Shown here in pieces: positions 1 through 64,000 of a stretch of 64,000 nt of DNA. Origin of the DNA: an uncultured bacterium (GTDB taxonomy: Bacteria; Verrucomicrobiota; Kiritimatiellia; CAIKKV01); assembly GCA_938038445.1 (NCBI GenBank), contig CALHRZ010000007.1, forward strand, positions 186,001 through 250,000. The letters are read 5' to 3'. Each line of letters opens with the position of its first letter. Position 1 is the stretch's first letter. The notes under the pieces were generated by a model. It saw only the letters and a program-made list of their open reading frames with translations. It did not search any database and had not been told where the DNA came from. The position numbers and the translations under genes were made by a program.

Positions 1-476
1 AGCACACTGTCCTCCGCCCCGGGCAACGCCAGGAAAGTTGTCTCTTCGCGCCGTTTTTTTACACGGAAAAACGGTATGATTTGCAAATGCCGGGAGGGGA
101 AAAATCGACGTCTTCCCGCGGCCGCATTTGGCCTTTGGCGAGCTGGCAGCAAGGGGGGGAGGATTTTTCCTTCCGAACCCTTGAACTCTGGCCTTTCGCT
201 CCTGCCCATGCGGTGGAACGGTTGTATGCGCCCTTTTGGACCCTTTATTCCCATGATCGGATGGACGGCAGGGTGCGGGACGAGGTGCTGTGGGGCCTTT
301 TCCGACGGTCTCGCGGAGGATCGGATGTCCACACCTCCCTTTTTCCTTTGTTCTCCTGGGGAGGAGATCGGGAAACGGACCGGTTTTACTGGCAGTTTCT
401 CAAGGGGTTTCTGGAATACGAGCGCGAGGGCGAAACGCGCGGTTTTCGCTTTCTTTACTTCCTGAGGCGGCCCTAA
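1..476 (+). CDS. Conserved protein of unknown function, C-terminal part (5' end outside window)
   Basis: The reading frame is open from the first base of the window to a TAA at 474-476, so the gene starts upstream. About 157 residues are visible. They are rich in aromatic residues and arginine (for example 'WPLASW', 'LELWPF', 'ERLYAPFWTLY', 'FRFLYFLRRP'). I know this style only as hypothetical proteins of Verrucomicrobiota/Kiritimatiellota-type genomes and cannot assign a function. The gene stops one base before the mlaE-like start codon, so it probably belongs to the same transcript, which would tie it to envelope lipid transport; that link is inference. An ATG at 76 in another frame is a shadow. 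Confidence 0.7.
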   Translation, partial: HTVLRPGQRQESCLFAPFFYTEKRYDLQMPGGEKSTSSRGRIWPLASWQQGGEDFSFRTLELWPFAPAHAVERLYAPFWTLYSHDRMDGRVRDEVLWGLFRRSRGGSDVHTSLFPLFSWGGDRETDRFYWQFLKGFLEYEREGETRGFRFLYFLRRP

Positions 477-477
477 A

Positions 478-1296
478 ATGCGATCGGTTCTGCGCGAGCC
501 AGAAGAACCCCGTACGCCGATCAACCTCTTTCATTCGTGGGGGATTCAATTCCTTGCGGTCCTTCGCGAAACGGGAATTGCGGCGCTCATTCTCGTTGGC
601 GGGCTCATCGCCGTCCGGCATCTCGTTTCCTCCCGGGCGCGGAGCGACTTCATGCGTCAACTGTTTCTCGCGGGGGTCAAGAGCATTCCCGTTGTGACGG
701 TCGTCGGCATGTTTACGGGCATGATCCTTTCGCTTCAAACCGGCCTGGCCCTTCGACGGTTTGGGCAGGAAGTCAATATTGGAACCGCTGTCATGGTCTC
801 GATGCTCCGGGAGATGGGGCCCTTCATGACGGGGCTCATTCTGGCGGCCAGCGTGGGCTCCTCCATGGCGGCGCAACTGGGCACGATGACGATCTCCGAA
901 GAAGTGGCGGCGCTCGAAATCATGTCCATTGATCCCATCCGTTTTCTTGTGATGCCCCGGCTTTGGGCGCTGGCCGTCATGGGACCGCTCCTATCCTTTT
1001 ATTCCTGCATGATGGGCGTGTTCGGCGGGGGCGTTGTGGGGATGACTCAGTTGGGGGTCGCTTGGTCGGCCTACTGGGACAACGCAACCCTTTTTGCGGA
1101 TAATAAGGACCTTTGGGTCGGGATGCTCAAGGCGCTCTGCTTCGGCCTGATCATCGCGACGACGGCCTGTCATCAGGGCTTTGCGGCTCGCAAAGGCGCG
1201 ATCGGCGTCGGCGAAGCGACCCGCCGCACCGTGATCCTTTCCTTTTTGTTGATCCTCATGACGGGTTATTTCATCACACGGCTTTTCTACGTATGA
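478..1296 (+). CDS. mlaE: MlaE-type ABC permease (MCE/Mla lipid transport system 1)
   Basis: 272 residues with a hydrophilic N-terminus of about 25 residues and then five or so membrane segments, as expected for the MlaE/YrbE permease family. The family hallmark 'MSIDPIRFLVMPRLWA', the cytoplasmic coupling-helix region that contacts the ATPase, is present. The family forms the inner-membrane core of an MCE transporter that moves phospholipids between the membranes of diderm bacteria. Its TGA overlaps the ATG of the ATPase gene (ATGA at 1293-1296), which is followed by an MCE-domain gene with the same overlap, so this is a complete E-F-D operon. Direction of transport and substrate cannot be read from sequence. 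Confidence 0.93.
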   Translation: MRSVLREPEEPRTPINLFHSWGIQFLAVLRETGIAALILVGGLIAVRHLVSSRARSDFMRQLFLAGVKSIPVVTVVGMFTGMILSLQTGLALRRFGQEVNIGTAVMVSMLREMGPFMTGLILAASVGSSMAAQLGTMTISEEVAALEIMSIDPIRFLVMPRLWALAVMGPLLSFYSCMMGVFGGGVVGMTQLGVAWSAYWDNATLFADNKDLWVGMLKALCFGLIIATTACHQGFAARKGAIGVGEATRRTVILSFLLILMTGYFITRLFYV

Positions 1297-2057
1297 TCCG
1301 GTTCGAACAGGTGACGAAACGGTTTGGTTCGCAAACGGTCCTGGACCGGGTGGATCTTGAAGTTCGGCGGGGAGAGACTTTTGTGATTGTAGGCCCTTCC
1401 GGGGTCGGGAAAAGCGTCACGCTGAAGCACATGATCCGGCTCCTGACGCCCGACGAAGGTCGGGTCTGGTTGGAGGAGGATTGCGTTAATGAAGCGGATG
1501 GTGCGACGCTTGTCCGAATCCGGGACCGTTTTGGCGTGCTGTTTCAGAATGCGGCGCTTTTGGCTTGGCTGACCGTTTTTGAGAATGTCGCCCTTCCGCT
1601 TCGGGAACGGACGCGGTGGAGCGAGGCGGAGATCGCGCAACGGGTCCGGGACTGTCTGGCTCTTGTGGGGCTCGAGGCGCATGCGGAGAAATATCCCGAC
1701 GAACTGTCGGGAGGAATGCGCAAGCGGGCCGGTTTGGCGCGCGCCATCGTTCGGCGTCCGGAAATTATTCTATACGACGAGCCTACAAGCGGTTTGGATC
1801 CTGTTTCTTCCCGCTCCATCGACCGGCTCATCAACGACATGCGGGCGCAACTCGGCGTCACCAGCGTGGTCGTCACCCACGACATGCACAGCGCCTTGGG
1901 AATCGGAACCCGGATCGCCCTCATTCATGGGGGCCGTTTCGTCGAGATCGCTGAACCGGGTTCGTTTCTCCGCTCTTCCCATCCCAAAGTACGGGAGTTT
2001 TTGGAAGCCCAATACATCACGCAGCCGGGGCCTTGGAGCCCGGGAGGACGAGAATGA
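1293..2057 (+). CDS. mlaF: MlaF-type ABC transporter ATPase (system 1)
   Basis: 254 residues from the ATG that overlaps the permease stop; the open frame extends upstream but that part lies inside the permease gene. All ABC ATPase motifs are intact: Walker A GPSGVGKS (about residues 34-41), signature LSGGM (about 138), Walker B with the catalytic glutamate 'ILYDEPTSGLDP' (about 157) and the switch histidine in 'VVVTHD' (about 192). It powers the MlaE/MlaD complex on the cytoplasmic face. The intact motifs contrast with the paralogous protein at 38334-39059, where they are missing. ATGA overlap with mlaD downstream. Confidence 0.95.
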   Translation: MIRFEQVTKRFGSQTVLDRVDLEVRRGETFVIVGPSGVGKSVTLKHMIRLLTPDEGRVWLEEDCVNEADGATLVRIRDRFGVLFQNAALLAWLTVFENVALPLRERTRWSEAEIAQRVRDCLALVGLEAHAEKYPDELSGGMRKRAGLARAIVRRPEIILYDEPTSGLDPVSSRSIDRLINDMRAQLGVTSVVVTHDMHSALGIGTRIALIHGGRFVEIAEPGSFLRSSHPKVREFLEAQYITQPGPWSPGGRE

Positions 2058-3154
2058 ATACCAGAATGCAGCGAGACATCCGGTTGGAGTTGACGGTCGG
2101 TTTGGTGGTTTTTACCCTCTTCGCTGGGCTTTTGGCGTTTACCGTCTTTCTGGCCCAGGACTCCATTTTTCGCCGCACCTGGTCGGTGGAGGTGCAGTTC
2201 GGCGAAATCAGCACGCTTCGCGACGGGGACAAAGTGGTGGTCCGGGGAATGCCGGTTGGGAAGGTGAGGCGGCTGACCCTGACGAGGGAGGGCGTACGGG
2301 TCCTTTGTGCGCTGGATCAGCCGTTGGCGATCCATCGAGACTATCGGGTTCGGATCGTGTCCACTTCGATGCTCGGCGGCAAGGCGCTTCAGATTGATGC
2401 GGGATCTCCTCCCGAGGAACTTCTGCCGGAGGGAACTCTCCTCGTCGGGACCGATCCGACCGATTTGGTCGAGGAAGCCTCTTCGGCGGTTGCGCGGATT
2501 CGAAATGCACTTGAAGAGGGCGCGATTCTCGAAAATATCCAGGCGGGAGTTGCTTCCTTTCGCGAGGTGGCCGACAAAGTAAACGCGGGAGAGGGGGTCT
2601 TGGGCCGGCTGGTCAACGATCGTGAGATGGCCGATTCGCTTTCGGCCTTTGCGGCCCGACTCAAGGAGGTGTCCAGCCGCATCGAACGCCAGGAAGGATT
2701 GCTGGGAAAACTCCTCTCACCCGACGACACGCTGTACCGGGATATTTCCGAGACGGCCGCTTCCTTCAAGGCGATTGCGGTTCGGCTTGAGCAGGGCGAG
2801 GGCACTCTCGGCAAACTTCTCTCCGCCGACGATTCTTTGTATCGGGATCTCGCCGATACGGCCGCTTCGCTCAAAACCTTAGCGGCCCGGTTGGAAAACG
2901 GCGAAGGACTGTTGGGTAAGTTGATGAATCCGGAAGAAACTCTATACCAGGACATCCGGGAGACTGTGGCGGCGCTGAAGTCCGTTGCGCAGGGGCTTGA
3001 GAAAGGAGAGGGGACGTTAGGGCTTTTGCTCCGCGATGAGGCGGTGTACAAGCAGGTCAAGACGGCCCTTGAGCAACTGAATGCCGCGCTGGACGATTAT
3101 CGCGAAACCGCTCCGATCACGGCGTTTGGGAGTTTGATTCTTGGGGCCCTGTAG
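2054..3154 (+). CDS. mlaD: MlaD-type MCE-domain protein with long repeat-containing C-terminus (system 1)
   Basis: 366 residues. A single membrane segment near residues 14-35 anchors the protein, followed by one MCE domain (about residues 40-125, including 'VVRGMPVGKVRRLTL' and 'VRIVSTSMLGGKALQID'). The remaining 200 or so residues are helical and carry four 35-residue repeats beginning '(L/T)LGKLLS-DD-LYRD' plus one shorter, diverged copy. MCE proteins form hexameric rings or tubes that shield lipid in the periplasm, and the repeats could lengthen a helical needle (inference). The start ATG at 2054 overlaps the ATPase stop. Last gene of the operon; a 5-bp inverted repeat at 3151-3166 is too weak to call as a terminator. 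Confidence 0.92.
   Translation: MNTRMQRDIRLELTVGLVVFTLFAGLLAFTVFLAQDSIFRRTWSVEVQFGEISTLRDGDKVVVRGMPVGKVRRLTLTREGVRVLCALDQPLAIHRDYRVRIVSTSMLGGKALQIDAGSPPEELLPEGTLLVGTDPTDLVEEASSAVARIRNALEEGAILENIQAGVASFREVADKVNAGEGVLGRLVNDREMADSLSAFAARLKEVSSRIERQEGLLGKLLSPDDTLYRDISETAASFKAIAVRLEQGEGTLGKLLSADDSLYRDLADTAASLKTLAARLENGEGLLGKLMNPEETLYQDIRETVAALKSVAQGLEKGEGTLGLLLRDEAVYKQVKTALEQLNAALDDYRETAPITAFGSLILGAL
2597..3118 (+). repeat. In-frame 105-bp (35-aa) repeats in the MlaD-like gene
   Basis: Units start at 2699, 2804, 2909 and 3014, exactly 105 nt apart, preceded by a diverged 102-nt unit at 2597. Each encodes a glycine turn (GEG-LGKLL) followed by an acidic segment and an amphipathic helix (TAASLK-LA-RLE). 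Thirty-five is five heptads, which fits a coiled-coil extension. Confidence 0.85.
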
Positions 3155-3171
3155 GACGACAGGTCTGCCGT

Positions 3172-3201
3172 TTCGACTTTTGGTTTGTGATAAGGTATAA
3201 T
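3172..3201 (+). promoter_or_regulatory. Putative thiC promoter, leaderless arrangement
   Basis: A perfect -10 TATAAT lies at 3196-3201 with a poor -35 (TTCGAC, 3172-3177) 18 nt upstream. Only six bases separate the -10 from the chosen ATG at 3208, so transcription would start at or next to the start codon. There is no room for a TPP riboswitch. Confidence 0.5.
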
Positions 3202-3207
3202 GGAAGG

Positions 3208-4524
3208 ATGCGAACCTACGAAACGCAGATAATGGCCGCTCGGCGGGGCCGATTGACGCCGGAAATGGAGCAGGTTCTTCGCGACGAACCCCTCGGTCGG
3301 GAGCGTCTTCTGGCCGATCTGGCAGCCGGGCGAACGGTCATTCCCGCCAACCGCCTCCGAGGGAACCGCCTGGCGAAAGGAATTGGAGCCGGGCTCCGGA
3401 CGAAGGTGAACGTGAATCTGGGTGTTTCGCCGGATCGGAGTCACGAGGAGGCGGAGATGGAAAAGGCGCGTCTGGCCCTTGGGCTGGGGGCTGATGCCTT
3501 GATGGACTTGAGCCTGAGTCCCGATTCCGCTGCTCTTCGCCGCCGATTGCTCCGGGAGATTCCTCTCCCCATGGGCACGGTGCCGGTTTATGATGCTCCA
3601 TGGCGTTTTAATCGGGACTTCGAGCGCCTTTCCGTCCGGCAGCTCTTCGAAACCGTCGAGGCGCATGCGGAGGATGGCGTGGACTTTATGACGATTCACG
3701 CCGGTCTGACCCGTTCGGGAATCGAACGGTTGAGAGCCCGACGCCGTCTCACCCATGTCGTGAGTCGCGGAGGGGCGCTTCTGCTGTCGTGGATGGAAGC
3801 GAACCGCCGCGAAAATCCTTTCTATGAACATTTCGATCGTCTGTTGTTGCTTTGTGCCCGCTATGACGTTACGATAAGCCTGGGCGATGGATTGCGGCCG
3901 GGCAGTTTGCACGATGCCGGCGATGGAGCGCAGATTCAGGAATTGATCCTCTTGGGCGAGCTGGCCGAACGGGCGCGGGCGAAGGGAGTTCAAGTCATGA
4001 TCGAAGGGCCCGGCCACGTTCCCCTTCATGAAATTGAATCGCAGATTCAGATGGCCAAGAAGCTCACTCGGAACGCGCCCCTCTATGTGCTGGGGCCGTT
4101 GGTCACGGATGTGGCACCCGGATACGATCACGTCACCTCGGCCATCGGCGGGGCCTGGGCCGCGGCGGCGGGCGCCGATTTTCTTTGTTACGTCACGCCC
4201 GCGGAGCACCTTCGACTTCCCGACCTTGCCGACGTGCGTGAAGGGCTTTTGACGGCTCGCATCGCGGCCCATGCGGGCGATATTGCGAAAGGGGTTCCGG
4301 GCGCCCGGGAATGGGACGATGCCATGAGCGCGGCCCGGGGCGCTTTAGACTGGAAGCGGATGGAGCAACGGGCGTTGGACCCTGAAAAAGTTCGTGCCTA
4401 CCGGGGGGGATCTCCTCCTGCCGACCGCCAGGTTTGCACCATGTGCGGGCCGATGTGCGCCATGAAACGGAGTCGGGCCGCTCTTTGTCGCAACGCGGGC
4501 CGGAACAATCGGAAGACCCCGTGA
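3208..4524 (+). CDS. thiC: Phosphomethylpyrimidine synthase
   Basis: 438 residues, the short ThiC form without the long N-terminal extension of the E. coli enzyme. ThiC is a radical-SAM enzyme that rearranges aminoimidazole ribotide to hydroxymethylpyrimidine phosphate for thiamine. Visible landmarks are 'GRLTPEMEQVLRDE' at the N-terminus, 'DALMDLSLS', 'DFMTIHAGL', 'MIEGPGHVPLHEI', 'LGPLVTDVAPGYDH' and 'YVTPAEHLRLP'. The C-terminal iron-sulfur motif is C410-x2-C413-x3-C417, one residue tighter than the CX2CX4C of the long form. The start at 3208 gives a normal short-ThiC N-terminus. No other thiamine gene is near. It heads an operon of unrelated genes joined by start-stop overlaps. Confidence 0.95.
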   Translation: MRTYETQIMAARRGRLTPEMEQVLRDEPLGRERLLADLAAGRTVIPANRLRGNRLAKGIGAGLRTKVNVNLGVSPDRSHEEAEMEKARLALGLGADALMDLSLSPDSAALRRRLLREIPLPMGTVPVYDAPWRFNRDFERLSVRQLFETVEAHAEDGVDFMTIHAGLTRSGIERLRARRRLTHVVSRGGALLLSWMEANRRENPFYEHFDRLLLLCARYDVTISLGDGLRPGSLHDAGDGAQIQELILLGELAERARAKGVQVMIEGPGHVPLHEIESQIQMAKKLTRNAPLYVLGPLVTDVAPGYDHVTSAIGGAWAAAAGADFLCYVTPAEHLRLPDLADVREGLLTARIAAHAGDIAKGVPGAREWDDAMSAARGALDWKRMEQRALDPEKVRAYRGGSPPADRQVCTMCGPMCAMKRSRAALCRNAGRNNRKTP

Positions 4525-5456
4525 CGAACGCGCTCCGATCGGACGAACGCTTGTTGCATCGGTTTCTTTGGCTGACCGCCCGAATCGGAACGGCTTTGGT
4601 ATTGCCGCTTTCCCGCTCTTCCGTGCTTGCCCTCGGCCGTTGCCTTGGCCGTTGCGGGTACCGGCTCCTGGGTCGTGATCGCGCCATCGCGCGCGCCAAT
4701 CTTGAAATGGCTTATGGGACAGCCCTGACGCGCAGCCAGCGGGAAGCCGTGATTCGCGAGTCCTTCGGCTCGTTTACGCGGGCCATTTTGGACAGCGTCT
4801 GGTTTCTCGGCCATTTTTCCGACCGCATCCGCCAATGGGTGCAAATTGAGAAGTCTCTCGATCATTGGACGGCAAAAGGTCCGGTCATCGCGGTGACCGC
4901 TCATCTGGGCAATTGGGAATTGCTGGGGCAGGTGGGGGCGTTTCTAGGAGCGCCTCCCTTGAGTGTGGCGGCTCGGTCCCGCAATCCCGCGATCGATCGG
5001 TTTTTTGCCGCGCAAAGGGAAAAGAATGGAATGCGGATCGTCTGGCGGGAGGGGGCCATGCGCGCCTTGCGGCAGGAGCTTGCAGCGGGAGGGCGGGTGG
5101 CGCTTGTGCTGGACCAGCACATTCGGCCTTCGGAAGGGGCTGCCTGGATCCGTTTTTTCGGCCGTCAGGCGGCGATGTCCCCTGCCGCGGCCCTTCTGGC
5201 TCAACGGTTCGAGGCCCGCGTTCTGCCCGCGTTTTGTTTGGCTCTTCCCGACGGGCGTTACCAAGTGTTCGCACACGAACCCCTTCCATATGACGGAGCG
5301 GCCGACATCAATCAAGCGATTGCCGATGTTTTTGAACGGGAAATCCGGGCTCATCCCGGCCAGTGGCTCTGGATGTACAAGCGGTGGAAATATCTGCCAC
5401 CCGGCGGGAGGATGCAAGATTACCCTTTTTACGCGCGCAGGGAGGATTCACAGTGA
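4521..5456 (+). CDS. Lipid A biosynthesis-type lauroyl acyltransferase (LpxL/HtrB family)
   Basis: 311 residues from a GTG overlapping the thiC stop (GTGA); the open frame continues upstream inside thiC and was trimmed. The catalytic HX4E motif is 'AHLGNWE' with H128 and E133, followed by 'AVAARSRNPAIDRFF', 'LVLDQHI' and the 'HPGQWLWMYKRWKY' segment near the C-terminus typical of the family. An N-terminal hydrophobic stretch would tether it to the inner membrane. Family members transfer a secondary acyl chain to the lipid A precursor, which supports a lipopolysaccharide-bearing outer membrane. Which acyl chain is added cannot be read, so I avoid a firm gene symbol. Confidence 0.88.
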   Translation: MTNALRSDERLLHRFLWLTARIGTALVLPLSRSSVLALGRCLGRCGYRLLGRDRAIARANLEMAYGTALTRSQREAVIRESFGSFTRAILDSVWFLGHFSDRIRQWVQIEKSLDHWTAKGPVIAVTAHLGNWELLGQVGAFLGAPPLSVAARSRNPAIDRFFAAQREKNGMRIVWREGAMRALRQELAAGGRVALVLDQHIRPSEGAAWIRFFGRQAAMSPAAALLAQRFEARVLPAFCLALPDGRYQVFAHEPLPYDGAADINQAIADVFEREIRAHPGQWLWMYKRWKYLPPGGRMQDYPFYARREDSQ

Positions 5457-6346
5457 AAACGCTCGGCATTATCGGCGGCAGCGGCCTTTATGAGTGGCCG
5501 GGATTGGAGAAAGTCAAGCGGCGGCGCATCTCCACGCCGTTTGGAGATCCATCCGATGAATTCCTTTGCGGGGAATGGAAAGGGTGTCGGGTGGTCTTTC
5601 TGCCCCGGCACGGACGGGGGCATCGGCTTCTCCCCTCCGAGATTCCCCATCGGGCCAATATTTTTGGATTCAAAATTTTGGGTGTGGGAGCCGTAGTTTC
5701 TGTGAGTGCCGTGGGCAGTTTGCGGGAGGAGATGCGTCCGCAGGATGTCGTTTTGCCGGATCAATATTTCGACCGTACTAAAAATTCCGCCGCGCATACC
5801 TTTTTCGGAAACGGCGTTGCGGCGCATATTGCCTTCGGCGAGCCCGCCTGCCCAGTATTGCGTTCTCGGTTGGCTTCCGTTTTGCGGGAGCTTCTCGCAC
5901 AGGATCGCGCCGGCCGAAGGCTTTTCGATCGGGGAATATATGTCAACATGGAGGGGCCTGCCTTTTCCACGCGGGCCGAATCCGAAACCTATCGGCGGCT
6001 TGGTTTTGATGTGATCGGCATGACCAGTCTGGCTGAAGCCAAATTATGTCGGGAGGCCGAAATCTGTTACCAACCAATGGCCATGGTAACCGATTACGAT
6101 TGCTGGCACGAAACGGAGGAACCGGTGACCGTCGAGATGGTGATTGCGAATGTGAATGCCAACGCGGCGCTGGCCCGTGATGCCCTGATGCGGTTAATGG
6201 AATCGTGGGCCACTCCGCAGCCCGAAGGGGAGACATGCGAATGTGGACGGGCGCTTCAGAACGCGATCATCACTGATCGGAGCCGCATTCCCGCCGAGTG
6301 GCGGAAACGAATGGCCCCCGTTACGGGACGAGTTCTTGGCGAATGA
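5453..6346 (+). CDS. mtnP: S-methyl-5'-thioadenosine phosphorylase
   Basis: 297 residues, GTG start overlapping the acyltransferase stop. Purine nucleoside phosphorylase fold: 'GIIGGSGLYEW' at the N-terminus (phosphate loop), 'LPRHGRGH' and 'SEIPHRANIFGFK', 'VNMEGPAFSTRAESETYR' and 'GMTSLAEAKLCREAEICY'. The last two are the substrate-binding and signature regions of the MTA phosphorylase group. The reaction cleaves methylthioadenosine, a by-product of polyamine synthesis, to adenine and methylthioribose-1-phosphate. A 6-oxopurine phosphorylase specificity cannot be excluded by eye. No other methionine-salvage gene is adjacent. Confidence 0.9.
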   Translation: MKTLGIIGGSGLYEWPGLEKVKRRRISTPFGDPSDEFLCGEWKGCRVVFLPRHGRGHRLLPSEIPHRANIFGFKILGVGAVVSVSAVGSLREEMRPQDVVLPDQYFDRTKNSAAHTFFGNGVAAHIAFGEPACPVLRSRLASVLRELLAQDRAGRRLFDRGIYVNMEGPAFSTRAESETYRRLGFDVIGMTSLAEAKLCREAEICYQPMAMVTDYDCWHETEEPVTVEMVIANVNANAALARDALMRLMESWATPQPEGETCECGRALQNAIITDRSRIPAEWRKRMAPVTGRVLGE

Positions 6347-7068
6347 AGCGATTCGTTCTTGAAATTGGCCGCCTGGCGCTCGATTTGCTTTATCCCCGTT
6401 TTTGCGAGGGGTGCGGAAAACCGGTTCGCACGATGCCCGACTTTCTTTGCTGGGATTGCACTCTTCAAATCATTCCGATCCGACCTCCGTACTGCGCCCG
6501 CTGCGGCGATCCGGTCGATGGGGTCACCGGAAAGCCCTTTGTCTGTTCGTTCTGCGTTCGGGAGCCGCCGCCGTTTGATCTGGCGCGATCAGCGGTCCGG
6601 TATGGGGGACCGATCCGGCCCCTTCTTCACCGGTTTAAGTATTTGGACGGGCTTCACGTGGCCGGCCAGTTGACCGACCTCCTGGCGCGTGCGGTGGAAA
6701 CCCACTACCAACCCGATCGGTTCGATTTGGTGGCCTATGTTCCTCTGTATCCGGCGCGGGAACGACGGCGTGCCTACAATCAATCCCGCATTCTTGCAGA
6801 GCGGTTGGCACGCCGTTATGGAATTTCCGTGTTTCGGGGGGTTGAACGAATTCGCGACACGGGCACTCAAACGCGGTTGAACATGAGCGAACGGGCGGTC
6901 AACGTCAGGGGGGCTTTCGCCGTTGTGAACTCCGCATTTGTCGAGGGAAAGCGTTTTCTTTTGGTAGACGATGTGATGACAACCGGCGCGACGTTGCGGG
7001 AGTTGGCCCGTGTTCTCAAGCTGGCCGGTGCCGAACGGGTCTGGGCGGCTACCGTTGCGCGGGGATGA
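6343..7068 (+). CDS. comF: ComF family phosphoribosyltransferase-like protein
   Basis: 241 residues from an ATG overlapping the mtnP stop. The N-terminus has four CxxC-type pairs ('CEGCGKP', 'CWDC', 'CARCGDP', 'CSFCVRE'), the double zinc finger of ComF proteins. The C-terminal half is a phosphoribosyltransferase-like domain with the PRPP loop 'LLVDDVMTTGATL' and the 'RRAYNQSRILAERLARR' segment. ComF proteins are linked to DNA uptake during natural transformation in several bacteria, although many carriers are not known to be competent. No other competence gene is in the window, so its job here is open. Confidence 0.9.
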   Translation: MKRFVLEIGRLALDLLYPRFCEGCGKPVRTMPDFLCWDCTLQIIPIRPPYCARCGDPVDGVTGKPFVCSFCVREPPPFDLARSAVRYGGPIRPLLHRFKYLDGLHVAGQLTDLLARAVETHYQPDRFDLVAYVPLYPARERRRAYNQSRILAERLARRYGISVFRGVERIRDTGTQTRLNMSERAVNVRGAFAVVNSAFVEGKRFLLVDDVMTTGATLRELARVLKLAGAERVWAATVARG

Positions 7069-7081
7069 AGGAGGGATTACG

Positions 7082-8407
7082 GTGAATGAACAGGACCCGA
7101 AAGTGGATTTAAAAAGCCGTTTGGAGATGCTGTTTCAGCGGCGGACCTTCGGGATCAAGCCGGGGCTTGAAGTCGAACGGGCGCTGATGGAGTCGCTCGG
7201 CCATCCCGAGCGGTCCTTTGCGGCGCTCCATGTGGCGGGGACGAACGGAAAAGGCTCTATTTGCGCGATGATGGCCGCCATTCTTCAGGCGGCTGGCCTG
7301 ACCACCGGACTTTACACGTCCCCGCACTTGGTTCGGTTTAATGAGCGGATGCGGATAAACGGCGTGCCGGTAAAGGATGAGGAGTTGTTGGAATTGTGGC
7401 GGGCCGGAGAAGAGGCGGAGCGGCGGGCCTTTCCGCATCGCGAACGGGAAGCGACCTTTTTCGAGTTTACGACAGCCCTCGCCTTTGAGTTTTTCAGACG
7501 CAAGAAAATCCAAGTGGCGGTGGTGGAAGTCGGGATGGGCGGGCGACTGGACGCGACGAATGTGATCGAGGAACCTCTGGTGACGGTGCTCGCGCCGATC
7601 GGGCTGGATCACCGGGAATATCTCGGCCCCGACATCCCATCGATCGCGCGGGAAAAATGCGGCATCATTAAACCGGGACGTCCGGTGGTTTATGCACAGA
7701 ACGAATGGGCGGCCGAAGAGGCCATTCTTCGGATGGCGGACGAACGGCGATGTCGGACAATCAAAGCGGCGGAAGAAGTACGGGTGGTTCGCATCCGCCA
7801 GACGTTGGACGGCCAGATCCTCCGGGTAGAGTCGCGCATCGGCGAGTATGGACGAATCCATCTTCCCCTGCTTGGGCGTCACCAGCTTCTGAATGCCGCC
7901 GTGGCGGTGGCCGCTTTGGAGACCGCCTTTGGGGAACTGGGGATTCCTCTTTCCCTTGACGCGGTGCGAAACGGTCTCGAATCCGTTCGATGGCCCGGCC
8001 GCCTTCAGGTCTTGAGACGCCAGCCGTTGGTCCTTCTTGACGGGGCCCATAATCCGCCGGCGGCGGCTGTATTGAGCAAGTCGCTCCAGGAACTGGCGGG
8101 ACGGAAACCGGTGGGACTTGTTTGCGGCATGTGTGGGGATAAGGATACAGAGAGTTTTTTTGCCGAACTGGCTCCGCGGTTGCGGAGGGTTTGGGCCGTT
8201 CCGCTCCGCACGCCCCGTTCCGCCGATCCCCACGCGATCGCCCGATTGGCGAGCAGAAGGGGGCTTACTGCCGAAGCTCTCGACCATCTGGCAGAGGCTC
8301 GGGATAAGGCCATTCAGTGGGCCCGGGAGGAGGAGGGAGTGGTTTGTCTGGCGGGATCTCTTTTTCTTGCGGGGGAAGTTTTAGAATTGGAGGGACTTCG
8401 GCCATGA
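7082..8407 (+). CDS. folC: Bifunctional folylpolyglutamate / dihydrofolate synthase
   Basis: 441 residues from a GTG at 7082 preceded by a good Shine-Dalgarno (AAGGAGG, about 7 nt away), which is why the longer upstream reading was rejected. Mur-ligase fold: P-loop 'HVAGTNGKGS' (about residues 49-58), 'YTSPHLVRFNERM', 'EVGMGGRLDATN', 'APIGLDHREYLG' and 'LLDGAHNP' in the C-terminal domain. It adds glutamate to folates and may also make dihydrofolate from dihydropteroate. It lies 13 nt after comF and overlaps the NUDIX gene by ATGA. Confidence 0.95.
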   Translation: MNEQDPKVDLKSRLEMLFQRRTFGIKPGLEVERALMESLGHPERSFAALHVAGTNGKGSICAMMAAILQAAGLTTGLYTSPHLVRFNERMRINGVPVKDEELLELWRAGEEAERRAFPHREREATFFEFTTALAFEFFRRKKIQVAVVEVGMGGRLDATNVIEEPLVTVLAPIGLDHREYLGPDIPSIAREKCGIIKPGRPVVYAQNEWAAEEAILRMADERRCRTIKAAEEVRVVRIRQTLDGQILRVESRIGEYGRIHLPLLGRHQLLNAAVAVAALETAFGELGIPLSLDAVRNGLESVRWPGRLQVLRRQPLVLLDGAHNPPAAAVLSKSLQELAGRKPVGLVCGMCGDKDTESFFAELAPRLRRVWAVPLRTPRSADPHAIARLASRRGLTAEALDHLAEARDKAIQWAREEEGVVCLAGSLFLAGEVLELEGLRP

Positions 8408-8880
8408 GGGCACGGGGCAACGGGATTGAAGTGATTGCGCGCGGCGTTTGGAAGGAAAAGGGTCGCATTTTGCTGTGTCGCAATCGGGGCGCCACCTATT
8501 CCTACCTTCCGGGCGGCCATGTCGAATTCGGGGAAGGAGCGGAAGCGGCGCTCCGACGGGAGTTGCGCGAAGAAACCGGCGGCAGGTTTCAAATTCTTCG
8601 TTTTTTAGGGGCTGACGAGGAGGTGTTTTTGCAGGAAGGCCGCCGGCATGCCGAATTGAACTTGGTGTTTCAAATCCAGGGTCCGAAGCCATGGGTGTTT
8701 CCGCGGAGGCCGCCGGCTCGTGAACCGCACCTGGAATTCTTCTGGGTTCCTATCGACGAACTGAAATATGCCGGTTTTCTTCCCCAGGGGCTCGGTTTTC
8801 TTTTACCGCGATGGATTCGCCGTCGGAGCCTGGGAGGCTGGTTTGGGTTGGAACATCGGCCGGCTCCTTATCGCCGGTAG
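8404..8880 (+). CDS. NUDIX hydrolase
   Basis: 158 residues, ATG overlapping the folC stop. The NUDIX box GX5EX7REUXEEXGU is complete in the segment 'GHVEFGEGAEAALRRELREE', followed by TGG. The start 'IEVIARGVWKEKGRILLCRN' is typical of MutT-like proteins. It hydrolyses a nucleoside diphosphate linked to another moiety; the substrate is not predictable. It follows folC directly, and some bacteria use a NUDIX enzyme to remove pyrophosphate from dihydroneopterin triphosphate in folate synthesis. That role is possible from context but unproven. Last gene of the 3208-8880 operon. Confidence 0.9.
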   Translation: MRARGNGIEVIARGVWKEKGRILLCRNRGATYSYLPGGHVEFGEGAEAALRRELREETGGRFQILRFLGADEEVFLQEGRRHAELNLVFQIQGPKPWVFPRRPPAREPHLEFFWVPIDELKYAGFLPQGLGFLLPRWIRRRSLGGWFGLEHRPAPYRR

Positions 8881-8940
8881 CTTGAGACCGTTGAGATGCA
8901 AGCGGTTCTGGGCGTTCTGTTGCCGGATCGGGGAAAAGAG

Positions 8941-8968
8941 TTGCACGGATTTCGCTTTATGGTAGAAA
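8941..8968 (+). promoter_or_regulatory. Putative promoter of tRNA-Leu
   Basis: TTGCAC (8941-8946), a 16-nt spacer and TAGAAA (8963-8968). The predicted transcript would start a few bases before the mature tRNA 5' end at 8981. Assigned by spacing and position only. Confidence 0.45.
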
Positions 8969-8980
8969 TACCCCTGTTTT

Positions 8981-9066
8981 GCCGGGGTGGCGAAATGGCA
9001 GACGCACTAGACTCAAAATCTGGCGCCCGCAAGGGCATGAGGGTTCGACTCCCTCCCCCGGCACCA
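8981..9066 (+). tRNA. tRNA-Leu (anticodon CAA), CCA encoded
   Basis: Acceptor GCCGGGG (8981-8987) pairs with CCCCGGC (9056-9062), then discriminator A and CCA. The anticodon arm is CUAGA-CUCAAAA-UCUGG with CAA at loop positions 34-36. A long class II variable arm (GCCC/GGGC stem) and a T arm GAGGG-TTCGACT-CCCTC follow. The large variable arm and the CAA anticodon together identify leucine, reading UUG. Confidence 0.96.
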
Positions 9067-9092
9067 CCCGTTTCCCCTGAACGGAGACGATC

Positions 9093-9530
9093 ATGCTGAA
9101 GGGAATTTCTCCGCTTCTTTCCCCCGATCTTTTGGCGCTGCTCTGCCGCATGGGACATGGCGATGAGTTGGTTCTGGCCGATGCTCACTTTCCTGGGCAT
9201 TCGCTGAATCCCACTGTATTGAGGGCGGATGGATTACGGATTCCCGATTTGCTGGATGCGATTTTGCCTCTTTTCGAACTGGACACCTATGTCGCGGCGC
9301 CTCTCGTCATGATGGCTCCGGTGGAAGGGGATGCGTTGGATCCTTCCGTGGAAGCCGCCTATCGCCATGTTATTGCCCGTCATGTGTCCGAAGCTCCTCC
9401 GATCGTCCGAATTGATCGGTTCGCCTTTTATGAGCGGGCCCGGCGGGCCTTTGCGGTGGTTATGACGGGCGAGACGGCCAAATACGGCAATATCCTCTTG
9501 GTCAAAGGCGTCACCTCCTTACCTGACTGA
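9093..9530 (+). CDS. fucU: FucU/RbsD-family sugar mutarotase
   Basis: 145 residues, the size of L-fucose mutarotase. The protein opens '[17 protein letters not shown]', then '[16 protein letters not shown]' with the conserved His and Asp of the active site, and closes with '[20 protein letters not shown]', which matches the conserved FucU C-terminus. The family interconverts alpha and beta anomers of free sugars such as fucose or ribose so that kinases or isomerases see the right form. GGAG lies about 7 nt before the ATG. No fucose catabolic gene is adjacent; the enzyme could feed the sugar-1-kinases elsewhere in the window (inference). Confidence 0.85.
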
Positions 9531-9540
9531 GGCGAACCCG

Positions 9541-11178
9541 ATGGTCCCCTCCCTCATGTTTCGTCTGGCGGGAGGGATTGGGCTTTTTCTTCTTGGGTTG
9601 ATTCTTTTGACCGATGGCCTCAAAAGCTGGGCCGGAGACGCGCTTCGTCGTGTCCTCCTTCGTTTTACGGGAACCACTCGAAGAGCCTTTCTTTCGGGTT
9701 TTGTGATCACGGCGTTGGTGCAGTCTTCCAGTGCGACGACGGTGGCATTGATCGGCTTTGTAAGTGCCGGCTTGATCGCTTTCCCGCAGGCGGTGGGTGT
9801 TGTGTTCGGCACCAGTGTTGGAACGACGGTTACCGGCTGGCTGGTGGCAGGGCTGGGATTTCGGATCAGCATCGGGATCTATGCCATGCCGCTCATCGCC
9901 GTCGGCGCCTTGATGCGACTCTTGGCGCGAGGGCGTTTCCGGTCGCTGGGACTTGCGCTGGCCGGCTTTGCGTTGATTTTTGCTGGAATTGACGCGATGC
10001 GCGAAGGCATAAGGGGGCTAGGCGATTTTCAGGCGTTTGCCGGTGTTGCCCCCGTGGGAGTACCGGGAGGGCTTGTTGCGGTTCTGATCGGGTTTGCCAT
10101 GACGGTCGTTCTTCAGTCGTCGAGTGCGGCAGCGGCCACCTTTTTGACGGCGCTGGATGCGGGTTCGATTACATTTGAGCAGGGAGCCTTCTTGGTCATT
10201 GGGGCGGCGGTTGGCACGACGGTCAAGGGGGCCCTCGTCACGGTGGGAGCCCAGACGCCGGCCAAACGGACGGCGCTTGCCCATATTCTTTTCAATCTAG
10301 CAGCAGGGTTAGTGGGTCTTCTCCTATTGCCGATTTATCGGCGGATGTTGTTCCTCGCGGGGGAGCCTTTCGGCGTTCGACCTGGTCCTCTTGCCCTGGC
10401 GGCATTTCACACGCTTTTTATAGGGGTGAACGCTCTGATTTTTCTTCCTTGGGCGGATTCGTTTGCTCGGGGGATCTCTCTTCTTTTACCCGAGCGGGGA
10501 TCCCGTTTAACGTCTTTTCTGGATCCTTCTGTTCTGTCGGTTCCTTCCGTGGCTTTGGAAGCTTCTCACCGAGCCCTGATTGAAACAGCCTGCGCCTTAT
10601 TTTCCTGGTTTCAGGCGGAGCTCAGCGGCTCCCCGCCAGAAGGGAAGGAAGCAGAGGAGCGGTTGGCGGAACCGCTCGAAGCCCTGGATCGGTTGCGCGA
10701 TTTTCATTCCCAGATCCCTCCCGAACATGAGGTGGAAACCGTTACACGCTTTCGGGCCGCTCAACTCCATGCCTTGGACCATCTTGCCCGCTTGGCGGCC
10801 CATCGAGAGATTCCTCCGGCCCTGGCGCAATCCGCTGCGCCGGAAAGCGCGTTGGCGTCCTTGCGGAATGACTGCAATCGGCTTCTTGAGCTTGCGATTC
10901 TTGGGCTTCGAGGACAGGCGTCATCGGGATGGCCGTCACGGCTGGAATCAGAAGCCGCGGCCTTTTCCGATCGGTTAAAGGCCGCTCGTTCCGCCGTGCT
11001 TCTTCGCACGGCGGAGGGGGAGGGAAATGCCCATGAAGCCTTGGGGGTCCTCGATGTGTTGCGGTGGATGGACCGTGTGGCCTATCATGCATGGCGGATT
11101 GGACATTATCTTGGCGGGTTGGGGGAGGTGGAAACCGGGCGTGGAGAACTGAGCGATGCCAAAGGAGTTTTGTCATGA
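9541..11178 (+). CDS. Na+/phosphate cotransporter (NptA/PF02690 type) with PhoU-like C-terminal domain
   Basis: 545 residues. Two inverted transport repeats each carry the family QSSS motif: 'VQSSSATTVALIG' near residue 60 and 'LQSSSAAAATFLTA' near residue 190. Eight or so membrane segments fill the first 320 residues, and the last 200 are hydrophilic and helical, matching the PhoU-like tail common in bacterial members. It should import phosphate with sodium across the inner membrane. It starts 10 nt after the fucU-like gene and its TGA overlaps the next ATG. Confidence 0.9.
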   Translation: MVPSLMFRLAGGIGLFLLGLILLTDGLKSWAGDALRRVLLRFTGTTRRAFLSGFVITALVQSSSATTVALIGFVSAGLIAFPQAVGVVFGTSVGTTVTGWLVAGLGFRISIGIYAMPLIAVGALMRLLARGRFRSLGLALAGFALIFAGIDAMREGIRGLGDFQAFAGVAPVGVPGGLVAVLIGFAMTVVLQSSSAAAATFLTALDAGSITFEQGAFLVIGAAVGTTVKGALVTVGAQTPAKRTALAHILFNLAAGLVGLLLLPIYRRMLFLAGEPFGVRPGPLALAAFHTLFIGVNALIFLPWADSFARGISLLLPERGSRLTSFLDPSVLSVPSVALEASHRALIETACALFSWFQAELSGSPPEGKEAEERLAEPLEALDRLRDFHSQIPPEHEVETVTRFRAAQLHALDHLARLAAHREIPPALAQSAAPESALASLRNDCNRLLELAILGLRGQASSGWPSRLESEAAAFSDRLKAARSAVLLRTAEGEGNAHEALGVLDVLRWMDRVAYHAWRIGHYLGGLGEVETGRGELSDAKGVLS

Positions 11179-12437
11179 ACGGGAATCACTCCAGGCGATG
11201 GAGAATCGCATGGGCGGGTGTGGGCGTGCAGTGTGGCCTGGGCTCCATCTACGCATGGAGTTATTTTCAGAATATTTTGACCCATCCGCCATGGAATTGG
11301 ACTCCGACCCAAGCGGCTGCCGTTTTTAGCGTTGCGATTGGGTGTATTGGGGTCAGTGCGGCGGTTGGGGGCCTATTGCTTCGTGTGCAGGGGCCGCGCC
11401 GGATTGCAACAGTCGGCACTACGTTGTTTTCGGCGGGCCACCTTCTTGCCGCATGGGCGCTGGCGCGGGGGTCGGGGCTGGGCGTTGTGTTGGGGTATGG
11501 CCTTGTGGGAGGGGTGGGTCTGGGGCTGGGGTACGCGACACCGGTGACATCGGTTGCCTCCTGGTTTCCTGACCGGAAGGGGTTGGCGACCGGTCTTGTA
11601 ATCATGGGTTTCGGATTTGGCGCGTTGGTGATGAGCAAGGTTTTGGCGCCTTTGTTATGGACGTGGAGTGGGGAGCGATTGGAAAGGGTGCTTGGAGGAT
11701 TGGGGCTTTTTTTCGCGCTTACGCTCATTCCGCTTTCCCGCACGTTGCATCTGCCGCCTGCTTTGAAACCGGCGGAGTCCGGTTTGTTGCGCGCCTTCCG
11801 TCGAGCGCCGCGGAGCTGGTTTGATCGAGGGTATTGTTTGATGTGGCTGGTGTTCTTTTTCAACATTGTGGCCGGAATTGCGGTGATTCCCTTCCAATCC
11901 CCCTTTCTCCAGGCGCTTTTGCCGGCTGAAGGGCGAACGGGACCGGAACGGGCGGCGCTGGGGGCGACGCTGATTGCGATCGGATCGTTGTGCAACGGAA
12001 TTGGGCGGCTGCTGTGGGGGTGGCTATCGGATGGGATCGGTCGTGTGCAGTCCTTTCGGTTGCTTCTGGCCATCCAGTTGGCGTGCGTTGTGATTCTGAC
12101 CAAGGTGCGGGATCCCTGGTTTTTCGGGGTACTGGTTTGTCTGGTGCTTCTTTGTTACGGGGGCGGTTTTGGGGTTATGCCGGCATTTGTGCTTCACCGA
12201 TATGGAGCGGAGGCAATGCCGGTGGCGTATGGGGCGATGCTGACGGCCTGGTCAGCAGCCGGGGTGGCGGGGCCGATGGTGGCGGCCTGGTTAGGCGGGG
12301 GGGACGGAGGGGATTCTTTTGCTCGGGTTTTTGGAGGGATTGCGCTTCTGTTGGCGACGGGCTTCGCCCTTGCGCTTTATGTACAGGATCGGGGGGTATC
12401 GGGCGTCGCCGGTGTCCGTTCGGGGCGGATGCAATAA
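11175..12437 (+). CDS. MFS transporter, oxalate/formate antiporter (OFA)-like
   Basis: 420 residues with about twelve membrane segments. The N-terminal 'CGLGSIYAWSYFQNIL' and 'GIGLGLGY'-like segment ('GGVGLGLGYATPVTSVASWFPDRKGLATG') are the signature of the OFA branch of the major facilitator superfamily. The ATG overlaps the previous stop and has AAAGGAG 7 nt upstream; the longer open frame was trimmed. Substrate unknown; OFA members carry oxalate/formate, monocarboxylates or other anions. Its 3' end overlaps the convergent MFS gene on the other strand by 61 nt. Confidence 0.88.
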   Translation: MNGNHSRRWRIAWAGVGVQCGLGSIYAWSYFQNILTHPPWNWTPTQAAAVFSVAIGCIGVSAAVGGLLLRVQGPRRIATVGTTLFSAGHLLAAWALARGSGLGVVLGYGLVGGVGLGLGYATPVTSVASWFPDRKGLATGLVIMGFGFGALVMSKVLAPLLWTWSGERLERVLGGLGLFFALTLIPLSRTLHLPPALKPAESGLLRAFRRAPRSWFDRGYCLMWLVFFFNIVAGIAVIPFQSPFLQALLPAEGRTGPERAALGATLIAIGSLCNGIGRLLWGWLSDGIGRVQSFRLLLAIQLACVVILTKVRDPWFFGVLVCLVLLCYGGGFGVMPAFVLHRYGAEAMPVAYGAMLTAWSAAGVAGPMVAAWLGGGDGGDSFARVFGGIALLLATGFALALYVQDRGVSGVAGVRSGRMQ

Positions 12438-13723
12438 GGGGAACGCGGCTCGGGGACCCACCGGCCGAAGACGAGCGCGGCCATCAAGGCCAGGATCGCG
12501 CCGCCGGCGAAAACGAGGGGATAGGCAAAAGCGTTTCCGGTATCCACAATTGCGCCGGCCAAGGGGGCGGCGAGGAGGGAACAAGGGCCGGCGAGGACAA
12601 CCGCTGTTGCGAAGAAAAAAGAAGGCCGTACCTCGGGAATCAATTCGCTGCCGAAGTGGGAAAGCACGACGGTGCCCAGAAGGATGGAGGCGCCATAAAT
12701 TCCATAGGCCCCGAGCAACGTTGGGCCATGACCGGAAGGGCGAAAGAGGATCCAGGCGGCGGCGAGAAAAGCAAGCGCAAGAAGCGTGCTGTTCAGAACG
12801 GCGACGCGCCGAAAGCCGATGCGATCGGCGAGCCAGGCAATGAGGGGGCCCAGAATCGCGATGCCGAGAAAGAAGAAGAGAACGAAATGTTCCATTTCGT
12901 TAGGCGGAAACTGCAAGCGATCTTTTGCGGCGGCCACAAGAAGGGGGGCAAGGCTCTGGGCGCTTGCAAGCACCATGTGGCCGATCAGAAACCGGCGAAA
13001 GGGAGGACAGCGAAGAAGGCGGCGGACCGTGGAGAGAGGAGCGGGAGGCGGCGTTTCGGCAGCGGTGCTCACTGCGGCATCGCGAAAGAAGGCAAAAAAC
13101 CATACGCTTCCACCCATCATGAGAACGCCGCCGATTGCAAATCGCCAATGGAAGTTTTCAGGAGTCGGCACGGCCTGCATTAAGAAAGAAGCCAGGGGAA
13201 CGGCCAGCAAGGCAGCGGTTCCGTTGGCCAGAATGCGGATGGCCGCCATAGCTCCACGGCGGGGGAGAGGGATGTTATCCACCAGCAGCTCGTAATAGGC
13301 GGGGTTGGCGAGATAAAAGGCCAGACTCCCGAGCATTAAACTGGCGGCCAGAAGGGCGGCCAGAAAAGTGGGCCCCAACCGGTCCAGAAGCGCGAAGGCA
13401 AGCAGTCCATAGAGGAGCCATACTCCACCGTTGAGCATCCAGAGAAGGGAAATGCGCATGTGCCGGCGAGCGCCGTGGGACCAGCGTCCGCTCCAGATTT
13501 GGAGAACGCCGAGAAGCGCGATGATGACGAGGACGGACTGGAGAAACACTCGCGATCGGCCCAACGCGACAAAGTAGAGGGGAAGGACGGCGAAAGGGAA
13601 ACAAAAGGGCATGCCGGCACCCCAAAAAAATTCGAAAATCGCCGTGTGGACGGCATTCTGTTTCCAGGTTTTTGCAATTGGCGATTCGAGGGAGGAGAAG
13701 GAGGGATGGGCGGGGGATGTCAC
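12377..13723 (-). CDS. MFS transporter, substrate unknown
   Basis: 448 residues. The first 25 or so are hydrophilic, then about twelve membrane segments with 'FFWGAGMPFCFPFAVLPLY' in helix 1 and 'LADRIGFRRVAVLNS' in the central loop region. The GTG start at 13723 is chosen because it overlaps the TGA of the upstream amidohydrolase gene (GTGA) and removes a proline-rich non-membrane leader. No good Shine-Dalgarno is visible, so translational coupling is likely. The last 20 residues ('RPERTPATPDTPRSCT' region) look non-conserved and lie in the overlap with the convergent OFA transporter. I cannot place it in a named MFS subfamily. Confidence 0.82.
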   Translation of the reverse strand: MTSPAHPSFSSLESPIAKTWKQNAVHTAIFEFFWGAGMPFCFPFAVLPLYFVALGRSRVFLQSVLVIIALLGVLQIWSGRWSHGARRHMRISLLWMLNGGVWLLYGLLAFALLDRLGPTFLAALLAASLMLGSLAFYLANPAYYELLVDNIPLPRRGAMAAIRILANGTAALLAVPLASFLMQAVPTPENFHWRFAIGGVLMMGGSVWFFAFFRDAAVSTAAETPPPAPLSTVRRLLRCPPFRRFLIGHMVLASAQSLAPLLVAAAKDRLQFPPNEMEHFVLFFFLGIAILGPLIAWLADRIGFRRVAVLNSTLLALAFLAAAWILFRPSGHGPTLLGAYGIYGASILLGTVVLSHFGSELIPEVRPSFFFATAVVLAGPCSLLAAPLAGAIVDTGNAFAYPLVFAGGAILALMAALVFGRWVPEPRSPYCIRPERTPATPDTPRSCT

Positions 13724-14817
13724 GTAAAGGCAGGAGGGGTAAAGGAAGATAGGATCGAGACCAGGGAAGGGGGAAGCGTTGCGACCCGGTCTTGGAAGGG
13801 ACGTCCTTGGTCCACCGCCTGGAGCAGGCGCAAACCGTTGGCGAGATAGATGGCTTGATGTTGGGAATCCGACAAGCCACAGAGTTCGGCGGCCCAGCGA
13901 ATAGCCAGGACGATTTCCCAAGCCATGAACACCGCCCGGATTCCGTCACTCTGCACCCGCCAAGCGCTTTCCGGATATCCGGAGAGGGTAACGTCCACCC
14001 AGTGATCCCGGACGCGGACACGGCGCCCTTTCATGGCGGCCACAGGGAAATCCGTGGCATAGAGGAGGCGATTCGGTCCGAGCTCACGGAACACGAGTTG
14101 GAAGACGATCGGGTCCATGACCATCGAGGCGTCGAGCCAAACGTTGGGAAGGTTTTTAATCCGTCCGATGGCGGCTTTCATCTCGGCGGGCAGATAGCAA
14201 CGGCCGCAGTGGGCCAGGACAATCTGGGCGTTCGGATATTCGAGGGCTAAGCGTCGCACCCCATCGCCGATCACCGGATCCGCCAGACGGCCGGAACGGG
14301 GAACGTGGAGAAGGACGATCAACCGGCGTTCATGAGCGAGGGTCATTTCAACGGGGCCGAGCATTTCTTCGATGCGTTTATCGCCATAGTCATCCCCCAT
14401 CCAGTTCAGAAAGACTTTGAATCCGAAAAAGGGCGCCTGGCGGAACGCGTTCTCGTAATGTGCGCGAGAAAGGTTCAATTCACGGCCTCCGAGCATGAGC
14501 GGAAAAAAGGCGGGGAATCGTTGGGCAGCACGTGCCACAAACGCCGTATCTTTTTCCCAATCCGTCACAGGGACCGGATAGCCGAAGACGACCGCCAGGT
14601 AGGGGCGGTCCGGAAAACAGGCCGTTCCGTCTGCAAGAAGGGTTTCGGGAGGATACTCCTCTTGGGTGACCATGTAACGTCCTCCAGCAAGGGAAGATTC
14701 CCAGGGTTTAAACCGCCAATTGCCGGCTGACCACGTATGGGCGTGGAAGTCAAGCACAGCGGGTGGAAGGAAAGGAGCTATTTCATCCCGATAAAACTTT
14801 AAGTCGTCATGGGTCAT
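13720..14817 (-). CDS. Amidohydrolase_2-type TIM-barrel metal-dependent hydrolase
   Basis: 365 residues from the ATG at 14817; the frame stays open to a TTG at 14889, but that extension looks non-protein-like. It opens with the metal-binding HxH motif in 'VLDFHAHTW', then 'NAQIVLAHCGR' with the second His, 'NVWLDASMV' and 'LYATDFPVAA' with the catalytic Asp. This is the PF04909 pattern of decarboxylases and lactonases that act on small acids. 'FKVFLNWMGDDYGD' provides the usual lysine strand. Co-transcribed with the MFS gene by a 4-nt overlap, so the transporter may carry its substrate or product (inference). Confidence 0.85.
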   Translation of the reverse strand: MTHDDLKFYRDEIAPFLPPAVLDFHAHTWSAGNWRFKPWESSLAGGRYMVTQEEYPPETLLADGTACFPDRPYLAVVFGYPVPVTDWEKDTAFVARAAQRFPAFFPLMLGGRELNLSRAHYENAFRQAPFFGFKVFLNWMGDDYGDKRIEEMLGPVEMTLAHERRLIVLLHVPRSGRLADPVIGDGVRRLALEYPNAQIVLAHCGRCYLPAEMKAAIGRIKNLPNVWLDASMVMDPIVFQLVFRELGPNRLLYATDFPVAAMKGRRVRVRDHWVDVTLSGYPESAWRVQSDGIRAVFMAWEIVLAIRWAAELCGLSDSQHQAIYLANGLRLLQAVDQGRPFQDRVATLPPSLVSILSSFTPPAFT

Positions 14818-14886
14818 GCCCAACAAAATAACTGAAAAATGAGGGTGACTCAAGTTTCTAACCTTAAGTTCAGGATCCCGTTGTTT

Positions 14887-14914
14887 CAAAAACCCCTTAT
14901 ATCTTTTTGAGGGG
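14887..14914 (-). terminator. Weak candidate terminator after the esterase-like gene
   Basis: On the minus strand, a CCCCT/AGGGG stem (14914-14910 with 14897-14893) with a 12-nt loop is followed by TTTTTG. Five base pairs only, so this is tentative. It would separate the esterase-like gene from the amidohydrolase operon. Confidence 0.35.
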
Positions 14915-15051
14915 GGCTGACCTTAGGCGGCCGATAGTGAAAATAAACAGTTTATATTAATACAGAGTACGAAAGGACGAATTTTCACAGCGGCAGTTGA
15001 ATAAGGCATTCGCCACGGGAGAGCCGGAACTAAAGAAAAAACGAAAATGGC

Positions 15052-16113
15052 TCAACCATTTCGGAGATGTTTGAGTAGCCAGGGGATCGCTTGGACGCCG
15101 TTCCAACGGTGTTCCCCCTCAAAAACGTCCCATACCAGATTCTCTTCTACGCCGAGAAGTCGGTAAGCCCGGCGTGTTATTCGAATCTGAGTTTCAACAT
15201 TTTTGAGACCGCTGGCTCCGTTAAGTCCATCGCGCGTGCCGGTCTCGATCAGTAGCGGCCGTGGGGCGATGAGAGCGCCAATATCGCCCATGTCGGCGTA
15301 TTCATACAGATGAGGGACATAGTTACAGGAACAGTTGCCGTGCATTTCGAGGAGCGACTCCTTGTAGCCGTAGAAGTATCCGCTGATTACAGCGCATCGG
15401 ATTCGGGTGTCGAATGCAGATGCCCACAGGGTTTGGAGACCACCTCCGGACAGACCGGCACAGCCTACCTTGCCTGGAATGCAATCGGAGCGGGTTTCGA
15501 TATAATCCAGGAGGCGGTGCAGATCCCACGCCCACATGCCGGCAACGGTTTGGCCCAATGGGAATGCCATATTATTAATCCACTGGCATGAAGAGTTCAG
15601 GATATTTTTCTTGGCCAGCGCTTCCTGTCGTTCGCCAAACCCGCGTGCGTCGGGGCAAAAGGCGATCATACCGGCGCGTGCAAACTGGACCCCATAGTCA
15701 TAATTGTGTCGGTTGATCGTGTTGTCCAAGTCCTTGTTTTCTCGGCAACCGGCTACAGCGAGTTTTCCGCCGCTGCAGTGACCGTGAGGGGCAAGAACCG
15801 CAGGCCATGGACCCGGTGAGGATTGGGGGAGCAAGACGTAGAAAGGCATCCAAATGCCGGGCTCGGTTTGAATGACCACGCGTTGCCGCAGGTAACCTTC
15901 GAATTCTCGCGTTTCCGTGATTTTGGGGCGGAGCGGGGCCCGTCGCATCGTGTTATAACCGGTTAAATGTTTCAACTTTGCAACCAATCGGCGACGCCAG
16001 ATTCGATACTCGGCATGCGTCGTTGCGTTGAATCGTAACGCGCCGCTCACCCGATCATATCGGGACTTCATGTAGGGGAGAACCGAATATCCCTGTTCAA
16101 CCGAGTCTGTCAT
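15052..16113 (-). CDS. Alpha/beta hydrolase, acetyl-xylan-esterase / dienelactone-hydrolase-like
   Basis: 353 residues from the ATG at 16113, chosen for the GGAAAGGAAG Shine-Dalgarno 8 nt upstream; an ATG six codons earlier is possible. The nucleophile elbow is 'GCAGLSGGGLQTLWAS', the acid is likely the Asp in 'LIETGTRDGLNG' and the base the His in 'FEGEHRWNG'. 'PAVLAPHGHCSGGK' holds the oxyanion region and 'AFCPDARGFGERQ' is typical of the acetyl-xylan-esterase-like group. No signal peptide is seen, so a cytoplasmic place is likely. The substrate could be an acetylated or esterified sugar but is not predictable. Confidence 0.8.
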   Translation of the reverse strand: MTDSVEQGYSVLPYMKSRYDRVSGALRFNATTHAEYRIWRRRLVAKLKHLTGYNTMRRAPLRPKITETREFEGYLRQRVVIQTEPGIWMPFYVLLPQSSPGPWPAVLAPHGHCSGGKLAVAGCRENKDLDNTINRHNYDYGVQFARAGMIAFCPDARGFGERQEALAKKNILNSSCQWINNMAFPLGQTVAGMWAWDLHRLLDYIETRSDCIPGKVGCAGLSGGGLQTLWASAFDTRIRCAVISGYFYGYKESLLEMHGNCSCNYVPHLYEYADMGDIGALIAPRPLLIETGTRDGLNGASGLKNVETQIRITRRAYRLLGVEENLVWDVFEGEHRWNGVQAIPWLLKHLRNG

Positions 16114-16150
16114 TGTGGACTTCCTTTCCATTTTTGGAGACCCCTTTTTT

Positions 16151-16179
16151 AGTATGGAATACTCTATCAGAGGTCCCAA
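16151..16179 (-). promoter_or_regulatory. Putative promoter of the esterase-like gene
   Basis: Read on the minus strand: TTGGGA (16179-16174), a 17-nt spacer and CATACT (16156-16151). The predicted start near 16144 leaves a leader of about 30 nt carrying the Shine-Dalgarno. Confidence 0.45.
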
Positions 16180-16384
16180 TAAAAAAAAAGGACGTCCGTT
16201 GTTTCGAAGCGGTTTTTTCGGAGACTCGCTGCCAGGCGATAGGTGATAAGGAGCAGAAGAGGTGATGATGGCGAAGCGGGCCAGAAGGTTACGGAGTGTA
16301 TTTCCATCTGGTGATCGGGGATCGAGTTGTATCAGTCGGAGTGTTTTTTGGGTTGAAGAGGATTGGGGATTCGTGTTTGATGGA

Positions 16385-16400
16385 GCCCTTTGGAAAGGGC
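16385..16400 (+). repeat. Perfect 7-bp inverted repeat 12 nt before argS
   Basis: GCCCTTT-GG-AAAGGGC. As RNA it could only form a 5-bp stem with a 6-nt loop; as DNA it is a dyad that a regulator could bind. It falls between a possible -35 (TTGATG, 16377) and the argS start. Function unknown. Confidence 0.4.
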
Positions 16401-16411
16401 ACACAATTGGA

Positions 16412-18133
16412 ATGAAACCGTTCGATCAACGATTGGGCGAATGGGTATTGGAGGCATGGCGGAAGAGGGATGCGGCCTTGGGTGAACCGGCCGTTGCGGG
16501 TGCCGTCGTTCCTGCCGCCAATCCCGCCTTTGGCGACTATCAATACAACGGAGTCATTGGGGCCGCGAAACGGGCAGGATGTAATCCGCGCGAACTGGCT
16601 GCCGGGCTTGTCCGGGCGCTTCCCCCGCCGCCTGAAGCGGCTCAAGTGGAAGTTGCAGGTCCTGGTTTTATCAATTTTCGGATTCAAAACGATTCCTTGG
16701 CGGAAGCTGCGGCGGCGGTTGCGACGGAACCGCGATGCGGAACACCAGCCGTAGGCGAGGGGAAGACGGTTATTCTCGACTACTCGAGTCCGAACATCGC
16801 AAAGCCCATGCACATTGGCCATATTCGCTCCACGGTCATTGGGCATGCGCTCGATCAACTGCACCGCTATCTAGGTTATCGCGTCATTTCCGACAATCAT
16901 TTGGGAGACTGGGGGACCCAATTTGGGCTCCTCATTTTGGGGTATCGCCATTTTGCCGACCCATCGGCCTTGGAGAACGATCCGATCGAGGCTTTGGAGC
17001 AGATCTACGTCAAAAGCTATGAACGGGCGCAAAGCGATCCCGCATGGATGGAGGCCGCGCGTCGGGAACTGGTCAAGCTTCAGCAGGGCGATCCCGAAAA
17101 TCGCGCGTTGTGGGAACGATTTGTCGCATGGAGTTTGGAAGAATTCGAGCGAATCTATCGGCGGTTGGGTGTCACTTTTGATTTGGTCCGCGGGGAGAGC
17201 TATTATCGCGATCGTCTGGCGGGGCTGGTGGACGATCTTCGGAGGCGTGGATTGGCTCGGGAGAGTGAAGGCGCTTTGGTTGTTTTTTTGGAGGAGGAAA
17301 AGCTTCCGCCCTGTCTCATTCGAAAGCGGGATGGGGGATTCAACTATGCGACCACGGATATTGCGACTCTCTTGAGCCGGGAGGAAGAGTTTCATCCGGA
17401 CAAGATTGTTTATGTGACGGATGAGCGTCAGCAGCTTCATTTTCGGCAGATTTTTGCCATTGCCCGCCGTTTGGGCATTCGGGCGGAACTCACTCATGTT
17501 TGGTTTGGACTCATGCGCTTACCGGAGGGCACGTTTTCGACTCGCCAGGGCAACGTGATCAAGCTGGAGCGTCTGTTAGATGAAGCCGAACGGCGGGCGC
17601 TTGAGTTGGTTCGCGAAACGAGTCCGGGGATGTCGCCGGAACAGCAGGTCGAAGTTGCGCGGGCCGTGGGAATTGGGGCGGTTCGATATGCGGACTTAAG
17701 CCAGAATCCGCAAACGCTGGTGACCTTTACATGGGAAAAGGCGTTGAATTTGAATGGCAATTCCGCTCCCTATCTTCAGTATGCGTGCGCGCGGATCGCG
17801 AGTGTGCTCGATAAGTATCGTGAGCGGTTTCCCGAGGGAAGGTTTGAGGGGGCGCCGATTCGGCTGGAGGAGCCAATCGAGCGGGAAGTGGCGCTTCGGA
17901 TTGTCCGTTTTCCCGAAGTGGTGTTAGCGGCCGCCCGTGCCTATCGACCCAACCTGTTGGCGGATGGGCTGTTCGCGCTCGCCCAGTCGTTCAGCACCTT
18001 GTATCAGACGATTCCGTTTCTTCAGGCTCCGCCGGCGCAGCGGGACGGTCGGGTCCGTTTGGCAGCAGCCACTGCGCGTGTTCTGCGCGAGGGATTACGC
18101 CTCCTGGGGATTGACACTCCCGATCGGATTTAG
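16412..18133 (+). CDS. argS: Arginyl-tRNA synthetase
   Basis: 573 residues from the ATG at 16412; 50 upstream in-frame residues look non-coding and were removed. The N-terminal additional domain ('GDYQYNGVIGAAKRAG', 'EVAGPGFINFRI') is followed by the class I motif 'PMHIGHIRSTVIG', 'DNHLGDWGTQFG' and 'STRQGNVIKLERLL' in place of KMSKS, as is common in ArgS. The anticodon-binding DALR-type domain ('LQYACARIASVLDKY') ends the protein. It charges tRNA-Arg. It is divergent from the esterase-like gene and 44 nt upstream of a separately promoted operon. Confidence 0.96.
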   Translation: MKPFDQRLGEWVLEAWRKRDAALGEPAVAGAVVPAANPAFGDYQYNGVIGAAKRAGCNPRELAAGLVRALPPPPEAAQVEVAGPGFINFRIQNDSLAEAAAAVATEPRCGTPAVGEGKTVILDYSSPNIAKPMHIGHIRSTVIGHALDQLHRYLGYRVISDNHLGDWGTQFGLLILGYRHFADPSALENDPIEALEQIYVKSYERAQSDPAWMEAARRELVKLQQGDPENRALWERFVAWSLEEFERIYRRLGVTFDLVRGESYYRDRLAGLVDDLRRRGLARESEGALVVFLEEEKLPPCLIRKRDGGFNYATTDIATLLSREEEFHPDKIVYVTDERQQLHFRQIFAIARRLGIRAELTHVWFGLMRLPEGTFSTRQGNVIKLERLLDEAERRALELVRETSPGMSPEQQVEVARAVGIGAVRYADLSQNPQTLVTFTWEKALNLNGNSAPYLQYACARIASVLDKYRERFPEGRFEGAPIRLEEPIEREVALRIVRFPEVVLAAARAYRPNLLADGLFALAQSFSTLYQTIPFLQAPPAQRDGRVRLAAATARVLREGLRLLGIDTPDRI

Positions 18134-18142
18134 ATCGCGCGC

Positions 18143-18171
18143 TTGCGTGATGAGAATCGTTGTGTTATAGA
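18143..18171 (+). promoter_or_regulatory. Putative leaderless promoter of the glucuronokinase-like operon
   Basis: TTGCGT (18143-18148), 17-nt spacer, TATAGA (18166-18171), then six bases to the ATG at 18178. No Shine-Dalgarno is present. Confidence 0.45.
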
Positions 18172-18177
18172 AACGGC

Positions 18178-19176
18178 ATGGTTATTCGCACCAGGGCCTT
18201 TGCGCGGGCCGGTCTGATCGGAAATCCTTCGGACGGGTATTATGGCAAGACGATATCCCTGATTCTCCGTAATTATGCTGCCGAGGTGGTGTTGTATGAG
18301 ACGCCCGAATTGACCATAGAGGCCTGTGCGGAGGATTTGTGCCGTTTTCCATCGCTGGATGCGCTGATCGAGGATGTCCGGCGGCATGGTTATTATGGGG
18401 GGATGCGATTGATTAAGGCCACGATCCGGCGATTTGGGGACTGGTGCCGGGAGAACGGGATTCTTTTGCCGGAACGGAACTTCACGATTCGTTATTCCAC
18501 CACAATTCCTCGGCTGGTCGGCTTGGCGGGTTCGAGTGCGATTGTGACGGCGGCGCTACGGGCGCTCATGCGGTTTTACGATGTGACGATTTCGACGCCG
18601 ATTCAACCGAATCTGATCCTTTCGGTTGAACGGGATGAGTTGGGATTGACGGCGGGGTTGCAAGACCGGGTGATTCAAGTGTATGAGGGGGTCGTGTTCA
18701 TGGACTTTGATCGGGTCCTCATGGAACGGCAGGGGTATGGGCGGTATGAGCCGATGGATCCTCGGCTTCTGCCTCCGATCTACGTCGCGTTCGATCGAGG
18801 TTGTTCGGAAAGTTCGGAACGTGTCCATCATCCGCTTCGGCTTCGGTTCGAGCAGGGGGATCCTGCGGTTGTGGGGGCGATGGAGCGTTTTGCCGCTTTG
18901 GCGGAAGAGGTCCGAGCGTTGCTACTGGCCGGGCGTGGACGTGAAATCGGACCGTTGCTGGATGCCAATTTCGACTTGCGGGCATCCATCATGACGATTT
19001 CTGCCCGGAATCGGCAAATGATCGAAGAAGCCCGGCGGTGCGGGGCGTCGGCCAAGTTCGCGGGGTCAGGGGGTGCCATCCTGGGGGTTTACGAGGACGA
19101 AACGATGTTTGAACGGTTGGCCAAAAGGCTTGGAGCGATTGGATGCGAGGTTTTCAAACCGGACGTGGGGGCATGA
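18178..19176 (+). CDS. Glucuronokinase-like GHMP kinase
   Basis: 332 residues. GHMP kinase with motif 2 'LVGLAGSSAIVTAALRAL' (phosphate loop) and motif 3 'AKFAGSGGAILGV'. Along its length it matches what I recall of plant glucuronokinase (GLCAK): 'LIGNPSDGYYGKTISL', 'HGYYGGMRLIKATIR', 'STTIPRLVGLAGSSAIV', 'GLQDRVIQVYEGVVFMDF' and 'MDPRLLPPIYVAF'. That enzyme phosphorylates free D-glucuronate at C1 with ATP. The next gene, overlapping by four bases, is a GalU-like uridylyltransferase, which is the partner needed to make UDP-glucuronate. The sugar specificity is inferred from family resemblance and context, not from identified substrate residues. Confidence 0.8.
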   Translation: MVIRTRAFARAGLIGNPSDGYYGKTISLILRNYAAEVVLYETPELTIEACAEDLCRFPSLDALIEDVRRHGYYGGMRLIKATIRRFGDWCRENGILLPERNFTIRYSTTIPRLVGLAGSSAIVTAALRALMRFYDVTISTPIQPNLILSVERDELGLTAGLQDRVIQVYEGVVFMDFDRVLMERQGYGRYEPMDPRLLPPIYVAFDRGCSESSERVHHPLRLRFEQGDPAVVGAMERFAALAEEVRALLLAGRGREIGPLLDANFDLRASIMTISARNRQMIEEARRCGASAKFAGSGGAILGVYEDETMFERLAKRLGAIGCEVFKPDVGA

Positions 19177-20081
19177 GCATGGTCAAAAAGGCGGTGATCC
19201 CGGCGGCGGGACGCGGCACGCGGTTTCTTCCGGCCACGAAGGCCCAGCCGAAGGAGATGTTGCCGATTGTGGACAAGCCGGCGATTCAATATGTGGTCGA
19301 AGAGGCCGTCGCCAGCGGCATTACGGATATTTTAATCATTACAGGCCGGGAGAAACGGTCCATCGAGGATCATTTCGACCGTCATCCCGAACTGGAATCG
19401 TGTTTGGAGAAAAACGACCAGGATTTCCTTTTGCGCGATCTTCGGCATCTTTCCGAAATGGCCCGCATTCATTATGTGCGCCAGCCGGAGCAGAAGGGGT
19501 TGGGGGATGCGGTTCGTCATGCGGCTTGCCATGTCGATGGCGAACCGTTTGCGGTGCTGCTGGGTGATTGCGTCGTACATACGGAAGGGATTCCCGCTTT
19601 GGCCCAGTTAATCCAGGTGTATGAAGCGCGTGGGGGTCCTGTGATTGGGCTGGAACGGGTCGCTCGTGAGAAAACAAGTCGGTATGGGATTATGGCGGGG
19701 ACCCGGGTTGCGCCGCGGACCTTTTTGTTGAAGAATTTGGTGGAAAAGCCCTTGCCGCAGGAAGCACCGAGCTGTTACGCGGTGGGCGGCCGTTATGTTC
19801 TGACTCCAGACATTTTCGAGTATCTGGAGAAAACCCCCCCGGGCCGGCTGGGAGAAATCCAGTTGACGGATGCCTTGCGTCGGCAGTTGCGGGAACGGGC
19901 GGTTTTTGGATATCAGTATGAAGGGATTCGCTATGATATCGGAAACCGGCTGGACTATCTGATCACCCAGGTGGAATTTGGCTTGCGGCGCGAAGACTTG
20001 GGCAAGGACTTTCGCGCGTGGCTGAAACGACGCATCGAGACGCCGGCTCGGCGCCGGCGGGAAAGGAGTGAGTCCTCATGA
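19173..20081 (+). CDS. galU: GalU-like UTP-sugar-1-phosphate uridylyltransferase
   Basis: 302 residues, ATG overlapping the kinase stop. The nucleotide loop is 'VIPAAGRGTRFLPATKAQPK', followed by 'EMLPIVDKPAIQYVVEEAV', 'VLLGDCVVHTE' and 'VEKPLPQEAPS', the usual GalU order. GalU makes UDP-glucose from glucose-1-phosphate. Coupled to a glucuronokinase-like gene it may instead, or also, use glucuronate-1-phosphate. A second GalU-like domain is fused to another kinase at 28036-29955, so the genome has at least two. ATGA overlap to the next gene. Confidence 0.88.
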   Translation: MSMVKKAVIPAAGRGTRFLPATKAQPKEMLPIVDKPAIQYVVEEAVASGITDILIITGREKRSIEDHFDRHPELESCLEKNDQDFLLRDLRHLSEMARIHYVRQPEQKGLGDAVRHAACHVDGEPFAVLLGDCVVHTEGIPALAQLIQVYEARGGPVIGLERVAREKTSRYGIMAGTRVAPRTFLLKNLVEKPLPQEAPSCYAVGGRYVLTPDIFEYLEKTPPGRLGEIQLTDALRRQLRERAVFGYQYEGIRYDIGNRLDYLITQVEFGLRREDLGKDFRAWLKRRIETPARRRRERSESS

Positions 20082-20707
20082 ACGATCCGCGCAATACTCT
20101 TCGCTTCTACGAGTGGCTTTATATTCTCCTGCTGCTGTTGGTGCTGGCGCTGAGCATTACATTTTTGCGGCCCCAGCGGTTAGGGATGGTGGACATGGAC
20201 CGGGTGATCAAGGCCACGGGCATGTGGGATCGGATCCAAAAGGCGATGCGGGAGCGAGAAGCGGCGGCTCAGGCGAAGCTGGACGCACTGCAGAAGCGTT
20301 TTCTTGAGGAGGATCGTGCGATTCTGGCGCGACTGAAGGAGAACACCTCGGAAGAGGAGAAGGCGGCGCTACAGGCTCAGCTGATGCAACATCAGCGAGA
20401 GTTCATCCGGGAGCGTTCGGAAGCCGGCGAGGAACTCCAGCGGTTTCATCGCAACGCCCTCCTGACCTTTCGGGAACGGGTCCGTCCGGCGGTCATTCAA
20501 TCCGCCAGGCGTCGGCGACTCGATCTTGTGCTTGAACCTACGGAGGTATTTGAGGTTTTGAACCGGGGCATTGATTTGACGGACGATGTGATTGCGCGTG
20601 TGGAGAAGGAGGATTGGAACGCCCTGCCTTTGGTGGAAGAATCCCTGCTGAGTTCCCGCAATCTCCTGCCCGTTTTAGCGCCGCGGGAGCGGACGAATCA
20701 CCCCTGA
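20078..20707 (+). CDS. OmpH/Skp-like periplasmic chaperone with N-terminal membrane anchor
   Basis: 209 residues. A single hydrophobic helix near residues 12-30 is followed by the Skp-type 'GMVDMDRVIKATGMWDRIQ' strand-helix, a long charged coiled coil (about residues 50-130) and the returning 'LDLVLEPTEVFEVLNRGID' and 'LTDDVIARVEK' segment that closes the OmpH domain. Skp proteins hold unfolded outer-membrane proteins in the periplasm. The N-terminal helix lacks a clear signal peptidase site, so it may stay anchored. It lies between a sugar gene and an RNA methyltransferase with overlaps on both sides. Confidence 0.82.
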   Translation: MNDPRNTLRFYEWLYILLLLLVLALSITFLRPQRLGMVDMDRVIKATGMWDRIQKAMREREAAAQAKLDALQKRFLEEDRAILARLKENTSEEEKAALQAQLMQHQREFIRERSEAGEELQRFHRNALLTFRERVRPAVIQSARRRRLDLVLEPTEVFEVLNRGIDLTDDVIARVEKEDWNALPLVEESLLSSRNLLPVLAPRERTNHP

Positions 20708-21561
20708 TGTCGGGAGTGAAGATGGAGGGAGGAAACACGGGTTCCACCAGCAAACGCTCCCTCATGGGCAGCCATCAGCGGTGTTGGATCTGGGGGCGGC
20801 ATTTGGTGCGGGAGACTCTGGAGGCGGGTCGGTGGCCCCTTGCCGAGCTTGTGCTTTCGAATACCTTGGAAGCCGGGGAAAGGGAGGAGTGCCGACGGTT
20901 GGCTGAGGCGCGTGGTGTGCCGGTTAGGGAAGGTTTGCCGGCGCTTCTTGAACGGCTTGTCCATACCCGCGAACACCAGGGTTACCTGGCCCGTATGTAT
21001 GAGTTTCCCTACGAATCTCCTCGCTGGCTCTCCCGTCATTTGCCGTCTGAGGGGGCGTTTCTTGTTGTTCTGGACGGCATGCAGGACCCTTTCAATTTCG
21101 GCGCGTTGTTAAGGTCGGCTGAGATTTTTGGCGTGCAGGCCGTAATCATTCCGGAGCGAAACCAGACGGGGGTGACCAGTCTGGCGGCCCGGGCTTCTGC
21201 GGGGGCTGTGAATCGGATTTGCATCATTCGGGTGCCGTCACTGGAGTCGGCGGCGGAAGATCTGCGTAAGAGGAGAATCCGGTTGATCGCGGCAACCGAA
21301 AAAGGGAAACGGCTGATTCAGGAAACTAATTTTATGGAGTCCGTGGCTCTGGTGATAGGAAACGAAAGCCAGGGCATACGGCCCGAACTGCTCCGGTTTT
21401 GCGACGCGGAAGTTCGGATTCCTCAGTTCGGCAAAGTGAGTTCCTTGAATGCAGCGGTGGCCGCGGGGATCTTTTTTTATGAGGTTCGGCGTCAGCGTCT
21501 GGAGGCCGAGCTCATCAAGGGCGTCCGGAACGTTGGGCGCACTCCCGGAGAAAGGGATTGA
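20707..21561 (+). CDS. TrmH/SpoU-family RNA 2'-O-ribose methyltransferase
   Basis: 284 residues if the ATG at 20707 (TGATG overlap with the previous stop) is used; later ATGs at 20722 and 20764 are possible. The N-terminal RNA-binding domain opens 'WIWGRHLVRETLEAGRWPL'. The SPOUT knot motifs are 'LDGMQDPFNFGALLRSAEIF', 'VALVIGNESQGI' and 'VRIPQFGKVSSLNAAVAAG'. This order is that of RlmB/TrmH-type enzymes that methylate a ribose in 23S rRNA or tRNA. The exact nucleotide is not predictable. The 3' end overlaps the convergent metallo-beta-lactamase gene by 47 nt. Confidence 0.9.
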   Translation: MSGVKMEGGNTGSTSKRSLMGSHQRCWIWGRHLVRETLEAGRWPLAELVLSNTLEAGEREECRRLAEARGVPVREGLPALLERLVHTREHQGYLARMYEFPYESPRWLSRHLPSEGAFLVVLDGMQDPFNFGALLRSAEIFGVQAVIIPERNQTGVTSLAARASAGAVNRICIIRVPSLESAAEDLRKRRIRLIAATEKGKRLIQETNFMESVALVIGNESQGIRPELLRFCDAEVRIPQFGKVSSLNAAVAAGIFFYEVRRQRLEAELIKGVRNVGRTPGERD

Positions 21562-22162
21562 CGCGCAATTCCCGGCCGATGGTGGTTTCCTCCCCATGGC
21601 CAGGGAGGACCCGTGTTTCGGGTGGTAGGGCGGCCAGGCGGCGGAGGGATGCCGCCAATTGGCGGGGATCGGCTCCTTCGAGATCGGTGCGGCCAACGGA
21701 GTCCCGAAAGAGGGTATCCCCGCTGATTAACATCTTTTCGCTTTCGAAATGAAAACAGACGCATCCGGGCGAATGACCGGGCGTATGGAGCACGACCCAT
21801 GAAAGGTTTGCGAGGGTTAATCGTTGGGAGTCTTGGATGAATGTGAGTGGTGCGGCAGGGGGGCGGGGCGAGCTGAAGAAGGGTGGGACTGCGTTAGTCG
21901 GCGCAAAAGCCCAGGGGAGTTCGAGAGGATGGATCAGAATGGGGGCGGGAAAAACATCGGCCAAATCCGCAACTGCCGAAAGATGGTCTACGTGTCCATG
22001 GGTAATCAGATAAGCGGCCGGTTTCCATTGTTCCCTTTTAATGCACGCCAAGAGACGGTCCGCTTCTGCGCCAGGGTCCACGATGAGCACATGAGGAGAA
22101 GTCCCCGCGAGAACGAGGCAGTTGGTTTGAAAGGGGCCGACCGGTTCAATCCGCAAGTTCAT
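21515..22162 (-). CDS. Metallo-beta-lactamase-fold hydrolase (glyoxalase II-like)
   Basis: 215 residues. The metal ligands are in H55-x-H57-x-D59-H60 ('THGHVDHL'), 'HTPGHSPG', the bridging Asp in 'LISGDTLFRDSVGRTDL' and the final His in 'VLPGHGEETTIG'. 'GPFQTNCLV' at the N-terminus and 'GRELRVNPFL' at the C-terminus are typical of small glyoxalase II-like proteins, which hydrolyse thioesters such as lactoylglutathione; the glutathione-binding C-terminal domain is missing, so the true substrate is unknown. Overlaps the hisS stop by ATGA as last gene of the proS-hisS operon. Confidence 0.88.
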   Translation of the reverse strand: MNLRIEPVGPFQTNCLVLAGTSPHVLIVDPGAEADRLLACIKREQWKPAAYLITHGHVDHLSAVADLADVFPAPILIHPLELPWAFAPTNAVPPFFSSPRPPAAPLTFIQDSQRLTLANLSWVVLHTPGHSPGCVCFHFESEKMLISGDTLFRDSVGRTDLEGADPRQLAASLRRLAALPPETRVLPGHGEETTIGRELRVNPFLRECAQRSGRP

Positions 22163-23436
22163 AGGGGTGGGATAGGCTGTTCGATTTCGGTTCGAGTTTC
22201 CAAATTTTTCAGTCGAAACGTGCCGCGTTCCAGGTCGTCGGGACCGAGATAGACGGCCTGTCCGGCGGCCAACCGGCCGACCCGGCTGAAAAAGGACTTC
22301 GCTTTTTCAGGAGCGAGCGCCAGTTCGACTTGTCGTCCTTCCTTACGCCACAGGGCGGCCAGGCGGATGGCGGCGGTGCGTTGCGCCTCGTCGAAGTAAC
22401 CGATATGGATTCGCCCGGAATTTTCGACCCGCGAAAGACGGCCGAGTTCGACGAGCAATTCGGCAACGACCACATCCCCGAAACCCAGTCCGACGGCGGG
22501 CAGGGGGCGTCCGCCGAGCGATGCCAAAAGGTTGTCGTAGCGGCCGCCACCGAACAGCGCGCGGAAGCGGCGATGGACGTCGAAACATTCGAACACGATG
22601 CCGGTGTAGTAGCCCAAGCCGCGAATGGTGCCGATGTCGAAGAGCAAGCTCTCCTCGATGCCGTAAGGGCGTGCGAGTTGGAAAAAGCGGTTGAGGGCGG
22701 CGACGGAGGGGGTTTCCTCTCCGATGCGGGCGGCGGCTTCGTCGAAGCGCTGAATTCCCATGAGTTGGAAAGCGGTTTCAATGGCCGCGTGGTCGAATCC
22801 TTCGGCCAGAAGCAGTTCGGCAATGGCGTTGTCTTCCATTTTTCCCCGTTTGTCGAGGGCGAGGAACAGGGCCGAATGGCGTTCGGGGGGAATGGAAGCC
22901 CGTGCGAACAGGTCGCTGAGAAGGCCGCGGCTATTGAGATGAACGCGAACCTCTGCCGGACCGAGACCAAGGATGCGGAGGGCATAGAGGGCTGCTGCGA
23001 CGACTTCAACCTCGGCGGCGACGTCGGGAGCCCCGAGAACGTCGAGATTCCACTGATAATGTTCCCGTTTGCGGCCGCGGGACATTCGTTCGTAGCGGAA
23101 GCACTGGCCGATGGTGAACCATTTGAGGGGGAAGACGAGTTGGGATTGACGTGCGGCCACCATGCGGGCGAGGGAAGGGGTGATTTCGGCCCGGAGGGCG
23201 AGTTCGCGGCCGCTTTTATCTGTGAACGTGTAAAGCTGTTCGGCGATCTCCTCGCCTGCTTTTCGTTTCAGGAGCGCAAGGTGTTCCACGACGCACGCGT
23301 CGTAGGGTTCGAACCCGAACGTTTGAGAGGCATTCGTCCATGCCTGGAAAATGGCGTTTCGGACGGCCATGTCTTCGGGATAGAAATCCCGCATCCCCCT
23401 GGGGGGGCCTAAGGACGGAGAGTCAGAAGTGTTCAT
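22159..23436 (-). CDS. hisS: Histidyl-tRNA synthetase
   Basis: 425 residues. Class II motifs: 'PPRGMRDFYPED' at the N-terminus, motif 2 'FRYERMSRGRKREHYQWNLD' and motif 3 'AVGLGFGDVV' after 'FGGGRYDNL'. The histidine-specific loop reads 'IRGLGYYTGIVFE' where most HisS have RGLDYY, so the usual Asp is Gly. A C-terminal anticodon domain (about 80 residues, 'GRIHIGYFDEAQRTAA') is present, which argues against the shorter HisZ regulator. It follows a 77-codon ORF with a 14-nt overlap and shares an operon with proS. Confidence 0.92.
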   Translation of the reverse strand: MNTSDSPSLGPPRGMRDFYPEDMAVRNAIFQAWTNASQTFGFEPYDACVVEHLALLKRKAGEEIAEQLYTFTDKSGRELALRAEITPSLARMVAARQSQLVFPLKWFTIGQCFRYERMSRGRKREHYQWNLDVLGAPDVAAEVEVVAAALYALRILGLGPAEVRVHLNSRGLLSDLFARASIPPERHSALFLALDKRGKMEDNAIAELLLAEGFDHAAIETAFQLMGIQRFDEAAARIGEETPSVAALNRFFQLARPYGIEESLLFDIGTIRGLGYYTGIVFECFDVHRRFRALFGGGRYDNLLASLGGRPLPAVGLGFGDVVVAELLVELGRLSRVENSGRIHIGYFDEAQRTAAIRLAALWRKEGRQVELALAPEKAKSFFSRVGRLAAGQAVYLGPDDLERGTFRLKNLETRTEIEQPIPPL

Positions 23437-23656
23437 GAGAGGGGAGAGACAAGTCGTTTTTTTGGTTCATTGCGCGGTTTGAATTTGATGGGAGGATGGG
23501 GGGGATGACACTCGCACGATTCGGTTCGCCTCTGAGCAGTGCGGCGGCCATTTTCCAGAAGTCTTCATCCGGGACGGTTTCGACCCCGGCGTTCGGCAGG
23601 GGGTGATTCTTCTGCAAATCTTCTGAAATTCGGGGGATAAGATCCCGTTTGTTCAT
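23423..23656 (-). CDS. Small hypothetical protein between proS and hisS
   Basis: 77 residues, charged, no membrane segment. It opens 'MNKRDLIPRISEDLQKNH', which faintly resembles the first helix of HU/IHF-type proteins, but the rest does not match that fold and is too short. It begins 21 nt after the proS stop and runs 14 nt into hisS, the spacing of a genuine operon member. GGAAG sits 6 nt before the ATG. No function assigned; the ORF could also be chance. Confidence 0.5.
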   Translation of the reverse strand: MNKRDLIPRISEDLQKNHPLPNAGVETVPDEDFWKMAAALLRGEPNRASVIPPILPSNSNRAMNQKNDLSLPSHEHF

Positions 23657-23677
23657 CGTTTCTTCCGGAGGAAGGTT

Positions 23678-25375
23678 TCAGGAGAGGAAGGCTTCGACGC
23701 GGGCGGCAGCCTCCTCGATCGGGACCATTTGGGATTCGCGGGAGTTTCGACGTCGGATTTCCACCTTGCCGGCGGCCAGTCCCCGTTCCCCGATGACGAT
23801 CCGGACGGGGCAACCGAGCAGATCGGCGTCCTTGAATTTCACGCCTGGCCGTTCATCGCGGTCGTCCAGGAGGGATTCGAGACCGGCCTTTTGGAGGGCA
23901 TTTTCCAGATGAGTCGCGATTTGGAGGGTTTTGGCATCGGGCGCGAGGGGGAGGAGAGCGACATGAAAAGGCGCGACGGACGCGGGCCAAAGGATGCCTT
24001 CCTCGTCGTGGCATTGTTCGATGATGGCCTGGAGGGTACGGGTGACACCGATGCCGTAGCAGCCCATTCGGATGGTGTTTTTGCGGCCATGGGCATCCAG
24101 GAAGATGGCTTGGAAGGCTTCGCTGTATTTGACGCCCAGTTTGAAAACATGCCCCACCTCGATTCCGCGCATTTCACGAAGGGTTCCCTTTGGGCAACGG
24201 GGGCAAGGGTCCCCGGTTCTGGCGTTCGCAAGATCGAACCAGCCAACGGGCTTGGCATCCCGGGGCAGAGCGACATGGATCAAATGGCCGTCGGGTTGGT
24301 TGGCGCCGACGGCCATTTCGGAGGCGCCCTCGAGCCCGTGATCGGCGTAGAGGGGAATAGAAAGCCCGACGGGACCGGTAAAACCCACCGGTGCGCCGCT
24401 GACGTGTCGGATGGTTTCGGGATCGGCCATGCCGAGTTCCGTACAGCCGAGAGCGCGTGCGAATTTGACTTCATTGAGATCTCGATCGCCGGCGACGAGG
24501 GCGGCGACCGGTTTGCCATCGGCGAGGTAAACAAGCGTTTTGATCAACCGGGATGGCGGAAGGTGGAGAAACGCGGACACTTCCTCAATCGTACGGGCGC
24601 CGGGGGTGGCCACAAGGGTCGGCGAGGACCCGGGAGAGGAGACCGTGGCAGGGCGGCGGGCTCGTTCCGCCCGTTCCAGGTTGGCCGCATACGAGCAGGC
24701 ATCGCACTCCACGAGGCCATCTTCTCCGGCGTCGGCGATCGCCATGAATTCGTGGGAGGAGTTGCCGCCCATGGCTCCGGTGTCGGCCTCCACGATTTTG
24801 ACGCGCAGGCCGCAACGGTCGAAGATGCGGGTATAGGCATCGTACATTGCGCGGTAACTCTGTTCGAGGCTTTCCTCGTCCGGATCGAAGGAGTAGGCGT
24901 CCTTCATGATAAATTCCCGGGCGCGCATCAAGCCGAAACGGGGGCGTATTTCGTCGCGGAACTTTGTTTGAATCTGGTAAAACGTGCGGGGGAGCTGGCG
25001 GTGGGAGTGGATTTCGCGGGCGACGAGTTCGGTAATGACCTCTTCGTGGGTGGGGCCGAGCACGAGTTCTCGATCCTGGCGGTCCCGTACTTTGAACATA
25101 ACCTGGCGCATCGTCTGGAGACGTCCGGAGGTTTCCCAGATTTCGCGGGGTTGGAGAGCGGGCATGAGCACTTCGAGCGCGCCGGCCCGATCCATTTCCT
25201 GTCGGATGATTTGTTCCACGTTTCGGAGGGCGCGTAGTCCTACGGGCAGGAAGGTATAGAGGCCGGCGGCGAGTTTACGGATGAGACCGGCGCGAAGCAT
25301 CCAGGTATGACTTGCGATTTCCGCGTCCTGCGGGGTTTCGCGGAGAGTGGGAATGAGAGTTTGCGACCAGCGCAT
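23678..25375 (-). CDS. proS: Prolyl-tRNA synthetase, bacterial type with editing domain
   Basis: 565 residues from the ATG at 25375, which has AGGAG 7 nt upstream; 22 upstream in-frame residues were dropped. Class II core: 'AGLYTFLPVGLRALRNVEQI', motif 2 'FRDEIRPRFGLMRAREFIM', then the YbaK-like editing insertion from about residue 220 to 380 ('LVAGDRDLNEVKFARALG'), motif 3 'IRMGCYGIGVTRTLQAI' and the C-terminal anticodon domain ending with 'EAAARVEAFLS'. It charges tRNA-Pro and clears mischarged alanine. First gene of the proS-orf-hisS-MBL operon. Confidence 0.96.
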   Translation of the reverse strand: MRWSQTLIPTLRETPQDAEIASHTWMLRAGLIRKLAAGLYTFLPVGLRALRNVEQIIRQEMDRAGALEVLMPALQPREIWETSGRLQTMRQVMFKVRDRQDRELVLGPTHEEVITELVAREIHSHRQLPRTFYQIQTKFRDEIRPRFGLMRAREFIMKDAYSFDPDEESLEQSYRAMYDAYTRIFDRCGLRVKIVEADTGAMGGNSSHEFMAIADAGEDGLVECDACSYAANLERAERARRPATVSSPGSSPTLVATPGARTIEEVSAFLHLPPSRLIKTLVYLADGKPVAALVAGDRDLNEVKFARALGCTELGMADPETIRHVSGAPVGFTGPVGLSIPLYADHGLEGASEMAVGANQPDGHLIHVALPRDAKPVGWFDLANARTGDPCPRCPKGTLREMRGIEVGHVFKLGVKYSEAFQAIFLDAHGRKNTIRMGCYGIGVTRTLQAIIEQCHDEEGILWPASVAPFHVALLPLAPDAKTLQIATHLENALQKAGLESLLDDRDERPGVKFKDADLLGCPVRIVIGERGLAAGKVEIRRRNSRESQMVPIEEAAARVEAFLS

Positions 25376-25679
25376 GCAACACTCCTGAAGAGCGATCGCG
25401 TTCGAACGGGTTACTATCGCCCAAGAAAACGGTGAATGCAAGTATTTTCACGCGGGTGCCGGTTCCCTCTCGTGGCGCGGGAGGGAGCGATGTCCGCGCA
25501 ACGCCGGCCGGGGGGGTGTTGGCTTGCGAAGGGCTGGGCGCAGAAATGGTGGAGACGGAGAGCGGCCTCTAGACGTCGGCCTCTGGACTGATGTGGAGGA
25601 TGGATGTTCGGGATTGCGGGATGGACCAAGTGCGGATCGGAGAATCGCTTCTGCCGGGTAAACCGTCCCCTTCGCCCGT

Positions 25680-25908
25680 CCTGTCCAAAAACGGAGTGCA
25701 CGACCAGGTTTTGAGATATTTGAATCTGGAGACGTGACCCCAAATTGCCTCTACAAAGACTGAAACGCATCCTGAATAAATACTAGGACCGTGTTCCTTC
25801 CGCGGAAGCCAAATGTTGAATGTTGAGGTCTGACCCCATGTTTTTTGCCCTTGCCTAAGCCTCCATTTTCCGCTAACCGGGGGTAGTGCATCCCGTTTTT
25901 TGGACAGG
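25680..25908. mobile_element. MITE-like element with 26/27-bp terminal inverted repeats
   Basis: Left end 25680-25705 and the reverse complement of 25882-25908 align over 26-27 bases: both begin CCTGTCCAAAAA, then CGG, TGCAC and ACC, with three mismatches and one extra A (23 matches). The interior is non-coding and includes a 12-bp palindrome (CTTCCGCGGAAG, 25797-25808). No target-site duplication is obvious. The inverted repeats are direct observation; that it is or was mobile is inference. Confidence 0.5.
25720..25838. repeat. Two 23-bp imperfect direct repeats inside the element
   Basis: 25720-25742 and 25816-25838 share TTGAAT, a variable 9-bp centre and TGACCCCA. The second contains GAGGTCTGACCCC, a string I associate with the flanks of transposon-type repeats in many genomes; that association is from memory. 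Confidence 0.55.
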
Positions 25909-26065
25909 CAGCTAAGCCAAGATTTTGACAAGATGACGTCCGAGAAAACGGGAGCGTGGAGATGGCGACGAAGCGGTGGAAGCATTCGGAAGAGTGTGGC
26001 CCTTTAAATCACCCCGCCACCTGTCCAACCAATGGGGGGAAGCTCGGACTTCAAAGAGGTGGGAA

Positions 26066-26095
26066 TTGAGTTCGGGGGCGGGAAAGGGATATAAT
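26066..26095 (+). promoter_or_regulatory. Putative leaderless promoter of the TIGR03790 gene
   Basis: TTGAGT (26066-26071), 18-nt spacer, TATAAT (26090-26095), then six bases to the ATG at 26102. No Shine-Dalgarno precedes the ATG. Confidence 0.55.
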
Positions 26096-26101
26096 CCTAG
26101 C

Positions 26102-27472
26102 ATGCATCGTTTTCATTGGACGTTGGCGGCAGTGGTTATGGGTGGGGTGATGGCCGGCGGGTCCGGGCTGGCCTTGGGACCGCATGAACTATTGCTTCTT
26201 ATCAACACCAATGTTGAGGAATCGGTTCGAATTGGGGAGTTTTGGGCTCGGCTTCGGAAAGTTCCCGATTCCAACGTCATCCGACTGGGGGTTCCGTTGC
26301 GCGCCAATGAAGACGGCACGTTGCCGGACCTTTCACCTGAGGAATTCCGGCAATGGATCTGGGGACCGGCGATGGAGAAGGCGAGACAGCGGGAAATTGC
26401 GGGGCATATTTTGGCCTGGGTTTATGCGCCGGGTTTTCCTTGGCGGATCAAGGGGGATCCGATGCTCTCCTTGACGGGGTTGACGTTTCTTCGGGGGGGA
26501 GCTGCAGACACGGGCGCCGTTCAACGCGGCGTTTTTTTTTCCTCTCTTTACGCCGGTCCCAGCGGTCCGGGCCAACCGGTTTTTTCCACTCGATCTTTGG
26601 ATGTTTGGATGGACTGGATGCGGCCTGAGGATCGTCCTATGCCCGGCTGGGTGCTGGCGCACATCGGCCGACACGGTTTGACGGAAGAGGAGGCCGTGGC
26701 GATGCTGGTGCGAGGGGCGGATGCGGATGGCGCAAGGCCAGAGGGAGGCATCTGTATTGTCACGAACCAGGATGTTCGGAGTCGCGCGCGGGAATGGCAG
26801 TGGGAAGGGGTTGTTTCGGAGCTCAAGTCGCTGGGGGTTCCGGTTTTCTTTCGGTCGTCGCTTCCGCGGCAGGGTCCGCCGATCTGGGGCATTCTGGTCG
26901 GTATGGCTCGTTTTGATGCGGAGGGAGTTCCTTTTCAAAGGGGAGCCATTGCCGATCATCTGACAAGCCATGGCGCGTATTTTCAAAATGATGGGCAGAC
27001 GCGGTGCACCGCCTGGTTGAAGGCGGGGGCGGTGGCGGCTGGGGGAACGGTGGTGGAACCGTATGCGATTTGGAGCAAATTTCCCCATGCCCGTCTTTTT
27101 GTTCACATGGCCCGCGGCTGCACAGCGCTCGAGGGTTTCTATCAGAGTCTACGCATGCCTCTTCAATATCTTCCGATGGGCGATCCGTTGGCGGCTCCGT
27201 TTCGTCCGAAAGGGGAAGTTCGGCTGGAGCCGCTGGGAGGCGAGTGGGGATGGCGGGTGCGAGTGGAAGGTTCGGGAACCGTTCCGTGGAGTTCCTGGAT
27301 ACTCTTGGCGGACGGAGTGCCCGTGGCCGAGGGGAAGCTGGAAGAGGTCTGCCGTTTGCCGGCTGAGAAAAGGAATCGCGAACTTCGGGTCGTGGTGAGG
27401 AGTGCGGGGCTGATTCGGCATCAGGTGTTTGTGGTTCGGGAAGGCGAGAAGATGGTGGAGGGCGAGCGTTGA
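26102..27472 (+). CDS. TIGR03790 family secreted protein of unknown function
   Basis: 456 residues with an N-terminal signal-like segment (residues 5-25, 'WTLAAVVMGGVMAGGSGLAL'). 'ELLLLINTNVEESVRIGEFW' and 'VPDSNVIRLGVP' at the start, 'DPMLSLTGLTFLRG' and 'IADHLTSHGAYF' further on are the recurring landmarks of TIGR03790 proteins, found mainly in planctomycetes, verrucomicrobia and relatives. The family function is not known to me; the fold in the second half looks like a caspase/peptidase-C25-type alpha/beta core, but no catalytic Cys-His pair stands out. The start at 26102 is forced by the promoter position. Overlaps the next gene by TTGA. Confidence 0.8.
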   Translation: MHRFHWTLAAVVMGGVMAGGSGLALGPHELLLLINTNVEESVRIGEFWARLRKVPDSNVIRLGVPLRANEDGTLPDLSPEEFRQWIWGPAMEKARQREIAGHILAWVYAPGFPWRIKGDPMLSLTGLTFLRGGAADTGAVQRGVFFSSLYAGPSGPGQPVFSTRSLDVWMDWMRPEDRPMPGWVLAHIGRHGLTEEEAVAMLVRGADADGARPEGGICIVTNQDVRSRAREWQWEGVVSELKSLGVPVFFRSSLPRQGPPIWGILVGMARFDAEGVPFQRGAIADHLTSHGAYFQNDGQTRCTAWLKAGAVAAGGTVVEPYAIWSKFPHARLFVHMARGCTALEGFYQSLRMPLQYLPMGDPLAAPFRPKGEVRLEPLGGEWGWRVRVEGSGTVPWSSWILLADGVPVAEGKLEEVCRLPAEKRNRELRVVVRSAGLIRHQVFVVREGEKMVEGER

Positions 27473-28005
27473 AACGGTGTGTGTTTTTCGATCGGGACGG
27501 GATTGTCAATGAATCGCCGGGGCCGGGGCGTTATGTGTTGACGGCGGAGGAGTTTCGTCTGATTCCGGCCTTTCCGCGGCTTCTGGCGCGCGTGCGAGCG
27601 GCGGGGTTTGCGGCGGTGATTGCCACGAACCAGCAAGCGGTGGGGCTTGGATTGATCACACGGGAAGCGTTGGATCGTCTTCATGCGCTTTTTCGGGAAC
27701 GACTTTGGTTGGAGCATGGGTTGACCGTGGATGCGATTATGGTGTGTCCTCATCGGGCCGACGAAGGATGCGGCTGTCGAAAACCCAAGCCGGGGCTTTT
27801 GATGGAGGCGGCGCGGCAAGGGGGATATGATCTGAAGGACAGTTGGATGATTGGAGATGCGGAACGGGATGTGGAGGCGGGACGTGCGGCGGGATGCCGG
27901 ACGATCTTGGTTCATCCGGCTTTTCCTTCCAGCGCAGCCGATTGGGTGGTGGAGAGTTTAGAGTCCTTGGACATCTTGATTGCGGAGGGGCGGCTGATTC
28001 TGTAG
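27469..28005 (+). CDS. gmhB: D,D-heptose 1,7-bisphosphate phosphatase-like HAD hydrolase
   Basis: 178 residues from a TTG at 27469 that overlaps the previous stop; no ATG fits. HAD motif I 'VFFDRDGIVNE', motif II 'VIATNQQAV', the zinc-binding loop 'CPHRADEGCGCRKPKPG' and motif IV 'MIGDAERDVEAG' are all in the GmhB/HisB-N order. GmhB removes the C7 phosphate in synthesis of ADP- or GDP-heptose for lipopolysaccharide core. No other heptose gene is adjacent, so related phosphatase roles remain possible. Confidence 0.88.
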   Translation: MKRCVFFDRDGIVNESPGPGRYVLTAEEFRLIPAFPRLLARVRAAGFAAVIATNQQAVGLGLITREALDRLHALFRERLWLEHGLTVDAIMVCPHRADEGCGCRKPKPGLLMEAARQGGYDLKDSWMIGDAERDVEAGRAAGCRTILVHPAFPSSAADWVVESLESLDILIAEGRLIL

Positions 28006-28035
28006 GATACGGCATCGTTACCAAAGGTGGATTTC

Positions 28036-29955
28036 ATGAGGCTGTTTGTTCCCGGCCGCATTTGTCTTTTTGGAGAACACACCGACTGGGCAGGGGGGTA
28101 TCGGAGGATTAATGGCGCACTGGAGAAGGGCTATACGATCATTGCCGGTACGAATCAGGGGGTGTATGCCAACGTCCGGCCGCACCCTCAGAATTTGGTC
28201 CTGCGGTCGCATCTGAACGACGGTCGTGTGATTGGGCCGTACGAGGTTCCGATGGAGCGCGAGGCGTTGTATGCCGAGGCGTTGAAGGGAGGCTTTTTCA
28301 GTTATGCGGCGGGGGTGGCTTATCAGGTATTGACGCATTATCGGGTAAGGGGGTTGGAGATTGATAACGATCATACCGATCTGCCGATTAAGAAAGGGCT
28401 TTCTTCGAGCGCCGCGATTTGCGTGTTGGTCGCGCGGGCCTTCAACCGGCTGTACGATTTGAAAATGACCGTTCGCGGGGAAATGGAGTACGCGTATCGG
28501 GGCGAGATCACCACACCGTCCCGTTGCGGGCGGATGGACCAAGGGTGTGCTTTCGGCAACCGGCCGGTGCTGATGATTTTTGATGGGGATCAGTTGGAGG
28601 TTCGGGAATTGACGGTTGGGCGGGATCTTTACTTTGTCATTGTGGATTTGAAAGCTGGAAAGGACACGCGGGAGATCCTGAACCGGCTCAACCATTGTTA
28701 TCCGTTTGCCGAGAACGATTTGGAGCGGGGAGTACAGGAGTATTTGGGTCCCCTCAGTGCATCGATTACGCAGGAGGCAGCGGAGGCCCTTCGGGCGGGG
28801 GATGCCTGTCGAGTGGGGCAATTGATGACGAAGGCGCAGGCATTGTTTGACCGGTATGTCATGCCGGCATGTCCTTCCCAGCTTACGGCGCCGGTTCTTC
28901 ATGGGGTACTGGCCCATCCGGCACTTCAACCGCACGTTTGGGGGGGCAAGGGAGTGGGTTCCCAGGGGGATGGCTCGGCCCAGTTCATTTGTCGGAGCGC
29001 GGAGGATCAAGAGGCTGTGCTGGCGATTCTCGAACGCGAGCTGGGGATGAGCGGATTGAAACTGACGCTTCATGCGGCCCGGCGTGTTCGAAAAGCGGTG
29101 ATTCCGGCTGCGGGGTTTGGCACGCGGCTGTTTCCCGCGACCAAAGCGGTGAAGAAGGAGCTGTTTCCGGTTGTGGGCCGGGATGGCGTTTGCCGGCCGG
29201 CGTTGCTTGCCATTGTGGAGGAGGCGGCGGCTTCCGGCATGGAGGAAATTGCGATAGTGGTTCAGGAGAATGATCGAAGGATGTTTGAGGAGTTCTTCAT
29301 GCTGCCCCCGCCGGTGGAAAATTTCAACAAGCTCTCGGCGGAGTCCCGTCGGATCAGCCAGCAGGTATTGGAATTGGGCCGGCGGGTGACGCTTCTGACG
29401 CAGCGGGAGCAGGAGGGGTTTGGGCATGCCGTCTATTGCGCACGGGAATGGGTGGGGGAGGAACCGTTTTTGCTGTTGCTGGGGGATCATCTTTTTGATT
29501 CGGAGGCGGAGGAGACCTGCACGCAGCAGATTTTGTCGGCATACGATCGGTATCGCGTCAACGTTGTGGGGCTGATGCCCACGCGGGAGGAGGAGGTGCA
29601 TCTCTTTGGATGTGCGACAGGGCTTCGGCAGAGCGATGGGGCGTTGATGCTGACGGAACTGACGGAGAAACCGGATGCGGAGTATGCTCGGCAGCACTTG
29701 AGGGTCGAAGGGTTGCCGGAGGGAAGTTATTATGGGTTCAGCGGCCAGTATGTGCTTTCGCCGAAGGTTTTCGATCATCTTGGAGAAACCATTCGGAGGG
29801 GGATCCGCCAGCGGGGAGAGTTTCAACTTACGCCCTGTTTGGATCGGCTTCGTCAAGAGGAAGGGTTTATTGGGCTTCCGATTCGGGGGCGGCGGTACGA
29901 CATTGGGACTCCGGTCTCCTATCGGCAGACGGTACTGGAGTATGGAAACGTGTGA
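28036..29955 (+). CDS. Bifunctional GHMP sugar kinase / GalU-like uridylyltransferase fusion
   Basis: 639 residues. Residues 1-345 are a GHMP kinase: motif 1 'PGRICLFGEHTDWAGGY', motif 2 'IKKGLSSSAAICVLVARAF' (about 118-136) and motif 3 'GGKGVGSQGDGSAQF' (about 303-317). Residues 351-639 are a GalU-type nucleotidyltransferase starting 'KAVIPAAGFGTRLFPATKA', with 'LLLLGDHLFDSEAEE' and 'LTELTEKPDAE'. No frame break lies between them. Such a protein would turn a free sugar into sugar-1-phosphate and then UDP-sugar, by analogy with the fucokinase/GDP-fucose pyrophosphorylase fusion. The galactokinase-like HTDW motif hints at a hexose or pentose; the sugar is not known. ATG 28036 follows AAAGGTGG by 5 nt. 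Confidence 0.85.
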   Translation: MRLFVPGRICLFGEHTDWAGGYRRINGALEKGYTIIAGTNQGVYANVRPHPQNLVLRSHLNDGRVIGPYEVPMEREALYAEALKGGFFSYAAGVAYQVLTHYRVRGLEIDNDHTDLPIKKGLSSSAAICVLVARAFNRLYDLKMTVRGEMEYAYRGEITTPSRCGRMDQGCAFGNRPVLMIFDGDQLEVRELTVGRDLYFVIVDLKAGKDTREILNRLNHCYPFAENDLERGVQEYLGPLSASITQEAAEALRAGDACRVGQLMTKAQALFDRYVMPACPSQLTAPVLHGVLAHPALQPHVWGGKGVGSQGDGSAQFICRSAEDQEAVLAILERELGMSGLKLTLHAARRVRKAVIPAAGFGTRLFPATKAVKKELFPVVGRDGVCRPALLAIVEEAAASGMEEIAIVVQENDRRMFEEFFMLPPPVENFNKLSAESRRISQQVLELGRRVTLLTQREQEGFGHAVYCAREWVGEEPFLLLLGDHLFDSEAEETCTQQILSAYDRYRVNVVGLMPTREEEVHLFGCATGLRQSDGALMLTELTEKPDAEYARQHLRVEGLPEGSYYGFSGQYVLSPKVFDHLGETIRRGIRQRGEFQLTPCLDRLRQEEGFIGLPIRGRRYDIGTPVSYRQTVLEYGNV

Positions 29956-29967
29956 AGGAGAGGCGCT

Positions 29968-30402
29968 ATGTTGTTGCGATTTGTCACGCATGAGGGGAAG
30001 TTGGTTGAAATGGAATTGGGTTCTGAATTCTTGATGATTGGGCGGGGACCGGAAGCGGGGTTGCGTTTGGAAGGGGAAAAGGTGTCGCGCCAACATGCGG
30101 AAATTCGTTATTGGGACGGGGAGTACGTGTTGAAAGATCTGCATTCGACGAACGGGACGTTTGTCAATGATCGGCGGATTGAAGTGGCCGTAATTCGCCC
30201 GGGGGACCGGATTCGGATCGGGGAGTTTCAGATTCAGGCGGAAGCGCGTGCGGGGAAAGGCGCGACCACCATTCTGCGGGAAATTTCGCAGGAAATGGAG
30301 ACGGGGAAGAAAGGATACCGGACGATGCTTCGGGAGATCGTTCGGGACGCCGACTCCACGAAGCGCGTGGGGGGAAAGAATCCGCCTGAAACTTCTTCCT
30401 GA
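29968..30402 (+). CDS. FHA-domain protein
   Basis: 144 residues, AAGGAGAGG before the ATG. One forkhead-associated domain at about residues 15-92: 'LMIGRGPEAGLRL', 'VSRQHAEIRYWDG', 'LKDLHSTNGTFVNDRRI' and 'DRIRIGEFQIQAE'. The conserved Gly-Arg, Ser-Arg-His and Asn-Gly-Thr residues that contact phosphothreonine are present. The C-terminal 50 residues are charged and unassigned. No kinase partner is in the window. Twelve nt after the fusion gene, so same operon; the convergent gyrA stop is 10 nt away. Confidence 0.88.
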   Translation: MLLRFVTHEGKLVEMELGSEFLMIGRGPEAGLRLEGEKVSRQHAEIRYWDGEYVLKDLHSTNGTFVNDRRIEVAVIRPGDRIRIGEFQIQAEARAGKGATTILREISQEMETGKKGYRTMLREIVRDADSTKRVGGKNPPETSS

Positions 30403-30412
30403 GGGGATCGGT

Positions 30413-32941
30413 TCAAGCGGGCGGGTTTTCGGGCAGGGATTGGGTTAGGTTGGGTGCGGTGATCTCGGCAGCTTGCCGATCAAGCTGTTCGTCGTTTTCT
30501 TCCGATTCCACAGGGGTGAGAGAGGCGAGGGTATCGCCTTCTTCGAGGGTGATCAACCGGACGCCTTGCGTGTTGCGTCCGATGATGCGTATATCCGAGA
30601 CGGGCGCGCGGACCATCATGCCGCGGGTGGTGATCATCATGATGGATTGCTCGGGGCGGACGGTTAGGGCGCCAATGAGGGGGCCGTTGCGTTCGGACGT
30701 TTGGATGCCGATCAGGCCTTTACCGCCCCGCCGTTGGAGGCGGAACTCTTCGAAGTTGGTTCTTTTGCCGTATCCGTTGCGGGTGGCGAGGAGGAAGGCC
30801 GCTCCTTCCCCTACGAGGTCCATGCTTTCGACGGCGTCGTTGGGTTCCAGTTCGATGCCGCGGACGCCGGTTGTATCGCGGCCCATGGGGCGGACGTCGG
30901 TTTCCGAGAAGCGGATGGCCATGCCGCTGCGGGTGGCGAGGAGGATGTGGTCCTGACCGCGGGTGAGGCGGACCTGGATGAGGCGGTCGTTTTCCTGCAG
31001 GGCGATGGCGATGAGACCGCCGCGGCGGATATTGCGGAAGTCGGCGAGCGGCGTTTTTTTGACCAGCCCCTGTTCGGTGGCGAAGAAAAGGAAATGGCCG
31101 CCGTTGAACTGGCGGATGGGAAGCACGGCGGCGATTTTCTCATTTTCGCGGAGTTCGAGGAGGTTGACGATGGCTTTTCCCTGGGCCTGGCGGGAGGCTT
31201 CCGGGACCTCGTAAACCCGTTCCGCGTAGACGCGGCCGAAGCTGGTGAAGAAGAGGAGGGTGTCGTGGGTGGAGGCGACGAACAGGTGTTCGACGTAATC
31301 TTCTTCCCGGTTGGTGACGCCCGTGACGCCGCGGCCGCCGCGCCGCTGTTCCTTATAGGCTTGGACGGGGACGCGTTTGATATAGCCCCGGTGGCTGATC
31401 GTGATTACGCAGGGTCGGTCGGCGATGAGATCTTCGGTTCGCACTTCCCCTTCCTGAGGGACGAGCGCGGTAAGGCGGCCGTCGCCGTAGAGGCGTTTCA
31501 TGTCGAGCAGGTCATCGCGGATCAGGGCATAGATTTTTCGGGGCGTGGCGAGGAGGTCTCGGAGCCAGGAGATTTGCTTGATGAGTTCGAGGTATTCGGC
31601 CTCCAACTTATCCCGCTCAAGGGCCGTGAGCTGATAGAGGCGCATATCCAGGATGGCGCCTGCTTGAATAGGGGTCAGGCCGAACCGGGTGACGAGCGCG
31701 GCGGCGGCCGCCTCCCGGTTGGGAGCTTCCCGGATGGTTTGGACGATTGCGTCGAGGTGGTTCAGGGCGATTTTTAATCCTTCCAGGATGTGGGCACGTT
31801 CTTCGGCTTTCCGGAGTTCGTAACGGGAGCGCCGGGTAATTACGTCGAAGCGATGGGCAAGGAAGCAATGGAGGAGCTCCTTGAGGTTCATGATGCGGGG
31901 CTGGCCGTTATCGAGGGCGAGGAGAATGGCCCCGAAGGTTGTTTGGAGGGCGGTATGGTGGTAGAGGTTATTGAGGATGACTTTCGCGATGACGCCCCGT
32001 TTCAATTCGATGACGATGCGGATTCCGTTCTTGTTGGATTCGTCTCGGATATCCGCGATCCCTTCGATCGTTTTTTCGTTGACGAGGGTTGCGATCTGGG
32101 TGACGAGGGCGGCCTTGTTGACGGCGTATGGGATTTCGGTAATGACGATCATTTCGCGGCCGCCGCGGCCTTCTTCGATTTCCGCTCGGCCGCGGACGAT
32201 GAGCTGGCCGCGGCCGGTCCGATACATTTCGGCGATGGGGGTGAGGCCGCAGATCAATCCACCGGTAGGAAAATCGGGCCCTTTGACGGCGCGCATGAGG
32301 TCGTCGACGGTTGCGGCGGGGTTGTCGATCAGGAGGACGAGGGCGTCCACGAGTTCCCCGAGGTTATGGGGAGGGATATTGGTGGACATTCCGACGGCGA
32401 TTCCCGTGCTGCCGTTCATGAGGAGGTTGGGCAGGCGGGCGGGGAGAACGGCGGGCTCAAGCAGTTCGCCGTTGTAGTTGCTGACCATGGGCACGGTTTC
32501 TTTTTCGATATCGGCCAGCAGTTCTTCAGCGAGGGGGGTGAGCCGGGCTTCGGTGTAGCGGTAGGCGGCGGCGTTGTCGCCGTCGATGCTTCCGAAATTG
32601 CCCTGTCCATCCACGAGGGGGTACCGCATGGCGAAGGGTTGGGCCATGCGGACGAGGGTTTCGTAGACGGCTGAGTCGCCGTGAGGGTGGTATTTGCCGA
32701 GGACATCGCCGACGATGTAGGCACATTTTTTGAAGGGGCGGTTGGGATGAAGCCCCATCTGGTGCATGGAGAAGAGAATGCGTCGGGCGCCCGGTTTCAG
32801 CCCGTCTCGGACATCGGGCAGGGCGCGGCCCACGATCACGCTCATGGAGTAGTCAATATAAGAACGCTGCATTTCCTCCGTGATATTGACCGACTCGAGC
32901 GAGGGGGCGGCGGGAGGGGGCGTGAGAGGAGGTTGGTCCAT
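30413..32941 (-). CDS. gyrA: DNA gyrase subunit A
   Basis: 842 residues from the ATG at 32941; the long open extension upstream overlaps gyrB and is arginine/proline-rich shadow. The protein starts '[20 protein letters not shown]', with '[15 protein letters not shown]', the catalytic tyrosine in '[11 protein letters not shown]', and a C-terminal beta-pinwheel whose GyrA-box reads 'QRRGGKG' (after 'FEEFRL'), the mark of gyrase rather than topoisomerase IV. In the quinolone region the sequence is '[10 protein letters not shown]', the wild-type-like serine. It starts 20 nt after gyrB. Confidence 0.97.
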
Positions 32942-32961
32942 GACGGGGGGTGTCCGGAATG

Positions 32962-35439
<2,478 letters not shown>

Positions 35440-35494
35440 TCAACTGTATCAAAAATCGCTGTTTGAAACAATGCGAAAAAGTGGTTTTTTGATC

Positions 35495-35524
35495 TTTATA
35501 CTCGGGGTTTTCAGGAGTGGACAA
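35495..35524 (-). promoter_or_regulatory. Putative gyrB promoter
   Basis: Minus strand: TTGTCC (35524-35519), 18-nt spacer, TATAAA (35500-35495). The leader to the gyrB ATG would be about 75 nt and ends with GGAG. Its -35 shares bases with the -35 of the oppositely oriented promoter below. Confidence 0.5.
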
Positions 35525-35546
35525 AGTGGCGCCGACGGGGTAGTAT
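35518..35546 (+). promoter_or_regulatory. Putative leaderless promoter of the lipoprotein-xer-rnc-MCE operon
   Basis: TGGACA (35518-35523), 17-nt spacer, TAGTAT (35541-35546), then six bases to the ATG at 35553. No Shine-Dalgarno. Overlaps the gyrB -35 on the other strand. Confidence 0.5.
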
Positions 35547-35552
35547 TAACCT

Positions 35553-35882
35553 ATGAAAACGGCAATTCGTTGGCTGGTTTTTGGGGGAGTTGCGGTGGCC
35601 CTTTCGGGTTGCCGGCAGCAGGACGTTCGGACGTTTCGGGTGCACCTTGCGGGGGCGGAGGGCACAAACGATTTCGAACGGATTCGGGGTGTATTGATTC
35701 GTTTGGAAGGCGTCCAACCCGATTCGATCCGTTTTTTTGAAGTCGGGGAGGTGGAACTGCGGTACGACAGTATGAAGCTTGCCCGGAAAAATATCGAATA
35801 CGCGATTGCGGGCGCCGGATACGGGGCGAACGAAATTCCGGCGGGTCAGGTTCCCGAGGAGCAGCGGCGACGGACTCCCTGA
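35553..35882 (+). CDS. Small lipoprotein with HMA-like domain lacking the CxxC motif
   Basis: 109 residues. Signal peptide with lipobox 'VALSGC' (Cys20) predicts a lipid-anchored periplasmic protein. The mature part reads like a heavy-metal-associated domain: 'GVLIRLEGVQPDSIRFF', 'GEVELRYDSMKLARKNIEYA' and 'IAGAGYGANEIPAG' match the GV...V-YD...I-AI--AGY pattern. The metal-binding GMTCxxC loop is replaced by 'AGAEGTNDFERI' with no cysteine, so it should not bind metal in the usual way. Function unknown. First gene of a seven-gene operon running to 41007; the next gene starts 10 nt downstream. Confidence 0.75.
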   Translation: MKTAIRWLVFGGVAVALSGCRQQDVRTFRVHLAGAEGTNDFERIRGVLIRLEGVQPDSIRFFEVGEVELRYDSMKLARKNIEYAIAGAGYGANEIPAGQVPEEQRRRTP

Positions 35883-35892
35883 GCAGACGCCG

Positions 35893-36780
35893 ATGATGGC
35901 TTTTGTGGAGCGGTTTTTGGACAGTCTGGCGATGGAAGAGGGCGCCAGTGCGCAGACGGTCGCGAGTTACCGGGTGGATTTGAGGGGATTCGTCTGTTTT
36001 GTGGGGGCACGGCGGCGGGCGGGGGTATCGGCGATCACATTGGAAGACGTGACGGCGTTTTTGCATCATGAAAAAGGGCGGGGGATGTCGGACGCGACGT
36101 TGGTTCGACGGATGGCAGCCCTTCGGAAGTTTTTTCGGTTTTTGAGCCGTGAAGGGTATGTAGGGGTGGATCTAGCGGAGGCGCTCGATCTTCCGCGTCG
36201 GTGGCGGACGCTGCCGGAGGTGCTGACGGAGCGCGAGGTGGCGGCATTGGTCCGAGCTGCGGAAGGGGAAACGGCGGAACGGATTCGGGATGCCGCGATG
36301 GTGGAACTGTTATATGGTTCGGGGTTGCGCGTGTCGGAGCTCGCGGCGTTGACTCTTGAGGATGTCCGGTTGGAAGAGGGCTTTGTTCGGTGTATGGGCA
36401 AAGGGAGTAAAATGCGGGTGGTTCCCTTTGGGCGCGCGGCGCGCAACGCTCTGGAGCGGTATTTGGCGGAGGGGCGTGGGAAACTGGCGGCGAGGGGGGA
36501 GACGCGGGCGTTTTTTGTCAGCCGGCGGGGGCGTCCCTTCACTCGGCAGGGGATATGGAAAAAGGTTCGGGGATTGGCGTTGCGGGCGGGGCTGGGCAAA
36601 GCGCTTCACCCCCATATGCTGCGGCATTCGTTTGCGACCCATCTCTTGGCCCATGGGGCGCCGCTCCGTGTAATTCAGGAGATGCTGGGCCATGCGGACA
36701 TCGGCACGACGCAGCTATATACTCACGTGGACAGCGGGCGGTTGAAAGCGGTGCATCACCGTTATCATCCCCGCGGGTAG
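35893..36780 (+). CDS. Tyrosine site-specific recombinase, XerC/XerD type
   Basis: 295 residues from the ATG at 35893 (another follows immediately). The N-terminal SAM-like domain ('FLDSLAMEEGASAQTVASYR') is followed by the catalytic domain with Arg in 'GSGLRVSELAALTL' (about 146), Lys in 'GKGSKMRVVPF', HxxR in 'HPHMLRHSFATHLLAHGA', 'LGHADIGTTQLYTHVD' with the late His and the nucleophilic Tyr. Length and motifs match chromosomal dimer-resolution recombinases (XerD more than XerC by the N-terminus, uncertain). The housekeeping context (rnc downstream) speaks against a phage or integron enzyme. Confidence 0.92.
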   Translation: MMAFVERFLDSLAMEEGASAQTVASYRVDLRGFVCFVGARRRAGVSAITLEDVTAFLHHEKGRGMSDATLVRRMAALRKFFRFLSREGYVGVDLAEALDLPRRWRTLPEVLTEREVAALVRAAEGETAERIRDAAMVELLYGSGLRVSELAALTLEDVRLEEGFVRCMGKGSKMRVVPFGRAARNALERYLAEGRGKLAARGETRAFFVSRRGRPFTRQGIWKKVRGLALRAGLGKALHPHMLRHSFATHLLAHGAPLRVIQEMLGHADIGTTQLYTHVDSGRLKAVHHRYHPRG

Positions 36781-36793
36781 GGGAGGCTGAAAT

Positions 36794-37543
36794 TTGATCT
36801 GGTGTTGGTCCTTGAAAAAGAAAAGAGCGGATCTCGATCCTCTGGCGGAGTTGGAGGCGAAGCTGGGTTATCGGTTCAAGGATCGGCGCTGGTTGGAAAT
36901 GGCACTGATTCACCCTTCGCATCGGTACGACGGAAAGGCACCGGGGTTGGTGGACAATCAGCGGTTGGAGTTTGTGGGGGATGCGGCGCTGGGCTTGACG
37001 GTTGCCGAGGAACTTTTTCGGCGGCATCCGTTGTGGGATGAGGGGCGCCTGACGCAGGAGCGGAGTCGTTTGACGAAGAGTGCGAAGTTGGTAGCCGTTG
37101 CACGACGGAATGATTTGGGGCGTTGGCTGAAATTAGGGCGGGGGGAAGAGAGTACGGGCGGACGGGATCGAGATTCGAATTTGGAAGATCTGGTTGAGTC
37201 GCTTCTTGGGGCAGCCTATCTGGACGGTGGGATTGTTGCCGTTTCCACCATTTTTCAGAGGCTGTGGGGGCCGGAGTCTGGAGAGAAGGAAGCCGAGGTG
37301 GGGGAGAACCCCAAGGGGGAATTGCAGGAGGTCACACAAAAAAGGTGGCGTCAGCAACCCCGTTATGCGATCATCGGGATGGAAGGGCCGCCTCACGCGA
37401 GGGAATTTATCGTTCAGGTATCGGTTCAGGGACAAATTCTGGGGGAAGGGCGGGGAAGGTCACGACGGGCGGGGGAGCAGGCGGCGGCCCGGAATGCGTT
37501 AGAGCGGGTTTTTGCGGATGGGGCGGCTGGCACAGCGCGTTGA
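36794..37543 (+). CDS. rnc: Ribonuclease III
   Basis: 249 residues from a TTG at 36794 with GGGAGG 7 nt upstream; no ATG precedes the conserved domain. The catalytic domain shows 'ELEAKLGYRFKDRRWLEMAL', signature 'NQRLEFVGDAALGLTVAEEL' and the second acidic site 'DLVESLLGAAYLDGG'. The C-terminal dsRNA-binding domain runs from 'NPKGELQEVTQKRW' to 'AGEQAAARNALERVF'. It cuts double-stranded RNA during rRNA processing. Thirteen nt after the recombinase gene and 12 nt before the second mlaE-like gene. Confidence 0.94.
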   Translation: MIWCWSLKKKRADLDPLAELEAKLGYRFKDRRWLEMALIHPSHRYDGKAPGLVDNQRLEFVGDAALGLTVAEELFRRHPLWDEGRLTQERSRLTKSAKLVAVARRNDLGRWLKLGRGEESTGGRDRDSNLEDLVESLLGAAYLDGGIVAVSTIFQRLWGPESGEKEAEVGENPKGELQEVTQKRWRQQPRYAIIGMEGPPHAREFIVQVSVQGQILGEGRGRSRRAGEQAAARNALERVFADGAAGTAR

Positions 37544-37555
37544 ACGGAGGACGGG

Positions 37556-38341
37556 ATGTCCTGGCTTGGAGGAGTGGGCGAGGGGGTTTGGAACGGTTTT
37601 CGTTCGGTGGCCTATGTCGCGGCGGTTATTGCGGCTACCCTTCGCTTGGGGGTGTGCCGTTCGACATGGTCGGCGCCGGTGCGGCGGGTACTGGTGCTTC
37701 AGGTTTATTTTACGGCGGTTCAGGCGATTCCCTTTGTTTTGCTTCTTTCGTTCTTGATGGGGGGAACGATTGTGGTGCAGGGGTATTTGTTGGCCCGATT
37801 GACGGGAGACAGCCGCCTTATCGGCGGGGTACTGGTTGTGTTGCTGATGCGGGAACTGGCCCCGTTGGTGGTGAATTTTGTAGTAATTGGGCGGAGCGGG
37901 TCGGCCATTGCCGCGGAGATGGCCGCAGGGGCGGTGGGGGGTGACTGGAAAACGTTGGAGGCGCAGGGGGTGGATCCCATGGTCTATCTCGTGACGCCCC
38001 GGGTGTTGGGCGCTGGTGTTTCGGTGTTCTGCCTGACGGTGTTGTTTGTGACCCTGGCCTTCATCTCGGGTTATTTTTTATCTGCATTATTGGGGCTGAC
38101 GACGACGCCGCGCCATTTCGTTTCCCTTCTTTTTGCGGCGGTTTCTCCTGCGGACGGATGGGCGTTACCGGCGCGGACGATTTTGCCGGGGTTTATGACG
38201 GGGGCGATTGCCTGTGTGGAGGGGTTGCGGGTGCGGGGGCAGTTGACGGAGATCCCTCAGGCGACGACGCGGGCTGTGGTTCGGGCGACGACGGCACTGG
38301 TGGTTGTACTGGCGCTTTTGACGGTGATTCTTTATGCCTGA
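37556..38341 (+). CDS. MlaE-type ABC permease (MCE system 2)
   Basis: 261 residues with GGAGG before the ATG. The MlaE family pattern is clear: 'YFTAVQAIPFVLLLSFLMGG', 'LLMRELAPLVVNFVVIGRSG' with 'SAIAAEMAAG', and the coupling segment 'EAQGVDPMVYLVTPRVLG'. It is only distantly similar to the permease at 478-1296. The following gene overlaps by 8 nt and encodes an ATPase-like subunit without ATP-binding motifs. The coupling helix is conserved, so the permease presumably still docks an ATPase; which one is an open question. Confidence 0.92.
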   Translation: MSWLGGVGEGVWNGFRSVAYVAAVIAATLRLGVCRSTWSAPVRRVLVLQVYFTAVQAIPFVLLLSFLMGGTIVVQGYLLARLTGDSRLIGGVLVVLLMRELAPLVVNFVVIGRSGSAIAAEMAAGAVGGDWKTLEAQGVDPMVYLVTPRVLGAGVSVFCLTVLFVTLAFISGYFLSALLGLTTTPRHFVSLLFAAVSPADGWALPARTILPGFMTGAIACVEGLRVRGQLTEIPQATTRAVVRATTALVVVLALLTVILYA

Positions 38342-39059
38342 TTCGGAATGCATTTTGGAATTTGAAGCGGTGGATCTGGTCGATCCGCTCTATCCTGCGG
38401 AATCGCTGCGGGCGATGAGTTTTTCCCTGCGCGCCGGAGAAAGCCTTTTGATCCGTCCCCGATTGGCGATTCACGAAGAAAAAGGGGGGCTGGAGTCATT
38501 TCCGTTGGCGGATTGCGTAGAGGGTCTGTGGCCCTGTTCGAGGGGAATGGTGCGGTTTCAGGGCCGTGCATGGTCGGATTATTCGACCCGCGAGCAATGG
38601 AAAGCCCGGGCGCAGATCGGTCGAGTTTTTGCCTTTCATGCATGGGTGAATAATCTGACGGTCCTGGAGAACCTGACGTTGGCGGGTTGTTTTCATCAGC
38701 TGGCAACGGCGAGCGAGTTGGAACGGCGTGCGGTCGAGTGGGCGCGCCGTTTTGGTCTTGACGGGGTGCCGGGGGTGCGGCCAGGGTTTGTCGGGAAAAC
38801 GGAATTGCGTCGGCTGGAATGGGTGCGGGCATTTCTCCTCGTGCCTCGGCTGTTGCTTCTCGAGTTTCCGGAAATGGATGCGCCTTGGGGGGTGTTGCCG
38901 CTGTTGGTTCAAGCGGTGGTTGAGGCGATGTCAAGGGGCGCGGCGGTTCTTTGGATTACGGACGATCCCGCCCTGATGGCGGAGGCGCGTGCGCATGGTG
39001 CGGTTGTGATGGAGGCGGTGGGGGGGCAGTTGAAGCGGGTGGAGGAGAATGGGAAATGA
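38334..39059 (+). CDS. Degenerate MlaF-like ABC ATPase subunit (probable pseudo-ATPase)
   Basis: 241 residues in the genomic position of MlaF and about the same size. The ABC outline survives: strand and turn 'MSFSLRAGESLLI', 'GMVRFQGRAWSDYSTREQ', Q-loop region 'IGRVFAFHAWVNNLTVLENL', and 'LLVPRLLLLEFPEMDAPWGV' where Walker B belongs. But Walker A is gone: after 'AGESLLI' comes 'RPRLAIHEEKGGLESF' with no GxxGxGKS; LSGGQ is replaced by 'GKTELRRLEWVRAF'; the DE dyad is EF; the switch His is D in 'VLWITDDPA'. The frame is unbroken and overlaps both neighbours by start-stop overlaps, so it is not a frameshift remnant. Likely a structural or regulatory subunit; this reading is inference. Confidence 0.75.
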   Translation: MPDSECILEFEAVDLVDPLYPAESLRAMSFSLRAGESLLIRPRLAIHEEKGGLESFPLADCVEGLWPCSRGMVRFQGRAWSDYSTREQWKARAQIGRVFAFHAWVNNLTVLENLTLAGCFHQLATASELERRAVEWARRFGLDGVPGVRPGFVGKTELRRLEWVRAFLLVPRLLLLEFPEMDAPWGVLPLLVQAVVEAMSRGAAVLWITDDPALMAEARAHGAVVMEAVGGQLKRVEENGK

Positions 39060-40072
39060 GTCAAGCAACGGCTGGAACGACGCGTTTGCGGTGGGTGCAT
39101 GAGGTCACAGGAGCGGTCGTCTTGTTTTGTGTGGGTCTATTTGTGGCGGGGTTGCTGCTGGCCGGTCGGGCGCAAGGATGGTTCGAGAAGGATTTTGTTC
39201 TGCGGACGACGTTGAAGAAGAGCGCGATGAATTTGCAGCGGGGAACGGAGGTCCAGATTCAGGGCGCATTGGCGGGTCGGGTTGGCGACATTGTTCCGGA
39301 CGAGCAAGGAGACCTTCAGACGACCTACATTCTGCGCGGGCGGTTCCGGGATCTGATCCGGACCAACAGCGTGGCGGTGGTGAAGAAGAAGTTTCAGATT
39401 TTCGGGGATGCGTATGTCGAGATCACGCCGGGAGATCGGCGTCTTCCGCCCATGGAACCGCATGGATGGATCGAAACGATGGAAGACGTCCAATTGTTGG
39501 AAAAGATTGCCGAATTCGTTGAGGATGCGCGTCTGACGGTCATTCCCATGCTGGAAGAGGTTCAAAACATTCTGATGAATGTGAATGAGATTCTTTTGGC
39601 GGCGACCGAAGGGAAGGGGCTCGTCGGCGCGCTTCTTCGCGAGGAGGCGCTGGTTCGGAAGGTTGAAGAGATTCTGGAGGAAGTTGAGCGAACCACGGCG
39701 GAGTCCCCTGCGGTTGTGCGCGAGACGACGGCATTGGTGCAGGAGGCGAAGGGGCTGGTGGAAGATCTGCGTCGGCTGACGGGGGAAACGGAGGCGAAAA
39801 TTCGGTTTCTGGACACGGCTAGGTTGGGACAAGAGGCGGAGAGCGTGATGAAGGGGGCGAGGGAGGCGGTCGCGACAGCGGAAGGGGTTTTGAAGGAAGC
39901 GGATCTTCCTTCGCTTCTTCGGGAGACGGAACGGATGTTGCGGGAGGTACGGCGTTTGACCGAAGCGTTGCAGCGTCACTGGCTCTTGCGCCGATATCGG
40001 GAAGGCCCCGACGCGGGGGTGCGGTGGGACGATCCCTGGCAGCTTCCGGTGGGGCAGGAGGAAATTCGATGA
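39056..40072 (+). CDS. MlaD-type MCE-domain protein (system 2)
   Basis: 338 residues. Membrane helix near residues 18-38 ('GAVVLFCVGLFVAGLLLAG'), then a single MCE domain (about 42-125, 'LQRGTEVQIQGALAGRVGDI' and 'FQIFGDAYVEITPG'). The C-terminal 200 residues are charged, helical and coiled-coil-like, without the 35-residue repeats of system 1. ATGA overlap with the pseudo-ATPase gene and with the lipoprotein gene that follows. It should form the periplasmic lipid conduit of the second transporter. Confidence 0.9.
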   Translation: MSQATAGTTRLRWVHEVTGAVVLFCVGLFVAGLLLAGRAQGWFEKDFVLRTTLKKSAMNLQRGTEVQIQGALAGRVGDIVPDEQGDLQTTYILRGRFRDLIRTNSVAVVKKKFQIFGDAYVEITPGDRRLPPMEPHGWIETMEDVQLLEKIAEFVEDARLTVIPMLEEVQNILMNVNEILLAATEGKGLVGALLREEALVRKVEEILEEVERTTAESPAVVRETTALVQEAKGLVEDLRRLTGETEAKIRFLDTARLGQEAESVMKGAREAVATAEGVLKEADLPSLLRETERMLREVRRLTEALQRHWLLRRYREGPDAGVRWDDPWQLPVGQEEIR

Positions 40073-41007
40073 GCATACGGCGGTGGATGGGCGTGGTGGG
40101 TGGCGGGGTTTGTTTACTGCTGGTGGGATGCGCGAGTCGGGGCGGAGGGAGCTCGGTGACGGGGGGTGAACTTTTGTTTCGCGATGCGGTGGAAACGGCC
40201 AGGGCGGCGGCGGAAGGGGGCCGTTATGAGGCGGCGGTTTGGGGATATGCGGAGGCACGGCGGGTGGCGATTCGGGCGGGAAATCTTGGGGAGGCGACAC
40301 GAAGCGCGTTGCGGGCGGGACAATGGGCGATTGCGGCGGGGCGGGGAGAGGAGGCGGAGCGGTGGTTGAGGTTGGCGGAGCAGGAGGGGCGGCTCATGGG
40401 CGTGTGGGATGTCGCGGCTCGGGCGCTTCTTTTGCGAGGGTGGTTTGCATTGGAAAGGGGGGAGACGGCTGCGGCTCGGGAGGCGTGCGAAGGGGTGTTG
40501 GCTTTATGGAAGAGAACGACCGATCGGGATCTGGAGCGGGACGTTCGTCTTTTTCGGGCGGAATTGGCTTTACGAGAGGGGGGATATGAAGAGGCACGTC
40601 GGGAGCTGGAGGCGATTTCTCGGCGGGCGAAGCCTGTGGCGGGTTCGCCGGCAGCGGCGATGGCGGAGCAGATTTTGGGGGGAATTTTAGAAGGCGAGGG
40701 AAGAAAGGGGGAGGCGGCGGAGCGGTATGAGGGGGCGGCTTTCCTTTGGGAACGGGTTGGCCGTCCGGACCGTGCGGCTCGTGCGTGGAAGCGTGCGTCG
40801 GAGCTTTGGAAGGAGGAGCGAGAGGCGGAACGGGGTGTGGTGGCATTGATACGCGCGGCGCTTCAGAGCGAGGCGATCGGAGAACGGGCTTCTGCGATAC
40901 GGATGGTGCGGGAGGCGGCGGAGTGGGCGGCGGCAACCGGAATGGGCGGCTGGGCGGAATGGGCGATGGGGTTGGAGGGCTTGTGGCAAAAGGTAAGGAC
41001 TCCGTGA
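40069..41007 (+). CDS. Lipoprotein with TPR-like helical repeats
   Basis: 312 residues. Signal peptide with lipobox 'LLLVGC' (Cys20). The mature chain is almost all alanine/glutamate/arginine-rich helices with TPR-like spacing, such as 'AAEGGRYEAAVWGYAEARRV', 'LALREGGYEEARRELEAISR' and 'GRKGEAAERYEGAAFLWERV'. AGGAGG lies 6 nt before the ATG. It closes the MCE operon 2. Other MCE operons often end with an accessory lipoprotein, but usually of a different fold, so its role as a docking partner is a guess. Confidence 0.8.
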   Translation: MSIRRWMGVVGGGVCLLLVGCASRGGGSSVTGGELLFRDAVETARAAAEGGRYEAAVWGYAEARRVAIRAGNLGEATRSALRAGQWAIAAGRGEEAERWLRLAEQEGRLMGVWDVAARALLLRGWFALERGETAAAREACEGVLALWKRTTDRDLERDVRLFRAELALREGGYEEARRELEAISRRAKPVAGSPAAAMAEQILGGILEGEGRKGEAAERYEGAAFLWERVGRPDRAARAWKRASELWKEEREAERGVVALIRAALQSEAIGERASAIRMVREAAEWAAATGMGGWAEWAMGLEGLWQKVRTP

Positions 41008-41064
41008 CCCAGGGGGGAGCGGGGGCTTCGCGCTCGTGATTTTCCCAGGAAGCCGGAAAAGCGT

Positions 41065-41094
41065 TGACATGAATTGGGAGTTTGTAGCATAATA
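41065..41094 (+). promoter_or_regulatory. Putative rpoD promoter
   Basis: Perfect TTGACA (41065-41070), 18-nt spacer, CATAAT (41089-41094). Predicted start near 41101 gives a leader of about 50 nt. Best sigma-70-like promoter in the window. Confidence 0.65.
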
Positions 41095-41152
41095 AACTTC
41101 TTGTTTTTTTTGAAATCAGAAGGGTTTCAGGCGTTTTTTCGTCGAGGTGACG

Positions 41153-43030
41153 ATGGCGAGTGGATCGAAAAAGAGATTGGGTAGGGGCCATTCGGCAGCA
41201 GACAATCCGAAAGGGAGAGGAACGGCGAAATCAAAAGGGGAAGGGATGGCGGAGCCGGCGATGGGGGACGTTTCTTCGGCGAAGGTTACGAGGTCTGCTT
41301 CAGGAGCCAAGACGGATGCGGAACGTCGCATGGAAGCGGCTCGGAAGCTCAAGGAGGTTGTTCTTTCGAATCGGGAAGAGCGGCAGACCCGGATTAAGGA
41401 TTTGGTGCGGCTCGCCCAGGCGCAGGGATATTTGACGTTCGAGGATTTGAATGAGATTCTGCCCGAGTCGGTAATCCATTCGGAGGAGCTCGAGGGGTAT
41501 TTGGAACTGCTTCGGGCGATGGACATTGACGTTATAGAGGGGGCAGAGGCCGAAAAGGCGCGCAAGGAGGGGCACAAACCGGGGCGGTCGCTCAAGGGCG
41601 AGCGTTTGGACATTTTCGACGATCCGATACGGATGTATTTACATCAGATGGGGCAGGTTCCGCTCTTGACGCGGGAGCAAGAGGTTGAAATCTGCAAGCG
41701 GATCGAAGCGGCGGAGATTCGGACGCGTTCTCTTTTCAACGAGTTCGGATTTGCTGCGACGGAGTACCTGAATCTTGTTGAACGACTGAAGAGCGGCAAG
41801 GAACGATTTGACCGGGTGATTCAGGATAAGTTTGTGGACAATCGGGAGAGTTATTTTCGAAAGTTGGAGAGGGTGGAGCGGGAGATTCGGAAACTTCACC
41901 GGCACCTGGTGCAGCTTTTTCGCGAAAGCCGGAAAGCGCGAATTTCGGAGACACGCCGCCAGCAGTGCTTGAAAGAAATGGACAAGGTGCGAAAGAAACT
42001 CATCGTGCAGTTCGACCGTCTTTCGCTGAAGCAGAAAGAGATCGAGGCGATGGCGGGTAAGATTGATATCGAGGAGCCGGCGGAGAAGGGGGGCGATGGG
42101 CATGGACGGGCGTACTATCGGGAGTGCCTGGCGGTTCGGGAAGAGCTGGCTCGGTTGAAAGGGCGGCGGCCCAGTCGGGGGCGGGACGAGCGGGTGAAAG
42201 AGCTGGAGGAGAAGCTGGGTCAGCTTGAGGAAGAGGCGTGCATGGACGCGGACATGTTTTTGGGCCGCTGTCGAGAGCTTCGGGAGGCGATGAAGGAAGG
42301 GATGGCGGCTCGCACGGAGATGGTGGAAGCCAATCTTCGTTTAGTCATCAGCATTGTGAAAAAATACATGAACCGTGGGCTTTCCTTTCTCGATCTGATC
42401 CAGGAAGGGAACACAGGGCTGATGAAGGCGGTGGAGAAGTTCGAGTATCGCCGGGGTTACAAGTTCAGCACATACGCCACCTGGTGGATTCGCCAGGCCG
42501 CTACGCGCGCCATCGCCGATCAGGCCCGAACGATTCGCATCCCTGTTCACATGATCGAGACGATCAACAAGCTGATGCGCGTCCAGAAGAAACTGGTGCA
42601 GGAATTGGGGCGGGAGCCCACGCCGGAAGAAGTGGCCGACGAGATGAACCTTCCCGTGGAGCGGGTGCGGGCGGTCTACAAGATGGCGCAGCAACCGATT
42701 TCGCTCCAGAGTCCGGTGGGCGATGGGGATGATGCGCACTTTGGAGATTTTATCGAGGATAAAGGGGCGGAAAACCCTTCGGAAATGACGGCGCACAGCT
42801 TGCTTAAGGAGCGGCTGAAGGACGTATTGAACACGTTATCGGACCGGGAGCGCCAGGTCTTGAATCTCCGGTTCGGGTTGGCGGATGGCTACCCCCGGAC
42901 GCTGGAGGAGGTGGGGCGGCAATTTTCGGTCACGCGCGAACGGATTCGGCAAATCGAGGCGAAGGCGCTTCGAAAACTTCGCCATCCGACCCGTTTGAGG
43001 AAGCTGGAAGGGTTTTTGGAACTGCGCTGA
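41153..43030 (+). CDS. rpoD: Primary RNA polymerase sigma factor (RpoD/SigA)
   Basis: 625 residues from the ATG at 41153 (GAGG 5 nt upstream; an in-frame GTG two codons earlier is possible). The basic N-terminal 60 residues precede a region 1.1 ('[20 protein letters not shown]'), region 1.2 '[20 protein letters not shown]', a non-conserved region with '[15 protein letters not shown]', region 2 '[20 protein letters not shown]' with '[16 protein letters not shown]', region 3 and region 4 HTH '[19 protein letters not shown]' before '[14 protein letters not shown]'. Region 1.1 plus this length marks the housekeeping sigma factor, consistent with the -35/-10 elements found across the window. Confidence 0.97.
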
Positions 43031-43086
43031 GCGTGACGGGTCGGCCTGAAAGGTTCCTGTAAACAGATGAGAGGAAAAACGCATTC

Positions 43087-43575
43087 ATGAAGAACGAATT
43101 ACTGAGATGGACCTTTTTTTGGGGCGGGATGAGCGGGCTTGTATTTTTTGTACTTGGGCTGTGGCTGGGGCGCCGTTGGGAACGGATGCGGGAGCGAACA
43201 CGGGGAGGAAGCAGTCGGGAGCGGGGACGGGACAGGAAGAACGGCGACGGGCGCGGGACATTTCAGGGTCGGTCCGGAGGAGCGACGATGGTGCCTTCGC
43301 GTCGGGAAGGGCCAGCTGAAATTTACGTCGGCAATCTTTCTTTGGATGTCACTCGGGATGAGATTCAAAGGGAGTTTGGGCAATTTGGGAAGGTGCTGAA
43401 CATTCGGCTGATTGCGAAACGTGGAGAACCCAAAGGGTTCGGGTTTGTTGCAATGGAGAAGCAGGAGGAAGCCGAAAAGGCCATCCAGGCATTGCACGGT
43501 CGGGAATTAAAAGGCAGCGCGCTTGAGGTGAACATTGCCCGAACGCCCCGTGCTCGGCGGAATCATCGACGGTGA
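43087..43575 (+). CDS. Membrane-anchored RRM-type RNA-binding protein
   Basis: 162 residues. Residues 8-28 form a strong hydrophobic helix ('WTFFWGGMSGLVFFVLGLWL') followed by a positively charged, Arg/Gly-rich linker (about 29-70), which by the positive-inside rule would face the cytoplasm. Residues 78-155 are an RRM with RNP2 'IYVGNLS' and RNP1 'KGFGFVAM', and the tail is basic ('RTPRARRNHRR'). GAGAGGA lies upstream of the ATG. Small free RRM proteins are common in cyanobacteria and some other bacteria; an anchored one is unusual. An internal ATG near 43288 would yield only the RRM. Confidence 0.85.
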   Translation: MKNELLRWTFFWGGMSGLVFFVLGLWLGRRWERMRERTRGGSSRERGRDRKNGDGRGTFQGRSGGATMVPSRREGPAEIYVGNLSLDVTRDEIQREFGQFGKVLNIRLIAKRGEPKGFGFVAMEKQEEAEKAIQALHGRELKGSALEVNIARTPRARRNHRR

Positions 43576-43612
43576 CCGATAGGGGATGGGGCAAAAGGGG
43601 TGAGAGGCGGCT

Positions 43613-44401
43613 TTAGCGGGGGGCAGGGGTTGCGTTTGTCAGGCGGCGGAATTCGTCGAGTTTTTGGCGGCCATATTCAGCCAGGGCGATTACATCTGCC
43701 GTGATATTGAAGAAGCGATAGCCCATTTCGAGAAGTTCCTGGGTTGGCATGCCGACGGTGCCCGCGAACTTTCCATGCCGGATTGCAGTGTCCGCGACCT
43801 GTCGGCGTGCCTGGAGGAGGAGAGGGTGATTCCATTCGGCGGGGGCGCCGATGGCCTGGGAGAAATCGCTGGGTCCGAAGAAGAGCATATCGATTCCGGG
43901 AACGGCGGCGATCGCGTCGAGTTCGGCCAGAGGTTCGGGATCTTCGATTTGGATGATCACGAAGCGGTTGGCGTTTGCTTCACGGAGGTATTGACGGAAA
44001 TCTAGCAGGCAGTATGCGCCGTCGCGATTTCCGCCGTCCACAGGGCGGCGTCCGATTGGGTAGAACCGGGTGAGGCGTGCGAGGGTGCGGGCGTCGTCCG
44101 CGCTCATGACGTGGGGGACCATGATGCCGGAGGCATCCAGTTCAAAGGGATGAAGGAGGTCGGAGTAAGACCCTCGCGGCACGCGGACGAGAACATCCAT
44201 ATCCCGGGCTTTTGCGGCCAGGATTTGGCTTTCGAGCGTTGACAGATCGGTGGGGGTATGTTCTTGGTCGAGCCAGGCGCAATCGTAGCCGAGGAGTCCG
44301 GCGATTTCGATGGCGCGAGGGCAAGAGAGGTTGAACTTGAAGGAGTTGACGACGCCTCCTTCCCGGAGGCGGTCGAGGACGCGACTCGGGCGCATGTTCA
44401 T
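43613..44401 (-). CDS. HpcH/HpaI-family aldolase
   Basis: 262 residues, ATG overlapping the glycosyltransferase stop (an ATG two codons later is an alternative). TIM-barrel class II aldolase: 'DCAWLDQEHTPTDLSTLE', 'LVRVPRG', 'GIMVPHVMSADDARTL', metal-binding Glu/Asp in 'IIQIEDPEPLAELDAIAAV' and 'IDMLFFGPSDFSQAIG'. Family members cleave or form 2-keto-3-deoxy acids such as 4-hydroxy-2-oxoheptanedioate or 2-keto-3-deoxy-rhamnonate. The exact substrate cannot be assigned. Located directly after a glycosyltransferase. Confidence 0.88.
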   Translation of the reverse strand: MNMRPSRVLDRLREGGVVNSFKFNLSCPRAIEIAGLLGYDCAWLDQEHTPTDLSTLESQILAAKARDMDVLVRVPRGSYSDLLHPFELDASGIMVPHVMSADDARTLARLTRFYPIGRRPVDGGNRDGAYCLLDFRQYLREANANRFVIIQIEDPEPLAELDAIAAVPGIDMLFFGPSDFSQAIGAPAEWNHPLLLQARRQVADTAIRHGKFAGTVGMPTQELLEMGYRFFNITADVIALAEYGRQKLDEFRRLTNATPAPR

Positions 44402-45402
44402 GAGGTGGGGGATCCTGGGGATGGCGGCGATTCGACCATTTCGCGAACGGCGTAGACGGGTTTTTTCTGGGATTCGTGATAGGTGCGGGTTTGGAGTTCT
44501 GCGAGCAACCCCATACTAATGAACTGGATGCCGAAGAAGATGAGCATGAACGGTGTGGTGACCCAGAAGGGGCGTTTGGCGAGCCCGACGAGGGTTTCGA
44601 CCCATGGGGTTTTCAGGAAGGGGTAAAGGAGATGGGGGATGACCATAACGGCGAGGAGGGCGAGGCCGATGGCGAGGGAAAGAAGTCCCCACCGTCCGAA
44701 GATCTGGATGGGGCGGGTGCTGTAACGGAGGAGGAAGTTGACGGTGAGGAGGTCGAGGATTACGCGGGTGGTTCGGGAGAGGCCGTATTTGGACTTTCCG
44801 AAACGGCGGGGGTGGTGGCGGACGACGACTTCGCCGATTGCGCCGCCGACCCAGCTGGCGAGGGCGGGGAGGAAGCGGTGCATTTCGCCATAGAGCGAGA
44901 GCGTTTCGATCACTTCCCGGCGGTAGACCTTGAGCGTGCACCCGTAGTCATGCAGGCGGACACCGGTGAAGCGGCTGATAAGGGCGTTGGCGAGTTGGGA
45001 GGGGAGGCGGCGTGTGAAGAAGGGATCTTTCCGGTCTTTGCGCCAGCCGCTGACGACGTCGAGTCCTTGTTGTTCGAGTGTTTCGACCAACAGGGGGATA
45101 TCCTCAGGGTCGTTTTGAAGGTCGGCATCGAGGGTGACAATAAGGCGTCCGCGGGCGTGATGAAAGCCGGCGCTCATGGCGGCGGTCTGTCCAAAGTTCC
45201 GGCGGAGGCGGATGGCGCGAATTCCTTTTTGCCGGGTGGTCCAGATTTTGAGTATTTCCCAGGAACGGTCCGAACTTCCATCATCCACGAGGACCAGTTC
45301 CCAGGAGCGGCCGAAGTGTTCCAGAGACTGAACGACGCGGGGGATGAGGTGATCGAGGTTTTCCTCTTCGTTATAGACCGGCACAACAACCGATAGTTCC
45401 AT
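44398..45402 (-). CDS. Family 2 glycosyltransferase, polyprenyl-phosphate type (DPM1/GtrB-like)
   Basis: 334 residues. GT-A domain with 'VVVPVYNEEENLDHLI', 'VLVDDGSSDRSWEIL', the DxD-type 'VTLDADLQNDPEDIP' and 'HRFLPALASWVGG'. Two C-terminal membrane segments ('LAIGLALLAVMVIPHLLYP' and 'FMLIFFGIQFISMGLLAEL') match the GtrB/ArnC branch, which loads a sugar from a nucleotide donor onto undecaprenyl phosphate at the inner membrane. This fits the UDP-sugar enzymes elsewhere in the window. It starts 28 nt after the giant repeat protein gene. Confidence 0.88.
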   Translation of the reverse strand: MELSVVVPVYNEEENLDHLIPRVVQSLEHFGRSWELVLVDDGSSDRSWEILKIWTTRQKGIRAIRLRRNFGQTAAMSAGFHHARGRLIVTLDADLQNDPEDIPLLVETLEQQGLDVVSGWRKDRKDPFFTRRLPSQLANALISRFTGVRLHDYGCTLKVYRREVIETLSLYGEMHRFLPALASWVGGAIGEVVVRHHPRRFGKSKYGLSRTTRVILDLLTVNFLLRYSTRPIQIFGRWGLLSLAIGLALLAVMVIPHLLYPFLKTPWVETLVGLAKRPFWVTTPFMLIFFGIQFISMGLLAELQTRTYHESQKKPVYAVREMVESPPSPGSPTS

Positions 45403-45430
45403 CGACGTTTTCCGCAGGGTTAATTGGGGG

Positions 45431-48400
45431 TCAGTATTGGGAGGCGTTGGTGGTCACGACCTTGAACAGATAGAGGTAGTAATTGGTGGGAGGCAGGAAT
45501 TGGAGCGTGTAGGTCCACGTGTTGGTATCCAGTTCGTAGACCTCGAAATTCTGGACGGGGGTCCAGCTTCCCGGCATGAGGAGGTTGGTCGTCATCCAAG
45601 GGGCGGGCAGCCAGTTGTTCGTACCCGTCACGGTCATCCAAAGACGCTGGCTTTCGAACCACAAATCGACGATTCGGACCTCGGAAGGCGGGCGGTTTTC
45701 AACGATGTCGGAGGTGGGAATGAGCGTCTGGTCGAGGTTGATTGCGCCTGGGGTGGCGGAGACTTCCTCGAAGAGCCAGGTGAAGTCGGAGCCGAACGAG
45801 CCGTTCCCGATGGCTCGGATGCTGTAGCTGTCGAAGCCGAACCATTCCCCCCCGTCATTGCCGATGTAGGCAAAGCGGCGGGCCTTGAGGGATGCAACTT
45901 CCGATTCGTTGTCCGCGAAACAGACGGCGTGTGAATACATGCCGGCCGGTCGCTGGAGGGCGATACCGCCTGGATAGGGGATATCGTTTGTCAGGACCAG
46001 ATCGGGCGTGATGGGAAGAGTCGTCTTTCCGAGCACGAAAAATCCGAAACCGTTGGTCTGGTCCGGCAGGGTGGTTCCCGGCGGAATGGTGTAGGAAAAC
46101 ATCTGCTGGGGGGGGTCGGCGTTATTGAAGAAGACGATTTTCCAGTTTGCGATATCCATGGAGCGGCGGCCGCAGAGTTCGACGAAGTCGTAGAGATGGG
46201 GGTAGAAGAAGAGGGTGTTTCCAGGATCCACTTCGTTGATCCACACGGCATTTGTGGGGCAGGAGAGGACGATGTAGTAGGGGATATTGGTTCCGTAGTC
46301 GAGGGGGTAGTAGAACCAAGGGGTAGCGAAATCCCGATTGGTCTTGGGCGAATTGGCGATCAAGCCGTCCTCCCCTTCGAAGACCGCGCGGACCTGGTAG
46401 GATACGAACGTGTCGGACGGCTGGCGGGGGATGGGTTCGATCGTCCGCCATGTCCATGTGCGGTTCGAGGCGTTGGCTGCCACGATATCCATTCCGAGGG
46501 TATTGGTGGTGGTCCAGCCGCCGTAGTTGGTGGCCAAACTGTAATCGCAATAGAGGGAGATGTTGACTGGGTTCATGAAGGGGTCTTTGAGGTCGATGTA
46601 CACATGAACCTTGTTGGTGAAGACGGGGGCTTCCGGGGAGATATGAAGGTTGGTGAGGATGAAGTCGGAGGCGACCGGCTCTGTTACGATAATTTCGTCC
46701 AGTGCGATTCGGGCGGTTTGATTGGTCACATTGACGATCCGGACATAGCGGGCATTGGGGTCGAAGTGGTAGAGACGGAGGTAGCGGTAGGCGGTGTTGA
46801 CGATATTGGTGAGGTGGTAGATCGTGGTCCACTCATCTTCCGACGCGCCGCCCGTGGCTGATTTTTGCAAGCGGAGATATCCGGACGGTGATCCGCCGGT
46901 GTGGGTATTTCGATACCAAAAACTGAGTTCGCCGAATCCCCGGGGGAGGTAAGGGGATTTAAGGTAGGGCCATTGGGAGAAGTCGGTTCGGTTGGGGTCG
47001 GCGCCGGAGGTGCCGTTGTTGAGGATCATGACGCGGTCGCGGAACTGGACACTCGATTCTTCACTGACGCGGGCGTTGTTGGCCTGCCAGGACCCTTCGG
47101 TTGGAAGGCCGGTGACGCGAACATCATCGAGGACGAGGCGGCCTTGTTTGGGAATGACCTTCATGTAGCCGACGGCGTTGGTCATAGGGGCGAGCCCGTA
47201 CGCCGTGAAGAGGGAGGGGTTTGCCGTTACCGTGTCGAGGAGTTCATCTACGAGGTTGGTTCCGGAGAGTCGGGAGAAATAGACTTCGAAGGAGACGGTT
47301 TGGCCGTCGGCGCTGCGATAATAGAGGTCGAAAAATCCGACTCCATTTGTCATAAGGGGCGAACGCAGATAGGCGGGCTCATTGAAGCGGCGGGTATTGA
47401 ATTCCAGCGCGATTCCCGCATTGGTGATGGAAGGGTTATTGGGATTGCGTCCGGTGTTGGTGGAGATCCAAGCTTCAGCCGCGGTCCAGCCGTTTGAGGA
47501 GAAATACGTCGCGTTGAAATCCGTGAAATTGAGGCTATCGAGCAGAACGCACGTATCGCCGGCGGAGTGTTCGAAAATCACGCTATGGAAGGCGCTGGTT
47601 TGGACGAGGATGTTCGTGGAGCGCCACGTGTTATCCACGATCCCGGTGATCGCGAGCAACGTCTGCCAAAGGGTGGGGGTTTCGTAGGCGGGGTAGTTGG
47701 TGGGACCGAGATGGACCCGGAGAGTTGCAGGAGGCGGGTTGGAGGGTTCCCACTGTTCGGTGACGGGGTTCCAAACGTTGGTATGGAAGGCCCGATAGGA
47801 AAAGGAAATGGTGCCGATGCCTTCGAGGGGATAGTTGCCTTGCTGCGCGTTGATGACCCATCCGCGGCCGTAGGAGCGGGGAATATCGGACAGGCGGGCC
47901 ACAAAACCTGCCGCGTTGGCACCCGAGCCGACGTTATTGGTGATCAGGGCGTCGTAGATACCCCATCCTTTCGTTCCACCGTAGAGCTTGTTGGTGTAAA
48001 CAGAGAAGGGTTTTTGTCCTGCCGCATTGGTCCACGTGCCTGAAGCTTCAAAGTTTTCCAAGGCATCCCGGACACCGTTTGTGGGCCACGAATCGAAACT
48101 TTCACCGAAGATTTCGGAGTCGCTGTTGCCGGAATACATAAAGGTGGAGGAGACGCTCCAGTTTTCGAAGAGTTGGCTGTCGGCGCGGCGGATTGAGTAT
48201 TCGCCGGTGCGTTCGTTGAAGCGGACGAAGATCTGTCCTTGAAGGGGGGAGCCGACGGTGAGGATGGGATCGAGACCGTTATGGAGAGCGTAATCATGGA
48301 GGGGGGGGTTCGTTTTCCACACGTTGTCGTTACGGCCCCAGTTAGTGATGGAGGAGGAGTAACCGGATCCGGTGTAGTTGGAGTAGCCGTTGAAATAGAA

Positions 48401-51400
48401 TTGAATGGTTGAGGCGGGCGACGCGAGGCGGACGACGCCTTGCCAAACGTAGTCGTCCACGAGCGCCATGTTGGTTCCTCCGACGTCGGCGGCGGCATAC
48501 AGGGTGCCGTAGTCGGTTTTTTTGAGGCCGGGCCGGTAAGTAAAGGGCGAGGCGGTGGGGTTGTTGGTTGGGTAATACATGGGGCTGCGGGCGAGTTCGG
48601 GGATATGGCTATAGCCGTCGAAGTCGGCGCGGATGTAGAATTGGACGTCCTGGTTGAAGGTGGAAGGAGGGATATTGGTAGCCGTTGTGAATCGCCGGAC
48701 GGCGGGGTCCTTGGTCATGGTAAGGGGCCCTTGGAAATTGGGTTGGCCGGGCAATTTGTAATAAAGCTTGGGCTGGATGTTGTAGGCGGGCATGCCAGGT
48801 TGGAAGGTATCGATGTCGCAGGTGATCCAGACGGCGTCGTTGCTGGCGGGGTAGCCGGGGCGGATCAGCAGGTTACTGAAGGCGACGGCGGCGGACCGTT
48901 GGGCGATGGCGACGCGATCCAACCCCATATAGCTTTCGCCGCTGCTTTTTCGGAGCATGATGCGGAAGAGATTGTTCGTGAAGTCGACCCGTCGCATGGT
49001 CCAATTGGTTGAAGAGGGGACGGTAAAGTTGGTGACGAAGGTCCATTCGTTTGTATTGTTCCAGTTTGTCGAGGGGGTAGGGGCATAGGTGGTGTGGACG
49101 CTGAGTTCGTTTATTTTGGCGTCGTAATTTCGCACCCAAAAAGTGAGGTGGACCATTCCGTAGAGGTTGGTGATGAGGGGGGTAATCAGGACGGAGTCTT
49201 CACTATTGAAGCGGGTACCCTGTGTGAACCAGATGGCGCGGTTTGTGGAGCCTGGGGCGGCCCAAAACTGGCCGTCTCCGCGGCATTGGGCGTTGTAGAC
49301 GGACCAGTCGTTGTAGCCGGGGCCGGAATAGATTCCCTTGTTGTCGGTACTATAAGGCCAGGATTCGAAGCCTTCGAACGTTCCGCCGTCGGCGTTGGAA
49401 TAAACGAGGGGGTTGGCGGATCCGCCGTAGGGGTGATAGGCGGGGCTGGAGTAAGAGGCTCCGAATCCCGAATAGGCGCAACGGATGAAGTAATACATGT
49501 TGCCGATCGGGCCGGGCGGTATGACGGCGCGGTAGAGGTTTCCCGACACATTGGTCATGGGAACGTATTCATAATAGGAAATGTCCGTTGTGCCGGCTTT
49601 ATACCAGAGAGTGGGCTGAAAGTCGGTTGCGCCGGTCAAGGGATGGATTTCGATGCTGACAGTGACGGATTCCATGATCGTTGGGGAGGAAGGAGAGAGG
49701 GAATGATTCGTGAACGCGACTCCCGCGCCTGCATCGGAGACGACGATTTCATCGAGACAAAGGCGATCGTTGATTGCCGCGGAGGTGTTGCGGATGCGAA
49801 CGTATCGTTGCACGCGGTCGGAGAGGAAGGTGTAGAAGAACTGGTAATCCACGGCTCGGACATTGGTGACGGTTGCGACCGCGGTCCACGTGCCGGTTGG
49901 GGTGGGGGCGGTTTCCACGGCGAAGCTGACGGGGCGCGAGCCGTCGTCGTACCAGTTGCGGTAGTAGAAGGAGATTTCCCCGATTCCGTTGGTCATTTCG
50001 GGCGAACGGAGCAGGTTGTTGGTGGAGGAGCCGCCCTGGAGGACGAGGAAATCGCCGTCGAGGATTCGGGCGGCATCGTTGGTGTCGCTGGTTTGGCTTC
50101 GGCGTCCGGCGAGGAACCAGCCGTCGGCGTTGGCGGACCATCCGTAACTGGTGGGCCAGCCTTCGCCTGTGACGATCTGGGCCCGCTGGACGTTGTAGTT
50201 CAGATTGCTGTCATTGAACGAGAAGACGAAGTATCCGGAATGGAGACCGCTGATTAGGATATCGCTCCCGACCGTTTCGGCGGTGCCGTAAACGGGGAGA
50301 TTGGTAACGCTCTGATTCCCATCGTACCAGACGGGGTTGCCGCCTCCGGAAGCGGCGAACCGGAAGGTGGGAGAGGCTGCATTGGTGACGCCGAGCGTGG
50401 CGCGCCAGTTGCCGTTTGCATTGAGTCTCATGGAGCGGATCAGGGCGCCCGTCACGGTGACGGAGGAGTAGGTCGAGGTCCAGGGAATGGAGCGGAAGAG
50501 GGTTCCAAAGACCGTATTGGTCGCGTTAACGGGGTAGTTGGTTGGGGAGACGGGATCGGGTCCGCTGAAGGAGACCGTGAAATAGTATTCGAGGGCGAGG
50601 CCGGAGATCGTTTGGGCGGGAATGTTGGAGGTGGTTTGCCAGGTGTTATTGGTGAGCCAAGCCATGGGGATTGCGGTATAGGAGCCCGAGCGGTTCAGCC
50701 GGTACCAAGCGGTTGCGGAGATATTGGAGGCGCCGTTGTGGGGGAGAATATCCACGCGCAGGTGGGTGACGGCGCCTGTGACCGGAGGGTCGGGAGAAGT
50801 GATTGCATTGGTGACGGTGACTTGTGCGGGTTGGACCGTGTAAGCCAAAGGGCTTTCGAAGATCATGGGGTAGAAGAAGGGGCTGGAGTGGGCGCTCTCA
50901 TACCCTTCAAAGGAGCATTCGAAGAAGTATTGCACCACGCCGGCGCCGCCGGGTTTATCGCCTTTTCCGGGCGGGATGGGGGTAGCCGTTGTGAACAGAT
51001 CGTTCGACCGGTTCATGGCGATGGAGTTCCATTCGCCGGTGGATCCGGTACGGTACCAGAGGGTGGCCTGTCGGTTTGACGCGCCTCCAAGGGGAAGGAT
51101 GGTGACGGAGACCGTGACCGGATTTGAAGCGGCAGGGAGGGAGGGGGTATGGACGGCATTGGTGAACAGGAGGCCAGCGCCTGGCTGAGCGATCAAGATT
51201 TCATCGAGACAGAGGCGGGCATTGGGATAGTGGGGGCTGTTGAGGATTCGGATATAGGAATACTCGCGATCGGCTGGGACCACGATTAAGCGGTTATAGC
51301 CTGGGGCGTACACGTTGGAGACCACTTGGATTGGCGCCCATTCTGAGGCGTTTGTGCCCCCGGTTTTGGATTTTTCGACATGGACTTCGGTTTGGGGGGC

Positions 51401-52795
51401 GCCGTTGGTGTTATAGTTGCGGTACCAGAAAGCGATTTCGCCGATACCGTAGGGGAGGAAGGGGGAGCGGAGCCAGGAGACCGTATTGCTTTCCAGCGCG
51501 ACAAAATTATTGCGAAGCTTGACGTCGCTCAACGAAGAGACCAAGCCGTTGTGAAGAATCCAGCCGTCGTTCGTATAGGTGCCGGGGACGGGCGCCACCC
51601 AGGAGTCGAAATCGGATGCGACCACATGCTTGATGGTGTAGGCACGGTTTGTTTCGATGAATCGGAAGAGCAGCTGTCCGGTATTGGTAGGGGGCTGAAT
51701 GTGAATAGCGGTGCCATTTTCTTCGGCCACGAGCGTGAACGGGGGAAGAGACGTGGACTGATTGTTATCGCCCCAGGTTCGGTTGGTTGAATTGCTGACT
51801 CCCTGGAACTGGATGGAGAAACTCGTTCCCGTGTAAGAAACGAAGGCTTCCCACTGATAATCGTTGGCCAGGGTCATGACAGCGGAGAGATCGCCGATGA
51901 GATTCATGGTGCTGTTTTGGGCCTGGTAGGGGCGGATGGCGACCTCGTAGAAGGCTGGGGCGGAAGGACCCGCGGCGGGGTAATTGGTAGGGGAGTCCGC
52001 CCCATGGGGAGGAGGGCCATTAAAAGTGGCTTGGACGTAGTAATATACCTTACCGATTCCCTGGCCGGGAATGGGCGATTGGGTGACATAGGAATTGGGG
52101 CTACTGGTTGAAATCATGGAAATGGGGTTCCAGGAACCAGCCTCTCCCACGCGGTAGTAGGTGGTCAACTGGATATTGGAGGGCATGCCGTAGGGGGTGA
52201 TTGTGGCGGAGATCAGGACTTCATCATTCACGTAAATGTCAGGTGAGCCCTGGGTCGTGCGGACGTTGACGGAAGCGATTGCGATTCGCGCCGGCGGATG
52301 GGACATTGAGACATCGTCAATATAAAACGCATATCGGGGGGCGCCCAACGCGGCGATTCGCAGATACTGGGATCCATAGAGGTGGAGGTTTGTGCTGAAC
52401 AACACAAAGGAAGCAGAATTGGAAAAAGGAATAACAGCCACTGTGGTCCAGTTGGTTCCCGTTTCGGAGCGTTGGATCAGGTTGGTGCCGAGGAAGAGGC
52501 GGGACTGTCGGGCGTAAAAGGAAACCGTGCCGATTCCATTGGTGATGGGAGGAAACTGGAGAAAGCCATTGGAAGAGGTTGTGGGAAACTGAAGACTTCG
52601 GGGGGTAAAGTTCGTATAGGAAGTTTCCATCACGATTGCGCCATTTCCAACGGTCCAACCGTCGTACGAGCCGGAACCTGGGGGCCAATTGGCGAAAGAT
52701 TGCGTGAACTCATCGGCATAGCCGACCGATATCGCGAGCACGAAAGCGAGCCATACAGAGGCCGCTTTTGGGAATGTCGTCCATCGCCTTTTCAT
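45431..52795 (-). CDS. Giant secreted repeat protein with C-terminal lamin-tail domain
   Basis: 2454 residues from the ATG at 52795, which has AAGGAGG 7 nt upstream; eight upstream residues were dropped. A signal peptide (residues 1-27, 'AASVWLAFVLAISVGYADEF') starts it. The body is Ser/Thr/Asn-rich beta-sandwich material with seven modules marked by 'GIGEISFYYRN'-like strands and 'RLCLDEI'-like strands, alternating with about six Ig-like units ending 'SPTNYP'. A lamin-tail domain ('WINEVDPGNTLFFY', 'YDFVELCGR', 'ANWKIVFFNN') lies at about 2180-2350. No sorting signal or C-terminal membrane helix is seen. Probably an extracellular or surface protein; function unknown. It is divergent from a two-component system. 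Confidence 0.88.
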   Translation of the reverse strand: MKRRWTTFPKAASVWLAFVLAISVGYADEFTQSFANWPPGSGSYDGWTVGNGAIVMETSYTNFTPRSLQFPTTSSNGFLQFPPITNGIGTVSFYARQSRLFLGTNLIQRSETGTNWTTVAVIPFSNSASFVLFSTNLHLYGSQYLRIAALGAPRYAFYIDDVSMSHPPARIAIASVNVRTTQGSPDIYVNDEVLISATITPYGMPSNIQLTTYYRVGEAGSWNPISMISTSSPNSYVTQSPIPGQGIGKVYYYVQATFNGPPPHGADSPTNYPAAGPSAPAFYEVAIRPYQAQNSTMNLIGDLSAVMTLANDYQWEAFVSYTGTSFSIQFQGVSNSTNRTWGDNNQSTSLPPFTLVAEENGTAIHIQPPTNTGQLLFRFIETNRAYTIKHVVASDFDSWVAPVPGTYTNDGWILHNGLVSSLSDVKLRNNFVALESNTVSWLRSPFLPYGIGEIAFWYRNYNTNGAPQTEVHVEKSKTGGTNASEWAPIQVVSNVYAPGYNRLIVVPADREYSYIRILNSPHYPNARLCLDEILIAQPGAGLLFTNAVHTPSLPAASNPVTVSVTILPLGGASNRQATLWYRTGSTGEWNSIAMNRSNDLFTTATPIPPGKGDKPGGAGVVQYFFECSFEGYESAHSSPFFYPMIFESPLAYTVQPAQVTVTNAITSPDPPVTGAVTHLRVDILPHNGASNISATAWYRLNRSGSYTAIPMAWLTNNTWQTTSNIPAQTISGLALEYYFTVSFSGPDPVSPTNYPVNATNTVFGTLFRSIPWTSTYSSVTVTGALIRSMRLNANGNWRATLGVTNAASPTFRFAASGGGNPVWYDGNQSVTNLPVYGTAETVGSDILISGLHSGYFVFSFNDSNLNYNVQRAQIVTGEGWPTSYGWSANADGWFLAGRRSQTSDTNDAARILDGDFLVLQGGSSTNNLLRSPEMTNGIGEISFYYRNWYDDGSRPVSFAVETAPTPTGTWTAVATVTNVRAVDYQFFYTFLSDRVQRYVRIRNTSAAINDRLCLDEIVVSDAGAGVAFTNHSLSPSSPTIMESVTVSIEIHPLTGATDFQPTLWYKAGTTDISYYEYVPMTNVSGNLYRAVIPPGPIGNMYYFIRCAYSGFGASYSSPAYHPYGGSANPLVYSNADGGTFEGFESWPYSTDNKGIYSGPGYNDWSVYNAQCRGDGQFWAAPGSTNRAIWFTQGTRFNSEDSVLITPLITNLYGMVHLTFWVRNYDAKINELSVHTTYAPTPSTNWNNTNEWTFVTNFTVPSSTNWTMRRVDFTNNLFRIMLRKSSGESYMGLDRVAIAQRSAAVAFSNLLIRPGYPASNDAVWITCDIDTFQPGMPAYNIQPKLYYKLPGQPNFQGPLTMTKDPAVRRFTTATNIPPSTFNQDVQFYIRADFDGYSHIPELARSPMYYPTNNPTASPFTYRPGLKKTDYGTLYAAADVGGTNMALVDDYVWQGVVRLASPASTIQFYFNGYSNYTGSGYSSSITNWGRNDNVWKTNPPLHDYALHNGLDPILTVGSPLQGQIFVRFNERTGEYSIRRADSQLFENWSVSSTFMYSGNSDSEIFGESFDSWPTNGVRDALENFEASGTWTNAAGQKPFSVYTNKLYGGTKGWGIYDALITNNVGSGANAAGFVARLSDIPRSYGRGWVINAQQGNYPLEGIGTISFSYRAFHTNVWNPVTEQWEPSNPPPATLRVHLGPTNYPAYETPTLWQTLLAITGIVDNTWRSTNILVQTSAFHSVIFEHSAGDTCVLLDSLNFTDFNATYFSSNGWTAAEAWISTNTGRNPNNPSITNAGIALEFNTRRFNEPAYLRSPLMTNGVGFFDLYYRSADGQTVSFEVYFSRLSGTNLVDELLDTVTANPSLFTAYGLAPMTNAVGYMKVIPKQGRLVLDDVRVTGLPTEGSWQANNARVSEESSVQFRDRVMILNNGTSGADPNRTDFSQWPYLKSPYLPRGFGELSFWYRNTHTGGSPSGYLRLQKSATGGASEDEWTTIYHLTNIVNTAYRYLRLYHFDPNARYVRIVNVTNQTARIALDEIIVTEPVASDFILTNLHISPEAPVFTNKVHVYIDLKDPFMNPVNISLYCDYSLATNYGGWTTTNTLGMDIVAANASNRTWTWRTIEPIPRQPSDTFVSYQVRAVFEGEDGLIANSPKTNRDFATPWFYYPLDYGTNIPYYIVLSCPTNAVWINEVDPGNTLFFYPHLYDFVELCGRRSMDIANWKIVFFNNADPPQQMFSYTIPPGTTLPDQTNGFGFFVLGKTTLPITPDLVLTNDIPYPGGIALQRPAGMYSHAVCFADNESEVASLKARRFAYIGNDGGEWFGFDSYSIRAIGNGSFGSDFTWLFEEVSATPGAINLDQTLIPTSDIVENRPPSEVRIVDLWFESQRLWMTVTGTNNWLPAPWMTTNLLMPGSWTPVQNFEVYELDTNTWTYTLQFLPPTNYYLYLFKVVTTNASQY
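46911..52545 (-). repeat. Seven diverged beta-sandwich modules in the giant protein
   Basis: The marker strand G-(I/V/F)-G-x-(I/V/L)-x-F-x-Y-R recurs near nt 52540, 51445, 49988, 49165, 47825, 47345 and 46943 (about residues 85, 450, 936, 1210, 1657, 1817 and 1951). The spacing is uneven (134 to 486 residues) because Ig-like units and inserts lie between. Copies are diverged in DNA, so expansion is old. Confidence 0.75.
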
Positions 52796-52910
52796 GGGGA
52801 ACCTCCTTCCCGCTTCCAATAATAGAATATCCTTTTTTCGGCTATTCTACAAATTATTTCTCCGTGTGGGGGAAGAAACAGTTTTTCTTCTCGCGATTCG
52901 GATCATGCGC

Positions 52911-52916
52911 TATGAT
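52911..52916 (+). promoter_or_regulatory. Putative -10 of the histidine kinase gene
   Basis: TATGAT ends eight bases before the ATG at 52925, with only a poor TTCTCG at the -35 distance. The transcript would have a leader of about two bases at most. Confidence 0.35.
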
Positions 52917-52924
52917 GGCCTGTC

Positions 52925-54346
52925 ATGGACGGAAAGCGGAAGATGTCGCCTTGGTCTCAGCCGGTTCGCCGGGGGTGGAGTGAGGAGACGCGTCTTACGG
53001 TCATCGCGACGGTGGTCATTCTTGGAATTGGTGCTTTGGCGGCGGTCAATCTCTATGTTCTGAACACCCTTTATAGTCGTTCGATGCAAGCGGGGGAAGC
53101 GCAGGAGGCGGCGCAGTTGGGGATGCAGATGGCGGCTCGGATTGCGGAGCTGCCGGTGGTGGGGAATCCGGCGCCTCGGGAGCGGGATTGGCGTGAATTT
53201 TCTCGATTGCTTCACACCTTCGGCAAGTTTTTTCCGATTTTGCAGTATGTGACGGTAATCGAGGGTGGAGAGGTCCTATTTCAGGAAGCGTTAGACGAGC
53301 CGAGTGTGTGGTCCAATCGGCCCTCTCATTTGATTCTTGGCGCGATTCCGCGGGTGGGGAGGCAGATTTTGACGATGGGGGGGCGTTCGGTGCCGGTTCT
53401 GACGTTTAGTCTGGATGTGGCGACGCCGAACGGTGCGGTTCGGACGGTGGAAGTGGCGATTCGGCGGGAGGTCCGGAGTGCGGAGGAATCGGAGTCCCGA
53501 GCGGCACTTTTTCAGATGTTTCGCATGTCGCTGACGACGGTGGCGGTGGGATTCATTGCGTCGGTCTTGATTGTGGGTTGGCTGATTCGGCGCGAATTAA
53601 GGCGTACGGAGTGGCGGCGGCAGCAGGAGCACCTGGCCTTTGCGGGTGCGATTGCGACCGGCATCATCCACGATTTCCGCAATCCGATGTCATCGCTTCG
53701 GTTGGATCTTCAACTGTTGTCGAAGGAGGTGGAGAAGGGGGATTCTGCCAGCGGCGAGCGGCTGCTTCAGCTCAGCCAACGGGCGCGGAGCGCGGTGGAT
53801 CGTCTTGATGATATTTTGAAGGAGTTTCAGCATTTGGCGCGGCCGGAGCGTGAAGAATGGACATGGGTGGATGCGAATGGAGTGGCGGCGGATTGCGGGC
53901 GGCTGGTAGGCTCGCGGTTCAGTCGGGCGGGGGTGACGTTGGCGCTTGATCTGGCGCCGGGGCGTGCTTGGGTGATGGCGAGCGAAACGGGTTTGAAAAG
54001 GGCGCTGCTCAATCTGCTTGTCAACGCGGAGCAGGCTTCACCGAAGAACGGCCGGGTATTGTTGCGGACACGCGTGGAAAATCGGACGGTGATTCTGCAG
54101 GTGGCCGATCAGGGACCTGGGGTTCCGGTTGGGATGCGGCATGCGATTTTTGAAATGTTTGTTACCACCAAGCCGAGCGGTTTTGGGCTTGGCCTTCCCT
54201 TGGCGAAAGCGGCGGTGGAATCCTTTGGAGGAACACTCTCGGTGCGGGAATGGGACGGAGGCGGTGCGCTTTTTGAGATTCGGCTGCCGTTGGCGGAGGA
54301 GGGGCCCGGTTCGTCCTCGCTTCCGGGGAAGGAGAAGTCAGACTGA
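52925..54346 (+). CDS. Sensor histidine kinase
   Basis: 473 residues. Two membrane helices (about 24-44 'VIATVVILGIGALAAVNLYV' and 205-225 'VAVGFIASVLIVGWLI') flank a 160-residue periplasmic sensor of unknown ligand. The DHp domain has the phosphoacceptor His249 in 'GIIHDFRNPMSSLRLDL'. The catalytic domain shows the N box 'ALLNLLVNAEQAS', G1 'VADQGPGVP' and G2 'GFGLGLPLAKAAVE'. The DFRNP form of the H box is typical of NtrB-like kinases. Its response regulator follows after one base, and the giant secreted protein is transcribed away from it. Confidence 0.93.
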   Translation: MDGKRKMSPWSQPVRRGWSEETRLTVIATVVILGIGALAAVNLYVLNTLYSRSMQAGEAQEAAQLGMQMAARIAELPVVGNPAPRERDWREFSRLLHTFGKFFPILQYVTVIEGGEVLFQEALDEPSVWSNRPSHLILGAIPRVGRQILTMGGRSVPVLTFSLDVATPNGAVRTVEVAIRREVRSAEESESRAALFQMFRMSLTTVAVGFIASVLIVGWLIRRELRRTEWRRQQEHLAFAGAIATGIIHDFRNPMSSLRLDLQLLSKEVEKGDSASGERLLQLSQRARSAVDRLDDILKEFQHLARPEREEWTWVDANGVAADCGRLVGSRFSRAGVTLALDLAPGRAWVMASETGLKRALLNLLVNAEQASPKNGRVLLRTRVENRTVILQVADQGPGVPVGMRHAIFEMFVTTKPSGFGLGLPLAKAAVESFGGTLSVREWDGGGALFEIRLPLAEEGPGSSSLPGKEKSD

Positions 54347-54347
54347 C

Positions 54348-55724
54348 ATGGACACCACGACACCTCATGGCGCCCATATATTACTGGTAGAGGACGATCC
54401 GGACGGGCGAAAATCGGTCACCGAGGCCTTGGAATACGGGGGGTGGACGGTCACGGCGGCTCCGGACGGACGGACAGCGGCTGCGCGGCTGCGCGAAGAA
54501 GATTTTCAGGTTGTTCTGACCGATCTTGTTCTGCCTGACATGAATGGGCTGGAGGTTTTGGAAGTGGCCCGGCAACTCCAACCTCATGTGCCGGTCGTCA
54601 TTATGACGGCTTATGGGTCGGTCGAAACGGCGATTCGGGCCTTGAAATCGGGAGCGTACGATTATTTGGTCAAGCCGCTGGATTTGGAGGAATTGCAATC
54701 TCGGATCGAGCGGGCGATCGAGACTTACGCTTTGCGGCATGAGGTGGGGGCGCTGAAGGAGGTTTTGGAGGACCGATTTTCGTTGAAACAGATGGTGGCC
54801 GAATCCTCGGCCATGAAGGAGGTCATTCGTCAGATCAAATCGGTGGCGCCGACCAATGCGACGGTTTTGATTTTGGGGGAGAGTGGGACGGGGAAGGAGC
54901 TGGTGGCTCGGGCTATGCACGGTCAGAGTCGACGAGCGAAGGGGCCATTTTTTGCTGTCAATTGTGGAGCGTTTACGGAAACGTTGTTGGAATCGGCGTT
55001 GTTTGGGCATGAAAAGGGATCGTTTACGGGAGCGACGCAACGGCGGCAGGGTGCTTTTGAGCGGGCGAGTGGGGGAACTCTATTTTTGGATGAGGTGGCT
55101 ATTGCGCCGAAATCGGTTCAAATGCGTTTGTTGCGGGCGATCGAGGAGAAGGAGATTCTGCGGGTAGGGGGTGAAACGGCCATCAAGGTGGACCCCCGGA
55201 TTGTGGCGGCGTCCAATCGAGATTTGGACGCACTGGTAGAGGAGGGGATTTTTCTTCCCGACCTTCTCTTTCGGCTTCAAGTGGTGCAGATTCGGGTTCC
55301 GCCCTTGAGAGAACGGAAGGAGGATATTCGTCCCTTGGTGGATCGGTTTGTGGCCATGGCCTGTGAAGAGCATGGACGGGCCATTGATCGGATCGAGCCG
55401 GATTTTTATGGGGTGCTTGAGGCGCATTCTTGGCCCGGCAACGTGCGGGAACTTCGCAACGTGGTTGAATCGGCTGTCATTATGGCGAGCGATCGTACTC
55501 TGCGGGCTCGGGACGCCACGATCTCACGAGAGGGAATTCAGCGGAAAAACGATTTGACGGCGTGGACAGTTCCGGCCGGGATGACCATGGCGGCCATTGA
55601 AAAAGAGGTCTTACTGCAGGTCTTGAGGAGAAACAAGGGCAACCGGCATTTGACGGCCCAGGAGTTGGGTCTAAGCACTCGAACCATTCTCCGGAAGATC
55701 AAGGAGTATAATTTACCTTTTTGA
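54348..55724 (+). CDS. NtrC-type sigma-54-dependent response regulator
   Basis: 458 residues. Receiver domain with acidic pocket 'VEDDPDG', phospho-acceptor Asp59 in 'VLTDLVLPDMNGLE' and Lys in 'YLVKPLD'. The AAA+ domain has Walker A 'GESGTGKE' (about 177), the sigma-54 contact loop as GSFTGA (224-229, usual form GAFTGA) and 'GGTLFLDEVAIAPKSVQ' as Walker B. A Fis-type helix-turn-helix ('TAQELGLSTRTILRKIKEY') ends it. It activates promoters read by RNA polymerase with RpoN, so an rpoN gene should exist elsewhere. Partner of the kinase at 52925-54346. Target genes unknown. Confidence 0.95.
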   Translation: MDTTTPHGAHILLVEDDPDGRKSVTEALEYGGWTVTAAPDGRTAAARLREEDFQVVLTDLVLPDMNGLEVLEVARQLQPHVPVVIMTAYGSVETAIRALKSGAYDYLVKPLDLEELQSRIERAIETYALRHEVGALKEVLEDRFSLKQMVAESSAMKEVIRQIKSVAPTNATVLILGESGTGKELVARAMHGQSRRAKGPFFAVNCGAFTETLLESALFGHEKGSFTGATQRRQGAFERASGGTLFLDEVAIAPKSVQMRLLRAIEEKEILRVGGETAIKVDPRIVAASNRDLDALVEEGIFLPDLLFRLQVVQIRVPPLRERKEDIRPLVDRFVAMACEEHGRAIDRIEPDFYGVLEAHSWPGNVRELRNVVESAVIMASDRTLRARDATISREGIQRKNDLTAWTVPAGMTMAAIEKEVLLQVLRRNKGNRHLTAQELGLSTRTILRKIKEYNLPF

Positions 55725-55829
55725 TTAGGCGGGCTCTGGCGGGGTGGAACCCGGCAGCGGCCCTTTGCCGAGCGACATAAAGTCCCAATAAGACATAATG
55801 GCGCAAGTCAAAATAAAAAAGCCTAGAAT

Positions 55830-55857
55830 TTGTTTATTTTTTGGTGTGGCATAGACT
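55830..55857 (+). promoter_or_regulatory. Putative clpB promoter
   Basis: TTGTTT (55830-55835), 16-nt spacer, TAGACT (55852-55857), giving a leader of about 30 nt with GGAGGG before the ATG. No CIRCE element or clear sigma-32 promoter is seen. A GACATAA direct repeat (55774 and 55792) lies upstream. Confidence 0.4.
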
Positions 55858-55892
55858 TTGCTAGACGAGGAGGAGATCACGGAGGGAATACG

Positions 55893-58496
55893 ATGGACCT
55901 GAACAAGTTTACGCGGAAGGCGCAGGAAGCGGTTTTAGAGGCTCAAAATACGGCTCTACGATATTCGCATAATGAGATCGATGGTGAACATTTATTGTGG
56001 GCGCTTTTGAATCAGGAGAACGGGCTGGCACCGCGAATGTTGGAGCGCCTGGGAGTTCCGCTGGCTGCTTTTCGAGCGCGGGTGGAGCAACTGTTGAGTG
56101 AAAAACCTCGGTTAGGGGGAAGCGCTGACGCGAGCCGATTGGGCATGACCGCGCGTTTGGGGCGGTTGATGGTTAAAGCCGGGGATGAGGCGAAGCGGTT
56201 GAAGGATGAGTATATTTCCGTCGAGCATCTTTTGCTGGCATTTTTGGATGAAGGGCGGGGTACGAGTACGGGGCGATTATTTGCGGAACATGGGGTAGAC
56301 CGGGATCGGTTTCTGAAGGAGCTGATGGCGGTACGGGGTAATCAGCGGATCACGACCGATGACCCGGAGAGCCAGTATGAAGCGTTACAAAAATATGGGG
56401 TGGACCTTGTGGATCTGGCGAGGAAGGGGAAACTTGACCCGGTGATCGGGCGGGATGCAGAAATTCGGGCGGTGATTCGAATTTTGAGTCGGAAAACGAA
56501 GAACAATCCTGTCCTCATAGGCGAACCTGGCGTGGGCAAGACGGCGATTGTCGAGGGGCTGGCCCAGCGGATTGTGCGTGGCGACGTTCCGGAGGGATTG
56601 AAAAACCGTTCGATTTTCGCCTTGGATATGGCGGCGTTGCTGGCGGGGGCGAAATATCGGGGGGATTTTGAGGAACGCCTCAAAGCGGTTTTGAACGAGG
56701 TGAAAGCGTCGGAGGGGCGGGTCTTGCTGTTCATTGACGAGTTGCACACGATTGTGGGGGCGGGGCGTACGGAGGGTTCTCCGGATGCGGGCAACATGCT
56801 CAAACCCATGCTGGCGCGTGGGGAGCTTCACTGCATTGGGGCGACGACGCTGGACGAGTATCGGAAGCACATGGAGAAGGATGCGGCGTTGGAACGGAGG
56901 TTTCAGCCGGTGATGGTCGATCCGCCGAGTGTCGAGGATACGATTTCCATTCTGCGCGGATTGAAGGAACGATTCGAACTTCATCACGGCGTTCGCATTC
57001 GGGATTCCGCGCTTGTGACCGCGGCGGTGCTCGCCGATCGCTATGTTTCCGACCGTTTTCTTCCTGACAAAGCGATTGATTTAGTGGACGAGGCTTGCGC
57101 TTCGATTCGCACGGAGATTGACTCGCTGCCGGCGGAACTGGACGAAGCGTCGCGGCGGATCATGCGGCTTGAGATTGAGGAGACCGCCCTGGCAAAGGAG
57201 TCGGATCCTGGTTCGAAAGAGCGGTTGGAGGCTTTGCGCCGCGAACTGGCCGAGCTCAAAGAAAAAGCGACTGCGATGCGAGCGCAGTGGGAAAAGGAGA
57301 AGGGGACCCTTGCGGAAGTTCGGCGGCTCAAGGCGTTGCTGGAACAGAAACGGCAGGAAGAAGCGGAGGCGGAGCGGCGGTATGATTTGGAACGTGCGGC
57401 GCGATTGCGGCATGGGGAGATCCCCGAACTGGAACGGAAAATTGCGGAGTTGGAGAAGCGATCGCAGGAAGCGGGAGGCGCTGCTCCTCTATTGCGCGAG
57501 GAGGTGACGGAAGAGGAGATTGCGGAAGTCGTCTCGCGATGGACGGGTATTCCGTTGACCCGGCTCATGCAGGGGGAGCGGGAAAAGCTTCTGCATTTGG
57601 ATGAGGTATTGCACCGGCGAGTGGTGGGGCAGGACGAGGCGGTTCGCGTGACGGCCGATGCGGTGCTTCGGTCGCGCGCGGGCATTCACAATCCGCGCCG
57701 GCCGGTTGGCGTCTTCCTCTTTCTGGGGCCAACGGGCGTGGGCAAGACCGAAATGGCCAAAGCCCTGGCCGAGGCGCTTTTCGACAGCGAGGAGCAGTTG
57801 GTCCGCCTCGATATGAGCGAATACATGGAGAAGCACACGGTCTCGCGGCTGATGGGAGCTCCTCCCGGGTACGTCGGATTCGAAGAAGGCGGACAACTCA
57901 CCGAAGCGGTGCGGCGCAAGCCTTATTCGGTGGTGTTGCTGGACGAGGTCGAAAAAGCCCATTCGGACGTTTTCAACGTTTTGCTTCAAATCATGGATGA
58001 TGGCCGCCTTACGGACTCCCACGGTCGGACCGTGAATTTCAAGAACACGATCATGATCATGACGAGCAACATCGGTTCGCCGATTCTTTTGGAGGGAATT
58101 ACGCGCACGGGAGAGATTCCGGAGGGGGTGAGGCGACGCGTGATGGAAGAGCTGCGGCGTCATTTTCGGCCGGAGTTTTTGAACCGGGTGGATGACGTAG
58201 TGCTCTTCAAGCCGCTCCGGCCCGAGGAGATTCTGCGGATTGTCGATCTGCAGTTAGAGGATTTGCGGCGGCGGCTTGCGGAACAGCGGATTGGGCTTGC
58301 CGTGACGGAAGCCGCGCGCCGAGTGCTTGCGGAAGCAGGCTACGATCCGGTGTACGGGGCACGGCCGCTCAAACGCGTGATTCAGCAGCGGGTCGAGACG
58401 CCGGTGGCGCGTCTGATCGTTTCTGGCCGGATTGCCTCTGGGGGCACGGTGAAGGTGGACGCACGCGAGGGGGAGATTACGGTGGCGGAGGCGTAG
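55893..58496 (+). CDS. clpB: ClpB disaggregase chaperone
   Basis: 867 residues from the ATG at 55893 with GGAGGG 6 nt upstream. The N-terminal Clp repeat domain ('[20 protein letters not shown]', '[11 protein letters not shown]') is followed by AAA-1 with Walker A '[18 protein letters not shown]' (about 209), the long coiled-coil M domain (about 405-525, '[20 protein letters not shown]') and AAA-2 with '[19 protein letters not shown]' (about 611). The M domain separates ClpB from ClpA and ClpC. With DnaK it rescues aggregated proteins after heat stress. Its 3' end overlaps the convergent trmL by 20 nt. Confidence 0.97.
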
Positions 58497-59046
58497 GGGG
58501 GCGTTGCGCGGTCTGGAGTTGGCGTAGAGCTTCATACAGGACGATACCGGCGGTGGTGGCCAGATTGAGCGAACGGACGCGGTTGGGAATCATGGGGAGG
58601 GCCGCCACTTGCCCGGCATGGCGAAGGAGGAGGGATTCGCTCAACCCCTGGCTTTCCGAGCCGAACACGAAGGCGTCGCCAGGACGGTAGGCAATGTCCG
58701 TATAGGCCAAGGGGGCGCCGCACGAGAAAAGGAAGAGACGGTGTCCGTTTAGGGATTGTTCCAAGGCATCCCAGTCGGGGTGGAGCACGCAGTGGACGTG
58801 TTTCCAATAATCGAGGCCGGCGCGGCGCAGCGCGCGGTCGGTCAGACGGAAGCCGAGCGGCTCGACGAGATGGAGCACGGTGCCGGTGGCGGCGCAGAGT
58901 CGGGCGATGTTGCCGGTATTGGGTGGAATCTCCGGTTGGACCAGAACGATGTGAAAGGGTTCGGGGGGTAAGGGAAAGGGGATACGGACGGCCCGGCGAT
59001 GGGGGGTTTGTTCGGGGCTTGGGTTGGCGCTGTTTTTAGGATACAT
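58477..59046 (-). CDS. trmL: tRNA (cytidine/uridine-34-2'-O)-methyltransferase
   Basis: 189 residues from the ATG at 59046. SPOUT fold of the short TrmL type: '[20 protein letters not shown]', '[20 protein letters not shown]', 'DYWKHV', '[14 protein letters not shown]' and '[19 protein letters not shown]'. TrmL methylates the wobble ribose of certain leucine tRNAs, and a tRNA-Leu(CAA), one known substrate type in E. coli, is encoded at 8981-9066. The proline-rich N- and C-terminal tails are not conserved. Divergent from uvrC with only 13 bases between start codons. Confidence 0.92.
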
Positions 59047-59054
59047 TGTATAGA
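59024..59054 (+). promoter_or_regulatory. Putative leaderless promoter of uvrC
   Basis: TATAGA (59049-59054) ends five bases before the ATG at 59060; TTGGCG (59024-59029) is 19 nt upstream, a long spacer. It overlaps the start of the divergent trmL coding region. Confidence 0.35.
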
Positions 59055-59059
59055 AACGT

Positions 59060-60571
59060 ATGCCACCGGCGGAAAAAATCAAGGTCAAACTGGATGCGCT
59101 CCCCTCCGTTCCTGGATGTTATCTTTTTAGGGATGGGGAGGGTCGCCTCATTTATGTGGGAAAGGCGGGGGATCTTCGCGAGCGGGTGTTTTCCTATTTT
59201 CGGGACTCGACATGGGATGCCACGACGCCGATCCGGCGGCGTCTCATCGAGCAGACCGAGGATCTTGAATGGGTGACGACGCGAACCGAAGCGGAAGCGT
59301 TGTTGCTGGAAAGTCGGCTGATCAAGACGTTCAAGCCGAGGTTCAACATCGCGCAGCGGGACGACAAGCGGTTTTTACTGGTGCGGATTCATCGCGGCCA
59401 TCCTTTCCCGCGTTTTGAAACGTGCCGTTTACGGAAAGGCGAGGGTTGGACTTGGTTTGGCCCTTATCTCTCTTCGGCGGCGGCCCGGGCGGCGGTTGAT
59501 TTTGTGGAACGCCGTTTTGGGATTCGCAAGTGCCGGCCGCTCCGACCGACGGAGCGGGATTATCGCCATTGCCATGCGGATGTGATTCGGAACTGTTCGG
59601 CGCCGTGTATTGGGCGGGTGGACGAAACGGAATACCGGCGGCGGGTGGAGGAGGCGTGTGCATTCCTTTCAGGGGAGAAGCCGGCGTTGGTGGAAGACGT
59701 GCGGCGGGCGATGGAAGAGGCCGCGGATGCGGGGGATTTTGAACGGGCGGCGGCTCTTCGGGATACTTGGCGGTTGTTGGAAACGGCGGTCCGGCAGCGG
59801 CGGTTGGCGACAGGGGATCCGGTTCGGCGGCGCCTTCGGGCCGAGCGGGGCTTGGAGGAGATCCGGAATGCGATGGGGCTTGACCGGATTCCCCATCGCA
59901 TCGAGTGTATTGATATTTCGACGATATCTGGGACACATTCAGTAGCCAGCCTTGTTTGCGCGTTGGAGGGCGTTCCGGCACCGCGGTGGTACCGGCGCTA
60001 TCGGATTCGGACGGTAGAGGGGTTGGATGATCCGGCGATGATGCGGGAGGTGGTGCGGCGGCATGCGGAGGATATTCTCGAGGGAAGTCGGCCGGCGCCG
60101 GATTTGTTGTTATTGGATGGGGGTGCGGGCCAATTACACGCCGCGGTGGAAGCGCTTCGGGAGGCCGGATTGGGTTCGATTACGGCGGTCGCATTGGCCA
60201 AGCGGCAGGAGGAACTCTATCGGGCGGAAGGGAGTTCACGGCCGATCCGATTGGAACGGGATTCTCCTGCGCTTTTAATCTTACGGCGTCTTCGGGACGA
60301 GGCTCATCGGTTTGCGTTGGCGTACCATCGGAGGCTCCGAAACAAACGGATTCGGGAATCGGTCCTTGATGAAATTCCGGGAATTGGTTCGGCTCGCAAG
60401 CGCCTTTTGCTGCGGCGGTTTGGGTCTGTGAAGGGTGTCATGGGAGCTTCTGCAGAGGAACTTGCGGGGGTTCCGGGAATTGGGCGGGTGTTGGGGCAGG
60501 CGATTCGGGAATGGTTGGCGGGGTGGGAACGGGGCAATGCGGGTCAGGCGGGAAGCCCCCCTTCTTCCTGA
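59060..60571 (+). CDS. uvrC: Excinuclease ABC subunit C (short form)
   Basis: 503 residues, about 100 fewer than E. coli UvrC. The N-terminal GIY-YIG nuclease ('[20 protein letters not shown]') is followed by the UVR motif ('[20 protein letters not shown]'), the RNase H-like nuclease with '[19 protein letters not shown]' and '[18 protein letters not shown]', and the double helix-hairpin-helix ('[18 protein letters not shown]', '[17 protein letters not shown]'). All parts needed for dual incision in nucleotide excision repair are present. The usual DISH reads DIST. The 3' end overlaps the convergent decarboxylase gene by 28 nt. Confidence 0.93.
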
Positions 60572-61530
60572 AGGAGGTCTCGGAAGTAGGCGATGGTACG
60601 GCGCAATCCTTCTTCCAGGGGCACGCGGGGTTCCCATTGAAGCGTTTGGCGTGCGAGCGTGATATCGGGTTGGCGCCGGCGGGGATCGTCGGCGGGGAGA
60701 GGCCGGTACTCGATGGGGGAGCGGGATCCGGTGAGCTGGAGGATCATTTCCGCGAGTTCCCGGATGGTGAATTCGGAGGGATTTCCGAGGTTGACGGGGC
60801 CGGTAAAGTCCGGGGACGTTTTCATGAGGCGGAGGAGCCCCTCGATGAGATCGTCCACGTAGCAGAAGGAGCGGGTTTGGGAGCCGTCGCCGTAGAGGGT
60901 AATGGGCTTGTTGAGGAGGGCCTGGACGATGAAATTCGAAACGACGCGGCCGTCATTCGGATGCATTCGGGGGCCGTAGGTATTGAAGATGCGGGCGATT
61001 TTGATCGGGAGCCCGTGCTGGCGGTGGTAGTCAAAGAAGAGGGTTTCGGCGCAGCGTTTTCCTTCGTCGTAACAGGCACGGGGTCCGATGGGGTTGACGT
61101 AGCCCCAATAGGTTTCGCTCTGGGGGTGGACTTGGGGATCGCCGTACACTTCGCTTGTACTTGCCTGCAGAATCGGGATTTTGAGGCGTTTGGCCAGGCC
61201 GAGCATATTGATGGCGCCGTGGACGCTGGTTTTGGTGGTTTGCACGGGGTCGAACTGGTAGTGGATGGGTGAGGCGGGGCAGGCCAGGTTAAAGATGGCG
61301 TCGGTTTCGACATAGAGCGGGAAGGTGATGTCGTGGCGGAGGAATTCGAAATGGGAGTTTGCGAGGAGGGAGCGAATATTCCGGCGGTCACCGGTAAAGA
61401 GGTTATCCACGCATAGGACTTCGAATCGTTGTTCGAGAAGGCGTTCGCAAAGATGGGAGCCGAGAAAGCCGGCGCCGCCGGTGACGAGCACGCGGGGGCG
61501 AGACCAGCGGGTTTGTCGGTTCGGATTCAT
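60544..61530 (-). CDS. UDP-glucuronate decarboxylase (UDP-xylose synthase)
   Basis: 328 residues. Extended short-chain dehydrogenase: NAD loop '[17 protein letters not shown]' (GGAGFLG at 18-24), '[17 protein letters not shown]', catalytic Thr/Ser in '[15 protein letters not shown]', YxxxK in '[18 protein letters not shown]', and '[20 protein letters not shown]'. The SEVYGDP...YWG-VNPIGPR-CYDEGKR block is characteristic of UDP-xylose synthase rather than dTDP-glucose dehydratase. It converts UDP-glucuronate to UDP-xylose for polysaccharide. This links with the glucuronokinase/GalU-like operon at 18178-20081, which could supply UDP-glucuronate. The phosphorylase gene upstream ends 7 nt before its start. 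Confidence 0.92.
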
Positions 61531-61537
61531 TGCGGCA

Positions 61538-64000
61538 CTATGCCCAGAGGATCAATCCGCTGTCAAGGGGCGAGGCAAGGAATTCCATCCAGGGGAAGAC
61601 TCGGATGCCGAAGGCATGGCGTCCATTTTTTCGGACGGTATAGGCGCCGGAATAGAGGTGGAGAGATCCTTCCGTGCCGGAGAGGACGAGGGGGACGGCA
61701 TCGGGTCGTTCGAGGAAATCCTGGCCGTCGGAGAGTCCTGCGACGAGTTCCGCCCGGATTTCCTCGGGTTTTAGATCCCCCGGTTCGATTCGGAGGTGGA
61801 TACGGAGGGCATGGCCGACGGGAAGGGAATCGCCCAGGAGCCCTTCGATTCGCACTTCTTTGACCCGGAGGGAAGCGAAGCGGGTTGGAATATGCTGTTT
61901 CCAGGCGGCGATTTGGCGGGCGACCGCGAATTGGCGACGGGAGAGGGCCGTGAATCGTTCGGCCGTGGGTTCGTAGGAGAGTTCGGCGTATTCGCGGACC
62001 ATGCGGAGGGCGGAAAATTGGGGGGCGAGGGACGCGATGGCGTTTTTGGCCATGGCGATCCAACGTTTGGGAAGGCCATTTTCGCCGCGGGCGAAGAAGA
62101 GGGGCGTGACGGTTTCCTCAAGGAGTGTGAAGAGTTCCTGGGCGTCGGCTTCGTCGTTGGATTCTGGAATGGGGCCCGTTGGGGGGAGGGTGGGACCGAT
62201 GGTCCAGCCGTTTTCGCCGTTGGCGGCTTCGCACCACCAGCCGTCGGCGATGCTGACGTTGAGGACGCCGTTGATGGCGGCCTTTTGGCCGCTGGTGCCA
62301 CTGGCTTCGTGCGGGCGTTGGGGCGTATTGAGCCACACATCGGCGCCTTGGACCAACGCGCGGGCCAAGGCGAGATCATAATCTTCGAGGAAGAAGATCC
62401 GGCCGATGAATCGGGGATCGTTGCAGAAGGCGATGACTTTTCGGATCAGGTCCATGCCCATTCGGTCTTCGGGGTGGGCTTTGCCGGCGAAGACGAGCAT
62501 GACGGGGCGTTTGGGATTATGGAGCAGTGCAGCGAGCCGGTCGGGGTCTCGGAGAATAAGGTCTGCTCGTTTATACGGGGCGAACCGGCGGGCGAAGGCG
62601 ATGAGAAGAGAGTTGGGGTTGAGGGCGGCGAGCAGTTCTTCGCGCCGGGCGTGCGAGGGGGTGTAGGGGAGAAAACGTTCTGCGAGATGAGTTTGAAGGA
62701 TCGAAAGGAGGCGATCCTTGTTTTCCCGGCGGGCGGCCCAAAGCGCTTCATCCGAGATATCCTGGACTCGTTTCCACGCTTCGGGCGAAGAGGGTGGGCA
62801 AGACCAATCCACGCCGGCGTGGCGGGCGAGGAGTTCCCGGATGGAGGGAGAGACAAACGAGGCCAAGTGGATTCCGTTGGTGATAGAGGTGATGGGAATT
62901 TCTTCGGTGGGGAGTCCTTTCCAGACATCGCGCCACATGCGGCGGGCAATGCGGCCGTGGAGGCGGCTGACTCCGTTGCTTCGGCCGGCGGTTTTCAACG
63001 CGAGGACGGTCATGTAAAAGGGCTTGTCGGATTCTCCGGAGATAGAGCCGAGGCGCCACAGATCGGACCAAGGGATACGGGCGGTTTCCGCGAACGGTCG
63101 GAGGTAGTATTCCATGATTTCGCGGTCGAAGCGTTCGTTCCCGGCCTCGACGGGGGTATGGGTTGTGAAGACGAGGGAACCGCGAACGGTTTCAAGGGCT
63201 TCGGGGAAGGAGAGTCCTTCTTCGGCGATGAGGGTTCGGATTCGTTCCAGTGCGAGAAAGGCGGAATGGCCTTCGTTGAGGTGATAGACGGCGGGTTTGC
63301 GGCCGAGGCGGTCGAGGAGGCGGCAGCCGCCGATGCCGAGGAGCATTTCCTGACGGATCCGGATATGGCGGTCGGCGGCGTAGAGGCGGGAGGAGATGAC
63401 CCGGTCTTCGGGGGTATTTTTTTGGACATCCGCATCGAGGAGGAAGAGTGAAATGCGGCCGACGCGAACCTCCCAGGCTTGGGCGTAGAGGGTACGTCCG
63501 GGAAGTTCCACCGCGACTTCGACGGGCAGACCGCGGTCATCCTTGACGAGGGTGATGGGCATGCGGGTCAGGTCGTGGAGGGGGTATTCGGCGGTTTGGC
63601 TGCCGTCTCGTTCGATTCGTTGTTGGAAGTAGCCGTTTCGATAAAGGAGGCCAACGGCGACGAGGGGGATGTTGAGATCGCTGGAGGATTTCAGGTGATC
63701 GCCGGAGAGGACGCCCAGACCTCCGGAGTAGATGGGGAGGGATTCGTGGAGGCCGTATTCCGTGGAAAAGTAGGCGATTGGTGCGCTCCAGGACAGGTGT
63801 CGGAGATGGCGGAGGGCGCAGCGTGTGTCGGACATATAGGCATCGAAGCGTGCGAGGATTCGGTTGTAACGTTCTTGATAGGCGGGGTCGGCAGCGAGCG
63901 TTGTGAGGCGTTCGGGTGGAGTTTCTTCGAGGAGTCGGACGGGATTGATCTCCCGGATTGTTTGGGGGTGGGGGTGAAGGGGGCGAAAGAGGTCGAGTGC
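61538..64000 (-). CDS. glgP: Alpha-glucan (glycogen) phosphorylase, 5' end outside window
   Basis: About 820 residues are visible; the frame stays open to the last base, and the segment before the Met at 63835 ('[20 protein letters not shown]', '[10 protein letters not shown]') matches the N-terminal DUF3417 region of this family, so the gene continues beyond the window. Core motifs: '[20 protein letters not shown]', '[18 protein letters not shown]', '[16 protein letters not shown]', '[15 protein letters not shown]' and the PLP lysine in '[20 protein letters not shown]'. This is the short bacterial/archaeal GT35 branch that releases glucose-1-phosphate from glycogen or maltodextrin. Glucose-1-phosphate is also the GalU substrate. 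Confidence 0.95.

Follow-up and report, generated by a model that had tools for sequence, protein, structure and literature searches.

ABC transporters are defined by ATP-driven nucleotide-binding domains (NBDs), and an operon whose only NBD gene appears to have lost its ATP site raises the question of what such a domain is still kept for. The gene in question lies in the second of two MlaE-MCE operons of the window, by which we mean the whole stretch of 64,000 nucleotides that was analysed. A first-pass annotation had placed it between an MlaE permease gene and an MCE gene, overlapping both, and had taken its product for a pseudo-ATPase in the MlaF position. The operon is made of four genes:

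37556..38341, + strand: MlaE2, MlaE-family permease of the pF-linked subfamily (Pfam MlaE 2.1e-46; clade support; subfamily profile)
38334..39059, + strand: pF, pseudo-ATPase (degenerate ABC nucleotide-binding domain) in the MlaF position (ORF, Pfam, AlphaFold, Foldseek and alignment)
39056..40072, + strand: MCE2, with one TM helix, one MCE domain (about residues 46-143) and a long helical C-terminal region
40069..41007, + strand: TPR lipoprotein, conserved fourth gene, with lipobox LLVGC (sub-cut-off Pfam TPR matches)

The pF open reading frame encodes 241 amino acids from an ATG start and does overlap both neighbours, by 8 nt between the pF start and the MlaE2 stop and by 4 nt between the MCE2 start and the pF stop (ATGA at 39056). 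The MCE2 stop is overlapped in turn by the TPR lipoprotein gene. MlaE2 belongs to the MlaE family (158.6 bits with PF02405, cut-off 22.5) and MCE2 to the MCE (MlaD) family (Pfam MlaD 2.3e-7, 31.4 bits, cut-off 25.1); pF obtains 1.1e-4 and 23.3 bits with Pfam ABC_tran, slightly below the 25-bit cut-off. The AlphaFold model of MCE2 displays the TM helix, the single MCE domain and the long helical region, the helical half being of low confidence. A Foldseek search with this model matched Mce1 and MlaD, the Mce1 chains being best by E-value.

For comparison, the first operon of the window is canonical:

478..1296, + strand: MlaE1, canonical MlaE permease (Pfam MlaE 1.6e-70)
1293..2057, + strand: MlaF1, canonical, all motifs present (Pfam ABC_tran 4.6e-31, NCBIfam MlaF 2.5e-50)
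2054..3154, + strand: MlaD1, MCE protein (Pfam MlaD 7.2e-13), whose ATG at 2054 overlaps the mlaF1 stop

MlaF1 had already been recognised as a canonical MlaF, and it is indeed motif-complete; the four motifs are also intact in the MlaF1 of 20 out of 20 pF-bearing genomes examined. With the NCBIfam MlaF model NF008809 (cut-off 441), pF scored 16.1 bits and MlaF1 itself, also below the cut-off, 171 bits.

Structure prediction of pF alone, one of the checks suggested beforehand, yielded an ABC fold. The AlphaFold model, calculated with 30 homologues as input, has a mean pLDDT of 92.7 and a pTM of 0.90, and its best PDB matches by Foldseek were FtsE (8hd0, TM 0.82/0.90), YbbA, LolD and E. coli MlaF (6xgz, 0.78). 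By sequence, the pF family profile matched LolD, FtsE and MlaF at 1e-17 to 1e-23. On the basis of the model, the PDB matches and the profile matches, pF is counted as an ABC nucleotide-binding domain by predicted fold, with a RecA-like core and a helical subdomain. An unrelated fold was ruled out by the AlphaFold model together with the Foldseek matches to ABC ATPases. In related genomes, a score gap clearly divides pF orthologues from generic ABC ATPases. LolD being the best profile match could suggest that pF did not originate from MlaF; against this, all LolD-type profile scores are low and some NBDs of the Planctomycetota sister clade described below score best with MlaF1. In the alignment pF ends about 25-30 residues before MlaF1, and the C-terminal 'handshake' extension, which holds MlaF dimers together in E. 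coli (PMC7367683), is absent.

The ATP-site motifs were counted in a profile alignment of 76 non-redundant pF homologues. In pF of the window, their former positions are occupied as follows:

38454..38504, + strand: degenerate P-loop, residues 41-57, RPRLAIHEEKGGLESFP, without GxxGxGK[ST]
38790..38804, + strand: former signature position, VGKTE instead of an LSGGQ-type motif
38853..38870, + strand: former Walker B, LLLEFP, with Asp replaced by Glu and the catalytic Glu by Phe
38961..38963, + strand: former H-switch, Asp210 instead of His

The absence of Walker A, the signature, the catalytic Glu and the H-switch, first noticed in this single protein, turned out to be family-wide. Walker A (GxxGxGK[ST]) was found in 0/76 homologues and LSGGQ at the signature position in none of the 76; SGG/SAG strings occur six times, five of them outside the signature position and one, degenerate, nearby (VSAG in L104). 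The Walker B Asp is kept in 3/76 and replaced by Glu in 65/76, the position of the catalytic Glu holds Arg in 38/76 and Glu in 7/76 and is otherwise varied, and there is no conserved His at the H-switch position across the 76. Intact Walker motifs, or an intact ATP site, in the same gene position were thus encountered in none of the 76 members of the pF family; parts of the site are retained at that position only in the sister-clade systems of Planctomycetota. A motif loss peculiar to the window genome was ruled out, the losses being common to the homologues. Judging from these alignments, it is close to certain that pF would have no canonical ATPase function. A seven-residue insertion in the dead P-loop (38454-38504) is shared by pF of the window and its nearest relative, L009, and is absent from the other aligned homologues.

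Conservation in pF has shifted from the ATP site to W163, R165 and A166, after the former signature, and to the coupling-groove block, the most conserved of the protein:

38622..38681, + strand: residues 97-116, RVFAFHAWVNNLTVLENLTL, with W104, N107, L108, E112 and N113 at 91-100%

We take this block, located after the Q-loop, to be the equivalent of the coupling-helix groove in established NBD structure. The mean modal frequency is 0.72 in the Q-loop/coupling-groove block, 0.34 in the signature and 0.32 in Walker A; of the blocks compared, the P-loop region shows the lowest conservation and is often acidic (EEGRE). The dN/dS values of 16 close pairs range from 0.11 to 0.34, and pF is under purifying selection. 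Given these values and the homologues found in 38 of the 289 genomes of the phylum, pF is neither a chance frame nor a decaying copy. A frameshift or pseudogene was likewise ruled out, by the same values and the 76 intact homologues.

The distribution and INTERMEDIATES place pF proper in 38/289 phylum genomes, all of the window's class, in 4/246 sampled Planctomycetota and in 5/44 genomes of another phylum-level group, which was reached via an Erginobacter-labelled MAG. Intact pF frames occur in about 17 families within the class and in further groups of the PVC. Gene order was analysed in 61 loci from named genomes, whose titles are mostly Kiritimatiellae, Verrucomicrobia, Lentisphaerae and PVC MAGs: the order MlaE2-pF-MCE2 is unbroken in all of them save where the contig ends, with a median spacing of +7 nt between MlaE2 and pF and of -4 nt between pF and MCE2. 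The TPR lipoprotein gene is directly 3' of MCE2 in 44 loci; more than 700 bp are available downstream of MCE2 in 51 loci, and two of the 44 lipoprotein-positive loci have less. The order E-pseudoF-D-lipoprotein put forward in the first-pass annotation was thereby confirmed, the lipoprotein carrying a lipobox, and the ABC fold, the shared losses and the conserved gene order strongly support a pseudo-ATPase in the MlaF position.

In five further cases (L073, L078, L087, L091 and L094), MCE2 and a domain similar to the TPR lipoprotein are fused in a single ORF, which suggests that both proteins act together. The fusion is followed by rpoD in 4 of the 5 loci; the contig of L091 stops there.

The permease of the operon is as distinctive as its NBD. 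MlaE2 forms a separate clade in the permease tree (support 100/99). Its profile detects a member in 38 of the 289 phylum genomes, one of them split by contig ends, and these are precisely the genomes with pF. In the other 251 genomes the sole match above threshold has 160 bits (G299), in the canonical range, full-length MlaE2 proteins scoring at least 319 bits. No MlaE2 without pF was seen in the 289 phylum genomes. In two genomes of one genus (G129 and G142), MlaE2 and pF-MCE2 are on different contigs and both are retained, so that the link between pF and MlaE2 is not merely positional. The split loci are G129:C29 and G142:C7 (L143, L144) on one side and L104 and L105 on the other. MlaE2 also differs from canonical permeases in the helix that should contact the NBD:

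37934..37978, + strand: MlaE2 coupling-helix segment, VGGDWKTLEAQGVDP, in which the canonical (S/T)E(E/Q)xxAL is lost

The first Glu of the EE/EQ motif is present in 17/17 canonical MlaE proteins and in 0/26 MlaE2 proteins, and is also lost in seven Planctomycetota permeases with degenerate NBDs. The coupling helix joins MlaE to MlaF (PMC7790496), and the matching motif of mycobacterial YrbE permeases is the proposed MceG-binding site (PMC9947336).

These Planctomycetota permeases bear on how the motifs were lost. They form a clade (support 95/89) that appears as sister to MlaE2 (93/74) in a midpoint-rooted tree with long branches. The NBDs beside them have lost the ATP site to different degrees, as if an ABC motor had been caught at successive stages of decay. 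The NBD of L138 keeps GPSGQGKS and LDEP, with LPEMA as signature and no H-switch, and that of L178 keeps VIDEP. P-loops are kept in L181, with LSTGE, LLDDP and no H-switch, and in L180 and L182, with VIDNP and VLDQP, respectively. Nearly all motifs are lost in L139 and L179, and L139 has the same four-gene order as the operon of the window. L183, which branches outside the sister clade, has a nearly complete ATP site and a canonical coupling helix (SEELEAL). These states suggest that residues of hydrolysis may have been lost before the P-loop. The first-pass annotation had considered the frame intact and the loss selected or tolerated as a whole. The frame is intact, as it is in the 76 homologues; loss 'as a whole' needs amending, since the partly decayed NBDs of the sister systems suggest a probably stepwise rather than wholesale process. 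Among the PF02405 matches listed for Planctomycetota, only top-scoring canonical permeases appeared.

The operon was then compared with known systems. With MlaFEDB and the minimal MlaEFD (E. coli; Veillonella parvula, PMC10665443) it shares the MlaE-NBD-MCE order, the start-stop overlaps, the MlaE and MCE families and the ABC fold of the protein in NBD position; MCE2 resembles the 'long' MlaD without beta-barrel reported for PVC (PMC10665443). It differs from them by the absence from pF of Walker A, signature, catalytic Glu, H-switch and C-terminal extension, by the loss of the EE motif in MlaE2 and by the extra TPR lipoprotein gene. In Brucella abortus, MpcEFDA (PMC12436622) likewise consists of four genes, for a permease, an NBD, an MCE protein and a lipoprotein, and its MCE needle is predicted to be helical, but MpcF is described as an MlaF-homologous ABC ATPase, MpcA is PqiC-like instead of TPR-type and MpcE carries a STAS domain at its N-terminus. 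PqiABC and LetAB are also MCE conduits with an inner-membrane partner devoid of ATPase, PqiC being a lipoprotein anchor; their partners are PqiA and LetA, whereas the pF operon retains an MlaE-type permease together with a dead ABC domain. The mycobacterial MceG-dependent Mce1 and Mce4 systems combine YrbE/MlaE-type permeases with MCE proteins, and the MCE2 model resembles Mce1, but they share one active ATPase in trans, keep the coupling-loop EExDA and have no pseudo-NBD. Natural loss of NBD catalytic residues is known in ABC transporters with one degenerate site (TAP, PatAB, BmrCD, MsRv1273c/72c). Those keep one competent composite site, whereas the only NBD of the pF operon has lost both halves of both. 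No description of a pseudo-ATPase in an MlaE/MCE operon was found in the literature searched, a search thin on subscription papers and without bioRxiv preprints. The pF system is real and conserved, undescribed in that literature, and is a variant of MlaEFD.

What could such a complex do? We propose that pF is a catalytically dead scaffold that would hold MlaE2-MCE2 in an open, nucleotide-free-like state for passive lipid transfer along the MCE conduit, a model to which we give an even chance. In this model pF would replace MlaF as the dedicated cytoplasmic subunit of the second MlaE-MCE complex, and a pF dimer would dock on the coupling helices of the MlaE2 dimer as a scaffold or lock rather than an engine. 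As no ATP-driven cycle would take place, MlaE2 should remain in the nucleotide-free-like state, with its opening towards MCE2, so that lipid could pass passively between the inner membrane and the MCE2 conduit, made of a ring and a helical needle. The TPR lipoprotein may anchor this conduit at the outer membrane, and MlaE1-F1-D1 would remain the ATP-driven arm of the same genome. It is plausible that the complex uses no ATP. Because the helical half of MCE2 is modelled with low confidence, a transenvelope conduit would be an extrapolation from the prediction.

Several published observations bear on this scaffold model. The K47A and E170Q variants of E. coli MlaF fail in complementation (PMC7367683), and hence pF cannot sustain a canonical Mla cycle. 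ATP-free MlaE is reported to be open towards MlaD, and phospholipids are reported to move from MlaD to MlaC in the absence of ATP, a transfer that hydrolysis suppresses (PMC10212509). The PqiB and LetB conduits work with partners without ATPase (PMC12436622). On the other side, MceG Walker B mutants destabilise Mce complexes in M. tuberculosis (PMC9947336), so that a dead NBD need not stabilise an MCE permease. Moreover, no pF genome without a canonical MlaE was found, all those examined (33/33 and, in another set, 11/11) carrying both, and this gene content would allow help from MlaF1 in trans.

Two rival arrangements would involve MlaF1. In an NBD dimer, each ATP site is assembled from both subunits, one contributing its Walker motifs and its partner the signature. 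The mixed pair envisaged in the first-pass annotation, in which active MlaF1 and dead pF would be heterodimeric NBDs on MlaE2, agrees with the co-occurrence of MlaF1 in 33/33 pF-bearing genomes. But since pF has neither Walker A nor signature, neither composite site would be complete in an MlaF1/pF dimer; MlaE2 no longer has the EE motif of the coupling helix, the MlaF C-terminal extension is missing from pF, and the occurrence of pF matches that of MlaE2 exactly, while many genomes devoid of pF still carry MlaF1. Known ABC heterodimers do keep one degenerate site (PMC12038006, PMC9541285). On balance the mixed pair is disfavoured and we consider it very unlikely. Alternatively, MlaF1 or another ABC ATPase could power MlaE2 in trans as a homodimer, pF being a regulator or a competitor for NBD docking. 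MceG serves both Mce1 and Mce4 (PMC9947336), and every pF-bearing genome checked has MlaF1. The diverged coupling helix of MlaE2 speaks against this arrangement, as does the absence of any MlaE2 without pF in 289 genomes. The pF gene, moreover, is enclosed by mlaE2 and mce2 and either overlaps these neighbours or is set off from them by very small gaps, which is what one would expect if pF were a stoichiometric subunit; we hold powering in trans to be unlikely.

It is also conceivable that pF binds nucleotide or another ligand non-canonically, the complex being ligand-gated rather than permanently passive. The conservative change of the Walker B Asp to Glu in 65/76 homologues, the highly conserved family-specific Trp and Arg, and the sister Planctomycetota NBDs that keep P-loops and lose hydrolysis residues point in this direction. 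The P-loop is nevertheless the least conserved block compared (0.32), often acidic (EEGRE), and the sequences reveal no replacement pocket common to the family, which makes such gating quite unlikely. Finally, with all its catalytic motifs gone, pF might be a functionless relic of an ATPase copy; its intact frames over some 17 families and other PVC groups, the purifying selection, the invariant residues and the strict association with MlaE2 leave this explanation scarcely credible.

Returning to the scaffold model, we further suggest, tentatively and with somewhat less than an even chance, that in a PVC-wide MlaE branch an ABC lipid transporter once driven by ATP became a conduit independent of it. 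The NBD would have become a structural subunit, fully dead in the form of pF in bacteria of the Kiritimatiellia type. The partly decayed NBDs of Planctomycetota look like steps on this path, apparent intermediates between a motor domain and a scaffold. If this is true, ATP may be dispensable for a transporter from a family that textbooks describe as ATP-driven. A conserved MlaE complex whose sole NBD gene has lost all ATP-site motifs would be a natural test of what an MlaE-MCE assembly does without ATP, and the behaviour of MlaE-MCE without ATP is the core of the dispute on the direction of Mla transport (PMC10212509). Surveys that find MlaF by an ATPase profile (e.g. PMC10665443) may miss or mislabel such systems.

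Other arrangements of MlaE genes were also met. Two single ORFs, L106:2009-3532 (507 aa) and L145:2070-3668 (532 aa), fuse a motif-complete NBD with an MlaE-like permease, and G313:C102:3619-5070 is a tandem pair of MlaE genes, comparable to the mycobacterial YrbE A/B pairs.
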